Origin: Chitinophagales bacterium
Lineage (GTDB): Bacteria > Bacteroidota > Bacteroidia > Chitinophagales > JADIYW01
Reading direction: 5' to 3'
Length of the DNA: 42,296 bases
NCBI GenBank assembly: GCA_017984135.1
Contig: JAGNZZ010000001.1
Coordinates: 29,856 to 72,151 of the forward strand
The notes under the pieces were generated by a model. That model saw nothing but the letters and a program-made list of their open reading frames with translations, was not told the origin of the DNA and did no database searches. The translations under genes and the position numbers were made by a program. Below, piece after piece: positions 1 through 42,296 of the stretch. Within the stretch, counting starts at the first letter, position 1, and every line of letters starts with the position of its first letter.

Positions 1-11
1 TTTAATTTATT

Positions 12-431
12 TTAAGCATCTACACAGGCAGCACAAATACCTTCTATCAATAAATTGGCATTTGTCATTTTATATTTTTTTGGTAATGGCAATTTTGGAA
101 TTTCGATAGTATGTAAACATTCAATTTTTGAACATTTGGAACATTTAAAATGCACATGATTGTCATCATGCGCATGCACATTTTGTTCATGATGACACAA
201 AGCATATTTTGCAATGCCGGAATCATCTGGAATTTTATGTAGCAATCCATTTTCTTCAAACGATGTTAAGGTTCTATAAATCGTGACTCGATCAAATTTT
301 TTATTGAAATAGTCCACAATATCTGCATGAGAAAGCGCTGAATTTGATTTTTGAAAATAGAGTAATATATCCAACCTAATTTGAGTGATGCGTAAATGAT
401 GTTGTTTTAATGTGGTTTCTAACGGACTCAT
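12..431 (-). CDS. Fur-family metal-dependent repressor (Fur/Zur/PerR type)
   Basis: Winged-helix metalloregulator of the Fur superfamily, expected to bind DNA as a metal-loaded dimer. The N-terminal half has the family helix-turn-helix (around VTIYRTL). The C-terminal half is rich in His (HAHDDNHVH) and has two CxxC pairs (CSKC and CAAC), the structural zinc site of Fur/Zur/PerR proteins. An upstream start at 464 is possible, but the ATG at 429-431 (MSPLETTL) fits the family length and leaves the operator-like inverted repeat at 450-491 free. It is divergent from a MerC-like gene, so that gene is the likely target, with autoregulation. The metal (zinc, iron or peroxide sensing) cannot be read from sequence alone; the MerC partner makes a zinc or mercury link attractive. 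Confidence 0.88.
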   Translation of the reverse strand: MSPLETTLKQHHLRITQIRLDILLYFQKSNSALSHADIVDYFNKKFDRVTIYRTLTSFEENGLLHKIPDDSGIAKYALCHHEQNVHAHDDNHVHFKCSKCSKIECLHTIEIPKLPLPKKYKMTNANLLIEGICAACVDA

Positions 432-448
432 ATTTAAAAATAGTTTAA

Positions 449-492
449 TGCAATTTAGTTGCAAAAATTGGTATATTTGTAACTAAATTGCT
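449..492. promoter_or_regulatory. Fur-type double operator between fur-like gene and merC-like gene
   Basis: Left arm 450-465 (GCAATTTAGTTGCAAA) is the reverse complement of right arm 476-491 at 15 of 16 positions. Each arm also holds its own small dyad: TGCAA-N5-TTGCA at 449-463 and TGTAA-N5-TTGCT at 478-492. A TAnnTTTG promoter element (TATATTTG, 472-479) for the plus-strand gene is partly covered by the right dyad, so a bound repressor would block it. That the adjacent Fur-family protein binds here is inference from position and symmetry. Confidence 0.7.
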
Positions 493-495
493 ATT

Positions 496-906
496 ATGAA
501 CGAGCATAAAGATATACATAAACATAATCATTATTCAGAACAAATTACAGTTTTCTTATCAGTTTTATGTACCATTCATTGTGTGTTAACGCCTATTTTA
601 GTGATAGTATTGCCAACTGTTGGTAATTATTTTGAACAATACCATTGGGTAGAATATGTAATTATTGTGAGTGTATTTATTTTGGGAACTTCTTCCATTT
701 TACATGGATATAAAGAGCATCATCATTATAAAGCGCCAGCATTTATTTTCTTTTTTGGATTGATACTAATGGTATCTGCTTCTTTGTTGAAAATTGTTTT
801 TCAATTAAATCATACATCATCTCATTTTATTAGTGGTTTGGGTGGAATTTTAGCTGGAATTGGACAGCTCTACAACTTAAAGCTGATTAATTCTGCAAAA
901 AAATGA
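496..906 (+). CDS. MerC-domain membrane protein
   Basis: Small inner-membrane protein of 136 residues with about four hydrophobic segments. The family is named after the MerC mercury transporter. The first segment carries a Cys pair (C25 and C29 in LCTIHCV) that could bind a thiophilic metal, and the N-terminus is His-rich (HKDIHKHNHY). Bacteroidota often carry MerC-like proteins outside mercury operons, and there is no merA, merT or merP nearby, so mercury resistance should not be assumed. Its divergent neighbour is a Fur-family regulator with a strong operator between them, which suggests a metal-regulated uptake or efflux role. It ends 3 bp from the converging downstream gene. Confidence 0.8.
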   Translation: MNEHKDIHKHNHYSEQITVFLSVLCTIHCVLTPILVIVLPTVGNYFEQYHWVEYVIIVSVFILGTSSILHGYKEHHHYKAPAFIFFFGLILMVSASLLKIVFQLNHTSSHFISGLGGILAGIGQLYNLKLINSAKK

Positions 907-909
907 AAG

Positions 910-1833
910 TTATTCTTCATTTAAAATATCATCTAAATTGGGTTCTTCTTCTAAATTAAATAGTTCAAATAATTCTTTGAGTTGTTGCGCTTTTAGTTTA
1001 TTGCCTTTTTGGTCATAGCACGACATTTGATTGTACACCAACATTTTGATGATTTCTAAATTACTACATGGCGAATAATATTTCTTATGCGATTTTAATT
1101 TCATCTGTTCCAAATAATGCGTGATTTCACTTCTGGAAAAAGCAATTCCTTTATTTAAAGGATTGATATAAAACATCACATTTTTTTCTTGATTATTTTC
1201 CGCTAATTCATCTTCATTTAATTGTTTTTTGCTGTAAGCCATTATGAAGTGATACGGCAAATTAACTCCATAAATAGGCAACTCATTTTTTTGTGTTAAA
1301 ATGAGATACAAAATACTTAAGCTTAACGAATTGCCTTTTTTGGAGTCTATTAAATTATTAATATAGCCTAAATCAATATCGAGTTGTTGTGTTTGTTGCC
1401 CGTAAAATCCATGCAATTGAAAAAATACATGATTCACTACATGTGCTTCTTCTAAAGGCGATAATGCTGGATTTAATTCAATCCAAATGTTTTTAGCGAT
1501 GCTATTTACTTTTTGTGTAATCTTATATTCATCTAAATCGGGATACTGAAATTTGGCTACCAATAATGCACCTTCCAGTAAATCTTGTACTCCATTTTGA
1601 ATCCATTTTATCAATCTATCTTTTACATTTGAAAATTGAATTTTATTAATTACATCTTCCAAACGAGATTGAGTGATTTGATTATCGGTGGTTTCCCATG
1701 CCGATTCCAAAAGAGGAATGCCATCCAAACCTAATGAAAAAAGCTTATCGGTAACATGCACATACACTTCATCATCATTATCATCTAATAATGAAACGAG
1801 TGCTCTAAATTCTTTATCACTGACGTTTGACAT
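910..1833 (-). CDS. SirB1-like transglutaminase-fold protein
   Basis: About 307 residues. The centre resembles the SirB1/transglutaminase-like family: a predicted helical N-terminal half, then a stretch (IDLGYINNLIDSKKGNSLSL) followed by ILYLILTQKNELPIYGVNLPYHFIMAY, which matches the family pattern of a small-residue loop, a Leu-rich helix and a GVNLPxHF motif. The His in LPYHF is kept, but the Cys expected in a true transglutaminase triad is not obvious, so catalysis is doubtful. The longer reading starts at 1875, but the ATG at 1831-1833 (MSNVSDKEF) gives a more typical N-terminus. Function unknown; it converges on the MerC-like gene. Confidence 0.7.
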   Translation of the reverse strand: MSNVSDKEFRALVSLLDDNDDEVYVHVTDKLFSLGLDGIPLLESAWETTDNQITQSRLEDVINKIQFSNVKDRLIKWIQNGVQDLLEGALLVAKFQYPDLDEYKITQKVNSIAKNIWIELNPALSPLEEAHVVNHVFFQLHGFYGQQTQQLDIDLGYINNLIDSKKGNSLSLSILYLILTQKNELPIYGVNLPYHFIMAYSKKQLNEDELAENNQEKNVMFYINPLNKGIAFSRSEITHYLEQMKLKSHKKYYSPCSNLEIIKMLVYNQMSCYDQKGNKLKAQQLKELFELFNLEEEPNLDDILNEE

Positions 1834-1910
1834 ATATTCTGTATGCAATATAAAAGTAAATTTTAAAAATGACAATTATTTTTACATCGAATGAAGAAAG
1901 CGTTTACAGT

Positions 1911-1958
1911 TGGTACGCAATGTATATTGTTAAGGCTGAACATCAACAACAGCGATTG
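1911..1958. repeat. Direct repeat copy A, downstream of parE toxin
   Basis: This 48-bp segment matches 2670-2715 at about 37 of 46 aligned positions, in the same orientation, with a 2-bp gap. Shared blocks include TGGTACG, ATGTA, ATTG, GCTGA, TCAACAA and GATTG. Together the two copies bracket the ParDE pair. Confidence 0.65.
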
Positions 1959-1995
1959 GGCACAACTTAGTTAAACATAAATCAAGCGTAAGATA

Positions 1996-2295
1996 TTAGT
2001 CATTCAATCTGTTTTCTATGTCCATTTGTTGATGCAGCACTCTAATGATTTCGATTGTATTTTCTTTTTTATTGATTTTGTAGAAAATAAAATGTGATTT
2101 CACTTTTGAACGTAAATAATCTTTCCTTATGTGACTGCAATCTTTTCCGACTTCCGGGTTTTGTGCTAAATTTTCAATTTCATCGAGTATAAGGTTATAA
2201 TATCTGTCAGCTTGTGCTGTTGACCAATTCTCAAAGGTATAAAGCCAAATATTTTCGATATCATTTTGAGCTTCATTACTTATTTTGTACATCAT
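1996..2295 (-). CDS. ParE/RelE-superfamily toxin
   Basis: 99-residue toxin of a type II toxin-antitoxin pair. The protein begins with the pattern of ParE/RelE folds (YKISNEAQNDIENIWLYT), has a central helix with QADRYYNLI, a conserved LRSKVKSHFIFY strand and a terminal IEIIRVLHQQMD, all typical of ParE-like toxins. ParE members poison DNA gyrase while RelE members cleave mRNA; the sequence looks closer to ParE. Its ATG overlaps the antitoxin stop by 4 bases (ATGA), showing translational coupling. Two related repeats bracket the module, suggesting it was acquired as a unit. Confidence 0.9.
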   Translation of the reverse strand: MMYKISNEAQNDIENIWLYTFENWSTAQADRYYNLILDEIENLAQNPEVGKDCSHIRKDYLRSKVKSHFIFYKINKKENTIEIIRVLHQQMDIENRLND

Positions 2296-2543
2296 CGTTT
2301 TTTGATATTCTTTTGATGAAGTGTTTTTAACAAACTATCTCTATTGAAGTTTTTTACAAAGCCTGATTTTTCTCCTTTTTTCAATTCTTTTATAAGTTCA
2401 GCTTTTTTAGTTTCTTCGTATTCAAACATTCTTAATGCAGCTCTAACAACTTCACTTGCAGAAGTAAATTTTCCGGATTGAACTTGTTGATTTATAAAAG
2501 TATCGAAATGATCTCCTAACAAAATTGAAGTATTTTTTGCCAT
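2292..2543 (-). CDS. ParD-like ribbon-helix-helix antitoxin
   Basis: 83-residue antitoxin. The N-terminus (NTSILLGDHFDTFINQQV, then SGKFTSASEVVRAALRMFE) is the ribbon-helix-helix DNA-binding fold of ParD/CopG antitoxins, and the Lys/Glu-rich C-terminal half is the usual toxin-binding tail. It lies directly upstream of the toxin gene and overlaps it. It probably represses its own operon through the inverted repeat at 2560-2586, between the -33 and -7 promoter elements. Confidence 0.9.
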   Translation of the reverse strand: MAKNTSILLGDHFDTFINQQVQSGKFTSASEVVRAALRMFEYEETKKAELIKELKKGEKSGFVKNFNRDSLLKTLHQKNIKKR

Positions 2544-2559
2544 AATTTTAATCTTACAT

Positions 2560-2590
2560 CAAATATACCAAATCTTGGTATGTTTGACAA
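2560..2590 (-). promoter_or_regulatory. parDE promoter with embedded ParD operator
   Basis: Read on the minus strand there is a TTG (2588-2590), exactly 20 bases, then TATATTTG (2560-2567), which fits the Bacteroidota pattern TTG-N19-21-TAnnTTTG. Overlapping it is an inverted repeat: ATACCAA at 2565-2571 and TTGGTAT at 2575-2581 around ATC, with outer arms CAAA (2560-2563) and TTTG (2583-2586). The dyad is where an autoregulating antitoxin would sit. Promoter and dyad are visible; binding is inferred. Confidence 0.72.
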
Positions 2591-2842
2591 TTTTACCATG
2601 TTAATTATTTGAAGAGGGAAACGAGATTTATGCAGCAACATCCATAACTGCTTATCTTACTATTGTTGCTGGTACGTTATGTACATTGCTAATGCTGAGT
2701 CAACAATGGTGATTGAAAGATGTAGTTGCTCAAATCGAGCTTCATCAATACGTCTCGCCTTAGGCTAGAGAGCTATTTAATCTTTTATAAGCCATTTACT
2801 TTCAACAAAAATACAAGTACAAACTTGAGTAAAAAATGAAAT
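2591..2842. other. Intergenic region between parDE promoter and topA 3' end
   Basis: No convincing gene. It holds repeat copy B, a hexamer inverted repeat (GCAACA near 2635, TGTTGC near 2664) and a GC-richer near-palindrome around CCTTAGG at about 2752-2775 that could form a hairpin. No T-run follows that hairpin on either strand, so I do not call it a terminator. Confidence 0.5.
2670..2715. repeat. Direct repeat copy B, upstream of parD antitoxin
   Basis: Partner of the repeat at 1911-1958, same orientation. It lies about 80 bp beyond the parDE promoter. This copy contains the short palindrome ATGTACAT, which is decayed in copy A. Together they look like cassette ends or the product of a recombination that delivered the toxin-antitoxin module. 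Confidence 0.65.
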
Positions 2843-5371
2843 TTATTTCTTTTTAGTAGCAGCTTTTTTTGCCGGTGCTTTTTTAGTAGCAGCTTTCTTT
2901 TCTTTTTTGGTAAATGCATTTGGCACTTGTGCTTCTATCATCTTTTTTATTTCATCCAAGCTCAGTAAGGCTGCTTCTTCTGAGGTGTATTTTTTACCGG
3001 TAAGTTTCAACATTTTTTTGTTGAATTTTATATATGGACCCCAACGTCCATTTTCTACAGTAATTTTCTCTTCCGGAAATTGTAATATAAATCGGTTGGC
3101 TTCTTTTTCAATTTTTTTCTCAATTAATTCACCACATTCTTTGGCATTAATCGTATCAAAATTATAGGCACGAGGAATATTAATAAACATGCCATCCCAT
3201 TTGATAAATGGTCCAAATCTGCCTTTGCCTTTTGTTACCGGCTTGCCATCATACATAGCAATGGGCGCATCATCTTCTTGCTTCGATTTAATAATTTCAA
3301 TAGCTCGTTCTAAACTTACATCTGTAGGTTCTTCGCCTTTTGGCAAGGAAATAAATTGTTCTCCAAATTTTACATACGGACCGAAACGTCCATTATTTAC
3401 AGATACTTCCATGCCTTCAAATTCACCAAGCGTTAAAGGTAATTTGAATAATTCCATGGCTTCTTCAAACACAATAGTTTCTAAACTTTGGGTAGATTTT
3501 AATTTAGCATATCTTGGTTTTTCTTCATCATCAGCCGTACCTATTTGTATCATTGGACCATATCGACCTAATTTGGCAACAACTGTTTTTCCTGTTTCTT
3601 CATCTATACCTAAAACTCGTTCGCCGGTTACAAAATCGGTATTTTCCGAAGCTTCTATTTCTTTATGAAATGGGTCATAAAATTGTTTTAATATTTTCGA
3701 CCAATTTTTGTTGCCTTCCGCAATTTCATCAAAATCTTTTTCCATTTCTGCCGTGAACGAATAATCCATCACTCGAGAAAAATTATCCAACAGATAATCG
3801 GTTACTAGACTGCCAATATCGGTCGGAATTAATTTGCCTTTTACCGAGCCTGTATTTTCAGATAAGGTTTCTTTTTTTATCTCATTTTTATCGCTTAATT
3901 CTAAACGTTGATAGGCACGTGGCTTGCCGTCAGCTTCGCCTTTCATCACATATTCTCTGTTTATGATGGTTGAAATGGTTGGTGCATACGTGGATGGTCG
4001 GCCAATTCCCAATTCTTCCAGTTTTTTAATCAAACTTGCTTCTGTGTATCTTGCAGGTGCTTGCGTAAATCGTTGTCTGGCTTCAATATTTTTAAAATCT
4101 AATGTTTGTCCAATGGTTAATGTTGGCAACATGCCACTTTCTTCTGTTTCTTCATCGTCCGTTCCTTCTAAATAAACTTTTAAAAAACCTTCAAATTTTA
4201 ATACTTCACCTTCAGCTATGAATTTTTCTTTACGAGTTGAAATATCAATTTTGGCAGTCGTTTTCTCCAATCTGGCATTGCTCATTTGCGAAGCAATGGT
4301 TCGTTTCCAAATTAAATTGTATAATCGTTCTTCATCTCTATTGATGCCTTCATTCGTATTTTCAATGTAAGTAGGACGAATGGCTTCGTGCGCCTCTTGT
4401 GCATTTGAATTTTTTGAGGAATATTGCTTTCTATTAGAAAAATCTTTTCCAAATTCTTTATTAATATAAGCTTGAATGCTGTTTAATGCCAAATCGGATA
4501 AACTGGGTGAATCGGTTCTCATATAGGTTATCTTTCCACTTTCATATAGCTTTTGAGCAACAGTCATGGTGCGAGAAACTGAAAATCCTAATTTCCGAGA
4601 GGCCTCTTGTTGTAAGGTGGATGTGGTAAAAGGTGCAGCCGGACTTTTTTGAGTAGGTTTTACTTGTACATCTTCTACTTTAAAAATGGCATTTTTTACA
4701 TCAGCTAAAAATTTTTCTGCTGTTTTTTCGTCTTTCAGCTTGTCGGATAATTCTGCTTTAAATATTTTTTTATCAGAAATAAAATAAGCGACTACTTTAT
4801 AAAAACTTTCTGAATTAAAACCATTGATTTCACGTTCTCGTTCTACTACCAATCGAACAGCTACCGATTGAACACGACCAGCAGACAAGGTTCTTCGACC
4901 TAATTTTTTCCATAAAACGGGCGATAATTCAAAGCCAACCACTCGATCTAAGATACGACGAGCTTGTTGCGCATAAAATAAATTATGATCTAATGTTCTT
5001 GGGTTGGCAACTGCTTTTTTGATAGCAGGTGCTGTAATTTCGTTAAATACTATTCGTTTCGTATTGAATTTATCGAGTCCTAAAACTTCTATTAAATGCC
5101 ATGAAATAGCTTCTCCTTCGCGGTCCTCATCCGTTGCCAACCATACTTCGCTGTTTTTGGCTAATTTTTGAAGTTCTTTTACAACTTGTTGTTTATCATC
5201 AGAAATGATATATGTAGGCTCAAAATTATTTTGAATATTTATGCCCATTTCTTTTTTAGCCAAATCGCGAATATGACCATAACAAGATTTGACCATAAAA
5301 TCTTTTCCTAAAATTTTTTCAATTGTTTTTGCCTTCGCAGGCGACTCCACTATCAATAAATTTTTTGCCAT
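2843..5371 (-). CDS. topA: DNA topoisomerase I (type IA)
   Basis: 842 residues, the usual size for the Bacteroidota enzyme. It relaxes negative supercoils by cutting one strand through a tyrosine link. The TOPRIM domain opens the protein (NLLIVESPAKAKTIEKILG) with the acidic motif DEDREGE at residues 81-87. The catalytic Tyr is Y283 in GKITYMRTDS. Further marks are RRILDRVVGFELSP, GRPSTYAPTIS and GRVQSVAVRLV. The C-terminal third has several repeats of the form GRFGPYVKFG or GRYGPMIQIG in place of the Cys4 zinc fingers of E. coli TopA, then a Lys/Ala-rich tail (ATKKAPAKKAATKKK) that probably contacts DNA. Long open frames on the opposite strand here are shadows. Confidence 0.98.
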   Translation of the reverse strand: MAKNLLIVESPAKAKTIEKILGKDFMVKSCYGHIRDLAKKEMGINIQNNFEPTYIISDDKQQVVKELQKLAKNSEVWLATDEDREGEAISWHLIEVLGLDKFNTKRIVFNEITAPAIKKAVANPRTLDHNLFYAQQARRILDRVVGFELSPVLWKKLGRRTLSAGRVQSVAVRLVVEREREINGFNSESFYKVVAYFISDKKIFKAELSDKLKDEKTAEKFLADVKNAIFKVEDVQVKPTQKSPAAPFTTSTLQQEASRKLGFSVSRTMTVAQKLYESGKITYMRTDSPSLSDLALNSIQAYINKEFGKDFSNRKQYSSKNSNAQEAHEAIRPTYIENTNEGINRDEERLYNLIWKRTIASQMSNARLEKTTAKIDISTRKEKFIAEGEVLKFEGFLKVYLEGTDDEETEESGMLPTLTIGQTLDFKNIEARQRFTQAPARYTEASLIKKLEELGIGRPSTYAPTISTIINREYVMKGEADGKPRAYQRLELSDKNEIKKETLSENTGSVKGKLIPTDIGSLVTDYLLDNFSRVMDYSFTAEMEKDFDEIAEGNKNWSKILKQFYDPFHKEIEASENTDFVTGERVLGIDEETGKTVVAKLGRYGPMIQIGTADDEEKPRYAKLKSTQSLETIVFEEAMELFKLPLTLGEFEGMEVSVNNGRFGPYVKFGEQFISLPKGEEPTDVSLERAIEIIKSKQEDDAPIAMYDGKPVTKGKGRFGPFIKWDGMFINIPRAYNFDTINAKECGELIEKKIEKEANRFILQFPEEKITVENGRWGPYIKFNKKMLKLTGKKYTSEEAALLSLDEIKKMIEAQVPNAFTKKEKKAATKKAPAKKAATKKK

Positions 5372-5552
5372 ACTATATATAAGTATTTAGGTAAGTAATA
5401 AATAGTTTCTTCAGTTGTTTAAACGTCTAAACCCATCGAAATTCAGATTCTTTGGATATATAAAACTACTTCTACAGCTTTTGAATCGCAAATAAAACTA
5501 AATTTTCCATTTTGTTCACTATAAAAATCAAATTCTTTTACAGCATTATACT

Positions 5553-5560
5553 TATTTTTG
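5553..5560 (+). promoter_or_regulatory. Probable -7 element for purB (TATTTTTG)
   Basis: Matches TAnnTTTG and lies 15 bases before the ATG at 5575. No TTG is seen at the expected -33 distance. Its position argues for translation from 5575 rather than from the upstream in-frame start at 5512. Confidence 0.4.
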
Positions 5561-5574
5561 TGGAAATTATACTC

Positions 5575-6909
5575 ATGAACAGTTTACTTGCTATTTCTCC
5601 TATTGATGGAAGATACCGCTCAAAAGTGGAGAAACTTGCTGATTTTTTCTCAGAGTTTGCACTCATAAAATATAGAATTAAAGTGGAAGTAGAATACTTT
5701 ATCGAACTTTCAAAAATTATTCCTGAAATTGGTGAACTATCTGATTTGCAAATCATTGAGTTGAGAAAGTTGTATGAAAACTTTACAATAGAAAATGCAG
5801 AACGAGTAAAAGAAATTGAAAAAACAACCAACCACGATGTGAAAGCGGTGGAATATTTTATCAAAGAAAATATTACAAATGAAGAATTAAAACACAAATC
5901 TGAATTTATTCATTTTGGATTAACGTCTCAAGATATTAACAATACCGCAATTCCATGGTCGCTAAAAGATTTCTTTTCAAGCGTTTTCGAAAATAAATTA
6001 TTGGATTTAATTCAAGCTTTACAACATAAAGTTCAAGAATATTCATCCATTTCTATGTTGGCAAAAACACATGGTCAACCGGCTTCGCCAACACGCTTAG
6101 GTAAAGAATTTCAAGTATTTGTAGAACGTTTAGAGTATCAATTTACTTATTTTAATCACATTCCATATTCTGCCAAATTTGGTGGTGCTACCGGAAATTT
6201 TAATGCTCATTTTGTGGCTTATCCTTCTATAAATTGGAAGCATTTCGGCAATCATTTTGTGAATGATGTTTTGGGTTTAAGTCGTTCTCAAACGACTACA
6301 CAGATTGAACATTACGATAATTTGGCTGCATTATTCCATAACTATATACGCATCAATACTATTTTAATAGATGTTTGTAGAGATATTTGGACGTATGTGT
6401 CGATGGATTATTTTAAACAAAAAATAAAAGCTGGTGAAATTGGGAGCAGTGCTATGCCACATAAAGTAAATCCTATTGATTTTGAAAATGCAGAAGGTAA
6501 TTTAGGAATTGCCAATGCTGTGTTCAATCACTTAGCAGAAAAATTACCGATTAGTCGTTTGCAACGTGATTTGACGGATTCTACTGTGTTGCGAAATATT
6601 GGTGTTCCTATGGCACATACAATCATTGCTTTTGATTCTATCTTAAAAGGATTGGATAAATTATTGGTGAATGAACAAAAAATTCATCAAGATTTGGAAG
6701 ATAATTGGATAGTGGTGGCTGAGGCCATTCAAACAGTTTTACGAAGAGAAGGATTTGATAAACCGTATGAAGCATTGAAAAATTTAACCAGAACAAATTT
6801 GAAAATTGGAGAACATGAAATTCATCAATTTATTGATGAATTAGATATAAAAAATGAAATTAAATTGGAATTAAAAAAGATTACGCCTTTTAATTTTACA
6901 GGTATTTAA
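5575..6909 (+). CDS. purB: Adenylosuccinate lyase
   Basis: Fumarase/aspartase-superfamily enzyme that removes fumarate from SAICAR and from adenylosuccinate, two steps of purine synthesis. The family signature is present as GSSAMPHKVNPIDFENAEG. Other marks are the N-terminal LLAISPIDGRYRSKV, TSQDINNTA, and AKTHGQPASPTRLGKE with the catalytic-type His. The open frame starts at 5512, but MNSLLAISPIDG at 5575 is the conserved start and gives about 444 residues, near the size of the E. coli-type enzyme. It is divergent from topA and followed after 30 bp by an ArsC-family gene in the same direction. Confidence 0.97.
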   Translation: MNSLLAISPIDGRYRSKVEKLADFFSEFALIKYRIKVEVEYFIELSKIIPEIGELSDLQIIELRKLYENFTIENAERVKEIEKTTNHDVKAVEYFIKENITNEELKHKSEFIHFGLTSQDINNTAIPWSLKDFFSSVFENKLLDLIQALQHKVQEYSSISMLAKTHGQPASPTRLGKEFQVFVERLEYQFTYFNHIPYSAKFGGATGNFNAHFVAYPSINWKHFGNHFVNDVLGLSRSQTTTQIEHYDNLAALFHNYIRINTILIDVCRDIWTYVSMDYFKQKIKAGEIGSSAMPHKVNPIDFENAEGNLGIANAVFNHLAEKLPISRLQRDLTDSTVLRNIGVPMAHTIIAFDSILKGLDKLLVNEQKIHQDLEDNWIVVAEAIQTVLRREGFDKPYEALKNLTRTNLKIGEHEIHQFIDELDIKNEIKLELKKITPFNFTGI

Positions 6910-6939
6910 GCTTGTTTTTTTATTAATAAAATAAATACG

Positions 6940-7281
6940 ATGATTACTATTTATCACAACAACAGATGCGGAAAAAGTAGAGGCGCACTTTGTATATTGG
7001 AAGCGCAAAATAAACCATTCAAAACCGTTGAATATTTAAAAGAGACGCCAAGTATATCGGAGCTAAAATCTATATTAAAGAAATTAAAATTAAAACCACA
7101 TGAACTTATTCGTACCAAAGAACAAGTTTATATTGATAATTTTAAAGGAAAAATTTTTTCAGAGGAAGAATGGTTACAAATTTTACAGGATAATCCCATT
7201 TTAATTGAACGACCAATTGTGATAAATGGCGATAAAGCAGTCATTGCTCGTCCGCCTGAAAAAGTGTTAGAAATTTTATAA
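6940..7281 (+). CDS. ArsC-family thioredoxin-fold protein (arsenate reductase-like)
   Basis: 113 residues. The N-terminus (ITIYHNNRCGKSRGAL) carries the single catalytic-type Cys10 followed by basic residues, as in glutaredoxin-dependent ArsC; the later RTKEQVYID and the RPIVINGDKAVIARPPE ending also fit. Members of this family include true arsenate reductases and proteins of unknown substrate (YffB/YfgD group). There is no arsenite pump or ArsR nearby, so an arsenate role is uncertain. Probably co-transcribed with purB. It converges on the next gene with only 4 bp between the stops. Confidence 0.88.
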   Translation: MITIYHNNRCGKSRGALCILEAQNKPFKTVEYLKETPSISELKSILKKLKLKPHELIRTKEQVYIDNFKGKIFSEEEWLQILQDNPILIERPIVINGDKAVIARPPEKVLEIL

Positions 7282-7285
7282 ATCC

Positions 7286-9025
7286 TTATAAAATATCATT
7301 CCATATTTTTTTGTCTTTCAATAGTATTTCACGCAATAATCGAACTGGTGGCATTCCGTTATCTAATGCTGCATCGTGGAATTTTTGTAAACTAAAGCTC
7401 GTTCCTTCTTGTGTTTTGTAGTCTTCGCGTAATTTTAAAAATTGCAATTTTCCTAATGTATAAAACAAATAACCTGGATCATAAGTACCACGTAAGGCTT
7501 CTTGTCGAGATGGTTTTTCGCCTTGGTGCCAATTGTCCATAAAAAATTGAGTAGCATCCTCAACATTCATGTTGTGGCAATGCATTTTAATAGAAACACA
7601 CAAACGGCATAAACGCAACAAAGCATCACCGGATTGTGCAATACGATATTTTGCTGCTTTAATGGCATCACCACCATTGCAAAAACCTTCATCTATCATC
7701 ATTTTTTCGGTATAATGTGCCCAACCTTCAATAAAGGCGTAGCTGCCAAATATTTTTTGAATTTTAGAAGCTGAAGAAGCATTTAAGTGTAAAAATTGTG
7801 TGTAATGTCCTGGATAGGCTTCGTGGATAGAAACAACATCTGTGGTATAAAAATTAAATGAAGCCAACCAATCTTCTTGTTGTTGTTGCGACCATTTTGG
7901 GTCAACTGGCGTAATATAATAGTATGCTTCAGTGGCTTTCTCTTCAAAAGGACCTGGCGTATCCATAGACGCAGTTGTGGTAGAGCGCGCATAAGGTGGT
8001 GTTTCTTCAATTTTTACACGCACTTCTGATGGCATGGTGATAATTTTTTTATCTACTACATATTGACGAATGGCTTCTAAATTTTTCTTGGCATCAGGAA
8101 TTAAACTTTCCGCAGTGGGATGTTCTTTTTGCACATCGTTATAGACATCAATTGAATTTTTAGTAGGATTAATTATTTTTGCAGTAGCATCAAATGAAGC
8201 CTGCTCTTTTTTCAATTCTTCCAAACCAATTTTTAAAATTTCATCAGCTGTCATCGATATTTCTTCACTGAAAAGCAACATTTTTTCAAAATTTTCTTTT
8301 CCAATGGCATATCGTTGATTGGCTTTTGGTAATTTTTCTTTTTCTAAATAATTTGCATAATCATGCAGTGCAGCGATGGCTTTATGGTTTACTTCGTTAA
8401 ACCTTTTCATCAATACGCTATCTTTTACTTCTTTAAGCGCGACTAATAAATCTGTTTGTAAAAAGGAAGCATTGCCTTTTGCAATATCAATAGCTAATTC
8501 AATATGTGGCAATGCCAATGAATCTTGTAAATTAAGTTTTGCATTTTCAAAGATGGCTGGAATTTTTTCTTCTATAGCAATAATAGATTTTACTTGTTGT
8601 TCGATTGGTGCAAAATTTCGTTTTACATAAATATTCAAATCAAAAGAATTGGAATAGGTCATTGGATTGGTAGAAAACGTTTTTAAGTCTTCTAGTTGGA
8701 ATAATTCTGATTGAATATTGGAACAAATCATTTTCCAATCGAAATACGTTTTTGAACTTAATGATGCTGAATTAAAATCAGTAAATTTATTTTGATACTC
8801 TTTTAATCTACTAATTTCTGCTTGTATAGATGCTTTACTAAAATCATTAATTTTTCCATCATAATTGTGCAAGCCTAAGTAAACGCCATATTGTGGTCTC
8901 CATTCTAGAAAACCATCAACGTATTCATCGGCTAATTTTAGGAAATCAGCATCTTTGTTTTGTGTGGAGCATTGTGTTAAAAAAATGAACATAAATGCGA
9001 TGAAAATGAACTTAAATAGTTTCAT
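7286..9025 (-). CDS. DUF885 family lipoprotein (putative metallohydrolase)
   Basis: 579 residues. The N-terminus is a lipoprotein signal (hydrophobic run then FLTQCSTQ), so the mature protein should be anchored in the cell envelope facing the periplasm. The DUF885 family is related to zinc peptidases; the hallmark HEAYPGH near residue 400 is present, followed by a second conserved segment, EGWAHYTEKMMIDEG, with the expected Glu and His. The C-terminal region (RGTYDPGYLFYTLGKLQFLKLRED) is also typical. The substrate is unknown; peptide or carboxypeptidase-like activity is a family-level guess. Confidence 0.88.
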   Translation of the reverse strand: MKLFKFIFIAFMFIFLTQCSTQNKDADFLKLADEYVDGFLEWRPQYGVYLGLHNYDGKINDFSKASIQAEISRLKEYQNKFTDFNSASLSSKTYFDWKMICSNIQSELFQLEDLKTFSTNPMTYSNSFDLNIYVKRNFAPIEQQVKSIIAIEEKIPAIFENAKLNLQDSLALPHIELAIDIAKGNASFLQTDLLVALKEVKDSVLMKRFNEVNHKAIAALHDYANYLEKEKLPKANQRYAIGKENFEKMLLFSEEISMTADEILKIGLEELKKEQASFDATAKIINPTKNSIDVYNDVQKEHPTAESLIPDAKKNLEAIRQYVVDKKIITMPSEVRVKIEETPPYARSTTTASMDTPGPFEEKATEAYYYITPVDPKWSQQQQEDWLASFNFYTTDVVSIHEAYPGHYTQFLHLNASSASKIQKIFGSYAFIEGWAHYTEKMMIDEGFCNGGDAIKAAKYRIAQSGDALLRLCRLCVSIKMHCHNMNVEDATQFFMDNWHQGEKPSRQEALRGTYDPGYLFYTLGKLQFLKLREDYKTQEGTSFSLQKFHDAALDNGMPPVRLLREILLKDKKIWNDIL

Positions 9026-9175
9026 ATTTATTTATTATTTAGTAAAATATAGATTTAATTCTAATGCTAAAGAATTATTTGAATGGAATCAAATAGATTA
9101 GTATTAAAATGTTTGCTAAATAAAATTAGCAGTTCATTCTTGATTTTTTATATTAAATGTGAAGATTTATTGTTT

Positions 9176-10015
9176 TCAGTGATCTTGCGATTTTGCTTTG
9201 TCTTTCTTTGGAAATCGAATGGCTAAACCGGCACTGCTAATTACACGAGGTGAATTTTTTAATAAACCTGCGCCAATTGAAAAATCAACTTGAACAAATT
9301 TATTGATTAAAAATGCCATTCCTGAATTGATACGCAAATCAAATTTTTCTCCATGAGGATAGATTCCATACAATTCGAAGAAGTATTTTAATTGACGTTG
9401 TTTGGATTCATCATTTTTAAATAAATGCGTATAAGAGGTGGCAATAGCCATATTATAAGTAGGTTTTGCGTCTTCACCATTCCAAATTAATCCATAATTA
9501 TAAACCATTCCAACATTTTTAGGTAAGAATTGTTCTAAGGCAATTTTAAAATATGGAGCCATCATTTTGGTTCTAAAATTTTTAGTAGAAACATAGTTAA
9601 TACTTAAGCCACAAATAAAAGATGAAGCTGGAGCATATCGTTTGGCATCTATCATTTTTAATTTCATACCTATAAAAATGGGATGAAATCCGGTAATTGA
9701 ACCGGTATCAGATTTATAAGTAGTGGCATCACCATTTATTCTAAATTCAAAGTATTTACTAATTCCATATTTTATTAAAAACGAAGGATGTTGAATTTCG
9801 TGCGCATTGCCTTTGAAATATTTATATTCAACGCCTAATTCAACTTGGGCTTTTCCGCTGGGCACTAATAATGCACCTTCAGAAAAAGAAGGTCGTGTAC
9901 TAGAAAAATGAAAAACAGTTGGTTTGGTTTTGTTGTTGGAAACAATACTTGTATCGCTGGCTTTGATGTTGAATTTAAAAATTAAAATACAACCTAATAA
10001 AATTAAATTTCTCAT
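9176..10015 (-). CDS. Outer-membrane beta-barrel-like protein (phenol MetA/transporter type)
   Basis: 279 residues with a signal-peptide-like start (LILLGCILIFKFNIKA). The rest alternates in the manner of a small beta-barrel and ends in a basic/charged tail. Phrases such as ARPSFSEGALLVPSGKAQVE-type openings (here RPSFSEGALLVPSGKAQVEL), GISKYFEFRINGD and FHPIFIGMKLKM are typical of the outer-membrane family annotated as MetA-pathway or generic transporter. I cannot name a substrate. It stands alone between the DUF885 gene and a large intergenic region. Confidence 0.65.
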   Translation of the reverse strand: MRNLILLGCILIFKFNIKASDTSIVSNNKTKPTVFHFSSTRPSFSEGALLVPSGKAQVELGVEYKYFKGNAHEIQHPSFLIKYGISKYFEFRINGDATTYKSDTGSITGFHPIFIGMKLKMIDAKRYAPASSFICGLSINYVSTKNFRTKMMAPYFKIALEQFLPKNVGMVYNYGLIWNGEDAKPTYNMAIATSYTHLFKNDESKQRQLKYFFELYGIYPHGEKFDLRINSGMAFLINKFVQVDFSIGAGLLKNSPRVISSAGLAIRFPKKDKAKSQDH

Positions 10016-10414
10016 TGCCTAAAAATACAAATCAAGTTTTATTTTTTATATTTAATGCGTGTGTAATTACCAACAAAATTTACTAAAATAACCCATTGTG
10101 CGGTTTAAATATTTAAAAAATTGAAATAATAAAGTAAAAAAGTTGATTTAAGTAGTATCTAAAGAAGCGTGGGCTGGCAAAACCAGCGGAGCATTTGGTT
10201 TTGCCTTGTCTTTTTTGGTTACTTTTTTTGACTAAGAAAAAAAGTGACAAAAGTTTGATTTTGATAATCAATTGAATAAAAAAAACATTCTAAAATTAAA
10301 CCGCACAACGCGTTAAAATAATGATAATGCATTTTTTTACCTTGATAAAATCAAAAAAAAGACAAGTGTATAAACGTTTAGTTTGTTCAATTTATTTTTA
10401 ATAGAAAATTATTC
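10016..10414. other. Gene-free region carrying a MITE-like element
   Basis: 399 bases without a credible gene. It contains a 213-bp palindromic-ended element (10096-10308) described separately. The remainder is AT-rich, including the likely promoter zone for the glycosyltransferase that starts at 10415. Confidence 0.6.
10096..10308. mobile_element. MITE-like element with 13-bp terminal inverted repeats
   Basis: The ends TTGTGCGGTTTAA (10096-10108) and its exact reverse complement (10296-10308) enclose two inner hairpins. The first pairs GGCAAAACCA (10176-10185) with TGGTTTTGCC (10196-10205), a perfect 10-bp stem. The second pairs GTTACTTTTTTT (10218-10229) with 10237-10248, one mismatch. There is no coding capacity. 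The short string TAAAATAA occurs a few bases outside both ends (10084-10091 and 10314-10321) and could be a remnant of a target duplication. A diverged relative is at 41.19-41.35 kb. No transposase is present, so mobility is inference. Confidence 0.5.
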
Positions 10415-11377
10415 ATGAAAATTCTGCTTGTTCGTTTTTCTTCTATTGGTGATTTGGTGTTGACAAGTCCAATTATTCGTTGTTTAAAACAACAGTTGGC
10501 AAACGCCGAAATTCATTATTTAACTAAAAATATTTTTAAAGATATTTGGTCGGCAAATCCATATTTAACAAAAGTGTATGGTATAGATACGGAAGTTTTT
10601 GAATTGAAAAATGAATTAATATCGGAACAATATGACTTGATGATTGATTTACACGATTCGATTCGTTCCCATCAAGTAGCATCGCTATTAAAATGTAAAA
10701 CATTTCGTTACAACAAACAGCGTTTTAAACGTTTTATGTTGATTCAATTTAAAATTAATTGGCTGAATAATCATATTGTAGATCGATATTTTTCAGCAGT
10801 AGAAAAATTAAATGTTATTAATGATGGGAAAGGATTGGATTATTTTATTCGGGAAACGGATGAAATTGGGTTTGCACAATTGCCATTTACGCATATTGCA
10901 GGATTTGGTGTTTTAGTAATAGGAGCGAAGCATTATACTAAACAAATTCCATTTGAAAAACTACAAGAAATTTGTCAGAAAACAAGCATTCCATTGATAC
11001 TTATTGGTGGTATGGAAGATGCGTATAAAGGGGCACAATTAGAAGCAATTGATAAATATAAATTATACAATGCTTGCGGAAATTACAGCATTAACCAATC
11101 GGCTTCGGTTATCAGAAAAGCTAAGTTTGTAATCACGCCAGATACAGGAATGATGCATATTGCGGCGGCTTTAAACAAACGTATCATTTCCATTTTTGGT
11201 GGTACTGAAAAACGATTGGGTTTTGCGCCATACCAAAATAATGCGCAATCTGCCATGATAGAAAATACAACAATCAAATGTCGTCCATGCCATAAACATG
11301 GATTAGATGATTGTCCTAAAAATCATTTTAGATGTATGTTGGATTTAGATATGCAAAAAGTAATTGATATAATTTAA
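10415..11377 (+). CDS. Glycosyltransferase family 9 (ADP-heptose:LPS heptosyltransferase-like)
   Basis: 320-residue GT-B glycosyltransferase. The start MKILLVRFSSIGDLVLTSPI is the hallmark of the heptosyltransferase family (GT9), and the C-terminal donor-binding region has TPDTGMMHIAAALNKRIISIFG. The usual role is adding heptose to the lipopolysaccharide inner core at the cytoplasmic face of the inner membrane; the exact acceptor cannot be told. A Cys/His cluster near the end (IKCRPCHKHGLDDCPKNHFRC) is common in Bacteroidota members. It ends 1 bp from the converging gene. Confidence 0.92.
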   Translation: MKILLVRFSSIGDLVLTSPIIRCLKQQLANAEIHYLTKNIFKDIWSANPYLTKVYGIDTEVFELKNELISEQYDLMIDLHDSIRSHQVASLLKCKTFRYNKQRFKRFMLIQFKINWLNNHIVDRYFSAVEKLNVINDGKGLDYFIRETDEIGFAQLPFTHIAGFGVLVIGAKHYTKQIPFEKLQEICQKTSIPLILIGGMEDAYKGAQLEAIDKYKLYNACGNYSINQSASVIRKAKFVITPDTGMMHIAAALNKRIISIFGGTEKRLGFAPYQNNAQSAMIENTTIKCRPCHKHGLDDCPKNHFRCMLDLDMQKVIDII

Positions 11378-11378
11378 A

Positions 11379-11975
11379 TTAACCTCGACTTCTTTCTAAT
11401 AAAATCATCATCATTAAACCTAATACTAAGCGTTCTTCTTCGCCTTTTTCAAATTTACTTAACGTATTTAAGCTAAATTTTCTTCCCCAAAATGAAGGTT
11501 CTTTTTTCAGTCTGGCAAGAATGGTTCCATCTGGGCGAGCAACAATATAAGATGGATTAAAGAAATAACCTGAAATAATTCCTAAAATTGGAATTTCACA
11601 CAATAAAGCATCCATCACTTTTACCCAAGCATTTTCTTCTTGAATTTGTAAATCTTGTTGATTGTTTTCATCATATATTTCATATCGTGCTTTCCAAATA
11701 GAAGCCCAACCTTTTCGTACTATTTTACCAACATGATTGCCTAAATGATTCGTCATATTGTAAGCTGCTGAAAAATCTAACCAACTATCTGCTTTAATAT
11801 TATAATCAATATTTTTTTTGGATTCATCCGTATAAACATTTATGTCTTCAATGAATTTGAACATTTTCTGTTTAATATAAGCAACCACTATTCCATTTGC
11901 ATCACGTGCAATAAAATCGTTGGAAAATGTAGTGATAATAAATTTAAATTCGAGTGGAAATTGAATGTTTTGCAT
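11379..11975 (-). CDS. LURP-one/scramblase-like (tubby-fold) protein, unknown function
   Basis: 198 residues without signal peptide. The pattern of short strands (FKFIITTFSNDFIARDANGIVVAYIKQK, then KWxARYEIYDENNQ-type and YIVARPDGTILARLKKEP) resembles the LURP-one-related/phospholipid-scramblase-like beta-barrel, in which a repeated strand carries phrases like ARDANG or ARPDG. A hydrophobic stretch (ALLCEIPILGIISGYFF) could be a buried helix or a membrane-touching segment. Function unknown; fold assignment is by eye and moderate. Confidence 0.5.
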   Translation of the reverse strand: MQNIQFPLEFKFIITTFSNDFIARDANGIVVAYIKQKMFKFIEDINVYTDESKKNIDYNIKADSWLDFSAAYNMTNHLGNHVGKIVRKGWASIWKARYEIYDENNQQDLQIQEENAWVKVMDALLCEIPILGIISGYFFNPSYIVARPDGTILARLKKEPSFWGRKFSLNTLSKFEKGEEERLVLGLMMMILLERSRG

Positions 11976-12021
11976 AGATTATTTTTGATATATAAATTGT
12001 TTTTAGTTTTTAAAAGTTCCA

Positions 12022-12489
12022 TTATTCGTTGTGATAAGGAAAATTATGTTGAATGGTAAATGCACGATACAATTGTTCCAAAAAAATTAAACGAATTAGT
12101 TGATGTGAAAATGTCATTTTAGATAATGAAATTTTATCGTTGGCTCGTTCGTATATTTTATCATCAAAACCAAAAGCTCCACCGATTAAAAAAATGATTT
12201 TTTTTATGGAATTGTTTTCTTTTTGTTGAATAAAAGATGCAAACTCAACCGAAGTAAGTTGCTTTCCTTTTTCGTCTAATAGAATCAAGAAATCTGTTGG
12301 CTTCAACTTGTCTAAAATTTTTTCTGCTTCCATTTTTTTTAAGTTTGCAGTTTGTTGTTGGTTCTTAATTTCAGGAATTTCTATAATTTCTATGGAATTA
12401 AATTTTTGAATTCGTTTTATAAATTCCACGCACCCTTTTTGAGTAAAATCTTGAAACGTTTTTCCTATCCACCAAATTTCTATTTTCAT
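12022..12489 (-). CDS. rlmH: 23S rRNA (pseudouridine-1915-N3)-methyltransferase
   Basis: SPOUT-class methyltransferase that methylates pseudouridine 1915 in helix 69 of 23S rRNA. Marks are MKIEIWWIGKT at the start, LLDEKGKQLTSVEFA, the SAM-pocket loop IFLIGGAFGFDD and the C-terminal trefoil-knot segment SLSKMTFSHQLIRLIFLEQLYRAFTIQHNFPYH, which is nearly invariant in the family. The frame is open from 12513, but MKIEIWW at 12487-12489 is the conserved start and gives 155 residues. It is divergent from a small lipoprotein gene, with the two start regions close together. Confidence 0.96.
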   Translation of the reverse strand: MKIEIWWIGKTFQDFTQKGCVEFIKRIQKFNSIEIIEIPEIKNQQQTANLKKMEAEKILDKLKPTDFLILLDEKGKQLTSVEFASFIQQKENNSIKKIIFLIGGAFGFDDKIYERANDKISLSKMTFSHQLIRLIFLEQLYRAFTIQHNFPYHNE

Positions 12490-12557
12490 TTTTAACTTTT
12501 TTCTACTTGACAAATATTAAAATCTTTATTAATTTGAAATATCAAAATCTAAGAGGA

Positions 12558-12743
12558 ATGGAAAATTATATTACTCTTAGAAACATAATAATCCTGTTTT
12601 TTTTAATATTAATAAGTGCTTGTCAACGAAATAGCCAAGATTTGCAAACTATTTCGTCCGAAGATAAAAATTATAATGAAGTAAAAGAAGTGCAAAAAAT
12701 AGTAGATGAAGAAAGTGGAAAGGTAATTTATGTAATACGATGA
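12558..12743 (+). CDS. Small predicted lipoprotein
   Basis: About 61 residues. MENYITLRNIIILFFLILISACQ is a compact lipoprotein signal with lipobox LISAC, followed by a short charged mature part (NYNEVKEVQKIVDEESGKVIYVIR). The ATG at 12558 is preceded by AAGAGGA, a rare clear Shine-Dalgarno-like sequence for this window, so it was preferred to the in-frame 12507. A strong terminator follows at 12796-12827. No family recognised. Confidence 0.6.
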   Translation: MENYITLRNIIILFFLILISACQRNSQDLQTISSEDKNYNEVKEVQKIVDEESGKVIYVIR

Positions 12744-12795
12744 CAATAATTAATCTTTAGTTCATTATAATTCAAACCATAAACTATGAATAATA

Positions 12796-12827
12796 AAAAA
12801 AACTGCATCGATAGATGCAGTTTTTTT
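12796..12827. terminator. Bidirectional intrinsic terminator
   Basis: Perfect 8-bp stem ACTGCATC (12802-12809) / GATGCAGT (12814-12821), GATA loop, an A-run on the left and a T-run of seven on the right. It serves the small lipoprotein on the plus strand and rpmA on the minus strand. Confidence 0.9.
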
Positions 12828-12848
12828 ATGCTGTATGTTTTAAATGGA

Positions 12849-13100
12849 TTAAGCAGTTACGTTAACAAATGTTCTGTCTTTGTACCCTTTTGTAAAGCTA
12901 ATTTTTCCATCAGTTAAAGCAAAGATAGTGTGGTCTTTACCTAAGCCAACACCTTCACCTGGATGAAATTTTGTTCCACGTTGACGAATAATAATATTAC
13001 CTGCAATTGCAGCTTGTCCACCGTATAATTTTACACCTAATCGTTTACTGTGTGATTCTCTACCGTTTCTGGAACTACCGACACCTTTCTTGTGAGCCAT
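12849..13100 (-). CDS. rpmA: 50S ribosomal protein L27
   Basis: 83 residues, nearly invariant family sequence: [29 protein letters not shown], then [27 protein letters not shown]. The N-terminal tail reaches the peptidyl-transferase centre. There is no N-terminal extension of the Firmicutes type that needs cleavage. It lies 31 bp downstream of rplU in the standard rplU-rpmA operon and ends at a strong terminator. Confidence 0.98.
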
Positions 13101-13131
13101 TTTATTTTAATTTTTAGAGTTGAATAATGAA

Positions 13132-13440
13132 TTAAGCGATTTTGTCAATTTTCAATTTAGTGTAAGATTGTCTAAAGCCGTTTTTAACTTTATATCCTTT
13201 TCTACGTTTTTTCTTGAAAACGATTACTTTATCGCCTTTGGTATGTTCTACAATGGTTGCAGAAATAGAAGCACCACTAATTGTTGGTGTGCCTACTTTT
13301 GTACCTGCATCACTTGTTACTAATAATACTTTATCTAAAGTAACTTTATCGCCGGCATTGCCATCTAACTTTAACACGAAAAGTTCTTGCTGTTCATTTA
13401 CGTTATACTGATGTCCGCCTATTTCTACAATTGCATTCAT
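13132..13440 (-). CDS. rplU: 50S ribosomal protein L21
   Basis: 102 residues from MNAIVEIGGHQYNVNEQQELFV, which is the conserved start; the frame upstream to 13533 is untranslated leader. The C-terminal HTKGDKVIVFKKKRRKGYKVKNGFRQSYTKLKI is the L21 signature. It binds 23S rRNA domain in the large subunit. First gene of the rplU-rpmA operon; a TAnnTTTG element sits about 20 bp upstream. Confidence 0.97.
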   Translation of the reverse strand: MNAIVEIGGHQYNVNEQQELFVLKLDGNAGDKVTLDKVLLVTSDAGTKVGTPTISGASISATIVEHTKGDKVIVFKKKRRKGYKVKNGFRQSYTKLKIDKIA

Positions 13441-13459
13441 ATATCTCTTTTTTGGACTG

Positions 13460-13467
13460 CAAATATA
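13460..13467 (-). promoter_or_regulatory. -7 element of the rplU-rpmA promoter (TATATTTG)
   Basis: Minus-strand TATATTTG followed by CA, a form often seen at strong Bacteroidota promoters. It lies 20 bp before the rplU ATG, implying a leader of roughly a dozen bases. No TTG is found at 19-21 bases upstream. Confidence 0.55.
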
Positions 13468-13755
13468 GTTATTTTTTATTGATTTTCTTATAGTTAATGT
13501 TGATTTTTTATTAAGTCCACATCTTATCCACAATTACGTATTTTTTTATTTAATTTGTTGTATATCAATTATTTAGTTTAATTAAGTCTCATTGATTTCA
13601 AATTTTCAGATACTTTTCCCTTTTTTATTTTTTAATTTCAAGGTGCATTTGAGTTCATCTGCGGTGCCAGATACTTTAATTTTTTCATAATTATAGTATG
13701 GAAAGTAATTGTACGCTAATTGGTTTCGATACTTGAATTTTTGAAAGATAACCTT
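13468..13755. other. Intergenic region with a possible gene remnant after the M48 protease
   Basis: Between rplU and the stop of the M48 protease gene. On the minus strand, 13606-13755 is open for 49 codons directly in frame after the TAG stop of the protease and reads like coding sequence (contains QLAYNYFPYYNYEKIKVSGT). It has no start codon of its own, so it is either a decayed gene fragment or chance. The rest, 13468-13605, shows only AT-rich sequence. Confidence 0.4.
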
Positions 13756-15006
13756 CTATTTCAATAAATTTCTAACACGTTCTAGCAATGGTGGATGCGA
13801 ATAATGAAAAAATACATACCATTTATTTGGATTTAAATTAGATAAATTGTTGGCAGATAGTTTTCGTAAAGCACTAATTAAATGTTCGCCAGTGCCTACG
13901 TTTTGTTTGGCATAATTATCTGCTTCATATTCATTTTTTCGTGAAAATATATTCATAAAAATTCCAGTAATGGTTGAGATTGGACTAAATAGCAAACTAA
14001 ATGCAATTAAACCTAAATGAAAGATAGGTGTTTCACTTTGCCAACCTAACGCATGTGTTAAACCTGGTTTATTGATGAATAATTGAAGGATAAATAAAAT
14101 AATTCCCATTTGTACAATGCCAATCAGCATTCCTTTTTGTATATGTTTCATTTTATAATGCCCAACTTCGTGCGCCAATACACTTACTAGCTCTTCTTCA
14201 GTTTGTTCATTGATTAGTGTATCAAATAAAACGATTGTTTTTTTATTGCCAATTCCACTAAAGTAAGCATTGGCTTTAGTACTTCGTTTGGAGCCATCTA
14301 TTACAAAAATATTGGTTAATGGGAAATTTACTTTTTGTGCGAATGCTTCAATTTTTGTGCGTAAAGTTCCTTCTTCCAATGGCACTAGTTTATTAAAAAC
14401 AGGTACAATTAAGCTGGTATAAAACATCGTAAAAAATAAAGTAAATGCAGTAAACAGCGCCCATGCATACCACCAAAATGAATTGCCGGCAATCATGTAA
14501 AACCAAACAAATAAGCTTAATAAAACACCTCCAATAATGGCGCCTAAAACATATCCTTTAATTTTGTCAGCCAGATAGGTTTTCCATGTCATTTTATTGA
14601 AACCGAAATTTTCTTCTATTTTAAAAATTCCATAAATTTCAAAAGGCAATCCTATGATATCTGAAAGCACAGCAAAAGCACCAAAAAATAAAAGCGCTTG
14701 CCAAATTGGAGAAGCCGTTATTGAAGCAACCCAATCATGTGCATACGCAAATCCTTTCAGCCATAAAAATAGAACGGTTATTGTGGTACTTAGTATCGTT
14801 GCAATATTGCTGAGTTGTTCTTTTGCATGATGGTATTGACGTGCTTTTTCATATTTTTCTTTGTCATAAATGCCTTCTAATTCTTGAGGAATGGGTAAAT
14901 CCCAACTCTTAGAGTTTAATTTATCTAAGAAAAATTCCAAGATAAAATCAAATACAATAAAAATAAGAATAAAGATGGTTAAAATAGAAATTCCTTGTGT
15001 AATCAT
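13756..15006 (-). CDS. M48 family zinc metalloprotease (Ste24/CAAX protease-like)
   Basis: 416-residue multi-pass inner-membrane protease. The zinc motif HEVGH is near residue 280 in VSVLAHEVGHYKMKH, and the third ligand lies in NEYEADNYA, which fits M48. The N-terminal region (hydrophobic helices, PQELEGIYDKEKYEKARQYH) is typical of the Ste24 type rather than HtpX. Bacterial members take part in membrane-protein quality control; CAAX processing is not expected in bacteria. The C-terminus (SHPPLLERVRNLLK) is the normal family end. Divergent from the aminotransferase gene. Confidence 0.93.
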   Translation of the reverse strand: MITQGISILTIFILIFIVFDFILEFFLDKLNSKSWDLPIPQELEGIYDKEKYEKARQYHHAKEQLSNIATILSTTITVLFLWLKGFAYAHDWVASITASPIWQALLFFGAFAVLSDIIGLPFEIYGIFKIEENFGFNKMTWKTYLADKIKGYVLGAIIGGVLLSLFVWFYMIAGNSFWWYAWALFTAFTLFFTMFYTSLIVPVFNKLVPLEEGTLRTKIEAFAQKVNFPLTNIFVIDGSKRSTKANAYFSGIGNKKTIVLFDTLINEQTEEELVSVLAHEVGHYKMKHIQKGMLIGIVQMGIILFILQLFINKPGLTHALGWQSETPIFHLGLIAFSLLFSPISTITGIFMNIFSRKNEYEADNYAKQNVGTGEHLISALRKLSANNLSNLNPNKWYVFFHYSHPPLLERVRNLLK

Positions 15007-15130
15007 AGAGCAAATTTATGAAATGTTATGACTTTCAACATCTTAATGATGGATTTGGTTTATCAATTCTTTGTTATGATTATTTTTAATGTAAATTTTC
15101 ATTTCTAATTTAAATTTTATAAATTTCAGC

Positions 15131-16030
15131 ATGTTATACCACAATGATAAGTCGATTTTGTTTTTTAATGGAGATTTTAAAAATGTAAACGATTTTAGAA
15201 TAAGTCCTTTTAACCAAACATTGCATTACGGATATGGTGTTTTTGATGGACTGAGAGCATACAATGCACATCAAGCACCTCAAATATTTAAAGTAAAACG
15301 ACATTTTGAGCGGTTGCAAAAATCAGCAGAAAAGATAAATATTTCTATGCCTTATTCCGTGCAAGAAATGATTAATTATGCGTATGAACTTTTGGAGCGA
15401 AACAATATGCACGAAGCCTACATTCGACCGCTTGTTTTTATGGACAAAAATATGACTTTAAAAGCGATTGACGCAGATAAGCCTAATGTATTGATGACAT
15501 GTTGGAAATGGAATCGTTATTATCCAAATAATCATCTGAAAATTTTAGTCTCTTCGTGGCGAAGGCCACATCCACGCACTATGCCAGTAGATACTAAAGT
15601 GACAGGAAATTATGTAAATTCCATATTAGCAACGCGTGAAGCCCATCAAAATGGATATGATGATGCGTTGTTGTTAGATGTGGAAGGTTATATTGCCACA
15701 GGTCCAGGCGCATCTTTTTTTATGGAGAAAAATGGAAAATTAATTGTTCCACCAATCACTAACATTTTTCCGAGCATCACACGTGCGGTATTGATTGATA
15801 TTGCTAAGCAAATGGGCATTGATGTGATTGAAAAACAATTCGGTGTAGAGGAAGTTATTGAAGCAGAAGGAGCTTTTTTTACAGGAACAGCCTCTGAAGT
15901 AGCCGGAATTGAAAGTATAAACGGACACAAATTAAAATTACATTGGGAAGATACCATTGGTCATTTATTGCACAATCGATATAAACGCATCGTTTCCGGA
16001 AAAGATACCAATTTCTTAGAATATTTTTAA
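15131..16030 (+). CDS. ilvE: Branched-chain amino acid aminotransferase (class IV)
   Basis: 299-residue PLP-dependent fold-type IV transaminase that interconverts Leu, Ile and Val with their 2-oxoacids. Marks are the N-terminal FFNGDFKNVNDFRISPFNQTLHYGYGVFDGLRAY, the PLP Lys at about K156 in DTKVTGNYVNS, and EVIEAEGAFFTGTASEVAGI with the phosphate-binding Thr/Gly segment. D-amino acid or aminodeoxychorismate lyase relatives share the fold, but the YGVFDGLRAY phrase favours IlvE. Isolated here, not in an ilv operon. Confidence 0.9.
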   Translation: MLYHNDKSILFFNGDFKNVNDFRISPFNQTLHYGYGVFDGLRAYNAHQAPQIFKVKRHFERLQKSAEKINISMPYSVQEMINYAYELLERNNMHEAYIRPLVFMDKNMTLKAIDADKPNVLMTCWKWNRYYPNNHLKILVSSWRRPHPRTMPVDTKVTGNYVNSILATREAHQNGYDDALLLDVEGYIATGPGASFFMEKNGKLIVPPITNIFPSITRAVLIDIAKQMGIDVIEKQFGVEEVIEAEGAFFTGTASEVAGIESINGHKLKLHWEDTIGHLLHNRYKRIVSGKDTNFLEYF

Positions 16031-16114
16031 GACTACTGGATATAATTGGATTACCACTATGTAAAAACTATTTTTACTTAAAACTCGATATTATAAAATT
16101 GAAAGGTAAATAAT

Positions 16115-16122
16115 TACTTTTG
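16115..16122 (+). promoter_or_regulatory. Probable -7 element of alaS (TACTTTTG)
   Basis: Matches TAnnTTTG and ends only 4 bases before the alaS ATG at 16127. If used, transcription would start at or beside the start codon. No TTG at the -33 distance. Confidence 0.35.
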
Positions 16123-16126
16123 TCCC

Positions 16127-18760
16127 ATGGAAAATAAGTTATCGGCAAAAGAAATTCGTCAGGCATTTTTAGATTTTTTTAAAAATAAAGGACATCAAAT
16201 TGTTCCGTCAGCACCTTTAGTAGTAAAAAACGATCCAACTTTATTGTTTGTTAATTCAGGAATGGCACCTTTTAAAGACTATTTTTTAGGAATTGGAAAA
16301 CCTAGTCATCCGAGAATTGCTGATACTCAAAAATGTTTACGTGTTTCTGGAAAACACAACGATTTAGAGGAAGTTGGCGTTGATACTTATCATCATACTT
16401 TATTTGAGATGTTGGGAAATTGGAGCTTTGGTGATTATTTCAAAACAGAAGCCATTGCTTGGAGTTGGGAATTATTAACCGATGTGCTGAAATTAGAAAA
16501 AGACCGATTATATGTAACTATTTTCGAAGGTAATGAAACAGAAAATATCCCAAAAGATACAGAAGCTTACAATGAATGGAAAAAAGTGATTGCCGAAGAC
16601 AGAATTTTATTAGGTAATAAAAAAGATAATTTTTGGGAGATGGGCGACACTGGTCCATGTGGGCCATGTACAGAAATACATGTAGATTGTAGAAGCGATG
16701 AAGAACGTAAAGCGATAAATGGAGCAACATTAGTCAATGCAGATCATCCACAGGTGATTGAAATTTGGAATAATGTATTTATTCAGTTCAATAGAAAAAA
16801 AGATGGAAGTTTAGAAGTATTGCCGGCTAAACATGTAGATACTGGAATGGGATTTGAACGATTAGTTCGAGTATTGCAAGGAAAACTTTCCAATTACGAT
16901 ACAGATGTTTTTTCAGGAACGATAACAGCCACCGAAAATATTGTGCATAAAAAATATGATAGAAGTGACAGCAAAGAAGCCATTGCTTTTCGTGTATTAG
17001 CAGATCATATACGTGCTGTTGCCTTTACTATTTCTGACGGACAATTACCAAGTAATACTGGTGCCGGTTATGTTATTCGAAGAATATTACGTCGCGCTGT
17101 TCGATATTATTTCTCCTATTTAGATAGAAAAGAACCACTCTTGCATTTGCTTGTGCCTGTTTTGGCGACACAATTTGAAGAGGTGTTTCCTGAATTAAAA
17201 CAACAACAAGATTTTGTTGCAAAAGTTATTTTAGAAGAAGAAAATTCATTTTTAAAAACCTTAGAAAATGGACTTAAACGTTTAGATAGTATTATCAAAG
17301 AATCTAACAAAACAATTGAAGGAAAAGCCGCATTTGAATTATTAGATACGTATGGATTTCCTATAGATTTAACCAAATTAATTGCTCTCGAAAATGGATT
17401 AAATGTAGATGAGAATGAGTTTGAAATTGAACTACAAAAACAGAAAGATCGCAGCCGAGCCGCTACTGAATTAAGTGTGGACGATTGGATTACGTTACAC
17501 GAAGGAAAATCTGTTTTTGTTGGGTATAATACGTTAGAAGTTAAAGCAAAAATATTAAAATACAGAAAAATAAAATCTAAAGGCAAAGAACAATTTCAAT
17601 TGGTATTAAATGAAACTCCTTTTTATGCAGAAAGCGGTGGACAAGTAGGCGATACTGGTGTTTTCACGCTTGCTGATAATGAAATTATAATTGTAGATAC
17701 CAAAAAAGAAAATGACTTAATAGTACATTACGCCGATGAGCTTCCAACAGATTTAAGTGGCGAAGTTGTTGTAAAAGTAGATAAAATAAAGCGTCAAAAA
17801 ACAACAATCCATCATTCGGCTACACATTTATTGCAAGCAGCTTTGCAACAAGTATTAGGTAAACATATTGCCCAAAAAGGTTCCTTAAACAATAGCGAAT
17901 ATTTACGTTTCGATTTTTCTCATTTTTCAAAAATGACAAATGAAGAAATGGAACAAGTAGAAAATGTAGTGAATGGAAAAATAAGAGCCAATATTCCGGT
18001 GGTAATTAAAGAAATGTCAAAAGAAGATGCTACAAAATTAGGAGCGATGGCATTATTTGGTGAAAAATATGGAGATGTGGTACGTGTAGTAATTATGGAT
18101 GAAAAATATTCTGTTGAACTTTGTGGTGGTACACATGTTGGTGCTACCGGCGAATTAGGCTTATTTAAAATCACCTCAGAAAGTGCCGTGGCTGCAGGCG
18201 TTCGCCGAATAGAGGCTGTTTGTGGCGAGTTAGCTTTATCGTACGTTGACAATCAACTTCTTCAATTTAATTTCATTAAAGAAGCACTAAAAAATCCAAA
18301 AGATATTTTAAAATCAATTCAATCTTTACAGGATGAAAATTTTTCTTTGAAAAAAGAAATTGAAAAAAATCAGCATGAAAAAGTAGAAATTATCAAACAA
18401 CAATTACGCACAAAAATAACCAATAGAAATCACATTAATTTATTGATAGAAAAAGTGGAAGGCGTGAATGCTGATGGTTTGAAGAAAATTCAATTTGATT
18501 TAAGAAATGAATTTGAAAATTTATTTTTTGTAGCTACAACAATTGTAAATGACAAACCTCTATTATCAATCATACTTTCCGATGAGTTAGTGAAAGATAA
18601 AAAACTACATGCTGGAAATATGGTAAAAGAATTGGCAAAAGCTATTAAAGGTGGTGGTGGTGGCCAAGCATTTTATGCAACTGCTGGTGGAAATGATAGT
18701 GCTGGAATTGATACAGTTTTGAAACAAGCTGAAGAATTGTTTTTGGTGCAAACGAATTAA
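16127..18760 (+). CDS. alaS: Alanine-tRNA ligase
   Basis: 877 residues, standard length. It charges tRNA-Ala and edits mischarged Ser/Gly. The class II catalytic core opens the protein (RQAFLDFFKNKGHQIVPSAPL, then FVNSGMAPFKDYF). The editing domain has its zinc ligands: HHSATH at about residues 562-567 and CGGTH near 666. The C-terminal C-Ala domain ends with the Gly-rich KGGGGGQAFYATAGG, whose Gly run is typical of DHHA1 domains. The protein begins exactly at the conserved N-terminus, close behind a TAnnTTTG element. Confidence 0.98.
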   Translation: MENKLSAKEIRQAFLDFFKNKGHQIVPSAPLVVKNDPTLLFVNSGMAPFKDYFLGIGKPSHPRIADTQKCLRVSGKHNDLEEVGVDTYHHTLFEMLGNWSFGDYFKTEAIAWSWELLTDVLKLEKDRLYVTIFEGNETENIPKDTEAYNEWKKVIAEDRILLGNKKDNFWEMGDTGPCGPCTEIHVDCRSDEERKAINGATLVNADHPQVIEIWNNVFIQFNRKKDGSLEVLPAKHVDTGMGFERLVRVLQGKLSNYDTDVFSGTITATENIVHKKYDRSDSKEAIAFRVLADHIRAVAFTISDGQLPSNTGAGYVIRRILRRAVRYYFSYLDRKEPLLHLLVPVLATQFEEVFPELKQQQDFVAKVILEEENSFLKTLENGLKRLDSIIKESNKTIEGKAAFELLDTYGFPIDLTKLIALENGLNVDENEFEIELQKQKDRSRAATELSVDDWITLHEGKSVFVGYNTLEVKAKILKYRKIKSKGKEQFQLVLNETPFYAESGGQVGDTGVFTLADNEIIIVDTKKENDLIVHYADELPTDLSGEVVVKVDKIKRQKTTIHHSATHLLQAALQQVLGKHIAQKGSLNNSEYLRFDFSHFSKMTNEEMEQVENVVNGKIRANIPVVIKEMSKEDATKLGAMALFGEKYGDVVRVVIMDEKYSVELCGGTHVGATGELGLFKITSESAVAAGVRRIEAVCGELALSYVDNQLLQFNFIKEALKNPKDILKSIQSLQDENFSLKKEIEKNQHEKVEIIKQQLRTKITNRNHINLLIEKVEGVNADGLKKIQFDLRNEFENLFFVATTIVNDKPLLSIILSDELVKDKKLHAGNMVKELAKAIKGGGGGQAFYATAGGNDSAGIDTVLKQAEELFLVQTN

Positions 18761-18785
18761 TTATCCTAAATTATTATAAAAAATA

Positions 18786-18805
18786 AGGCTGCCTCTCGGC
18801 AGCCT
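18786..18805. terminator. Hairpin terminator between alaS and lipoprotein gene
   Basis: Perfect 8-bp GC-rich stem AGGCTGCC / GGCAGCCT with TCTC loop. On the minus strand it is followed by a T-rich run, so it clearly ends the lipoprotein gene; on the plus strand no T-run follows, so its effect on alaS is uncertain. Confidence 0.75.
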
Positions 18806-18829
18806 ATGAATGTTATGTAACCAAATAAT

Positions 18830-19600
18830 TTAATAATATGAATAACAGGTTTTTGCCGCTCCAATGGAGTTATTCATTGTTACTGAAATCACTCGTTGTT
18901 GCTCATCTAACTCATACGAATAAGTAGTTTTATTTAATCCTACTTCTTCCGTTTTTACTAAGTTTTCAGAACTTTTTCCTAAATAATTTTTACCCATATT
19001 TGCATTTCCAATGGTGTTTTTGGAGTCTTTAATGTATTGGTAAATTACGTTGTTTTCAAATTTTCCACCACCAAAAGAAAATCCGTTATTCGTGGCAGTT
19101 ATTATATTTTTTCCATCATTGTTTAGTGTTGCTTCGTTGCTGAAATCAATCATTTCCATTGTGTGTTTAGAAACAAATCCATTGGCATCGTATATAAAAG
19201 AAGATGAATTGCAATTTGAAGTATTTCCGGTATAAAATCCAGCACTATTTATTGGATAAATTCTTGGATTGGAAGTGCAGTTTAATCGTATTGTTCCATT
19301 CGGTAATGTTTCTTCGAGTTCGTGTTTAGGTTCGTTACTTCTATATTCTAATACTTTATTCGATAAATAAGTATATTCAAAATAATAGGAATGTCCATCT
19401 TCTAAAAATTCTATTTTAGAAACTCTTTTTTGACTATCATAATAATACGTTTCAGAATTATGGTTGGAGTATATTTTTGTTTTAACTAAGACATCCGTTA
19501 AGGATGCTTGTTTAGTATTGGTAATCAATTTTTCCTTCTGACAACTTACAAGCGTAGAAGTAACTATTACCATTAATAATAACAGATTGTTTTGAAACAT
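18830..19600 (-). CDS. Predicted lipoprotein with YD/RHS-like repeats
   Basis: 256 residues with a lipoprotein signal (LLLLMVIVTSTLVSCQKE). The mature part contains spaced strands such as YYYDSQKRVSKIEF, FIYDANGFVSKHTM and YSYELDEQQRVISVTM, the pattern of YD/RHS-like or DUF4595-like repeats in surface lipoproteins of Bacteroidota. No catalytic residues are evident. Function unknown; likely exposed on the outer membrane or in the periplasm. Confidence 0.65.
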   Translation of the reverse strand: MFQNNLLLLMVIVTSTLVSCQKEKLITNTKQASLTDVLVKTKIYSNHNSETYYYDSQKRVSKIEFLEDGHSYYFEYTYLSNKVLEYRSNEPKHELEETLPNGTIRLNCTSNPRIYPINSAGFYTGNTSNCNSSSFIYDANGFVSKHTMEMIDFSNEATLNNDGKNIITATNNGFSFGGGKFENNVIYQYIKDSKNTIGNANMGKNYLGKSSENLVKTEEVGLNKTTYSYELDEQQRVISVTMNNSIGAAKTCYSYY

Positions 19601-19816
19601 AAAAACCTACTAAAGAAAAAAAATAAAAAACCCAATTTCAAAATTATATAAAATTAGTGAAAATTGGTTGTTGTATCTACTTGTAAATCAATATTTTAAC
19701 AAGATTCATTTTTTAATACATTGACAATCAGTTTGTTATAATATGTGTAAAGAATATTTTTTAACAAATTTCACTTTTCAATAATGTTCAAATATGTATC
19801 TTTACTTAATTATAGT

Positions 19817-21259
19817 ATGGAAATTTACGATAAATACGAGATTGTCATTGGGTTAGAAGTGCATGTGCAATTAAATACAAAAACTAAAATATTTGCTGGC
19901 GATGAAGCTGATTTTGGAGCTGCGCCCAATACACATATAAGCCCAATTACCTTGGGTTTGCCTGGTGTTTTGCCAAAATTAAATAAAGCAGTTTTAGAAA
20001 AAGCCATTAAATTAGGAATTGCCTTAAATTGTACGATTAATGAAGAAAACCATTTTGCCCGTAAAAATTATTTTTATGCAGATTTACCTAAAGGCTATCA
20101 AATATCACAAGATGCTTTGCCTATTTGTGTAGGTGGATATGTAGAAATAATTGTACAAAATGTAGCAAAAAAAATTGCATTGACTCGTATTCACATGGAA
20201 GAAGATGCCGGAAAAAACAATCATGAATTAGATGAAAATTTTTCATTAATTGATTTGAATCGGGCAGGTGTTCCATTATTGGAAGTAGTATCAGAACCAG
20301 ATATTCGCAGTAGTGATGAAGCGTATGCCTATGTTACAGAACTACGTAAATTGGTTCGATATTTAGATATTTGTGATGGCAACATGGAAGAAGGTTCCAT
20401 GCGTTGTGATGCCAACGTTTCTGTTCGGTTGAGAGGCGAAACTACGTATAGAAATCGAGTGGAAGTGAAAAATATGAATTCTATTCGCAATGTGAAACGT
20501 GCCATTGATGTAGAAGTAAAACGTCAAATAGATTTATATGAAGCAGGTGCAACCATTGAACAAGAAACACGAAGTTTTAACCAAGTAGATGCGACTAGTT
20601 TTACGTTGCGCACCAAAGAAAATGCACAAGATTATCGCTATTTCCCAGAGCCTGATTTGCCACCTGTAATCATTCATCCTCAAACTATTCAAGACATTAG
20701 AAATGCCATGCCGGCTTTGCCGAAAGAAATTCAAGCGCAATTGCACGTAAACTATCATTTATCTGATTATGATGCATATTTATTGAGTGAAGAAAAAGAT
20801 ATTTCTGCTTATTTTTTTCAACTTATTCAACATACTTCGAATTATAAGGCAGCAGCCAATTGGATAAATAATGAAATTAAATCTTATTTGAATGAGAGCC
20901 ATTTGACCTTTACGCAACTTCCTGTTACCACTCTTCAATTAGCTGAAATCATTCAGTTGGTTGATGATAATATTGTCAGTTCATCCGGCGCAAAATCTAT
21001 TTTTAAAGTCATGTGTGAAGGCGATAATTCTTCAGCTATTGCTATTGCTGAAAAATTAAATTTTATCCAATCCAATAACGAGGACGAACTAAATACTTGG
21101 ATAGAGCAAGCATTTGCTAAATTTCCCGATAAAATATTAGAATATAGAAATGGTAAAAAAGGGAATTTAAATTTATTTATTGGAGAAGTGATGAAATTAT
21201 CTCGCGGAAGTGCTGATCCCAAAAAACTGACCACTTTATTACTCGAAAAGTTGGGATAA
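19817..21259 (+). CDS. gatB: Asp-tRNA(Asn)/Glu-tRNA(Gln) amidotransferase subunit B
   Basis: 480 residues. GatB phosphorylates and amidates misacylated Glu-tRNA(Gln) or Asp-tRNA(Asn) within GatCAB. Marks are YEIVIGLEVHVQLNTKTKIF, the family signature YFYADLPKGYQISQ, DLNRAGVPLLEVVSEPDIRS, and EEGSMRCDANVSVR, with a C-terminal YqeY-like helical tail. The frame opens at 19784 but MEIYDKYEIVIGLE at 19817 matches the family start, and TATCTTTA, one base off a -7 element, lies just before it. gatA and gatC are not in the window. Confidence 0.97.
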   Translation: MEIYDKYEIVIGLEVHVQLNTKTKIFAGDEADFGAAPNTHISPITLGLPGVLPKLNKAVLEKAIKLGIALNCTINEENHFARKNYFYADLPKGYQISQDALPICVGGYVEIIVQNVAKKIALTRIHMEEDAGKNNHELDENFSLIDLNRAGVPLLEVVSEPDIRSSDEAYAYVTELRKLVRYLDICDGNMEEGSMRCDANVSVRLRGETTYRNRVEVKNMNSIRNVKRAIDVEVKRQIDLYEAGATIEQETRSFNQVDATSFTLRTKENAQDYRYFPEPDLPPVIIHPQTIQDIRNAMPALPKEIQAQLHVNYHLSDYDAYLLSEEKDISAYFFQLIQHTSNYKAAANWINNEIKSYLNESHLTFTQLPVTTLQLAEIIQLVDDNIVSSSGAKSIFKVMCEGDNSSAIAIAEKLNFIQSNNEDELNTWIEQAFAKFPDKILEYRNGKKGNLNLFIGEVMKLSRGSADPKKLTTLLLEKLG

Positions 21260-21325
21260 AAAAAATAAGCGCATATTTAACCCATTTTGTGGAAAATTTA
21301 TACTACTTTTTCTTCAATAGAATAA

Positions 21326-21333
21326 TACATTTG
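21326..21333 (+). promoter_or_regulatory. Probable -7 element of parE (TACATTTG)
   Basis: Matches TAnnTTTG, 23 bases before the start codon at 21357. No TTG at the -33 distance. Confidence 0.35.
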
Positions 21334-21356
21334 TTCTTGTAAAATTTATTTTTTTT

Positions 21357-23222
21357 ATGGCTGAAAATCAATATACCGAAGATAATATACGTTCCTTAGA
21401 TTGGAAAGAACACATTCGTTTGCGACCTGGTATGTACATTGGAAAATTAGGAGATGGCTCAGCTCCGGATGATGGCATTTATGTTTTATTAAAAGAAATA
21501 GTGGATAACTCTATCGACGAATTTGTGATGGGAAATGGCAGACATATTGATATCTCCATTAAAGACAAAATGGTTACTGTTCGAGATTATGGACGTGGTA
21601 TTCCATTAGGTGCGGTAGTTGATTGTGTTTCCAAAATTAATACTGGTGGAAAATACGATTCACGAGCTTTTCAAAAATCAGTAGGATTAAATGGTGTAGG
21701 TACAAAAGCAGTGAATGCATTGTCCACCTATTTTAAAGTAGAATCTGTTAGAGATGGCGAAGTAAAAATAGCCGAATTTGATAAAGGAGAATTGATTAAT
21801 GACCACAAAATTGCTAAAACAACGGATAAAAATGGAACTAAATTTCAATTTCATGCGGATAATTCCATTTTCAAAAATTTCCATTATGTTACTGAATTTA
21901 TACAAGAACAATTGTGGAATTATGCATATTTAAATTCAGGATTAACTATCAATTTTAATGGTGAAAAGTTTGTTTCTAAAGATGGATTGAAAGATTTATT
22001 GACTAAAAAAACAAATGAAGCAGAATTGCGCTATCCCATTATTCATTTAAAAGATAATGATATTGAAATAGCACTAACTCACAACAGCCAATATGGTGAA
22101 GAATATTATTCCTTTGTAAACGGACAATATACTACACAAGGCGGAACTCATTTAGCGGCATTTAAAGAAGCGATTGTAAAAACGGTTCGTGAATTTTATA
22201 AAAAACAATTTGATGCATCGGATATTAGACAAGCAATAGTAGGTGCTGTAGCTATTAAAGTACAAGAACCTGTTTTTGAATCACAAACAAAAACAAAATT
22301 AGGCTCACAAAATATGTGGGAAAATGGACCTAGTTTAAAATCGTTCGTCAATGATTTTGTAAAAGATAAATTAGATTCATTTTTACATAAAAATTCAACC
22401 ATTGCAGAAGCTTTATTAAAACGTATCCAACAATCAGAACGGGAACGAAAAGATTTATCTGGTATCAGAAAATTAGCCAATGAACGAGCAAAATCTGCCA
22501 ATTTACACAATAAAAAACTTAGAGATTGTAGAGTTCATTATTCCGATGAAAAAAATGAATTACATACCGAAACGACCTTATTTATTACAGAAGGTGATTC
22601 TGCTTCTGGCTCAATTACTAAAGCAAGAAATCCTTTAACACAAGCTGTTTTTTCACTTCGTGGAAAACCTTTAAATTGTTATGGTTTGACAAAAAAAATT
22701 GTCTATCAAAATGAAGAATTTAATTTATTGCAACATGCTTTAGATATTGAAGAAGATGTAGATAATTTGCGTTATAACAATGTGGTAATTGCTACGGATG
22801 CCGATGTGGATGGCATGCATATTCGTTTGTTGTTAATGACATTTTTCTTACAGTTTTTTCCTGATTTAGTTAAGAAAGGACATTTGTATGTTTTAATTAC
22901 ACCATTGTTCCGCGTGCGCGATAAAAAAGAAACTTTTTATTGTTATTCTGAACAAGAAAAACAAAAAGCAATTAATAAATTAAAAGGCAAGCCTGAAATT
23001 ACCAGATTTAAAGGATTGGGAGAGATTTCACCCAATGAATTTGAACAGTTTATTAATGAAAATATTCGTTTAGAACCTGTAGTTCTAAAAAGCAATCAAA
23101 GTATTGAGCAATTGTTGGAATATTATATGGGAAAAAACACACCCGACAGACAACTTTTCATCATTAATAATTTGAAAGTAGAGAAAGATGATATTGAAGA
23201 AGAGGTATTGGTAGAAGCGTAG
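21357..23222 (+). CDS. parE: DNA topoisomerase IV subunit B
   Basis: 621-residue type II topoisomerase ATPase subunit. GHKL ATPase motifs are present: EIVDNSIDE with the catalytic Glu, VRDYGRGIP and [14 protein letters not shown]. The TOPRIM domain has EGDSASG (about residue 412) and [13 protein letters not shown] (about 481). Length and the opening [24 protein letters not shown] match ParE of Bacteroidota rather than GyrB. In this lineage parC often follows; here the next gene is an unrelated converging lipoprotein 1 bp away, so parC must be elsewhere. Confidence 0.93.
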
Positions 23223-23223
23223 T

Positions 23224-23781
23224 TTATTGCAATAAATATTCGATGGTTACACCATAATCTTCGGTGAAATTCTTGAGCCCAATTGTATAGTCAAAATTTT
23301 CATCAAGTTTTGAATCCTTAAACCTTGCGCGCCATATAAGGAAATTGCCATTGTCATTGTTTATAGCATCGAAGTTGTTGTCGAAATATTTTTTGAGAGA
23401 TTGGTATAACTCTTTTTCCTGTATAGAATCATTTAAAAAAACATCTGCAGTAATAATATCTAATTGATTATTTCCATTGAAAAAATATTGCAAGTTAGCA
23501 TACTCCACAAATTGAGAAGAATCCACAGGAAATGAAAGTTCATAAAACAAATGATCAGAAGTGGTTTCAAACAATTTAGAAGACTCTACTTTTTGAACTG
23601 CATCTACATCCATATTAAAATTTAAACCACGAAACACACCATTTTCATTCAATTTCATCATCGTTGAAAAATATGGAGAAGTAATTTTAATGTCAGAATT
23701 ATTTTTTTTATGCTTGCAAGCAATCATGCACAAAACAACGATATAAAGGATGCTAACTATTTTAGTGGATTTTTGTTGCAT
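23224..23781 (-). CDS. Predicted lipoprotein, unknown function
   Basis: 185 residues. Lipoprotein signal IVSILYIVVLCMIACKHKK, then a mature part of mixed strands and helices (NENGVFRGLNFNMDVDAVQKVES; LYQSLKKYFDNNFDAIN). The GVFRGLNFNMD segment resembles lipoproteins in which the family repeats a 'G..FG.s..ev...' motif, but I do not recognise a named family. It sits downstream of the MerR gene in the same direction and ends 1 bp from parE. Confidence 0.6.
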   Translation of the reverse strand: MQQKSTKIVSILYIVVLCMIACKHKKNNSDIKITSPYFSTMMKLNENGVFRGLNFNMDVDAVQKVESSKLFETTSDHLFYELSFPVDSSQFVEYANLQYFFNGNNQLDIITADVFLNDSIQEKELYQSLKKYFDNNFDAINNDNGNFLIWRARFKDSKLDENFDYTIGLKNFTEDYGVTIEYLLQ

Positions 23782-23847
23782 GTTATTTTATGTGTTTTTT
23801 CAATCAATTAAAACTTAAATTTCATTGCGAATAATCGGATTTCACAT

Positions 23848-24186
23848 CTACAACTCATTATACATTGTTTCTAAAAATTTTCGAATGTTTTTGAGTCGTG
23901 ATATAATTTCAGCATTATTGTCCATATTTTCGGTATTTCCTTCTTTTAATTTTTTCTTCGCACCTTCTAAGGTATATCCTTTTTCTTTCACCAAGTGATA
24001 AATTAGCCTAAAATTCTCGATATCTTTTTTAGTATATAGTCGATTTCCTTTTTGAGTTTTGCGTGGTTTTAAAATATCAAATTCAGTTTCCCAAAATCGA
24101 ATTAAAGACGCAGCTACATTAAATTGTTTAGCCACTTCACTAATGCTAAAATACATTTTCTCTATTTCTTTCTCTTTGTAAGGCAT
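23848..24186 (-). CDS. MerR-family transcriptional regulator
   Basis: 112 residues. The N-terminal winged helix begins YFSISEVAKQFNVAASLIRFWETEF, followed by KGNRLYTKKDIENFRLIYHLVKEKGYTLEGAKKKL, a clear MerR-type DNA-binding domain. The short C-terminal helix (ISRLKNIRKFLETMYNEL) is a dimerisation coil with no metal-binding Cys and no ligand domain. This small single-domain type often accompanies the M23 peptidase gene in Bacteroidota, as here (134 bp apart, same strand). Targets unknown. Confidence 0.9.
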   Translation of the reverse strand: MPYKEKEIEKMYFSISEVAKQFNVAASLIRFWETEFDILKPRKTQKGNRLYTKKDIENFRLIYHLVKEKGYTLEGAKKKLKEGNTENMDNNAEIISRLKNIRKFLETMYNEL

Positions 24187-24319
24187 ATTCTATTGTATAA
24201 ATGAAATAATTTAGTAATGAAATAATTCAATAATGTGATGATTTATGAATTGAGTAATGATAAAGTTTGACTGGAATTTAGACATACTATTTTTAGTGTT
24301 TTAGAAAAAAAATATAAAA

Positions 24320-25291
24320 TTAATCAAACGCTTGATTACTTTGTTCGGCAATTTTAACTAATTGATTATATTGTTCAGGTGATAAATCGTTAAAGAAATA
24401 ATTGACTGGATCTATTTTAACTCCATTTTTCCAAACTTCGTAATGGCAATGCGGTCCAGTAGATTTTCCAGTACTTCCTACTAGTGCTATGGTTTGACCA
24501 CGTTTTACTTTTTCGCCGGCATGTACCAAAATTTTGCTATTATGTCCATACAGTGTTTCATATCCATAACCATGATTGATGACTACTTTGTTTCCATAAC
24601 CATCGCCTTGCGAACCAGCGATTTCCACAACACCATCACCAGTGGCATATACAGGCGTTCCGGTTTCGGCAGTAAAATCTAAGCCAGCATGCATGCGAGG
24701 CGTTTTATAAACAGGATCAATTCGAAAGCCAAAACCAGATGCGATTCTTTTTAAATCTTCATTCGAAATAGGTTGAATGGCAGGAATACTTGCCAGCATT
24801 GCTTCTTTGCTTTTTATTAGCTTTGTAAGTTGATCATGCGATTTGGATTGCACGTATGCTTTTTTTTCCAGTTGTTCTAATTTGATTAAGGTTTGACTAA
24901 TAATTTTTGCTTCGGGTAAATTTTTGAGTTCTGCATAAATTTTAGATTTATTAATGCCACCACTTCGCAAGTTATCTGGCAAAGGTTCTGATTCAAAAAT
25001 AACCCGATAAATATTGTCATCTCTTTCACCTAAATCTTGAATTACTTTGGTGAGTTCGTTTACGCGTTTATCTAAAATGTCATATTTTTCTTCCATTTTT
25101 TGCATCTCAATTTTTCGGCTCTGCACCTCAGGATTATCAAAAGCACTGTAACCTAAAATCATTGCCAAGAAACCAAAGAAAAAAGCAGAAGTAAAAAATC
25201 CGGCAATTTGTAAAATACGTTGCCCAATACTCAATTTGTATTTTTCGTATTTAAGCGTATTGGGATTATAAAAGTATTTTTCTCTTTTCAT
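24320..25291 (-). CDS. M23 family murein endopeptidase (LytM-like)
   Basis: 323 residues. One N-terminal membrane segment (IAGFFTSAFFFGFLAMILGYS), a coiled-coil stretch (about residues 60-150) and a C-terminal peptidase M23 domain. Zinc ligands are visible as HAGLDF and HCHYE, with the conserved GNKVVINHGYGYETLYGH and KRGQTIALVGSTGKSTGPH. All ligands are kept, so it should be an active D,D-endopeptidase cutting peptidoglycan cross-links in the periplasm. Upstream neighbour in transcription is the accessory block; downstream is the MerR gene. Confidence 0.95.
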   Translation of the reverse strand: MKREKYFYNPNTLKYEKYKLSIGQRILQIAGFFTSAFFFGFLAMILGYSAFDNPEVQSRKIEMQKMEEKYDILDKRVNELTKVIQDLGERDDNIYRVIFESEPLPDNLRSGGINKSKIYAELKNLPEAKIISQTLIKLEQLEKKAYVQSKSHDQLTKLIKSKEAMLASIPAIQPISNEDLKRIASGFGFRIDPVYKTPRMHAGLDFTAETGTPVYATGDGVVEIAGSQGDGYGNKVVINHGYGYETLYGHNSKILVHAGEKVKRGQTIALVGSTGKSTGPHCHYEVWKNGVKIDPVNYFFNDLSPEQYNQLVKIAEQSNQAFD

Positions 25292-25672
25292 TCAAAAAAG
25301 CATACTCAAAAGTAAGATTAATCTAATACTTTTCCAAAGGAAAGCAACTATTTGGTATTCATTAAATTAGTGTAACAAAGTAGTAGATTAACAATGTAAA
25401 TTATTTTTTATAGGTGTTGTATTGTTTAAAATGGAAACAAATTTTATAGGATAATTTACGACTTGTAAGAATGCTTACTTTTTTTGATAAGCGTGGTGCC
25501 AATTTTTATCACGTGTTTTGATGCTGACTATATTTTTTTTATCTATTCTTACTCGAATAGTGAAAACCTATTTTGGAACAATCCATTATCCAAACTGCCC
25601 AAATTTGTTATCTAAATTTTATGTATAATGTTCAAATTTTAAGATATATATATATATATATATGATTGATTT
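25292..25672. other. Gene-free region with (AT)10 microsatellite
   Basis: 381 bases with no credible coding sequence. The only salient feature is a run of ten AT dinucleotides at 25644-25663, 10 bp from the acetyltransferase stop. This is the left border of the accessory block; no attachment-like repeat is visible at the border. Confidence 0.6.
25644..25663. repeat. (AT)10 dinucleotide repeat
   Basis: Twenty bases of perfectly alternating AT, self-complementary, just beyond the 3' end of the GNAT gene. It may form a cruciform or vary in length by slippage. Confidence 0.9.
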
Positions 25673-26113
25673 TTATGCATTGAGCGTTGTCCAGTTATTA
25701 TATGTCATTTCAAATTTGATTTCTTTTGTTCCGTGTGTACCAACTTCTGTCCAGCCTGCTTTTCTGTAAAACCGTTCTGCTCTTGTATTAAAAGCGGTTC
25801 CTAACCAAACTTTTTCTTTTGTTTGTGTAAAATACCAGTCCAACATAGTTTTGTGCAACAGTTGTCCAATACCTTTTTTTTCAAAGTTTGGATCCAAAAA
25901 TAAGGCCCAAATATTATTTTCTTTCAAGTCTGCAATTGCAAATCCTACAATTTGTTTGTCAATTTCAAAAACCCATCCTTTTCCTCTTACTGTAATAAAT
26001 TCTTCGCAATCTTGGTCTGTCACTAAGTTTGGGTTTGACAAAGTATTTTCTGTTACAGAATTTCTAACAATTTGAATTTGTTTTATGTCGTCAATTTTTG
26101 CTTCTCTAATCAT
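25673..26113 (-). CDS. GNAT-family N-acetyltransferase
   Basis: 146 residues. GNAT fold: MIREAKIDDIKQIQIVRNSV at the start, the strand IVGFAIADLKENNIWALFLDPNFEKKGIGQLLHKTMLDWY containing the acetyl-CoA loop (KKGIGQLL) and the closing FYRKAGWTEVG. Substrate unknown; single-gene acetyltransferases like this are common passengers in accessory DNA. The last gene of the minus-strand accessory block, 55 bp downstream of the membrane protein gene and preceded by an attC-like repeat. Confidence 0.9.
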   Translation of the reverse strand: MIREAKIDDIKQIQIVRNSVTENTLSNPNLVTDQDCEEFITVRGKGWVFEIDKQIVGFAIADLKENNIWALFLDPNFEKKGIGQLLHKTMLDWYFTQTKEKVWLGTAFNTRAERFYRKAGWTEVGTHGTKEIKFEMTYNNWTTLNA

Positions 26114-26135
26114 CCTAATTTTTTTTATTGCTGTC

Positions 26136-26174
26136 TGTCAACTGTTGTTCAATATTTGGCAAATGCAGTTAGTT
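26136..26174 (-). repeat. Weak attC-like repeat 2
   Basis: Imperfect dyad at the 3' end of the small membrane-protein gene. Outer pieces TGTCAAC and GTTAGTT are near the integron core patterns but not exact. The inner half TTTGGCAAATGCAGTTAG lines up with TTTGCCAAACTGATGTTAG of the repeat at 27203-27255, in the same orientation, which is the main reason to list it. Confidence 0.35.
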
Positions 26175-26528
26175 GTTCGGACTTTTTTTATCATCTTGTT
26201 CGTTTGAAAATATGTCTTTGTCCCACTTTCGAAATTCGTAATACTTATTTTTTGGTTCTCCTGTCCAACCATTAATACCCTTTTTCTTTGGTAAATAATA
26301 ACCGTGAATATAAATTAGAGGTATAATGAAAAGGGATAAAAATATCATTGAAGCTGTTCTGCCAAAGCAGGCAGCGATGCAACATACCAAAATAAGTGTC
26401 AATAGGTATTTCCCAACTCTACGAATTTTAGGCGTTCGTTCTTCAAAATGTCCCATTAGTATATTTCCTAATGCGAAAATTATACTTACCACTGCTATTT
26501 CAAACCATATAGAATCTGTAGTCCACAT
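26169..26528 (-). CDS. Small membrane protein, unknown function
   Basis: 119 residues with three predicted membrane segments: WFEIAVVSIIFALGNILMG, YLLTLILVCCIAACFG and MIFLSLFIIPLIYIHGYY, followed by a charged cytoplasmic-like tail (WTGEPKNKYYEFRKWDKDIF). No family recognised. It follows the MepB-like gene after 10 bp and is probably co-transcribed and transferred with it. Confidence 0.65.
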   Translation of the reverse strand: MWTTDSIWFEIAVVSIIFALGNILMGHFEERTPKIRRVGKYLLTLILVCCIAACFGRTASMIFLSLFIIPLIYIHGYYLPKKKGINGWTGEPKNKYYEFRKWDKDIFSNEQDDKKSPNN

Positions 26529-26538
26529 ACTATTTTTG

Positions 26539-27195
26539 TTATTGTTTATTCAATTTACAAAGACTTCTTACAATTGCTGTGTTAATTTGATTCCCTTGCG
26601 TAATTTCTAAAAAATATTTTGTCTGCCAATGTTGAGTTTTTTGTGCTTGTTTGTTTGTTGTTTCATCCCAAGTAGGATAAACTCTAATTCCTCGTTTTCC
26701 TACTTTCTTTGTGTCAGATAAAATTTTGTTTTCCAACAAAATCGTTTTAGAAAAAATAAAAAGTCCGAATTTTTGATTATGTCTTGTTGCGATTATATAA
26801 AGGTCAAATTCGTCTGAAATGTTAAAAGGCTCTGTAATTCCTTGTTTATTACGTTTCCAAATGGATACAAATTGTCCTGATTTTGTTGGTGTAATTTTTG
26901 CAGTTCTAAATTGTACTTTTTGTCCATCAAGTTGAAAAGTGTGAGCAAAATAGTCTTGACTTTCTGCTTGCGTTTCTATGTTTGTTAGTTTAATTCCACA
27001 TAGTTTAAAGACCAATTTATTTATTAGTTCAATTTCAGAATAGATTGTTGTTGAATTTGTCAAATCTGTTTTTTTTGCATAGATTATGCTGTTTAGAATA
27101 ATTTTTAGTGCTTGGTTTTCAGCCTTTATCGGTTTAGGTATTTCTGAAGTGGCGGAAATTGAAGTGCAAATATTCCGTTTTGCACAAAAGTTCAA
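26539..27195 (-). CDS. MepB-family protein
   Basis: The core from IYSEIELINKLVFKLCG onward matches MepB: VQFRTAKITPTKSGQFVSIWKR, FGLFIFSKTILLENKILS, GKRGIRVYPTWDETTNKQAQKTQHWQTKYF. MepB was named from the S. aureus mepRAB locus, but its own biochemical role is not established, and no MepA pump or MepR is nearby. The frame begins at a TTG (27195) and has no ATG before the domain; the first 45 residues are unlike MepB. A second TTG inside (in the DLT segment) would give about the family length. The true start is uncertain or the 5' end was altered by insertion. Confidence 0.8.
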   Translation of the reverse strand: MNFCAKRNICTSISATSEIPKPIKAENQALKIILNSIIYAKKTDLTNSTTIYSEIELINKLVFKLCGIKLTNIETQAESQDYFAHTFQLDGQKVQFRTAKITPTKSGQFVSIWKRNKQGITEPFNISDEFDLYIIATRHNQKFGLFIFSKTILLENKILSDTKKVGKRGIRVYPTWDETTNKQAQKTQHWQTKYFLEITQGNQINTAIVRSLCKLNKQ

Positions 27196-27202
27196 TCGAA
27201 GA

Positions 27203-27255
27203 GCTTAACATGGATTTGTACTTCTGCCGTCATCTTTGCCAAACTGATGTTAGGT
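27203..27255 (-). repeat. attC-like recombination-site candidate 1
   Basis: 53-bp imperfect palindrome immediately downstream of the hydrolase gene. Read on the minus strand it starts ACCTAAC (fits RYYYAAC), 5-base spacer, TTTG; then ends CAAA, 5-base spacer, GTTAAGC (fits GTTRRRY). The 16-base ends pair at 11 positions with the mismatches gathered in the spacer, which is the architecture of integron attC sites. It is slightly shorter than the usual range (about 57 bp and up). No integrase gene is in the window. Confidence 0.45.
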
Positions 27256-27263
27256 GCTGGCTT

Positions 27264-28139
27264 TTATATTTTTATTAGTTCATCAAGTCGTTTTAAAATA
27301 TCTGTCCAAAGTTTGTCTTTCATATTTTTTTTAAAGTAGCCAAAGTGGTCAATTTTTTTTAGCCCAAAGTCGGCTGGTTTTAGTTCCGAAAATGTTATAC
27401 CTTTTTCACTTTTTACGTTACGCCAATATGCTTTCGTGTTTTTTACATTGGAAATTGTATCGTCTGTTGCATAATAGACATGAATAGGGAATTTATAGTT
27501 TTGGAAATGTCCGGTCGGAATGGTTTTCCCGTAAAATTTTTTGTCAAAGAAGTAGTCTTCTTTTTCTAACCAACTTCTCCATTCAAACACAACTTCTTTC
27601 GGAAGATTTTCCATAAAACCATAAGGTTTCGCTTTTACAAAGCCATTTAGTAACGCGCTAATTGGAGAAAAAATATAAAAAAAGAAATACGCTTTCATTC
27701 TATAACCAAACGGCATATTTGGATAATAACCCGATGATACAGCAATATTGATGTTACCTTTTACATTATCTAAATTATTTATAAAACCTATTTGTTGTCC
27801 ACCAGTACTATGCCCAATAAAAAGAAACGGCAAGTTTGGAAATCTATCATTTAAATATGTTTTTATTGCAGGCATATCTTTTGTTCCGTAGTCTGAAAAT
27901 TTAATGGTACTATTATTAAGATTGTCCATTTCGTTGCAACCTCTGTAATTCCAAAGACAGCACAAATAGTCGTTTTCTGCTAAGTATGTCAAAAATGATA
28001 AATAGAACTCTTTCTTGGTGGCAGTTCCACAATTAAATTGTATTACAGCTTTTGGGTTGTCAGGTATCAACAAAATACCTTTTAGTGTTATTCCGTCTTC
28101 ACTAATTGTTTCAAAATCTTCTTGTATCATTTCTATCAT
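27264..28139 (-). CDS. Alpha/beta hydrolase
   Basis: 291 residues, no signal peptide. Nucleophile elbow FIGHSTGGQ with Ser111, acid Asp in YYATDDTIS (226 or 227) and His265 in KIDHFGYF complete a serine-hydrolase triad. The opening DGITLKGILLIPDNPKAVIQFNCGT and WNYRGCNEMDN are typical of cytosolic esterase-like proteins annotated as alpha/beta hydrolase or predicted alpha/beta-fold hydrolase. Substrate unknown. It lies in the accessory block and is followed at its 3' end by the best attC-like repeat. Confidence 0.85.
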   Translation of the reverse strand: MIEMIQEDFETISEDGITLKGILLIPDNPKAVIQFNCGTATKKEFYLSFLTYLAENDYLCCLWNYRGCNEMDNLNNSTIKFSDYGTKDMPAIKTYLNDRFPNLPFLFIGHSTGGQQIGFINNLDNVKGNINIAVSSGYYPNMPFGYRMKAYFFFYIFSPISALLNGFVKAKPYGFMENLPKEVVFEWRSWLEKEDYFFDKKFYGKTIPTGHFQNYKFPIHVYYATDDTISNVKNTKAYWRNVKSEKGITFSELKPADFGLKKIDHFGYFKKNMKDKLWTDILKRLDELIKI

Positions 28140-28206
28140 TTTTTTTGTTCTGTCTATTAAGGTTGCTATGTTGTGTTTAGATAATTTTTGTTAGAAAACT
28201 GAATGT

Positions 28207-28455
28207 TCAAATTAGCACTAATTCTGCCGTGTAGTCAAACTGCGGCAGCCGCACTTTATACGCATAAAATTCATTCATTAAACTTTCTCTTTTCGGAGTA
28301 GCTAAGTCAATATAGTCAAAGCGTTTGTAGGAGCAAAATGAACGCATATCTTTGTCGCCATTGATAAAAATTACTCCAATCAGCACAACATATTTACTAG
28401 GATAATTTGTCTTGGCCACTAATTCTTCAATTCTTTCGTTAATAGCTTCATACAT
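28207..28455 (-). CDS. Orphan hypothetical protein
   Basis: About 82 residues from the ATG at 28453-28455; the frame can extend to a GTG at 28470. The composition looks protein-like (KYVVLIGVIFINGDKDMRSF, YIDLATPKRESLMNEFYAYK) but I recognise no family. It could be a short intact gene or a fragment of a longer one. Part of the accessory block, 67 bp upstream of the hydrolase on the same strand. Confidence 0.4.
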   Translation of the reverse strand: MYEAINERIEELVAKTNYPSKYVVLIGVIFINGDKDMRSFCSYKRFDYIDLATPKRESLMNEFYAYKVRLPQFDYTAELVLI

Positions 28456-28515
28456 CACTTGGTTCAACACTCATTCGTTTGTTTTTGGAAATTCAGTTGG
28501 CAAAAAATCAATTTA

Positions 28516-29658
28516 TTATTTTATTTCTTTTAACAATGCATTGTCTTCACCCATTAAAGGTGCACCCCAACTTGGTTTTGCTGGTGTTTCTGAAAATTTA
28601 AAAGGTTGATTAATGCCTATTACTTTTCCATAGTCTGGATGTTCCACTTCAAAAAACATTTCACGTTCATTTAAATGTACATCGTTTGCTACTTCTTCTA
28701 AATCTAAAATTGGTGTTAAGCATACATCAAATGGTGCTGCTAGAGCAACCCATTCATCACGTGTTTTCGTGTTGAAAATTTCTTGCAAATCATTTTTTAA
28801 GATCTCTACTTCTTCCGGTATGGGCATCATGCGTGGCATCCAATCTGGTTTTCCTATTAATAGGCAAACACCTTGCCAAAACTTTGGTTCTAATGAGCCT
28901 AATGCAATCCATTTATCATCACTACATCTATATAAATGATAGTTTGCCATGCCTCCACTTAACATAGGTTCGCCCCGTTTATGCCGAATTTCTGTATTTA
29001 AGGATTCACCGAATTGCATAGACAATAATGGCATTACACAATCCGTCATAGCCACATCCACAAATTGTCCTTTTCCAGTTCGTTCACGTGCCCACAAAGC
29101 CGATAAACAAGCTACAACAGCTGGATAACTTCCACCGGCAACGTCGGCTACTTGGCACGCCGGAATTATCGGTTTTTCTTTGTCGCCTGTCAATCCTAAT
29201 ATTCCTGAATAGCCCAAATAATTCATGTCATGACCAGCTTTGTCTTTGTAAGCACCAGTGTAACCATAACCGGTTACTGCAACATAAATAATTTTTTCAT
29301 TTTGTTGCTTCGCTGCGTCATAGTCGATACCCATTTTTTGCAAAACGCCTGGGCGAAATGAATCCACGACAATGTCGGCAGTTTTTACTAGTTCGAAAAA
29401 TTTATGTTTGCCTTCTTCCGATTTTAAATCTAAAGTAATGGATAATTTACTTCTGTTAATGCTGATATAGTTTAAAGACTGTGAACCTTTCATCGGTGGA
29501 AAGAATCGATTGTAATCAGGTGCTTTTGTGTCTTCAATTTTAATAACTTCAGCACCCAAATCGGCCATTAATTGTGTGGCTAATGGTCCAGGCAGTAATC
29601 GACTTAAATCTAAGATACGAATTCCTTGTAGTGGACCTTGTTGTGGTTTTCTCGACAT
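28516..29658 (-). CDS. CaiB/BaiF CoA-transferase family (alpha-methylacyl-CoA racemase-like)
   Basis: 380 residues, class III CoA-transferase fold. The opening GPLQGIRILDLSRLLPGPLATQLMADLGAEVIKIE is the family hallmark. His143 in AGHDMNYLGYSG and Asp172 in CQVADVAGG correspond to the catalytic pair of alpha-methylacyl-CoA racemase, and Asp144 to the region of the transferase Asp, so racemase or transferase activity are both possible. Either way it works on acyl-CoA thioesters. Alone, next to the accessory block; the substrate cannot be named. Confidence 0.9.
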   Translation of the reverse strand: MSRKPQQGPLQGIRILDLSRLLPGPLATQLMADLGAEVIKIEDTKAPDYNRFFPPMKGSQSLNYISINRSKLSITLDLKSEEGKHKFFELVKTADIVVDSFRPGVLQKMGIDYDAAKQQNEKIIYVAVTGYGYTGAYKDKAGHDMNYLGYSGILGLTGDKEKPIIPACQVADVAGGSYPAVVACLSALWARERTGKGQFVDVAMTDCVMPLLSMQFGESLNTEIRHKRGEPMLSGGMANYHLYRCSDDKWIALGSLEPKFWQGVCLLIGKPDWMPRMMPIPEEVEILKNDLQEIFNTKTRDEWVALAAPFDVCLTPILDLEEVANDVHLNEREMFFEVEHPDYGKVIGINQPFKFSETPAKPSWGAPLMGEDNALLKEIK

Positions 29659-29731
29659 TTTTTTAATTATTTCTTATGCTATGTACTATGTACTATTACA
29701 TTTATAACTTTACTTTTGTTAATTTGATTTG

Positions 29732-30457
29732 CTATTTTTTTCTATCAGCAAAGCCGAATACTTTTTTCAATATTTCAGTAGTTCTTGACAATGGATTTTC
29801 TCTAATTTTGTTTTCTTCTTTTTCTACCATTTTAAATACACCTTCTAAAGCTTTATCCGTTACAAAGCCTGTTAAATCAGTATTTACAGGTTTTACCATT
29901 GGTATTTTATTGTATATAGAGGTGGCATCTGTCCAATATTTAGTTGCATTTACTTGACCGAGTGATTGGTTAACAATTGGTCTAAATTTTTCAGTTAAAA
30001 TAGGTGCTGCTGCTTTTTTCAAAAAAGCAGTACCTGCACCATTTCCACCCGTAATAATATTAATAGCATCTGTGACAGTCATTTGCTTTATTACTTGTAT
30101 AAATACATCTATTGCTACACCGGATGCTTTTTCTGCTGCACGATTTAAAGATGTAGTTACATTATCCACTTGTTTTTGCATGCCTAAGTTTAGCATCACA
30201 TCTTTTACTTTTTGCGCTTCGTTGGGCCACGGAATTTTCACTAAGTCGTTCCCTAAGAATCCATCTTGTTTAGCTAATAATCCCATTCCTTGTGTAATGC
30301 CTATTCCTAATGCATCTTTTAGTCCTTGTCCGGCTTCTTGTTCTGTTGGATCACCCATGGATGAACCCAACACCGCGCTCACTGTATCTTGAATTTGTTG
30401 TGCTGTGCAACCAAATAAAAATATGGATATCAAAAAAATACCAAAAAACTTTTTCAT
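29732..30457 (-). CDS. DUF4197 lipoprotein
   Basis: 241 residues. Lipoprotein signal FFGIFLISIFLFGCTAQ. The mature part is mostly helical and matches DUF4197: GLKDALGIGITQGMGLL, FLGNDLVKIPWPNEAQKVKDVMLNLGM, MTVTDAINIITGGNGAGTAFLKK and a terminal GVFKMVEKEENKIRENPLSRTTEILKKVFG. The family is periplasmic or outer-membrane anchored and has no established function. Divergent from cinA. Confidence 0.88.
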   Translation of the reverse strand: MKKFFGIFLISIFLFGCTAQQIQDTVSAVLGSSMGDPTEQEAGQGLKDALGIGITQGMGLLAKQDGFLGNDLVKIPWPNEAQKVKDVMLNLGMQKQVDNVTTSLNRAAEKASGVAIDVFIQVIKQMTVTDAINIITGGNGAGTAFLKKAAAPILTEKFRPIVNQSLGQVNATKYWTDATSIYNKIPMVKPVNTDLTGFVTDKALEGVFKMVEKEENKIRENPLSRTTEILKKVFGFADRKK

Positions 30458-30524
30458 TTTAATTTGTTTATTTGTGTGTAATAAGTATCAATATTAGTAA
30501 TAAAAATTCAAATTAAATGTAAAT

Positions 30525-31772
30525 ATGAAATGTACGATTTTAAACATTGGTGATGAATTGTTAATAGGTCAAACTTTGAATACAAATTCATATTTTATCT
30601 CACAAAAAATGAATGAAATAGGTATAGATGTTATTCATCATATATCATTAAGCGATGAAAAAAATGATATTATCTATTGCCTGGAAAATGCACTTAAGAC
30701 ATCTGATGTTGTATTAATTACAGGTGGATTGGGACCAACATCGGATGATATTACCAAGGATGTATTGTGTGAATATTTTGGTGGTCAATTAACGTTTAAT
30801 GAAGATGCATTTAAAAATATTGAACGTATTTTTTCTAAAAGAAATTTTAAAATAGATGAATCAACCAAACGCGTTGCGGATTTACCTAATAATTGCAAAG
30901 TAATTCAAAATAAAAATGGAACTGCTGCCGGTATGATTTTTACTAAAGATCATAAAACTATAGTGTCAATGCCAGGTGTTCCTTACGAAATGCAATCGAT
31001 GATTCTGGATGATGTGATTCCATATTTGCAAACTAAATATTCAATACCATTTATTCTTCATAAAAGCATTTTAACAGTTGGTGTGGGAGAGACTGTTTTA
31101 GCTGAAAAATTATGTTCTTTTGAAAAGAATAAAAATAGTAAAATCAAATTAGCTTATTTGCCTAGTACAGGAAAAGTACGATTACGATTAACTATTAAAG
31201 GTGAAAACCACCAAGAACTTGAATCTATTTTACAACAAGCTGAAGAGGAAGTAGTATCGTCAATTAGTGAATTTGTTTATGGTTATGATAATGATATTCT
31301 GGAATCAAAAATAGGAGAGATGCTTCTAAAAGAAAAATGGACGATTGGTACTGCCGAAAGTTGTACAGGTGGTTATTTGTCGCATTTAATTTCGTCTGTT
31401 TCAGGCAGTTCAGCATATTATAAAGGTAGTATTGTTTCGTATGCAAATGAAATTAAACAGCATCTTTTAAAAGTAAATTATGATACTTTGGAAAACGTTG
31501 GAGCAGTAAGTGAGCAAACTGTATTGCAGATGTTAGATGGTGCTTTACAGCAATTAAATGTTGATGTGGCAATTGCTATTTCAGGGATAGCTGGCCCAAC
31601 TGGTGGAACCGAAGAAAAACCTGTAGGTACTGTTTTTATTGGTGTTGGCACTAAAGATAAAAAAGTGGTAAGACATTTCGTTTTTACAAATAATCGTGAA
31701 AGAAATATCCAATTATCAGCAATTTTTGGTTTAGAGATGCTTAGAAAATTCTTGCTAAAACAGTCAAAATAA
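30525..31772 (+). CDS. cinA: CinA-family protein (nicotinamide-nucleotide amidase / damage-inducible CinA)
   Basis: 415 residues with two domains. The N-terminal MoCF-like domain opens with CTILNIGDELLIGQTLNTNS and has VVLITGGLGPTSDDITKDVL, typical of the COG1058 pyrophosphatase half. The C-terminal domain begins WTIGTAESCTGGYLSHLISSV and contains AISGIAGPTGGTEEKPVGTVFIG, the NMN-amidase (PncC) half. Together they recycle pyridine nucleotides; CinA is also linked to competence in some bacteria. Followed after 49 bp by the E2 gene on the same strand. Confidence 0.95.
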   Translation: MKCTILNIGDELLIGQTLNTNSYFISQKMNEIGIDVIHHISLSDEKNDIIYCLENALKTSDVVLITGGLGPTSDDITKDVLCEYFGGQLTFNEDAFKNIERIFSKRNFKIDESTKRVADLPNNCKVIQNKNGTAAGMIFTKDHKTIVSMPGVPYEMQSMILDDVIPYLQTKYSIPFILHKSILTVGVGETVLAEKLCSFEKNKNSKIKLAYLPSTGKVRLRLTIKGENHQELESILQQAEEEVVSSISEFVYGYDNDILESKIGEMLLKEKWTIGTAESCTGGYLSHLISSVSGSSAYYKGSIVSYANEIKQHLLKVNYDTLENVGAVSEQTVLQMLDGALQQLNVDVAIAISGIAGPTGGTEEKPVGTVFIGVGTKDKKVVRHFVFTNNRERNIQLSAIFGLEMLRKFLLKQSK

Positions 31773-31821
31773 AAGTTTAATTTTGACCATGTATTTTGTA
31801 ACACAAAACTAACTATTCAAT

Positions 31822-33249
31822 ATGGCAGAATTTAAATTATTGATGCCTAAAATGGGCGAAAGTGTAATAGAGGCTACCATTTTAGCGTGGAATAAAAAAG
31901 TGGGTGATAAGGTTAATGAACAGGAAGTGGTTTTGGAAGTAGCCACCGACAAAGTAGACTCTGAAGTGCCTAGTCCGGTGAATGGTATTATAAAAAAATT
32001 GTTGCATGATATTAATGTAGCAGTTGGTGTGGGCGAGCCATTAGCCATTATTGAAATTGAAGTGGATGCTAATGAAGTGATAATTGAAAAAATTAATGAA
32101 GATGCTACTCTTAAGGTTGAGCAAATACCTATTTCAACTATAGAAGAAAGCAAGGAAGAAATTATATCAAAAACACTCAATAGAGTACCTGAAATTGTTG
32201 AAGAATTCAAACAAACTTCAATAAAAACTCCTATTGTTCCTGAGCATTCAGAAAAAGTCAATAATATAATTCCAAGTGCTAATAAATATTATTCGCCACT
32301 TGTTTTGAGTATTGCTCAAGTAGAAAATATTTCCATGCAAGAATTAGAATCAATTCAAGGGAACGGCATGGAAAATAGAGTAACGAAAGAAGATGTATTA
32401 GAATATGTTGATAAAAAGAAAAAAGGAATAATTATTTCATCTACAAGCATCGATAATGCACCAAAACAAGAAACAATAAAACAAGTAATTAAAACTGAAA
32501 ATAATTCTGAAAATAAACCCAACATACAAGAACAAAATTCTAATGTAGAAATTATAGAAATGGATAGAATGCGAAAATTAATTTCGCATCACATGACCAA
32601 TTCTCGTAAAACAGCAGCACATGTTTCTTCTTTTGTGGAATGCGATGTAACCAATATTGTTCGTTGGCGTGAAAAACATAAAAATCAATTCCAAAAACGA
32701 GAAAGCTTTGGCTTGTCTTTTATGCCCATTTTTATTGATGCAATTGCAAAGGCAATTAAAGAATATCCAATGATAAACGTGAGTGTCGATGGCGATAAAA
32801 TTATTCGTAAAAAAGACATTAACATTGGCATTGCTACTGCTTTACCTAATGGAAATTTAATTGTTCCAGTAATAAGAAATGCAGATCAAAAGAGTTTATT
32901 AGGTATTGCTAAATCCATGAATGATATTGTGGTGAAGGCTCGTACGAATACATTACAACCAGATGATGTGATGAACGGCACTTATACGATTTCAAATATT
33001 GGTACTTTTGGAAATATACTTGGTACACCTATTATTAACCTACCTCAAGTCGCTATTATGGCAATTGGCTCTATTGTGAAAAAACCAGTTGTTTTAGAGG
33101 TTGATAACCAAGATGTTATCGCAATAAGACACATGATGTATTTATCTCATACGTACGACCATCGAGTGGTGGATGGACAATTAGGAGGCTTGTTTGTTAA
33201 GAAAGTATCAAATTTTTTAGAAAAATTTGACATGAATCAAGATATTTAA
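31822..33249 (+). CDS. 2-oxoacid dehydrogenase E2 component (dihydrolipoamide acyltransferase)
   Basis: 475 residues. An N-terminal lipoyl domain with the lipoylated Lys44 in EVATDKVDSEVPSP, a variable linker, a peripheral-subunit-binding domain (about residues 154-200: YYSPLVLSIAQVEN, NRVTKEDVLEYV) and the C-terminal catalytic domain with His446 in SHTYDHRVVDGQLGG. It carries acyl groups from E1 to CoA in a pyruvate-, branched-chain- or oxoglutarate-type complex; substrate choice cannot be made safely, and E1/E3 are not nearby. The first Crp/Fnr gene follows after 28 bp, possibly co-transcribed. Confidence 0.93.
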   Translation: MAEFKLLMPKMGESVIEATILAWNKKVGDKVNEQEVVLEVATDKVDSEVPSPVNGIIKKLLHDINVAVGVGEPLAIIEIEVDANEVIIEKINEDATLKVEQIPISTIEESKEEIISKTLNRVPEIVEEFKQTSIKTPIVPEHSEKVNNIIPSANKYYSPLVLSIAQVENISMQELESIQGNGMENRVTKEDVLEYVDKKKKGIIISSTSIDNAPKQETIKQVIKTENNSENKPNIQEQNSNVEIIEMDRMRKLISHHMTNSRKTAAHVSSFVECDVTNIVRWREKHKNQFQKRESFGLSFMPIFIDAIAKAIKEYPMINVSVDGDKIIRKKDINIGIATALPNGNLIVPVIRNADQKSLLGIAKSMNDIVVKARTNTLQPDDVMNGTYTISNIGTFGNILGTPIINLPQVAIMAIGSIVKKPVVLEVDNQDVIAIRHMMYLSHTYDHRVVDGQLGGLFVKKVSNFLEKFDMNQDI

Positions 33250-33277
33250 TATCTTGTAATACGAAAACAAACAAACC

Positions 33278-33889
33278 GTGAACAAACTTTTGTATATGAC
33301 TGAATTGTATAAAAAATCACTTAGTGATATATTTTTACAATTTTCAAACATTCCAATTTCTGAATTAGAAGAATTGGTGAATTTGTTTTCATTGCAAGAA
33401 TTCAAAAAAAAATCAATAATAATCGCACCCAACAACACAAGCGATATTAAATTATTTTTTGTTGTAAAAGGTTTAATTCGTATCTATTATCCTATAGGAG
33501 AACGGGAAGTAACGATAGACTTTAAAGAAGAAAATACTTTATTTGCAAATGGATTTACATTATTTACAAATCTGCCAAATATTGATTATTATGTAGCCTT
33601 GGAAGATGTAGTTTGTTTAGTTGCAGAATCAAATGAAATTGAAGTATTAGCATCGAAATATCATTCCATTGAACATTTAAACAGAAAAATAGTAGAAGCA
33701 TATTATGCATCTTATTTAATAACTAATTACAATAGTTTGTTTCTGTCAGCCGAAGAACGTTATTCCGTTTTTGTGCGTGATAGAGCCGCATTAATAAATC
33801 GATTGCCTTTAAAATACATAGCCACCTATTTAGGTATTAAACAAGAAACATTAAGCAGACTAAGGGCAAAAAAAATAATCACAATATGA
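33278..33889 (+). CDS. Crp/Fnr-family regulator 1 (tandem cluster)
   Basis: About 203 residues from a GTG at 33278, or 197 from the ATG at 33296. A cyclic-nucleotide-binding-like beta-barrel (KLFFVVKGLIRIYYPIGEREVTIDFKEENTLFANGF) is followed by a long dimer helix and a short helix-turn-helix, YIATYLGIKQETLSRLRAKK, at the extreme C-terminus. There is no wing beyond it, which is normal for short Bacteroidota members. The recognition helix has E-T-L-S-R, like FNR. No FNR Cys cluster. Closest in sequence to regulator 2, whose ATG overlaps this stop (ATGA). Confidence 0.92.
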   Translation: MNKLLYMTELYKKSLSDIFLQFSNIPISELEELVNLFSLQEFKKKSIIIAPNNTSDIKLFFVVKGLIRIYYPIGEREVTIDFKEENTLFANGFTLFTNLPNIDYYVALEDVVCLVAESNEIEVLASKYHSIEHLNRKIVEAYYASYLITNYNSLFLSAEERYSVFVRDRAALINRLPLKYIATYLGIKQETLSRLRAKKIITI

Positions 33890-34491
33890 GCAAAAAAGAC
33901 ATTGATATTGAATTATATAGAGAACAACTGAAACAGTATTTATTAAGATTATATCCTTCTACAAATACGGCTCAGTTGACTGATTTATGCAATCAATTCA
34001 CCTTTCATAAATTTGATAAACGACAAATGATCTTAAAAGCCGGTGAATTTTCAAATACGGTTTATTTTATCTGTAAAGGTTTAGTTCGAATATATTATGT
34101 CAAAGAAGATAAAGAAATTACGAATTGGTTTATTAAAGAAAATATGCTTTTTGCCGCAACTTATTCAATTTTAACTAATAATAATAACTATAGTAATTAC
34201 GAAGCATTAGAAGATACACACGTCATAAAATTAGATTATGATGTGATGGAATCTTTTTATGCCAAATACCATTCTTTAGAACATTTGGGCAGAAAAATTA
34301 TTGAAGCATATTATGGTGCATTTATGAAAAAAACTTTCGATGTGCTATTCCTTTCTGCTGAAGAACGGTACAACTTATTTGCTAAAGATAATTTAGATTT
34401 ATTAAACCGTGTTCCACTTCGCTTTATCGCTTCTTACCTAGGAATCACTCAAGAAACATTAAGCAGGCTTCGCTCTAAGTCAACAAAATAA
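33886..34491 (+). CDS. Crp/Fnr-family regulator 2 (tandem cluster)
   Basis: 201 residues. Same layout as its neighbour: effector barrel (TVYFICKGLVRIYYVKEDKEITNWFIKENMLFAATYS), dimer helix (YHSLEHLGRKIIEAYYGAFM), and C-terminal helix-turn-helix FIASYLGITQETLSRLRSK. It shares long stretches with regulator 1 (YHS-EHL-RK, LFLSAEERY, LGI-QETLSRLR), showing a local duplication. The 4-base stop/start overlap means the pair is translated together and could form heterodimers. Ligand unknown; haem/NO, redox or none are all open. Confidence 0.92.
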   Translation: MSKKDIDIELYREQLKQYLLRLYPSTNTAQLTDLCNQFTFHKFDKRQMILKAGEFSNTVYFICKGLVRIYYVKEDKEITNWFIKENMLFAATYSILTNNNNYSNYEALEDTHVIKLDYDVMESFYAKYHSLEHLGRKIIEAYYGAFMKKTFDVLFLSAEERYNLFAKDNLDLLNRVPLRFIASYLGITQETLSRLRSKSTK

Positions 34492-34539
34492 TATTTCATT
34501 TATTAAACAAAAATAGTATTTCATTTGTTAAGCAAATAG
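34492..34539 (+). repeat. Imperfect tandem duplication after regulator 2
   Basis: Unit 34492-34516 (TATTTCATTTATTAAACAAA plus AATAG) is repeated at 34517-34539 (TATTTCATTTGTTAAGCAAA plus TAG). The second unit runs into a hairpin AAGCAAA (34530-34536) / TTTGCTT (34542-34548). It may act as a weak terminator but lacks a T-run. Confidence 0.55.
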
Positions 34540-34672
34540 CTTTTGCTTTGCACCCATTTATAAATAATAGGCGTGTTTTGTTCTAATAAGTATGTAGTTT
34601 ATTTATAAGATTTTAAATTTTAAGTTAATATAAAATCATTGCGGTATGCATACAATATTAAAAGTTAATTCG

Positions 34673-34680
34673 TAAGTTTG
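34673..34680 (+). promoter_or_regulatory. Possible -7 element of regulator 3 (TAAGTTTG)
   Basis: Matches TAnnTTTG. It overlaps the upstream TTG start (34678), which supports translation from ATG 34696. A perfect 10-bp palindrome GTATGCATAC lies 19 bp upstream (34644-34653), where a regulator could bind. Confidence 0.4.
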
Positions 34681-34695
34681 AAAAACCCTCATGAA

Positions 34696-35319
34696 ATGAC
34701 TCAACGCAGTTTAAGCACGTTAGAACAACATGCCAAAGAATATCTAAAAAAAGCTCTACTTTCTACTGTTGAAATAGATGACACATCCATCCATTCATTA
34801 TTGGATTTATTTGAAATGATAACGTGTAAGAAAAACCAAATCATTATTAATGAAGGTGAAATTGCAGACTATTTTTATTTCATTTATAAAGGTATAGTTA
34901 GAGTTTATTACTATAAATCAGATAAAATAGTTATTGAACGATTTGAAAAAGAAGGTGGATTTTTTGGAGGTAATTTTACACATTTAACTAAAAAACCAGG
35001 CGTATATATTTATGAATCTGTAGAAGATGCACAACTTCTGAAAATTAAATATACAGACCTCGAAGAACTATGCAATAAATCCCATCAAGTAGAAAGACTA
35101 TATCGTGTAAATATGGAATTATTTCATGTGAATTATGTACACCATTTATCATTATATAAATCATTAAACACGGAAGAGAGATATGCAGAATTTATCAACA
35201 ACTATGGTGATGTGGCGAATCGTGTATCCTTAAAAGATGTAGCCAATTATTTAGAAATGACACCAGAAACATTAAGTAGGATACGTGCTAAATTTGACAA
35301 GATAAACAAGGCGAAGTAG
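34696..35319 (+). CDS. Crp/Fnr-family regulator 3 (tandem cluster)
   Basis: About 207 residues from ATG 34696; the frame also opens at a TTG (34678). Effector barrel segment ADYFYFIYKGIVRVYYYKSDKIVIERFEKEGGFFGGNFTHL, then a dimer helix and the C-terminal helix-turn-helix VSLKDVANYLEMTPETLSRIRAKF. It pairs with regulator 4 in sequence (EERYAEFI/EERYSQFI, LKDVANYL-MTPETLSRIR-K) and differs from regulators 1 and 2. E-T-L-S-R is kept in the recognition helix. No Fe-S Cys cluster visible. 186 bp after regulator 2, so a separate promoter is likely. Confidence 0.92.
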   Translation: MTQRSLSTLEQHAKEYLKKALLSTVEIDDTSIHSLLDLFEMITCKKNQIIINEGEIADYFYFIYKGIVRVYYYKSDKIVIERFEKEGGFFGGNFTHLTKKPGVYIYESVEDAQLLKIKYTDLEELCNKSHQVERLYRVNMELFHVNYVHHLSLYKSLNTEERYAEFINNYGDVANRVSLKDVANYLEMTPETLSRIRAKFDKINKAK

Positions 35320-35343
35320 CCACATTTCTACATTAAATTTTTG

Positions 35344-35351
35344 TATATTTG
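35344..35351 (+). promoter_or_regulatory. Possible -7 element of regulator 4 (TATATTTG)
   Basis: Exact TAnnTTTG match 14 bases before the ATG at 35366, within the 46-bp gap after regulator 3. No TTG at the -33 distance, so strength is uncertain. Confidence 0.4.
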
Positions 35352-35365
35352 AATAACGTAAACAA

Positions 35366-36007
35366 ATGCCAAGTAGAACAGATATCTTATTAGAACAAAA
35401 TGCTAAATCTAACTTAATAGATAGGTTTTCTGCTAATGTAAATTTAAGCCCGGAAGAAATTCAGAAAGTAAACGCCAATATTCAATTTCAAAAAATAAAA
35501 AAAAATCAATTAATTAGCAGTGGTGTCAATGAGCCAGAAACATACTATTATTTTATTTATTCAGGTGTTGTAAAAATATATTACTATAAAAATGATCAAA
35601 TGATTGTAGAACGCTTTGAAAAAGAAAATGGCGTTTTTGGCGGTAATTTTACCAATCTTTTCAACCACGATGAATATTATAATTACGAAGCTGTTGAAAA
35701 TGTTGTCTTAATCAAACTTAAATATACTGATTTAATTAGTTTATGTAAACAATATCATGCCATTGAAAGTTTGTATCGAGTTATGTTGGAGTCATTTATT
35801 TCCGTTTATTTAAAACGATTAACTACTGTAAAATCTTTAACTGCTGAAGAACGATATAGTCAATTTATTGAAATTAATGGCGATTTGATGAATCGGGTAA
35901 ACCTTAAAGATGTTGCCAATTATTTAGATATGACACCAGAAACGTTAAGCCGGATTCGCTCTAAATATGATAAATATATACGAAAACAAATAGTTTCCAC
36001 TCTTTGA
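35366..36007 (+). CDS. Crp/Fnr-family regulator 4 (tandem cluster)
   Basis: 213 residues. Effector barrel (ETYYYFIYSGVVKIYYYKNDQMIVERFEKENGVFGGNFTNL), dimer helix (YHAIESLYRVMLESFISVYL) and helix-turn-helix VNLKDVANYLDMTPETLSRIRSKYDK near the C-terminus, no wing. Clear paralogue of regulator 3. As in the others, the helix carries E-T-L-S-R, the FNR-type half-site reader. Its position 1.9 kb before the nirK operon and the Fnr-like boxes there make it a candidate regulator of that operon; this is inference. Confidence 0.92.
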   Translation: MPSRTDILLEQNAKSNLIDRFSANVNLSPEEIQKVNANIQFQKIKKNQLISSGVNEPETYYYFIYSGVVKIYYYKNDQMIVERFEKENGVFGGNFTNLFNHDEYYNYEAVENVVLIKLKYTDLISLCKQYHAIESLYRVMLESFISVYLKRLTTVKSLTAEERYSQFIEINGDLMNRVNLKDVANYLDMTPETLSRIRSKYDKYIRKQIVSTL

Positions 36008-36075
36008 AAAACGAACTTCTTTTTTTACATTTTTATTCTTTTAGCATTAAATAATTGAATTATACAACCATTTAA

Positions 36076-36106
36076 TTGGTAATCTACTTTCTATCTATTA
36101 ACTTTG
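36076..36106 (+). promoter_or_regulatory. Full consensus promoter of the HU/SPOR gene
   Basis: TTG at 36076-36078, exactly 20 bases, then TAACTTTG at 36099-36106: the complete Bacteroidota -33/-7 pattern. The ATG (36112) is only 5 bases past the -7 element, so the mRNA should be leaderless or nearly so. Confidence 0.7.
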
Positions 36107-36111
36107 TTTTA

Positions 36112-37086
36112 ATGCTTGAAATTATCCAACAATTATTACTGTCGAACAACTGTGTTATAGTGCCAGGTTTTGGAGCTTTTATTGGAAATTACAACCACGC
36201 AGAAATACATTTACAACAAAACATAATTTCACCGCCAAGCAAAAACTTAGCATTTAATCGTAGTATTCAAAATAATGATGGCATTTTATTGAGTGCCGTT
36301 GCTACACATTTTTCTATATCCGCTAATCAAGCAGAAGAAAAAATTACTGAATTTGTTAAGCAAGCAAATATATCACTCCAAGAAAACAAAAGCTTTATTT
36401 TAAATGATATAGGTCGTTTAATTTTAGACGAACATGAAACCATTCATTTTCAACCTTATTTCACACATAATTATTTATTAGACAGTTATGGGTTATCTAC
36501 TTTGTCGATTCATCCTATACGACGATTAAAAGACAATGAAACAGCCATACATGAATCTTATCAAAGAATTATAAATAGAGATTCAAAAGCCAATCAATCT
36601 AAATCGAATTTTATAAAAATTTTCACATCTGCAGCCGTTGTTTTTGTATTGGCGATTAGTTCCTATTTCATTTTCCAGCAAAATAAAAATTACACTCAAA
36701 ACCATCAGTCAGAATCTTCTTTAATTTCTGTTTTTGATTCATCACCTACAAAGTCAAATTCGAAAAATGAAACACTTTTAGATAGCAATACAAAATCGGT
36801 TATTGCAAATAAGAATGCAATACCCAAGGACACAATCGCAACAAGTATTTCCAATCCATCATACATCGTAATTGGAACTTTTTTTGATACAACACTTGCG
36901 AACAAATTAATCGCGGAAGCAGAAGCAAAAGGCTATACAATAAAGGTAGCTAAAGACGATAATTATGCATTGTTTAGAATAACAGTGCTAGTTGAAAGCG
37001 ACCAGCTTACAGAAAGATTAAGCGCTATAAAAAGTGAATTAAATGAAAGAGCTTGGGTATATTGTGTAAATTTAAATATATATTAG
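36112..37086 (+). CDS. HU-domain plus SPOR-domain protein (CCDC81-like HU)
   Basis: About 324 residues from [27 protein letters not shown], the start of the CCDC81-like prokaryotic HU domain; the frame opening at 36076 overlaps the promoter and is not used. Following parts: HU-like repeats ([23 protein letters not shown]), one membrane segment ([19 protein letters not shown], about residue 180), a low-complexity linker and a C-terminal SPOR domain ([30 protein letters not shown]) that binds denuded glycan at the division septum. Likely a cell-envelope/division protein. The ABC ATPase gene starts 2 bp after its stop. Confidence 0.88.
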
Positions 37087-37088
37087 TT

Positions 37089-37754
37089 ATGATTAATTGC
37101 ACGAATATTTGTAAGTCTTATGGTCAATTACAAGTTCTAAAAGATGTTTCTCTCCAAATTAATAAAGGTGAATTAGTGTGTATCGTTGGTCCATCAGGTG
37201 CTGGAAAATCTACACTTTTACATATAATGGGAACTTTAGATATTCCAGATTCTGGAATAGTAAAAATAAATGGACAAACAATATCAGAATTAAAAGACAA
37301 TGAACTATCCGCTTTTAGAAATCAACACTTAGGATTTGTTTTTCAGTTTCACCACCTTTTACCCGAATTTACCGCCCTTGAAAATGTATGTATTCCAGCT
37401 TTTATTGCAAAGAAAGATGGAATCGAAAGCAGAAGACGTGCTGCGAGTTTGTTAGATTTTTTTGGTATAAAAAATAGAATGCATCATAAACCCAACGAAC
37501 TTTCTGGTGGCGAACAACAACGCGTTTCTGTTGCTCGCGCATTAATGAATCGCCCATTAGTTATTTTTGCAGACGAGCCTACCGGAAACCTAGACACAGA
37601 ACGTTCAGAAGAATTACATCAATTGTTTTTTGAATTAAAAAATGAATTTAACCAAACATTTGTAATAGTAACGCACAATGACCATTTAGCCGATAATGCC
37701 GACAGAAAATTAATAATGAAAGATGGCAGAATCATAAATGACATATCCTTATAA
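37089..37754 (+). CDS. lolD: LolD-like ABC transporter ATPase
   Basis: About 221 residues from [28 protein letters not shown]. Walker [11 protein letters not shown]-loop in [20 protein letters not shown], signature [15 protein letters not shown], Walker [13 protein letters not shown] and the switch His in VTHND are all present, so it should be a working ATPase. The [16 protein letters not shown] stretch is typical of LolD, which powers release of lipoproteins from the inner membrane; related MacB/FtsE types are possible. The LolC/E permease is not in the window. Start at 37089 preferred to 37053, which overlaps the previous gene. Confidence 0.87.
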
Positions 37755-37798
37755 TTAGTTTTAAATCATCTCCTTTTTCATTTTAGTTATCCATATCC

Positions 37799-37856
37799 AT
37801 GATAATCGTCATGTTTTTCGTTGATTACTGTCATATCAACGCTTGATGACTATCAT
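37799..37856 (+). promoter_or_regulatory. Three phased Fnr-type operator boxes upstream of the nirK operon
   Basis: Three dyads of 14 bp: ATGAT-AATC-GTCAT (37799-37812), TTGAT-TACT-GTCAT (37821-37834) and TTGAT-GACT-ATCAT (37843-37856). Starts are spaced exactly 22 bp, two DNA turns. They resemble the FNR consensus TTGAT-N4-ATCAA (7, 8 and 9 of 10 positions). The last box is centred at 37849.5, about 40 bp upstream of the expected transcription start. An inverted ATCAA-CGC-TTGAT joins boxes 2 and 3. Binding by the four upstream Crp/Fnr proteins is inference. Confidence 0.72.
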
Positions 37857-37878
37857 AGATAACCGATAGATTGCCTCT

Positions 37879-37886
37879 TAATTTTG
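37879..37886 (+). promoter_or_regulatory. -7 element of the porin-nirK promoter (TAATTTTG)
   Basis: Exact TAnnTTTG match, 24 bases before the porin ATG at 37911. No TTG lies 19-21 bases upstream; the third Fnr-like box occupies that region, as expected for an activator-dependent promoter. Confidence 0.6.
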
Positions 37887-37910
37887 TCATACATAATAAA
37901 CATATTTTGT

Positions 37911-39257
37911 ATGAAAAACCAAAGCCAAACAAAAATAATTCTTTCACTTATAGGCATGTTGTTGTTTTTTCAAAACACACAAGCACAAGATTCCATCGTT
38001 AAACATCATAATTTTGTAATTTCTACAAATATTAGACCCAAATTTGAATTGCGTCATGGATATTATAAACCGTTGCAAACTGGTGAAAAGTTAGCCGCAT
38101 ATATTAGTCAACGCAATCGAATAAGATTAAAATATGCGTATAAAGATCTTTTTTCAGTCCAACTTACACCTCAACACGTTTTTATTTGGGGTCAAGATGG
38201 ATTAACACAAGGCGCATCTACATCCAATAGCATTTCATTTTTTGATGTATGGATAAAATTTCAACCAAAAGATTTTATAGCATTCCAAATTGGTCGTCAA
38301 GTAATATCATTAGATGACGAACGTTTCTTTGGAGAATTAGATTGGGCGCAAGGTGGAAGAGCTCACGACGCACTTTCTGTACAGTTTAAACGTAAAAAAT
38401 TAGATTTAAAAACGTATTTTGCTTTCAATCAAAATTATAAAGAGCTTTATAGTAATAATTTAGGTAATACTTCTGGAAATCTATATACTTCAAAAAATGC
38501 AACACCTTATAAATGGATGCAAACAGCTTGGGCTGGAGTAAATATCAATCAAAAAAATAAGGTAAGTTTCTTGTTCACTAACTTAGGATTTCAAGATGCT
38601 AAAACGGCAACCGATACAGTAAAAAATCATTTTTCACATACATTAGGTGCAAATTATTTCTACAAAGATGAAAATTGGAAATTCAACGTATCTGCTTACT
38701 ATCAAACCGGTAAAAACCAAATGGGATTAAAAACCAACGCGTATTTACTTGCGTTTTTATTAGATAGAAAAATTGGAAAAAAATGGAATATAGGAATTGG
38801 AACTGATTTTGTAAGTGGAAACAACGTTGGTGTAGCACCTAAAAAATATAATAATGCTTTTGTACCTTATTTTGGAACAAATCATAAATTCTATGGCAAT
38901 ATGGATTATTTTTATGCAGGAAAAGCACATAAAAATACAGGCTTAGCAGATCTTTACGCGCAAGTAGGTTTTAAACCAACAGAAAAAACAGCAATTAACT
39001 TAGCATTTCATCAATTTTTAACACCCAATCAAATTAAATCAAGTATCAAAAATTATTCTTGTAATCTTGGACAAGAAATAGATTTAAAATTCAACTATAA
39101 GTTTCTTAAATTTGCAAACTTTTTAGGAGGATATTCAATCTATGTTTCTACTCCAGCCATCTTATATTTAAAAGATGTAACTAAATCAGCTCCAGTTCAA
39201 CATTGGTTGTGGTTCGAAATAGACGTAAATCTAGATATATTCAATTATAAATTTTAA
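37911..39257 (+). CDS. Alginate-export-type outer-membrane porin
   Basis: About 448 residues from MKNQSQTKIILSLIGMLLFF; cleavage expected after QNTQAQ. The mature part is a long series of amphipathic strands ending in an aromatic/Phe residue (NLDIFNYKF), as in outer-membrane barrels. RNRIRLKYAYKDLFSVQLTPQ, FQIGRQVISLDDERFFG and WAQGGRAHDALSVQFKRKKL match the alginate-export (AlgE-like) porin family. In this context it may let nitrite, or copper, into the periplasm rather than export alginate; that is a guess. First gene behind the Fnr-like boxes, 27 bp before nirK. Confidence 0.85.
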   Translation: MKNQSQTKIILSLIGMLLFFQNTQAQDSIVKHHNFVISTNIRPKFELRHGYYKPLQTGEKLAAYISQRNRIRLKYAYKDLFSVQLTPQHVFIWGQDGLTQGASTSNSISFFDVWIKFQPKDFIAFQIGRQVISLDDERFFGELDWAQGGRAHDALSVQFKRKKLDLKTYFAFNQNYKELYSNNLGNTSGNLYTSKNATPYKWMQTAWAGVNINQKNKVSFLFTNLGFQDAKTATDTVKNHFSHTLGANYFYKDENWKFNVSAYYQTGKNQMGLKTNAYLLAFLLDRKIGKKWNIGIGTDFVSGNNVGVAPKKYNNAFVPYFGTNHKFYGNMDYFYAGKAHKNTGLADLYAQVGFKPTEKTAINLAFHQFLTPNQIKSSIKNYSCNLGQEIDLKFNYKFLKFANFLGGYSIYVSTPAILYLKDVTKSAPVQHWLWFEIDVNLDIFNYKF

Positions 39258-39284
39258 ATTCATTATTCACTTAAATCAATCAAC

Positions 39285-40316
39285 ATGTCAACAAAACAAA
39301 TTGCAATCGGACTTTTACTAGCACTATCGGTAAGTGCATGTAAAACAAATTCAGAATCGAATGCTGGTTCTGGATCAGTAGCTATCGATATGGTAGCAGA
39401 AGGAACCCCAACCGAAATTGAAGTAACAGGTGCACCAAAAGTGCCAGCACCAATTGGAGATAGAGCGCCTAAAAAAGTTATCGTAAAATTAGAAACAACA
39501 GAAATTGAAACAGAAATCGCAGATGGTCAAAAATATACTTTTTGGACATTTAACAACACTGTTCCAGGAAGCTTTATCCGTGTACGCGAAGGCGACGAAG
39601 TAGAATTGCAATTAAAAAATGCAGCAAACAGTGTAATGCCTCATAATATTGACTTACATGCTGTAAATGGTCCTGGTGGTGGCGCTGAAGCAACTTTTGC
39701 TGCTCCTGGAAAAGAGGCAACATTTACGTTTAAAGCTTTAAATCCAGGATTATATGTGTATCATTGTGCTGCACCTCCAGTGCCTATGCATATTGGAAAC
39801 GGTATGTATGGTTTAATTCTTGTAGAACCTGCAGGTGGTTTGAAAAAAGTAGATCGTGAATATTATATCATGCAAGGTGAATTCTATACTAAAATGGGTA
39901 AAAATGGTACTTTAGAGTTTGATAACGATAAAGCTGTAGCCGAAAATCCTGATTATGTACTATTCAATGGTAAAAAAGGTTCTATGTTAGGGGCTAATGT
40001 ATTAGAAGCTAAAGTAGGCGAAACCGTTCGTTTATTCGTAGGTAATGGTGGTCCAAATTTAGTATCTTCATTCCACGTAATTGGAGAAATTTTTGATAAT
40101 GTACATCAAGAAGGTGGCTCTAGTGTATCACACAATATTCAAACAACTATTATTCCTGCCGGTGGTTCTGCTATTGTAGAATTTAAAGTAGAAGTACCAG
40201 GTGTTTATAATATCGTTGACCACTCTTTGTCTAGAACTTTTAATAAAGGTTCTTTAGGCCAATTAAAAGTAGTAGGTGACGAAAATGCAAAAGTATTTAA
40301 AAAAGGAAAACACTAA
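39285..40316 (+). CDS. nirK: Copper-containing nitrite reductase, predicted lipoprotein
   Basis: 343 residues. It reduces nitrite to nitric oxide, the defining step of denitrification. Two cupredoxin domains. Type 1 copper ligands: His120, Cys161, His169, Met174. Type 2 ligands: His125, His160 and His313. Catalytic Asp123 (PHNIDLH) and His264 (SSFHVIGE) are also present, so it should be active. The short [19 protein letters not shown] signal with Cys19 predicts a lipid anchor, as in the AniA-type enzymes of Neisseria, which it resembles through [11 protein letters not shown]. Followed after 8 bp by a nirV-like gene. Likely controlled by the upstream Fnr-type boxes. Confidence 0.95.
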
Positions 40317-40324
40317 AAAAATAA

Positions 40325-41155
40325 ATGAGATTAATGTCACGATATTTGATCATAATCTTTTCCTTATCATTGGGCTTTGGTTCTTGCAATCGCACAGAAC
40401 CAAAGCCTATTAATGAGGATATTTTGGATGTGAAAATCCAGTTAATACAAACTTCTACAAAAATGGTTAAAGTAGATGGTGGTAACTATCAGCCATTTTA
40501 TGGAACGAATGACTCATTGGTTTTTGTTAAATCTTTTATGATCGATGAACATCAAGTCACCAATGCCGACTTTCTGGAATTTGTTAAAAAAAATCCGCAG
40601 TGGCGTCGTTCTCAAGCAAAAGGCATATTTGTGGATAGTTCCTATTTAAAAAACTGGGTGGCTGATACCATTTTGCCTAAAAATGCAAATCCAAATGCGC
40701 CAGTTTGTAATATTTCATGGTTTGCCGCTAAAGCATACGCTACATCTGTTCAGAAAAGATTACCAACTTTAGATGAATGGGAATATTTAGCCATGGCTGA
40801 CGAAGAAGTACCGAATGCAAGGAAAAAGAAAGCGTATTCTGATAATATTGTAGATTTATACTTAGTTCGCGACAGACAATTCAATTCTGTGAAAAAATCA
40901 TCACCAAATTATTGGGGCGTTTATAATGTTTTTGATTTAGTATGGGAATGGACAGAAGACTTCAATTCAGTGCTTGTTACCGGTGACTCTCGTAGTGGTA
41001 AGTTTGATGATAAAAACTTAGTTTGTGCTGCTGGAGCAACAAATGCGACAGACGTGTTAAATTATGCTGCTTTTATGCGTTTTGGAATCAGAACTAGCTT
41101 AAAAGCAAATTATACCGTGGCCAATTTAGGTTTTAGATGTGCTAAAGATTTATAA
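40325..41155 (+). CDS. NirV-like formylglycine-generating-enzyme (SUMF1) family lipoprotein
   Basis: 276 residues. Lipoprotein signal ending LGFGSCNRT. The rest is the FGE/SUMF1 fold: KMVKVDGGNYQPFYG, FMIDEHQVTNADFLEFV, PVCNISWFAAKAYATSVQKRLPTLDEWEYLA, VFDLVWEWTEDF and a terminal NLGFRCAKDL. In several denitrifiers a homologue called NirV follows nirK, with an unproven role. The true FGE copper-binding/oxidising Cys pair is not evident, so formylglycine formation is unlikely. Spacing of 8 bp shows an operon with nirK. Confidence 0.85.
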   Translation: MRLMSRYLIIIFSLSLGFGSCNRTEPKPINEDILDVKIQLIQTSTKMVKVDGGNYQPFYGTNDSLVFVKSFMIDEHQVTNADFLEFVKKNPQWRRSQAKGIFVDSSYLKNWVADTILPKNANPNAPVCNISWFAAKAYATSVQKRLPTLDEWEYLAMADEEVPNARKKKAYSDNIVDLYLVRDRQFNSVKKSSPNYWGVYNVFDLVWEWTEDFNSVLVTGDSRSGKFDDKNLVCAAGATNATDVLNYAAFMRFGIRTSLKANYTVANLGFRCAKDL

Positions 41156-41373
41156 GTTTAATCGATGTCTCATCTTATGCTTAGCTTGATATTTTTGCCT
41201 TGTTTTTCTTTCCTATTGGCAGATAAATTGGGTTGTTCTTTTTCCCATAGATATTCTTTTTTTTTTAAGACTAAGAAAAAAAATAAAAGTTAATTTTAAG
41301 AATCAATGAGTTATAAAAAACTACAATTAATTTAAACCACAAAAACACGTATTTATTACTTAAATCTACAACC
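41156..41373. repeat. Diverged relative of the 10.2-kb element
   Basis: Gap between the nirV-like and SCO genes. TTTTGCCTTGT (41193-41203) and GACTAAGAAAAAAA (41269-41282) recur from the element at 10.2 kb in the same order (10199-10209, 10230-10243), followed by similar AT-rich text. TTTAAACCACAAAAACACG at 41331-41349 resembles the right end of that element. About 45 bp extra are inserted and no clear left end is seen. Confidence 0.45.
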
Positions 41374-41958
41374 ATGAAAAGATATAATATAATTTTAGCT
41401 TGTTTATTATTTTTTAGTTCTTGTAATTTCAAAAACTCAGAGAATCTAAAAAAATTACCTTCAGAGTCGATATTTCATTTAACATCTGATTGGCAAAATC
41501 AGTATGGTGAAACCCTAAAATTAAAAGAATTAAAAGGAAAAACATTAGTGGTAGTCATGATTTACACCACATGTAAATCAGCATGTCCAATTTTAGTGGC
41601 GGATATGAAAATGATTAAAGAAAAAATCGATAAAAATAATTTGAAGGATGTATCTCTAGTACTTGTAAGTATTGATCCTGAAACAGATACTCCAGAACGA
41701 TTGGCAGAATTTGCAAAAAAAGGAAAAATGACAGAGCCATTTTGGGTATTTCTTCGTGGAAATCTGGAATCCACTCAAGAATTTGCAAATGTCTTATCTA
41801 TGAAATATAAAAAAATATCTCCAGTAGATTTTTCTCACTCCAATATTATTAGCATTTTTAGTCCGGATGGTGCATTAGTTAGCCAAGAAGAAGGAACGAG
41901 TATTAATACTCAAAAGGTTGCTGACAAAGTAAATGAAACGGTAAAATTAAACCGTTAA
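41374..41958 (+). CDS. SCO1/SenC family copper protein
   Basis: 194 residues. Lipoprotein-type start (IILACLLFFSSCNF), then a thioredoxin-like fold with the copper-binding C-x3-C (TTCKSACPILVADM) and the ligand His in VDFSHSNIIS; VSIDPETDTPERLAEFA is also typical. SCO proteins deliver copper or act as thiol reductants for cytochrome oxidase. Here the neighbouring copper nitrite reductase is a plausible client. A 218-bp gap holding a degenerate repeat separates it from the nirV-like gene, so it may have its own promoter. Confidence 0.92.
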   Translation: MKRYNIILACLLFFSSCNFKNSENLKKLPSESIFHLTSDWQNQYGETLKLKELKGKTLVVVMIYTTCKSACPILVADMKMIKEKIDKNNLKDVSLVLVSIDPETDTPERLAEFAKKGKMTEPFWVFLRGNLESTQEFANVLSMKYKKISPVDFSHSNIISIFSPDGALVSQEEGTSINTQKVADKVNETVKLNR

Positions 41959-42066
41959 TTCAAGCTAAATACCTTGTACTCTGATACAAAATCATTTTTT
42001 TGATTTATTCAATGTTATCAATATTTAAAATGCAATTCAAATGCAATAATTATTCAAATTAAAAAT

Positions 42067-42074
42067 TATCTTTG
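42067..42074 (+). promoter_or_regulatory. -7 element of the tRNA-Arg gene (TATCTTTG)
   Basis: Exact TAnnTTTG match followed by CA, 38 bases before the tRNA 5' end. Confidence 0.5.
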
Positions 42075-42112
42075 CACTCCGAATTTTGTTGCATTTTATA
42101 AATACAATAAAT

Positions 42113-42186
42113 GGACCTGTAGCTTAATTGGATAGAGCATCTCACTACGGATGAGAAGGTTAGGGGTTCGACTCCCTTCAGGTTCA
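42113..42186 (+). tRNA. tRNA-Arg (anticodon ACG)
   Basis: Cloverleaf folds by eye: acceptor GGACCTG with CAGGTTC (one G-T pair), D arm with AATTGGATA loop, anticodon stem TCTCA/TGAGA around CTACGGA giving anticodon ACG, and T arm AGGGG-TTCGACT-CCCTT. Discriminator base A; CCA is not encoded. The ACG anticodon, normally edited to ICG, reads CGU/CGC/CGA. Confidence 0.95.
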
Positions 42187-42199
42187 CAAATTAGTTCTT

Positions 42200-42296
42200 A
42201 TGTTTTACGTTTATGTCTTAAAAAGTCAGCAAACAAAATCTCTTTATAAAGGTCAAACTGAAAATGTTGTAAATCGACTTAAAGAGCATAATAATG
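42200..42296 (+). CDS. GIY-YIG nuclease domain protein (partial, cut by window end)
   Basis: ATG at 42200 opens a frame to the end of the window: FYVYVLKSQQTKSLYKGQTENVVNRLKEHN. YVYVL and LYKGQT are the two strands of the GIY-YIG motif, and the RLKEHN helix follows, as in the small UvrC-like endonuclease family (about 80-100 residues) common in Bacteroidota. The second strand reads YKG instead of YIG, a known variation. Only the first 32 codons are visible, and the catalytic Glu lies beyond the edge. It starts 14 bp after the tRNA. Confidence 0.75.
   Translation, partial: MFYVYVLKSQQTKSLYKGQTENVVNRLKEHNN

Follow-up and report, generated by a model that had tools for sequence, protein, structure and literature searches.

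Three dyads in exact 22-bp register precede the porin-nirK-nirV operon of a Chitinophagales bacterium (genome G000), and we consider it fairly probable that they are class II Crp/Fnr activator sites with further dimers stacked upstream, the binder most likely being a cysteine-bearing Fnr protein (L180) of the same genome. The array lies in a stretch of 42,296 nucleotides that was analysed as a whole and is called the window below. Across the order, pairs of such dyads are the norm and the triple is an uncommon extension. Judged from sequence, the 22-bp arrangement appears to be a promoter layout that is standard in this bacterial group yet undescribed, and general for the micro-oxic respiration genes of the order.

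The three dyads have the form TGAY-N4-RTCA with start-to-start steps of 22 and 22 bp, and the dimer-site symmetry TGA-N6-TCA is present upstream of the porin as three exact TGAYNNNNRTCA dyads (Table 1). They occupy a 156-bp intergenic region between a LolD-type ABC gene (end 37754) and the porin, in which TAnnTTTG occurs once, as TAATTTTG. The last TCA of dyad 3 is 23 bp from this element, and the centre of dyad 3 (37849.5) is 29.5 bp upstream of its T, which gives -41.5 on the assumption that the T of TAnnTTTG is -12. An earlier note on this DNA had reported dyads at 37799, 37821 and 37843 at an exact 22-bp interval, with half-sites TTGAT or ATGAT and ATCAT or GTCAT, a TAATTTTG element at 37879-37886 lacking a -33 TTG, and a third box about 40 bp upstream of the expected start; all of this is borne out by the sequence, where GAT occupies the -33 TTG position upstream of TAATTTTG. 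Lack of the -33 TTG is in keeping with an activator-dependent promoter. The canonical FNR box TTGAT-N4-ATCAA is not matched, box 3 having one mismatch to it, box 2 two and box 1 more than two. For the porin, ATG 37911 is the likeliest start; the listed TTG 37884 falls within the -7 element.

Table 1. Operator, promoter and gene features discussed in the text, in window coordinates
Feature	Position	Strand	Remarks
Four consecutive Crp/Fnr-family genes without N-terminal cysteine clusters	33278..36007	+	candidate binders, not favoured
Dyad 1, ATGATAATCGTCAT	37799..37812	+	expected centre about -85.5
Dyad 2, TTGATTACTGTCAT	37821..37834	+	expected centre about -63.5; exactly 22 bp from dyad 1
Dyad 3, TTGATGACTATCAT	37843..37856	+	class II position, about -41.5
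-7 element TAATTTTG, Bacteroidota sigma-A promoter without -33 TTG	37879..37886	+	
Porin, outer-membrane, Alginate_exp family	37911..39257	+	
nirK, copper nitrite reductase	39285..40316	+	TIGR02376 351 bits, cut-off 296
NirV-type FGE-sulfatase domain protein	40325..41155	+	PF03781
SCO1/SenC-type protein	41374..41958	+	PF02630; follows nirV in related loci L024-L031

Chance is a poor source for such an array. Exact TGAYNNNNRTCA dyads number three in the intergenic region, where 20,000 dinucleotide shuffles gave 0.044 on average and never reproduced the triple, and when the whole window was shuffled 1,000 times a 22-bp pair of any kind appeared in one shuffle and a triple in none. Taken singly, Fnr-like boxes show no enrichment in the window (77 versus 80.6 expected for a loose consensus with 2 mismatches), so the evidence is the exact phased array and not the single boxes. 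As a predictor of the G000 regulon, the single-dyad pattern was tried and set aside as too noisy (43 forward and 27 reverse matches, versus 20 and 25 for the control).

Within the genus the array is conserved. The porin-nirK locus of G005 (L024), whose nirK is 92-94% identical, carries ATGACTTCTGTCAT, TTGACTACTATCAT and TTGACGACTGTCAT at 22/22/23, the first of them (L024:5490) being a counterpart of dyad 1 with changed inner bases that is also kept in the two G003 loci (L197, L198). The syntenic locus of G003, in which lolD is followed by the porin, lacks an adjoining nirK but has three dyads at 22/22/23 ahead of the porin gene, and the divergent nirK of this genome, on a different contig from the porin, has three dyads of its own at 22/22/23. 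Throughout the triple-dyad arrays of the genus the outer TGA/TCA bases are constant while the inner bases and most linkers have changed. In an alignment of six genus promoters, which joins these arrays with the norCB and cco promoters of G000, TAnnTTTG and the TGA/TCA of the proximal two dyads are among the few invariant columns. Porin-nirK loci from beyond the genus show a single exact dyad apiece in L026-L031 and, upstream of the operon, none in L025, which makes the nirK triple a genus-level feature; the earlier note had looked to homologous nirK loci for the 22-bp phasing, and this expectation holds for G005 and G003 and fails in the other families (L025-L031). The linker GTTTTTCG between dyads 1 and 2 (window 37813-37820) is identical in G000 and G005 and also occurs in the nirK pair of G130, from a distant family (G130:C53:6657-6721); other linkers have diverged.

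The wider layout emerged from pattern searches in related genomes, with spacing statistics drawn from the searches and the matches listed (75 pairs, and 150 pairs followed by TAnnTTTG). When 199 relatives were searched for any two dyads separated by 0-30 bp, matches were well above a reversed-pattern control, and the 22-bp period accounted for 38 of the 75 pairs among the matches listed, the next commonest spacing for 5. A 22-bp pair with TAnnTTTG within 10-40 bp was found in 143 of 398 genomes of the order, the reversed-pattern control giving zero, and among the 150 matches listed the gap from pair to TAnnTTTG was 23 bp in 121, 24 bp in 13 and 22 bp in 6; since many order-wide matches are orthologous promoters, these figures are to be read as strong effects and not as exact probabilities. 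The genes downstream of the pairs vary, which argues against one inherited promoter. Single dyads whose gap is near 23 are numerous too (1,050 matches versus 293 for the control in 150 genomes; the gap is exactly 23 in 63/150 among the matches listed), so that pairs are a frequent subset of them, and triples at any spacing of 18-26 bp were found in 24/398 genomes.

Beyond the order the layout thins out rapidly. In a phylum-wide sample, the strict pair plus TAnnTTTG was present in 13/296 genomes, namely in 8/16 genomes of the order, in 4 more of the class and in 1 of about 223 belonging to other classes. A further 38 genomes, reached via other nirK loci and belonging mainly to Flavobacterium, Chryseobacterium and Kaistella, with some Proteobacteria and others, yielded only one 22-bp pair among the matches listed; it belongs to Flavobacterium sp. 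1355, has a gap of 23 and adjoins genes for a receiver-type regulator and Hsp20. This near absence from other classes and from the nirK-reached genomes marks the layout as a lineage-restricted architecture. The exception from another class (G654:C1, L287-L290) has five strict matches, one of them before a CcoI-type ATPase gene, and differs in this from the approximately 222 others sampled.

Respiratory genes are prominent among the targets. In G000 the cco cluster, directly downstream of the cysteine-bearing fnr gene, has two dyads at 22 bp with a gap of 23, and norCB has two at 23 bp with a gap of 23, an arrangement that G005 norCB keeps. In relatives, pairs are followed by genes for cbb3 oxidase, CcoI-type ATPase, norCB, c-type cytochromes and a porin homologous to that of the window, and further by Usp, Hsp20, Rrf2, PAS kinase, PEP synthase-type, AsnA-type and RIC/ScdA genes, a list that we take to be typical of an Fnr-type regulon for micro-oxic conditions and nitrogen oxides. 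What had been put forward as a layout of the nirK operon is thus present before porin-nirK and is no nirK speciality. Some divergent gene pairs share one dyad pair (L141, L205, L209, G115, G135:C22, G203:C20 and G384:C7) with 22-24 bp, mostly 23, to a TAnnTTTG on each side, so that the dyad proximal for one gene would be distal for its partner.

We infer, rather than observe, activation, cooperation between dimers, the signal and the identity of the binder. The three dyads would bind Crp/Fnr-family activator dimers stacked on one face of the DNA, with the proximal dimer at about -41.5 activating RNA polymerase in class II style and standing in for the absent -33 contact. Its neighbours at about -63.5 and -85.5 would sit side by side, 22 bp being about 2.1 helical turns, and could raise occupancy or contact the polymerase alpha subunits. 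The porin-nirK-nirV operon would thereby be switched on at low oxygen and/or with nitric oxide, most likely by the cysteine-bearing Fnr L180, with an NO-sensing Crp/Fnr using the same box as the main alternative. In 115 aligned promoters, the -33 TTG is not enriched at its position; the core of the distal dyad is rich in A and the linker rich in T, features that could serve dimer packing or alpha contacts. The multi-site activation proposed earlier stands as far as multi-dyad Crp/Fnr-type operators in class II position are concerned, their pair-to-TAnnTTTG distance recurring in many genomes, and the activation itself is something that we infer.

G000 encodes 11 proteins with a cNMP domain, and sequence does not single out one of them for the sites. 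L180 (contig C41) has cysteines at 10, 13 and 22 (a CxxC and a further N-terminal Cys), the PF00027 and PF13545 domains and a Crp-type HTH; its best NCBIfam model is Fnr, yet it falls below the curated cut-off of that model, and its recognition-helix Glu and Arg align with those of E. coli FNR. In G000, G003, G004, G005 and G168 the tandem-dyad cco promoter comes directly after a cysteine-bearing fnr gene, and the genus member G002 has neither an Fnr match at 1e-25 nor a 22-bp pair. Across 199 relatives the association between a close Fnr ortholog and tandem promoters is weak (20/46 versus 48/153, p = 0.09), in part because receiver-Crp regulators adjoin such promoters in other families, and binomial values for it overstate significance because many matches are orthologous cco promoters. 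The earlier note had suggested footprinting the four neighbouring Crp/Fnr proteins on this region; the idea that they are the natural binders fares badly, since they are without cysteine ligands and have no counterpart beside the triple-dyad nirK or porin of G003. Encoded directly upstream of the tandem-dyad cco promoter, L180 is a better candidate.

In other families, receiver-cNMP-HTH_Crp fusions and PAS histidine kinases are encoded side by side at cbb3 oxidase loci, namely L281:3910-6346 (G042), L282:4219-6621 (G054) and L283:10616-12831 (G028), where the promoters have a 22-bp dyad pair with a 23-bp gap. This two-gene set resembles the FixLJ/FixK circuit.

A lesser but serious possibility is that the architecture is the same and the nirK array is bound by a dedicated NO- or nitrite-sensing Crp/Fnr protein (one of the local four, L181 or L182), with Fnr serving cco only. 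The four Crp/Fnr genes, situated 2-4.5 kb upstream, have syntenic counterparts in G005 (L024:1021-3603, 61-80% identity), their ETLSR recognition helices keep the Glu and Arg expected for TGA, an L181 homologue is found two genes upstream of porin-nirK in L025, a cysteine-bearing Crp/Fnr is the last gene of the G130 nirK operon, and in Proteobacteria an FNR-like box serves the NO-responsive DNR (PMC1274295). Against such a sensor, the triple-dyad nirK and porin of G003 have no local Crp/Fnr gene beside them; the cco and nor promoters of G000 share box and geometry with nirK, so that the site separates no two factors. As general nirK partners the four local genes were rejected, their linkage being confined to the window and L024. 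A dyad, TTGACATGAATCAA at window 33227, precedes the four-gene cluster and overlaps the end of the upstream reading frame, and its G005 counterpart is TTGACTTGAATCAA (L024:891).

It is unlikely, in our estimate, that the class II site at -41.5 is the effective one while the upstream dyads damp or limit expression. Upstream-bound FNR has been reported to lower expression at some E. coli promoters, yfiD being down-regulated in this way, and the order has many single dyads with the same gap of 23 (the 63/150 peak given above). However, the extra dyad stands at one fixed spacing across many unrelated promoters, and the gap is 23 in 81% of pair promoters versus 42% of listed dyad promoters generally, for which a narrower gap range was searched; a fixed spacing and a stricter -7 distance suit co-operation at least equally. 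Crp/Fnr proteins can also repress when their sites overlap the promoter, but a repressor operator that excludes RNA polymerase is very improbable here, as 23 bp separate the end of the array from the -7 element, no -33 contact is present and the distance agrees with the activation geometry of the order. Finally, duplication could make 22-bp units and the GTTTTTCG linker recurs in G000, G005 and G130, yet a chance similarity or a decaying short tandem repeat of no regulatory role can practically be dismissed, given the absence of the triple from all 20,000 shuffles, the retention of TGA/TCA and spacing while inner dyad bases and other linkers diverged, and the recurrence across the order against a control of zero.

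The proposed class II activation by stacked dimers has clear relatives among known systems. With E. coli class II FNR/CRP promoters (site at -41.5) it shares the TGAT-N4-ATCA dyad form, a centre that precedes the first T of the -10/-7 element by 29.5 bp, and a weak or absent upstream promoter element; unlike them, it has two or three dyads recurring in strict 22-bp register, the Bacteroidota -7 element TAnnTTTG, and boxes reading WTGAY-N4-RTCAT instead of TTGAT-N4-ATCAA. The tandem-bound FNR/CRP (class III) promoters of E. coli, reportedly treated by Barnard, Green and Busby in 2003, are similar in having more than one dimer per promoter with one at the class II position. Those cases are individual promoters with assorted spacings, whereas one spacing and one promoter distance hold here across an order and many targets. 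In denitrifying Proteobacteria, the DNR/NnrR regulons have FNR-like boxes before nirK, norB and related genes, and the box before nirK is the likeness to the window; the accessible part of that source describes no tandem 22-bp layout (PMC1274295), and the pairs of the order, unlike those regulons, extend to cco, Usp and Hsp20 genes. HcpR2 of Bacteroides and Porphyromonas is likewise a Crp/Fnr family factor for nitrogen-oxide stress in Bacteroidota, with hcp as its regulon, but its motif GTAACnnnnGTTAC, as given in PMC1274295, is not matched by the TGAY-N4-RTCA boxes of the window. Tandem FNR/CRP promoters in E. coli and, from PMC1274295, Fnr-like boxes before nirK in Proteobacteria are known already. 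Neither the fixed 22/23-bp layout nor Fnr operators in this part of Bacteroidota were described in the literature searched, which left out most subscription papers, in agreement with the earlier note, to which such a layout in Bacteroidota was not known.

Bacteroidota are common nitrite reducers in wastewater and soil, and to our knowledge the control of their denitrification and micro-oxic respiration is little described. In G000, nirK and norCB are present and no NosZ match in the whole genome reaches the family cut-off, which suggests that denitrification would end at N2O; the proposed switch would accordingly bear on N2O release. We envision the rule of dyad, 10 bp, dyad, 23 bp and TAnnTTTG as a sharp genome-wide predictor of these regulons, and the layout points to a candidate regulator. 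Promoters with one, two and three dimers would form a natural series for how stacked activators set a response. More tentatively, and with the feeling that it is more apt to fail than to hold, we propose that the Fnr-type activation unit of the order may be a co-operative stack of at least two dimers in exact 22-bp register, shared interchangeably by cysteine-bearing Fnr and a PAS-kinase-driven receiver-Crp fusion, and that extra dimers, as in the nirK triple, may tune the threshold or sharpness of the anaerobic-respiration switch.

Other fixed spacings are seen in other lineages: a dyad pair with a 19-bp period (for example TGATTGTAATCACAAGTATTGATTACAGTCA) is common to Flavobacterium genomes G688, G691, G697, G698, G700, G704 and G706, and a pair with a 16-bp period is common to the Chryseobacterium and Kaistella genomes G678, G679, G681 and G684.
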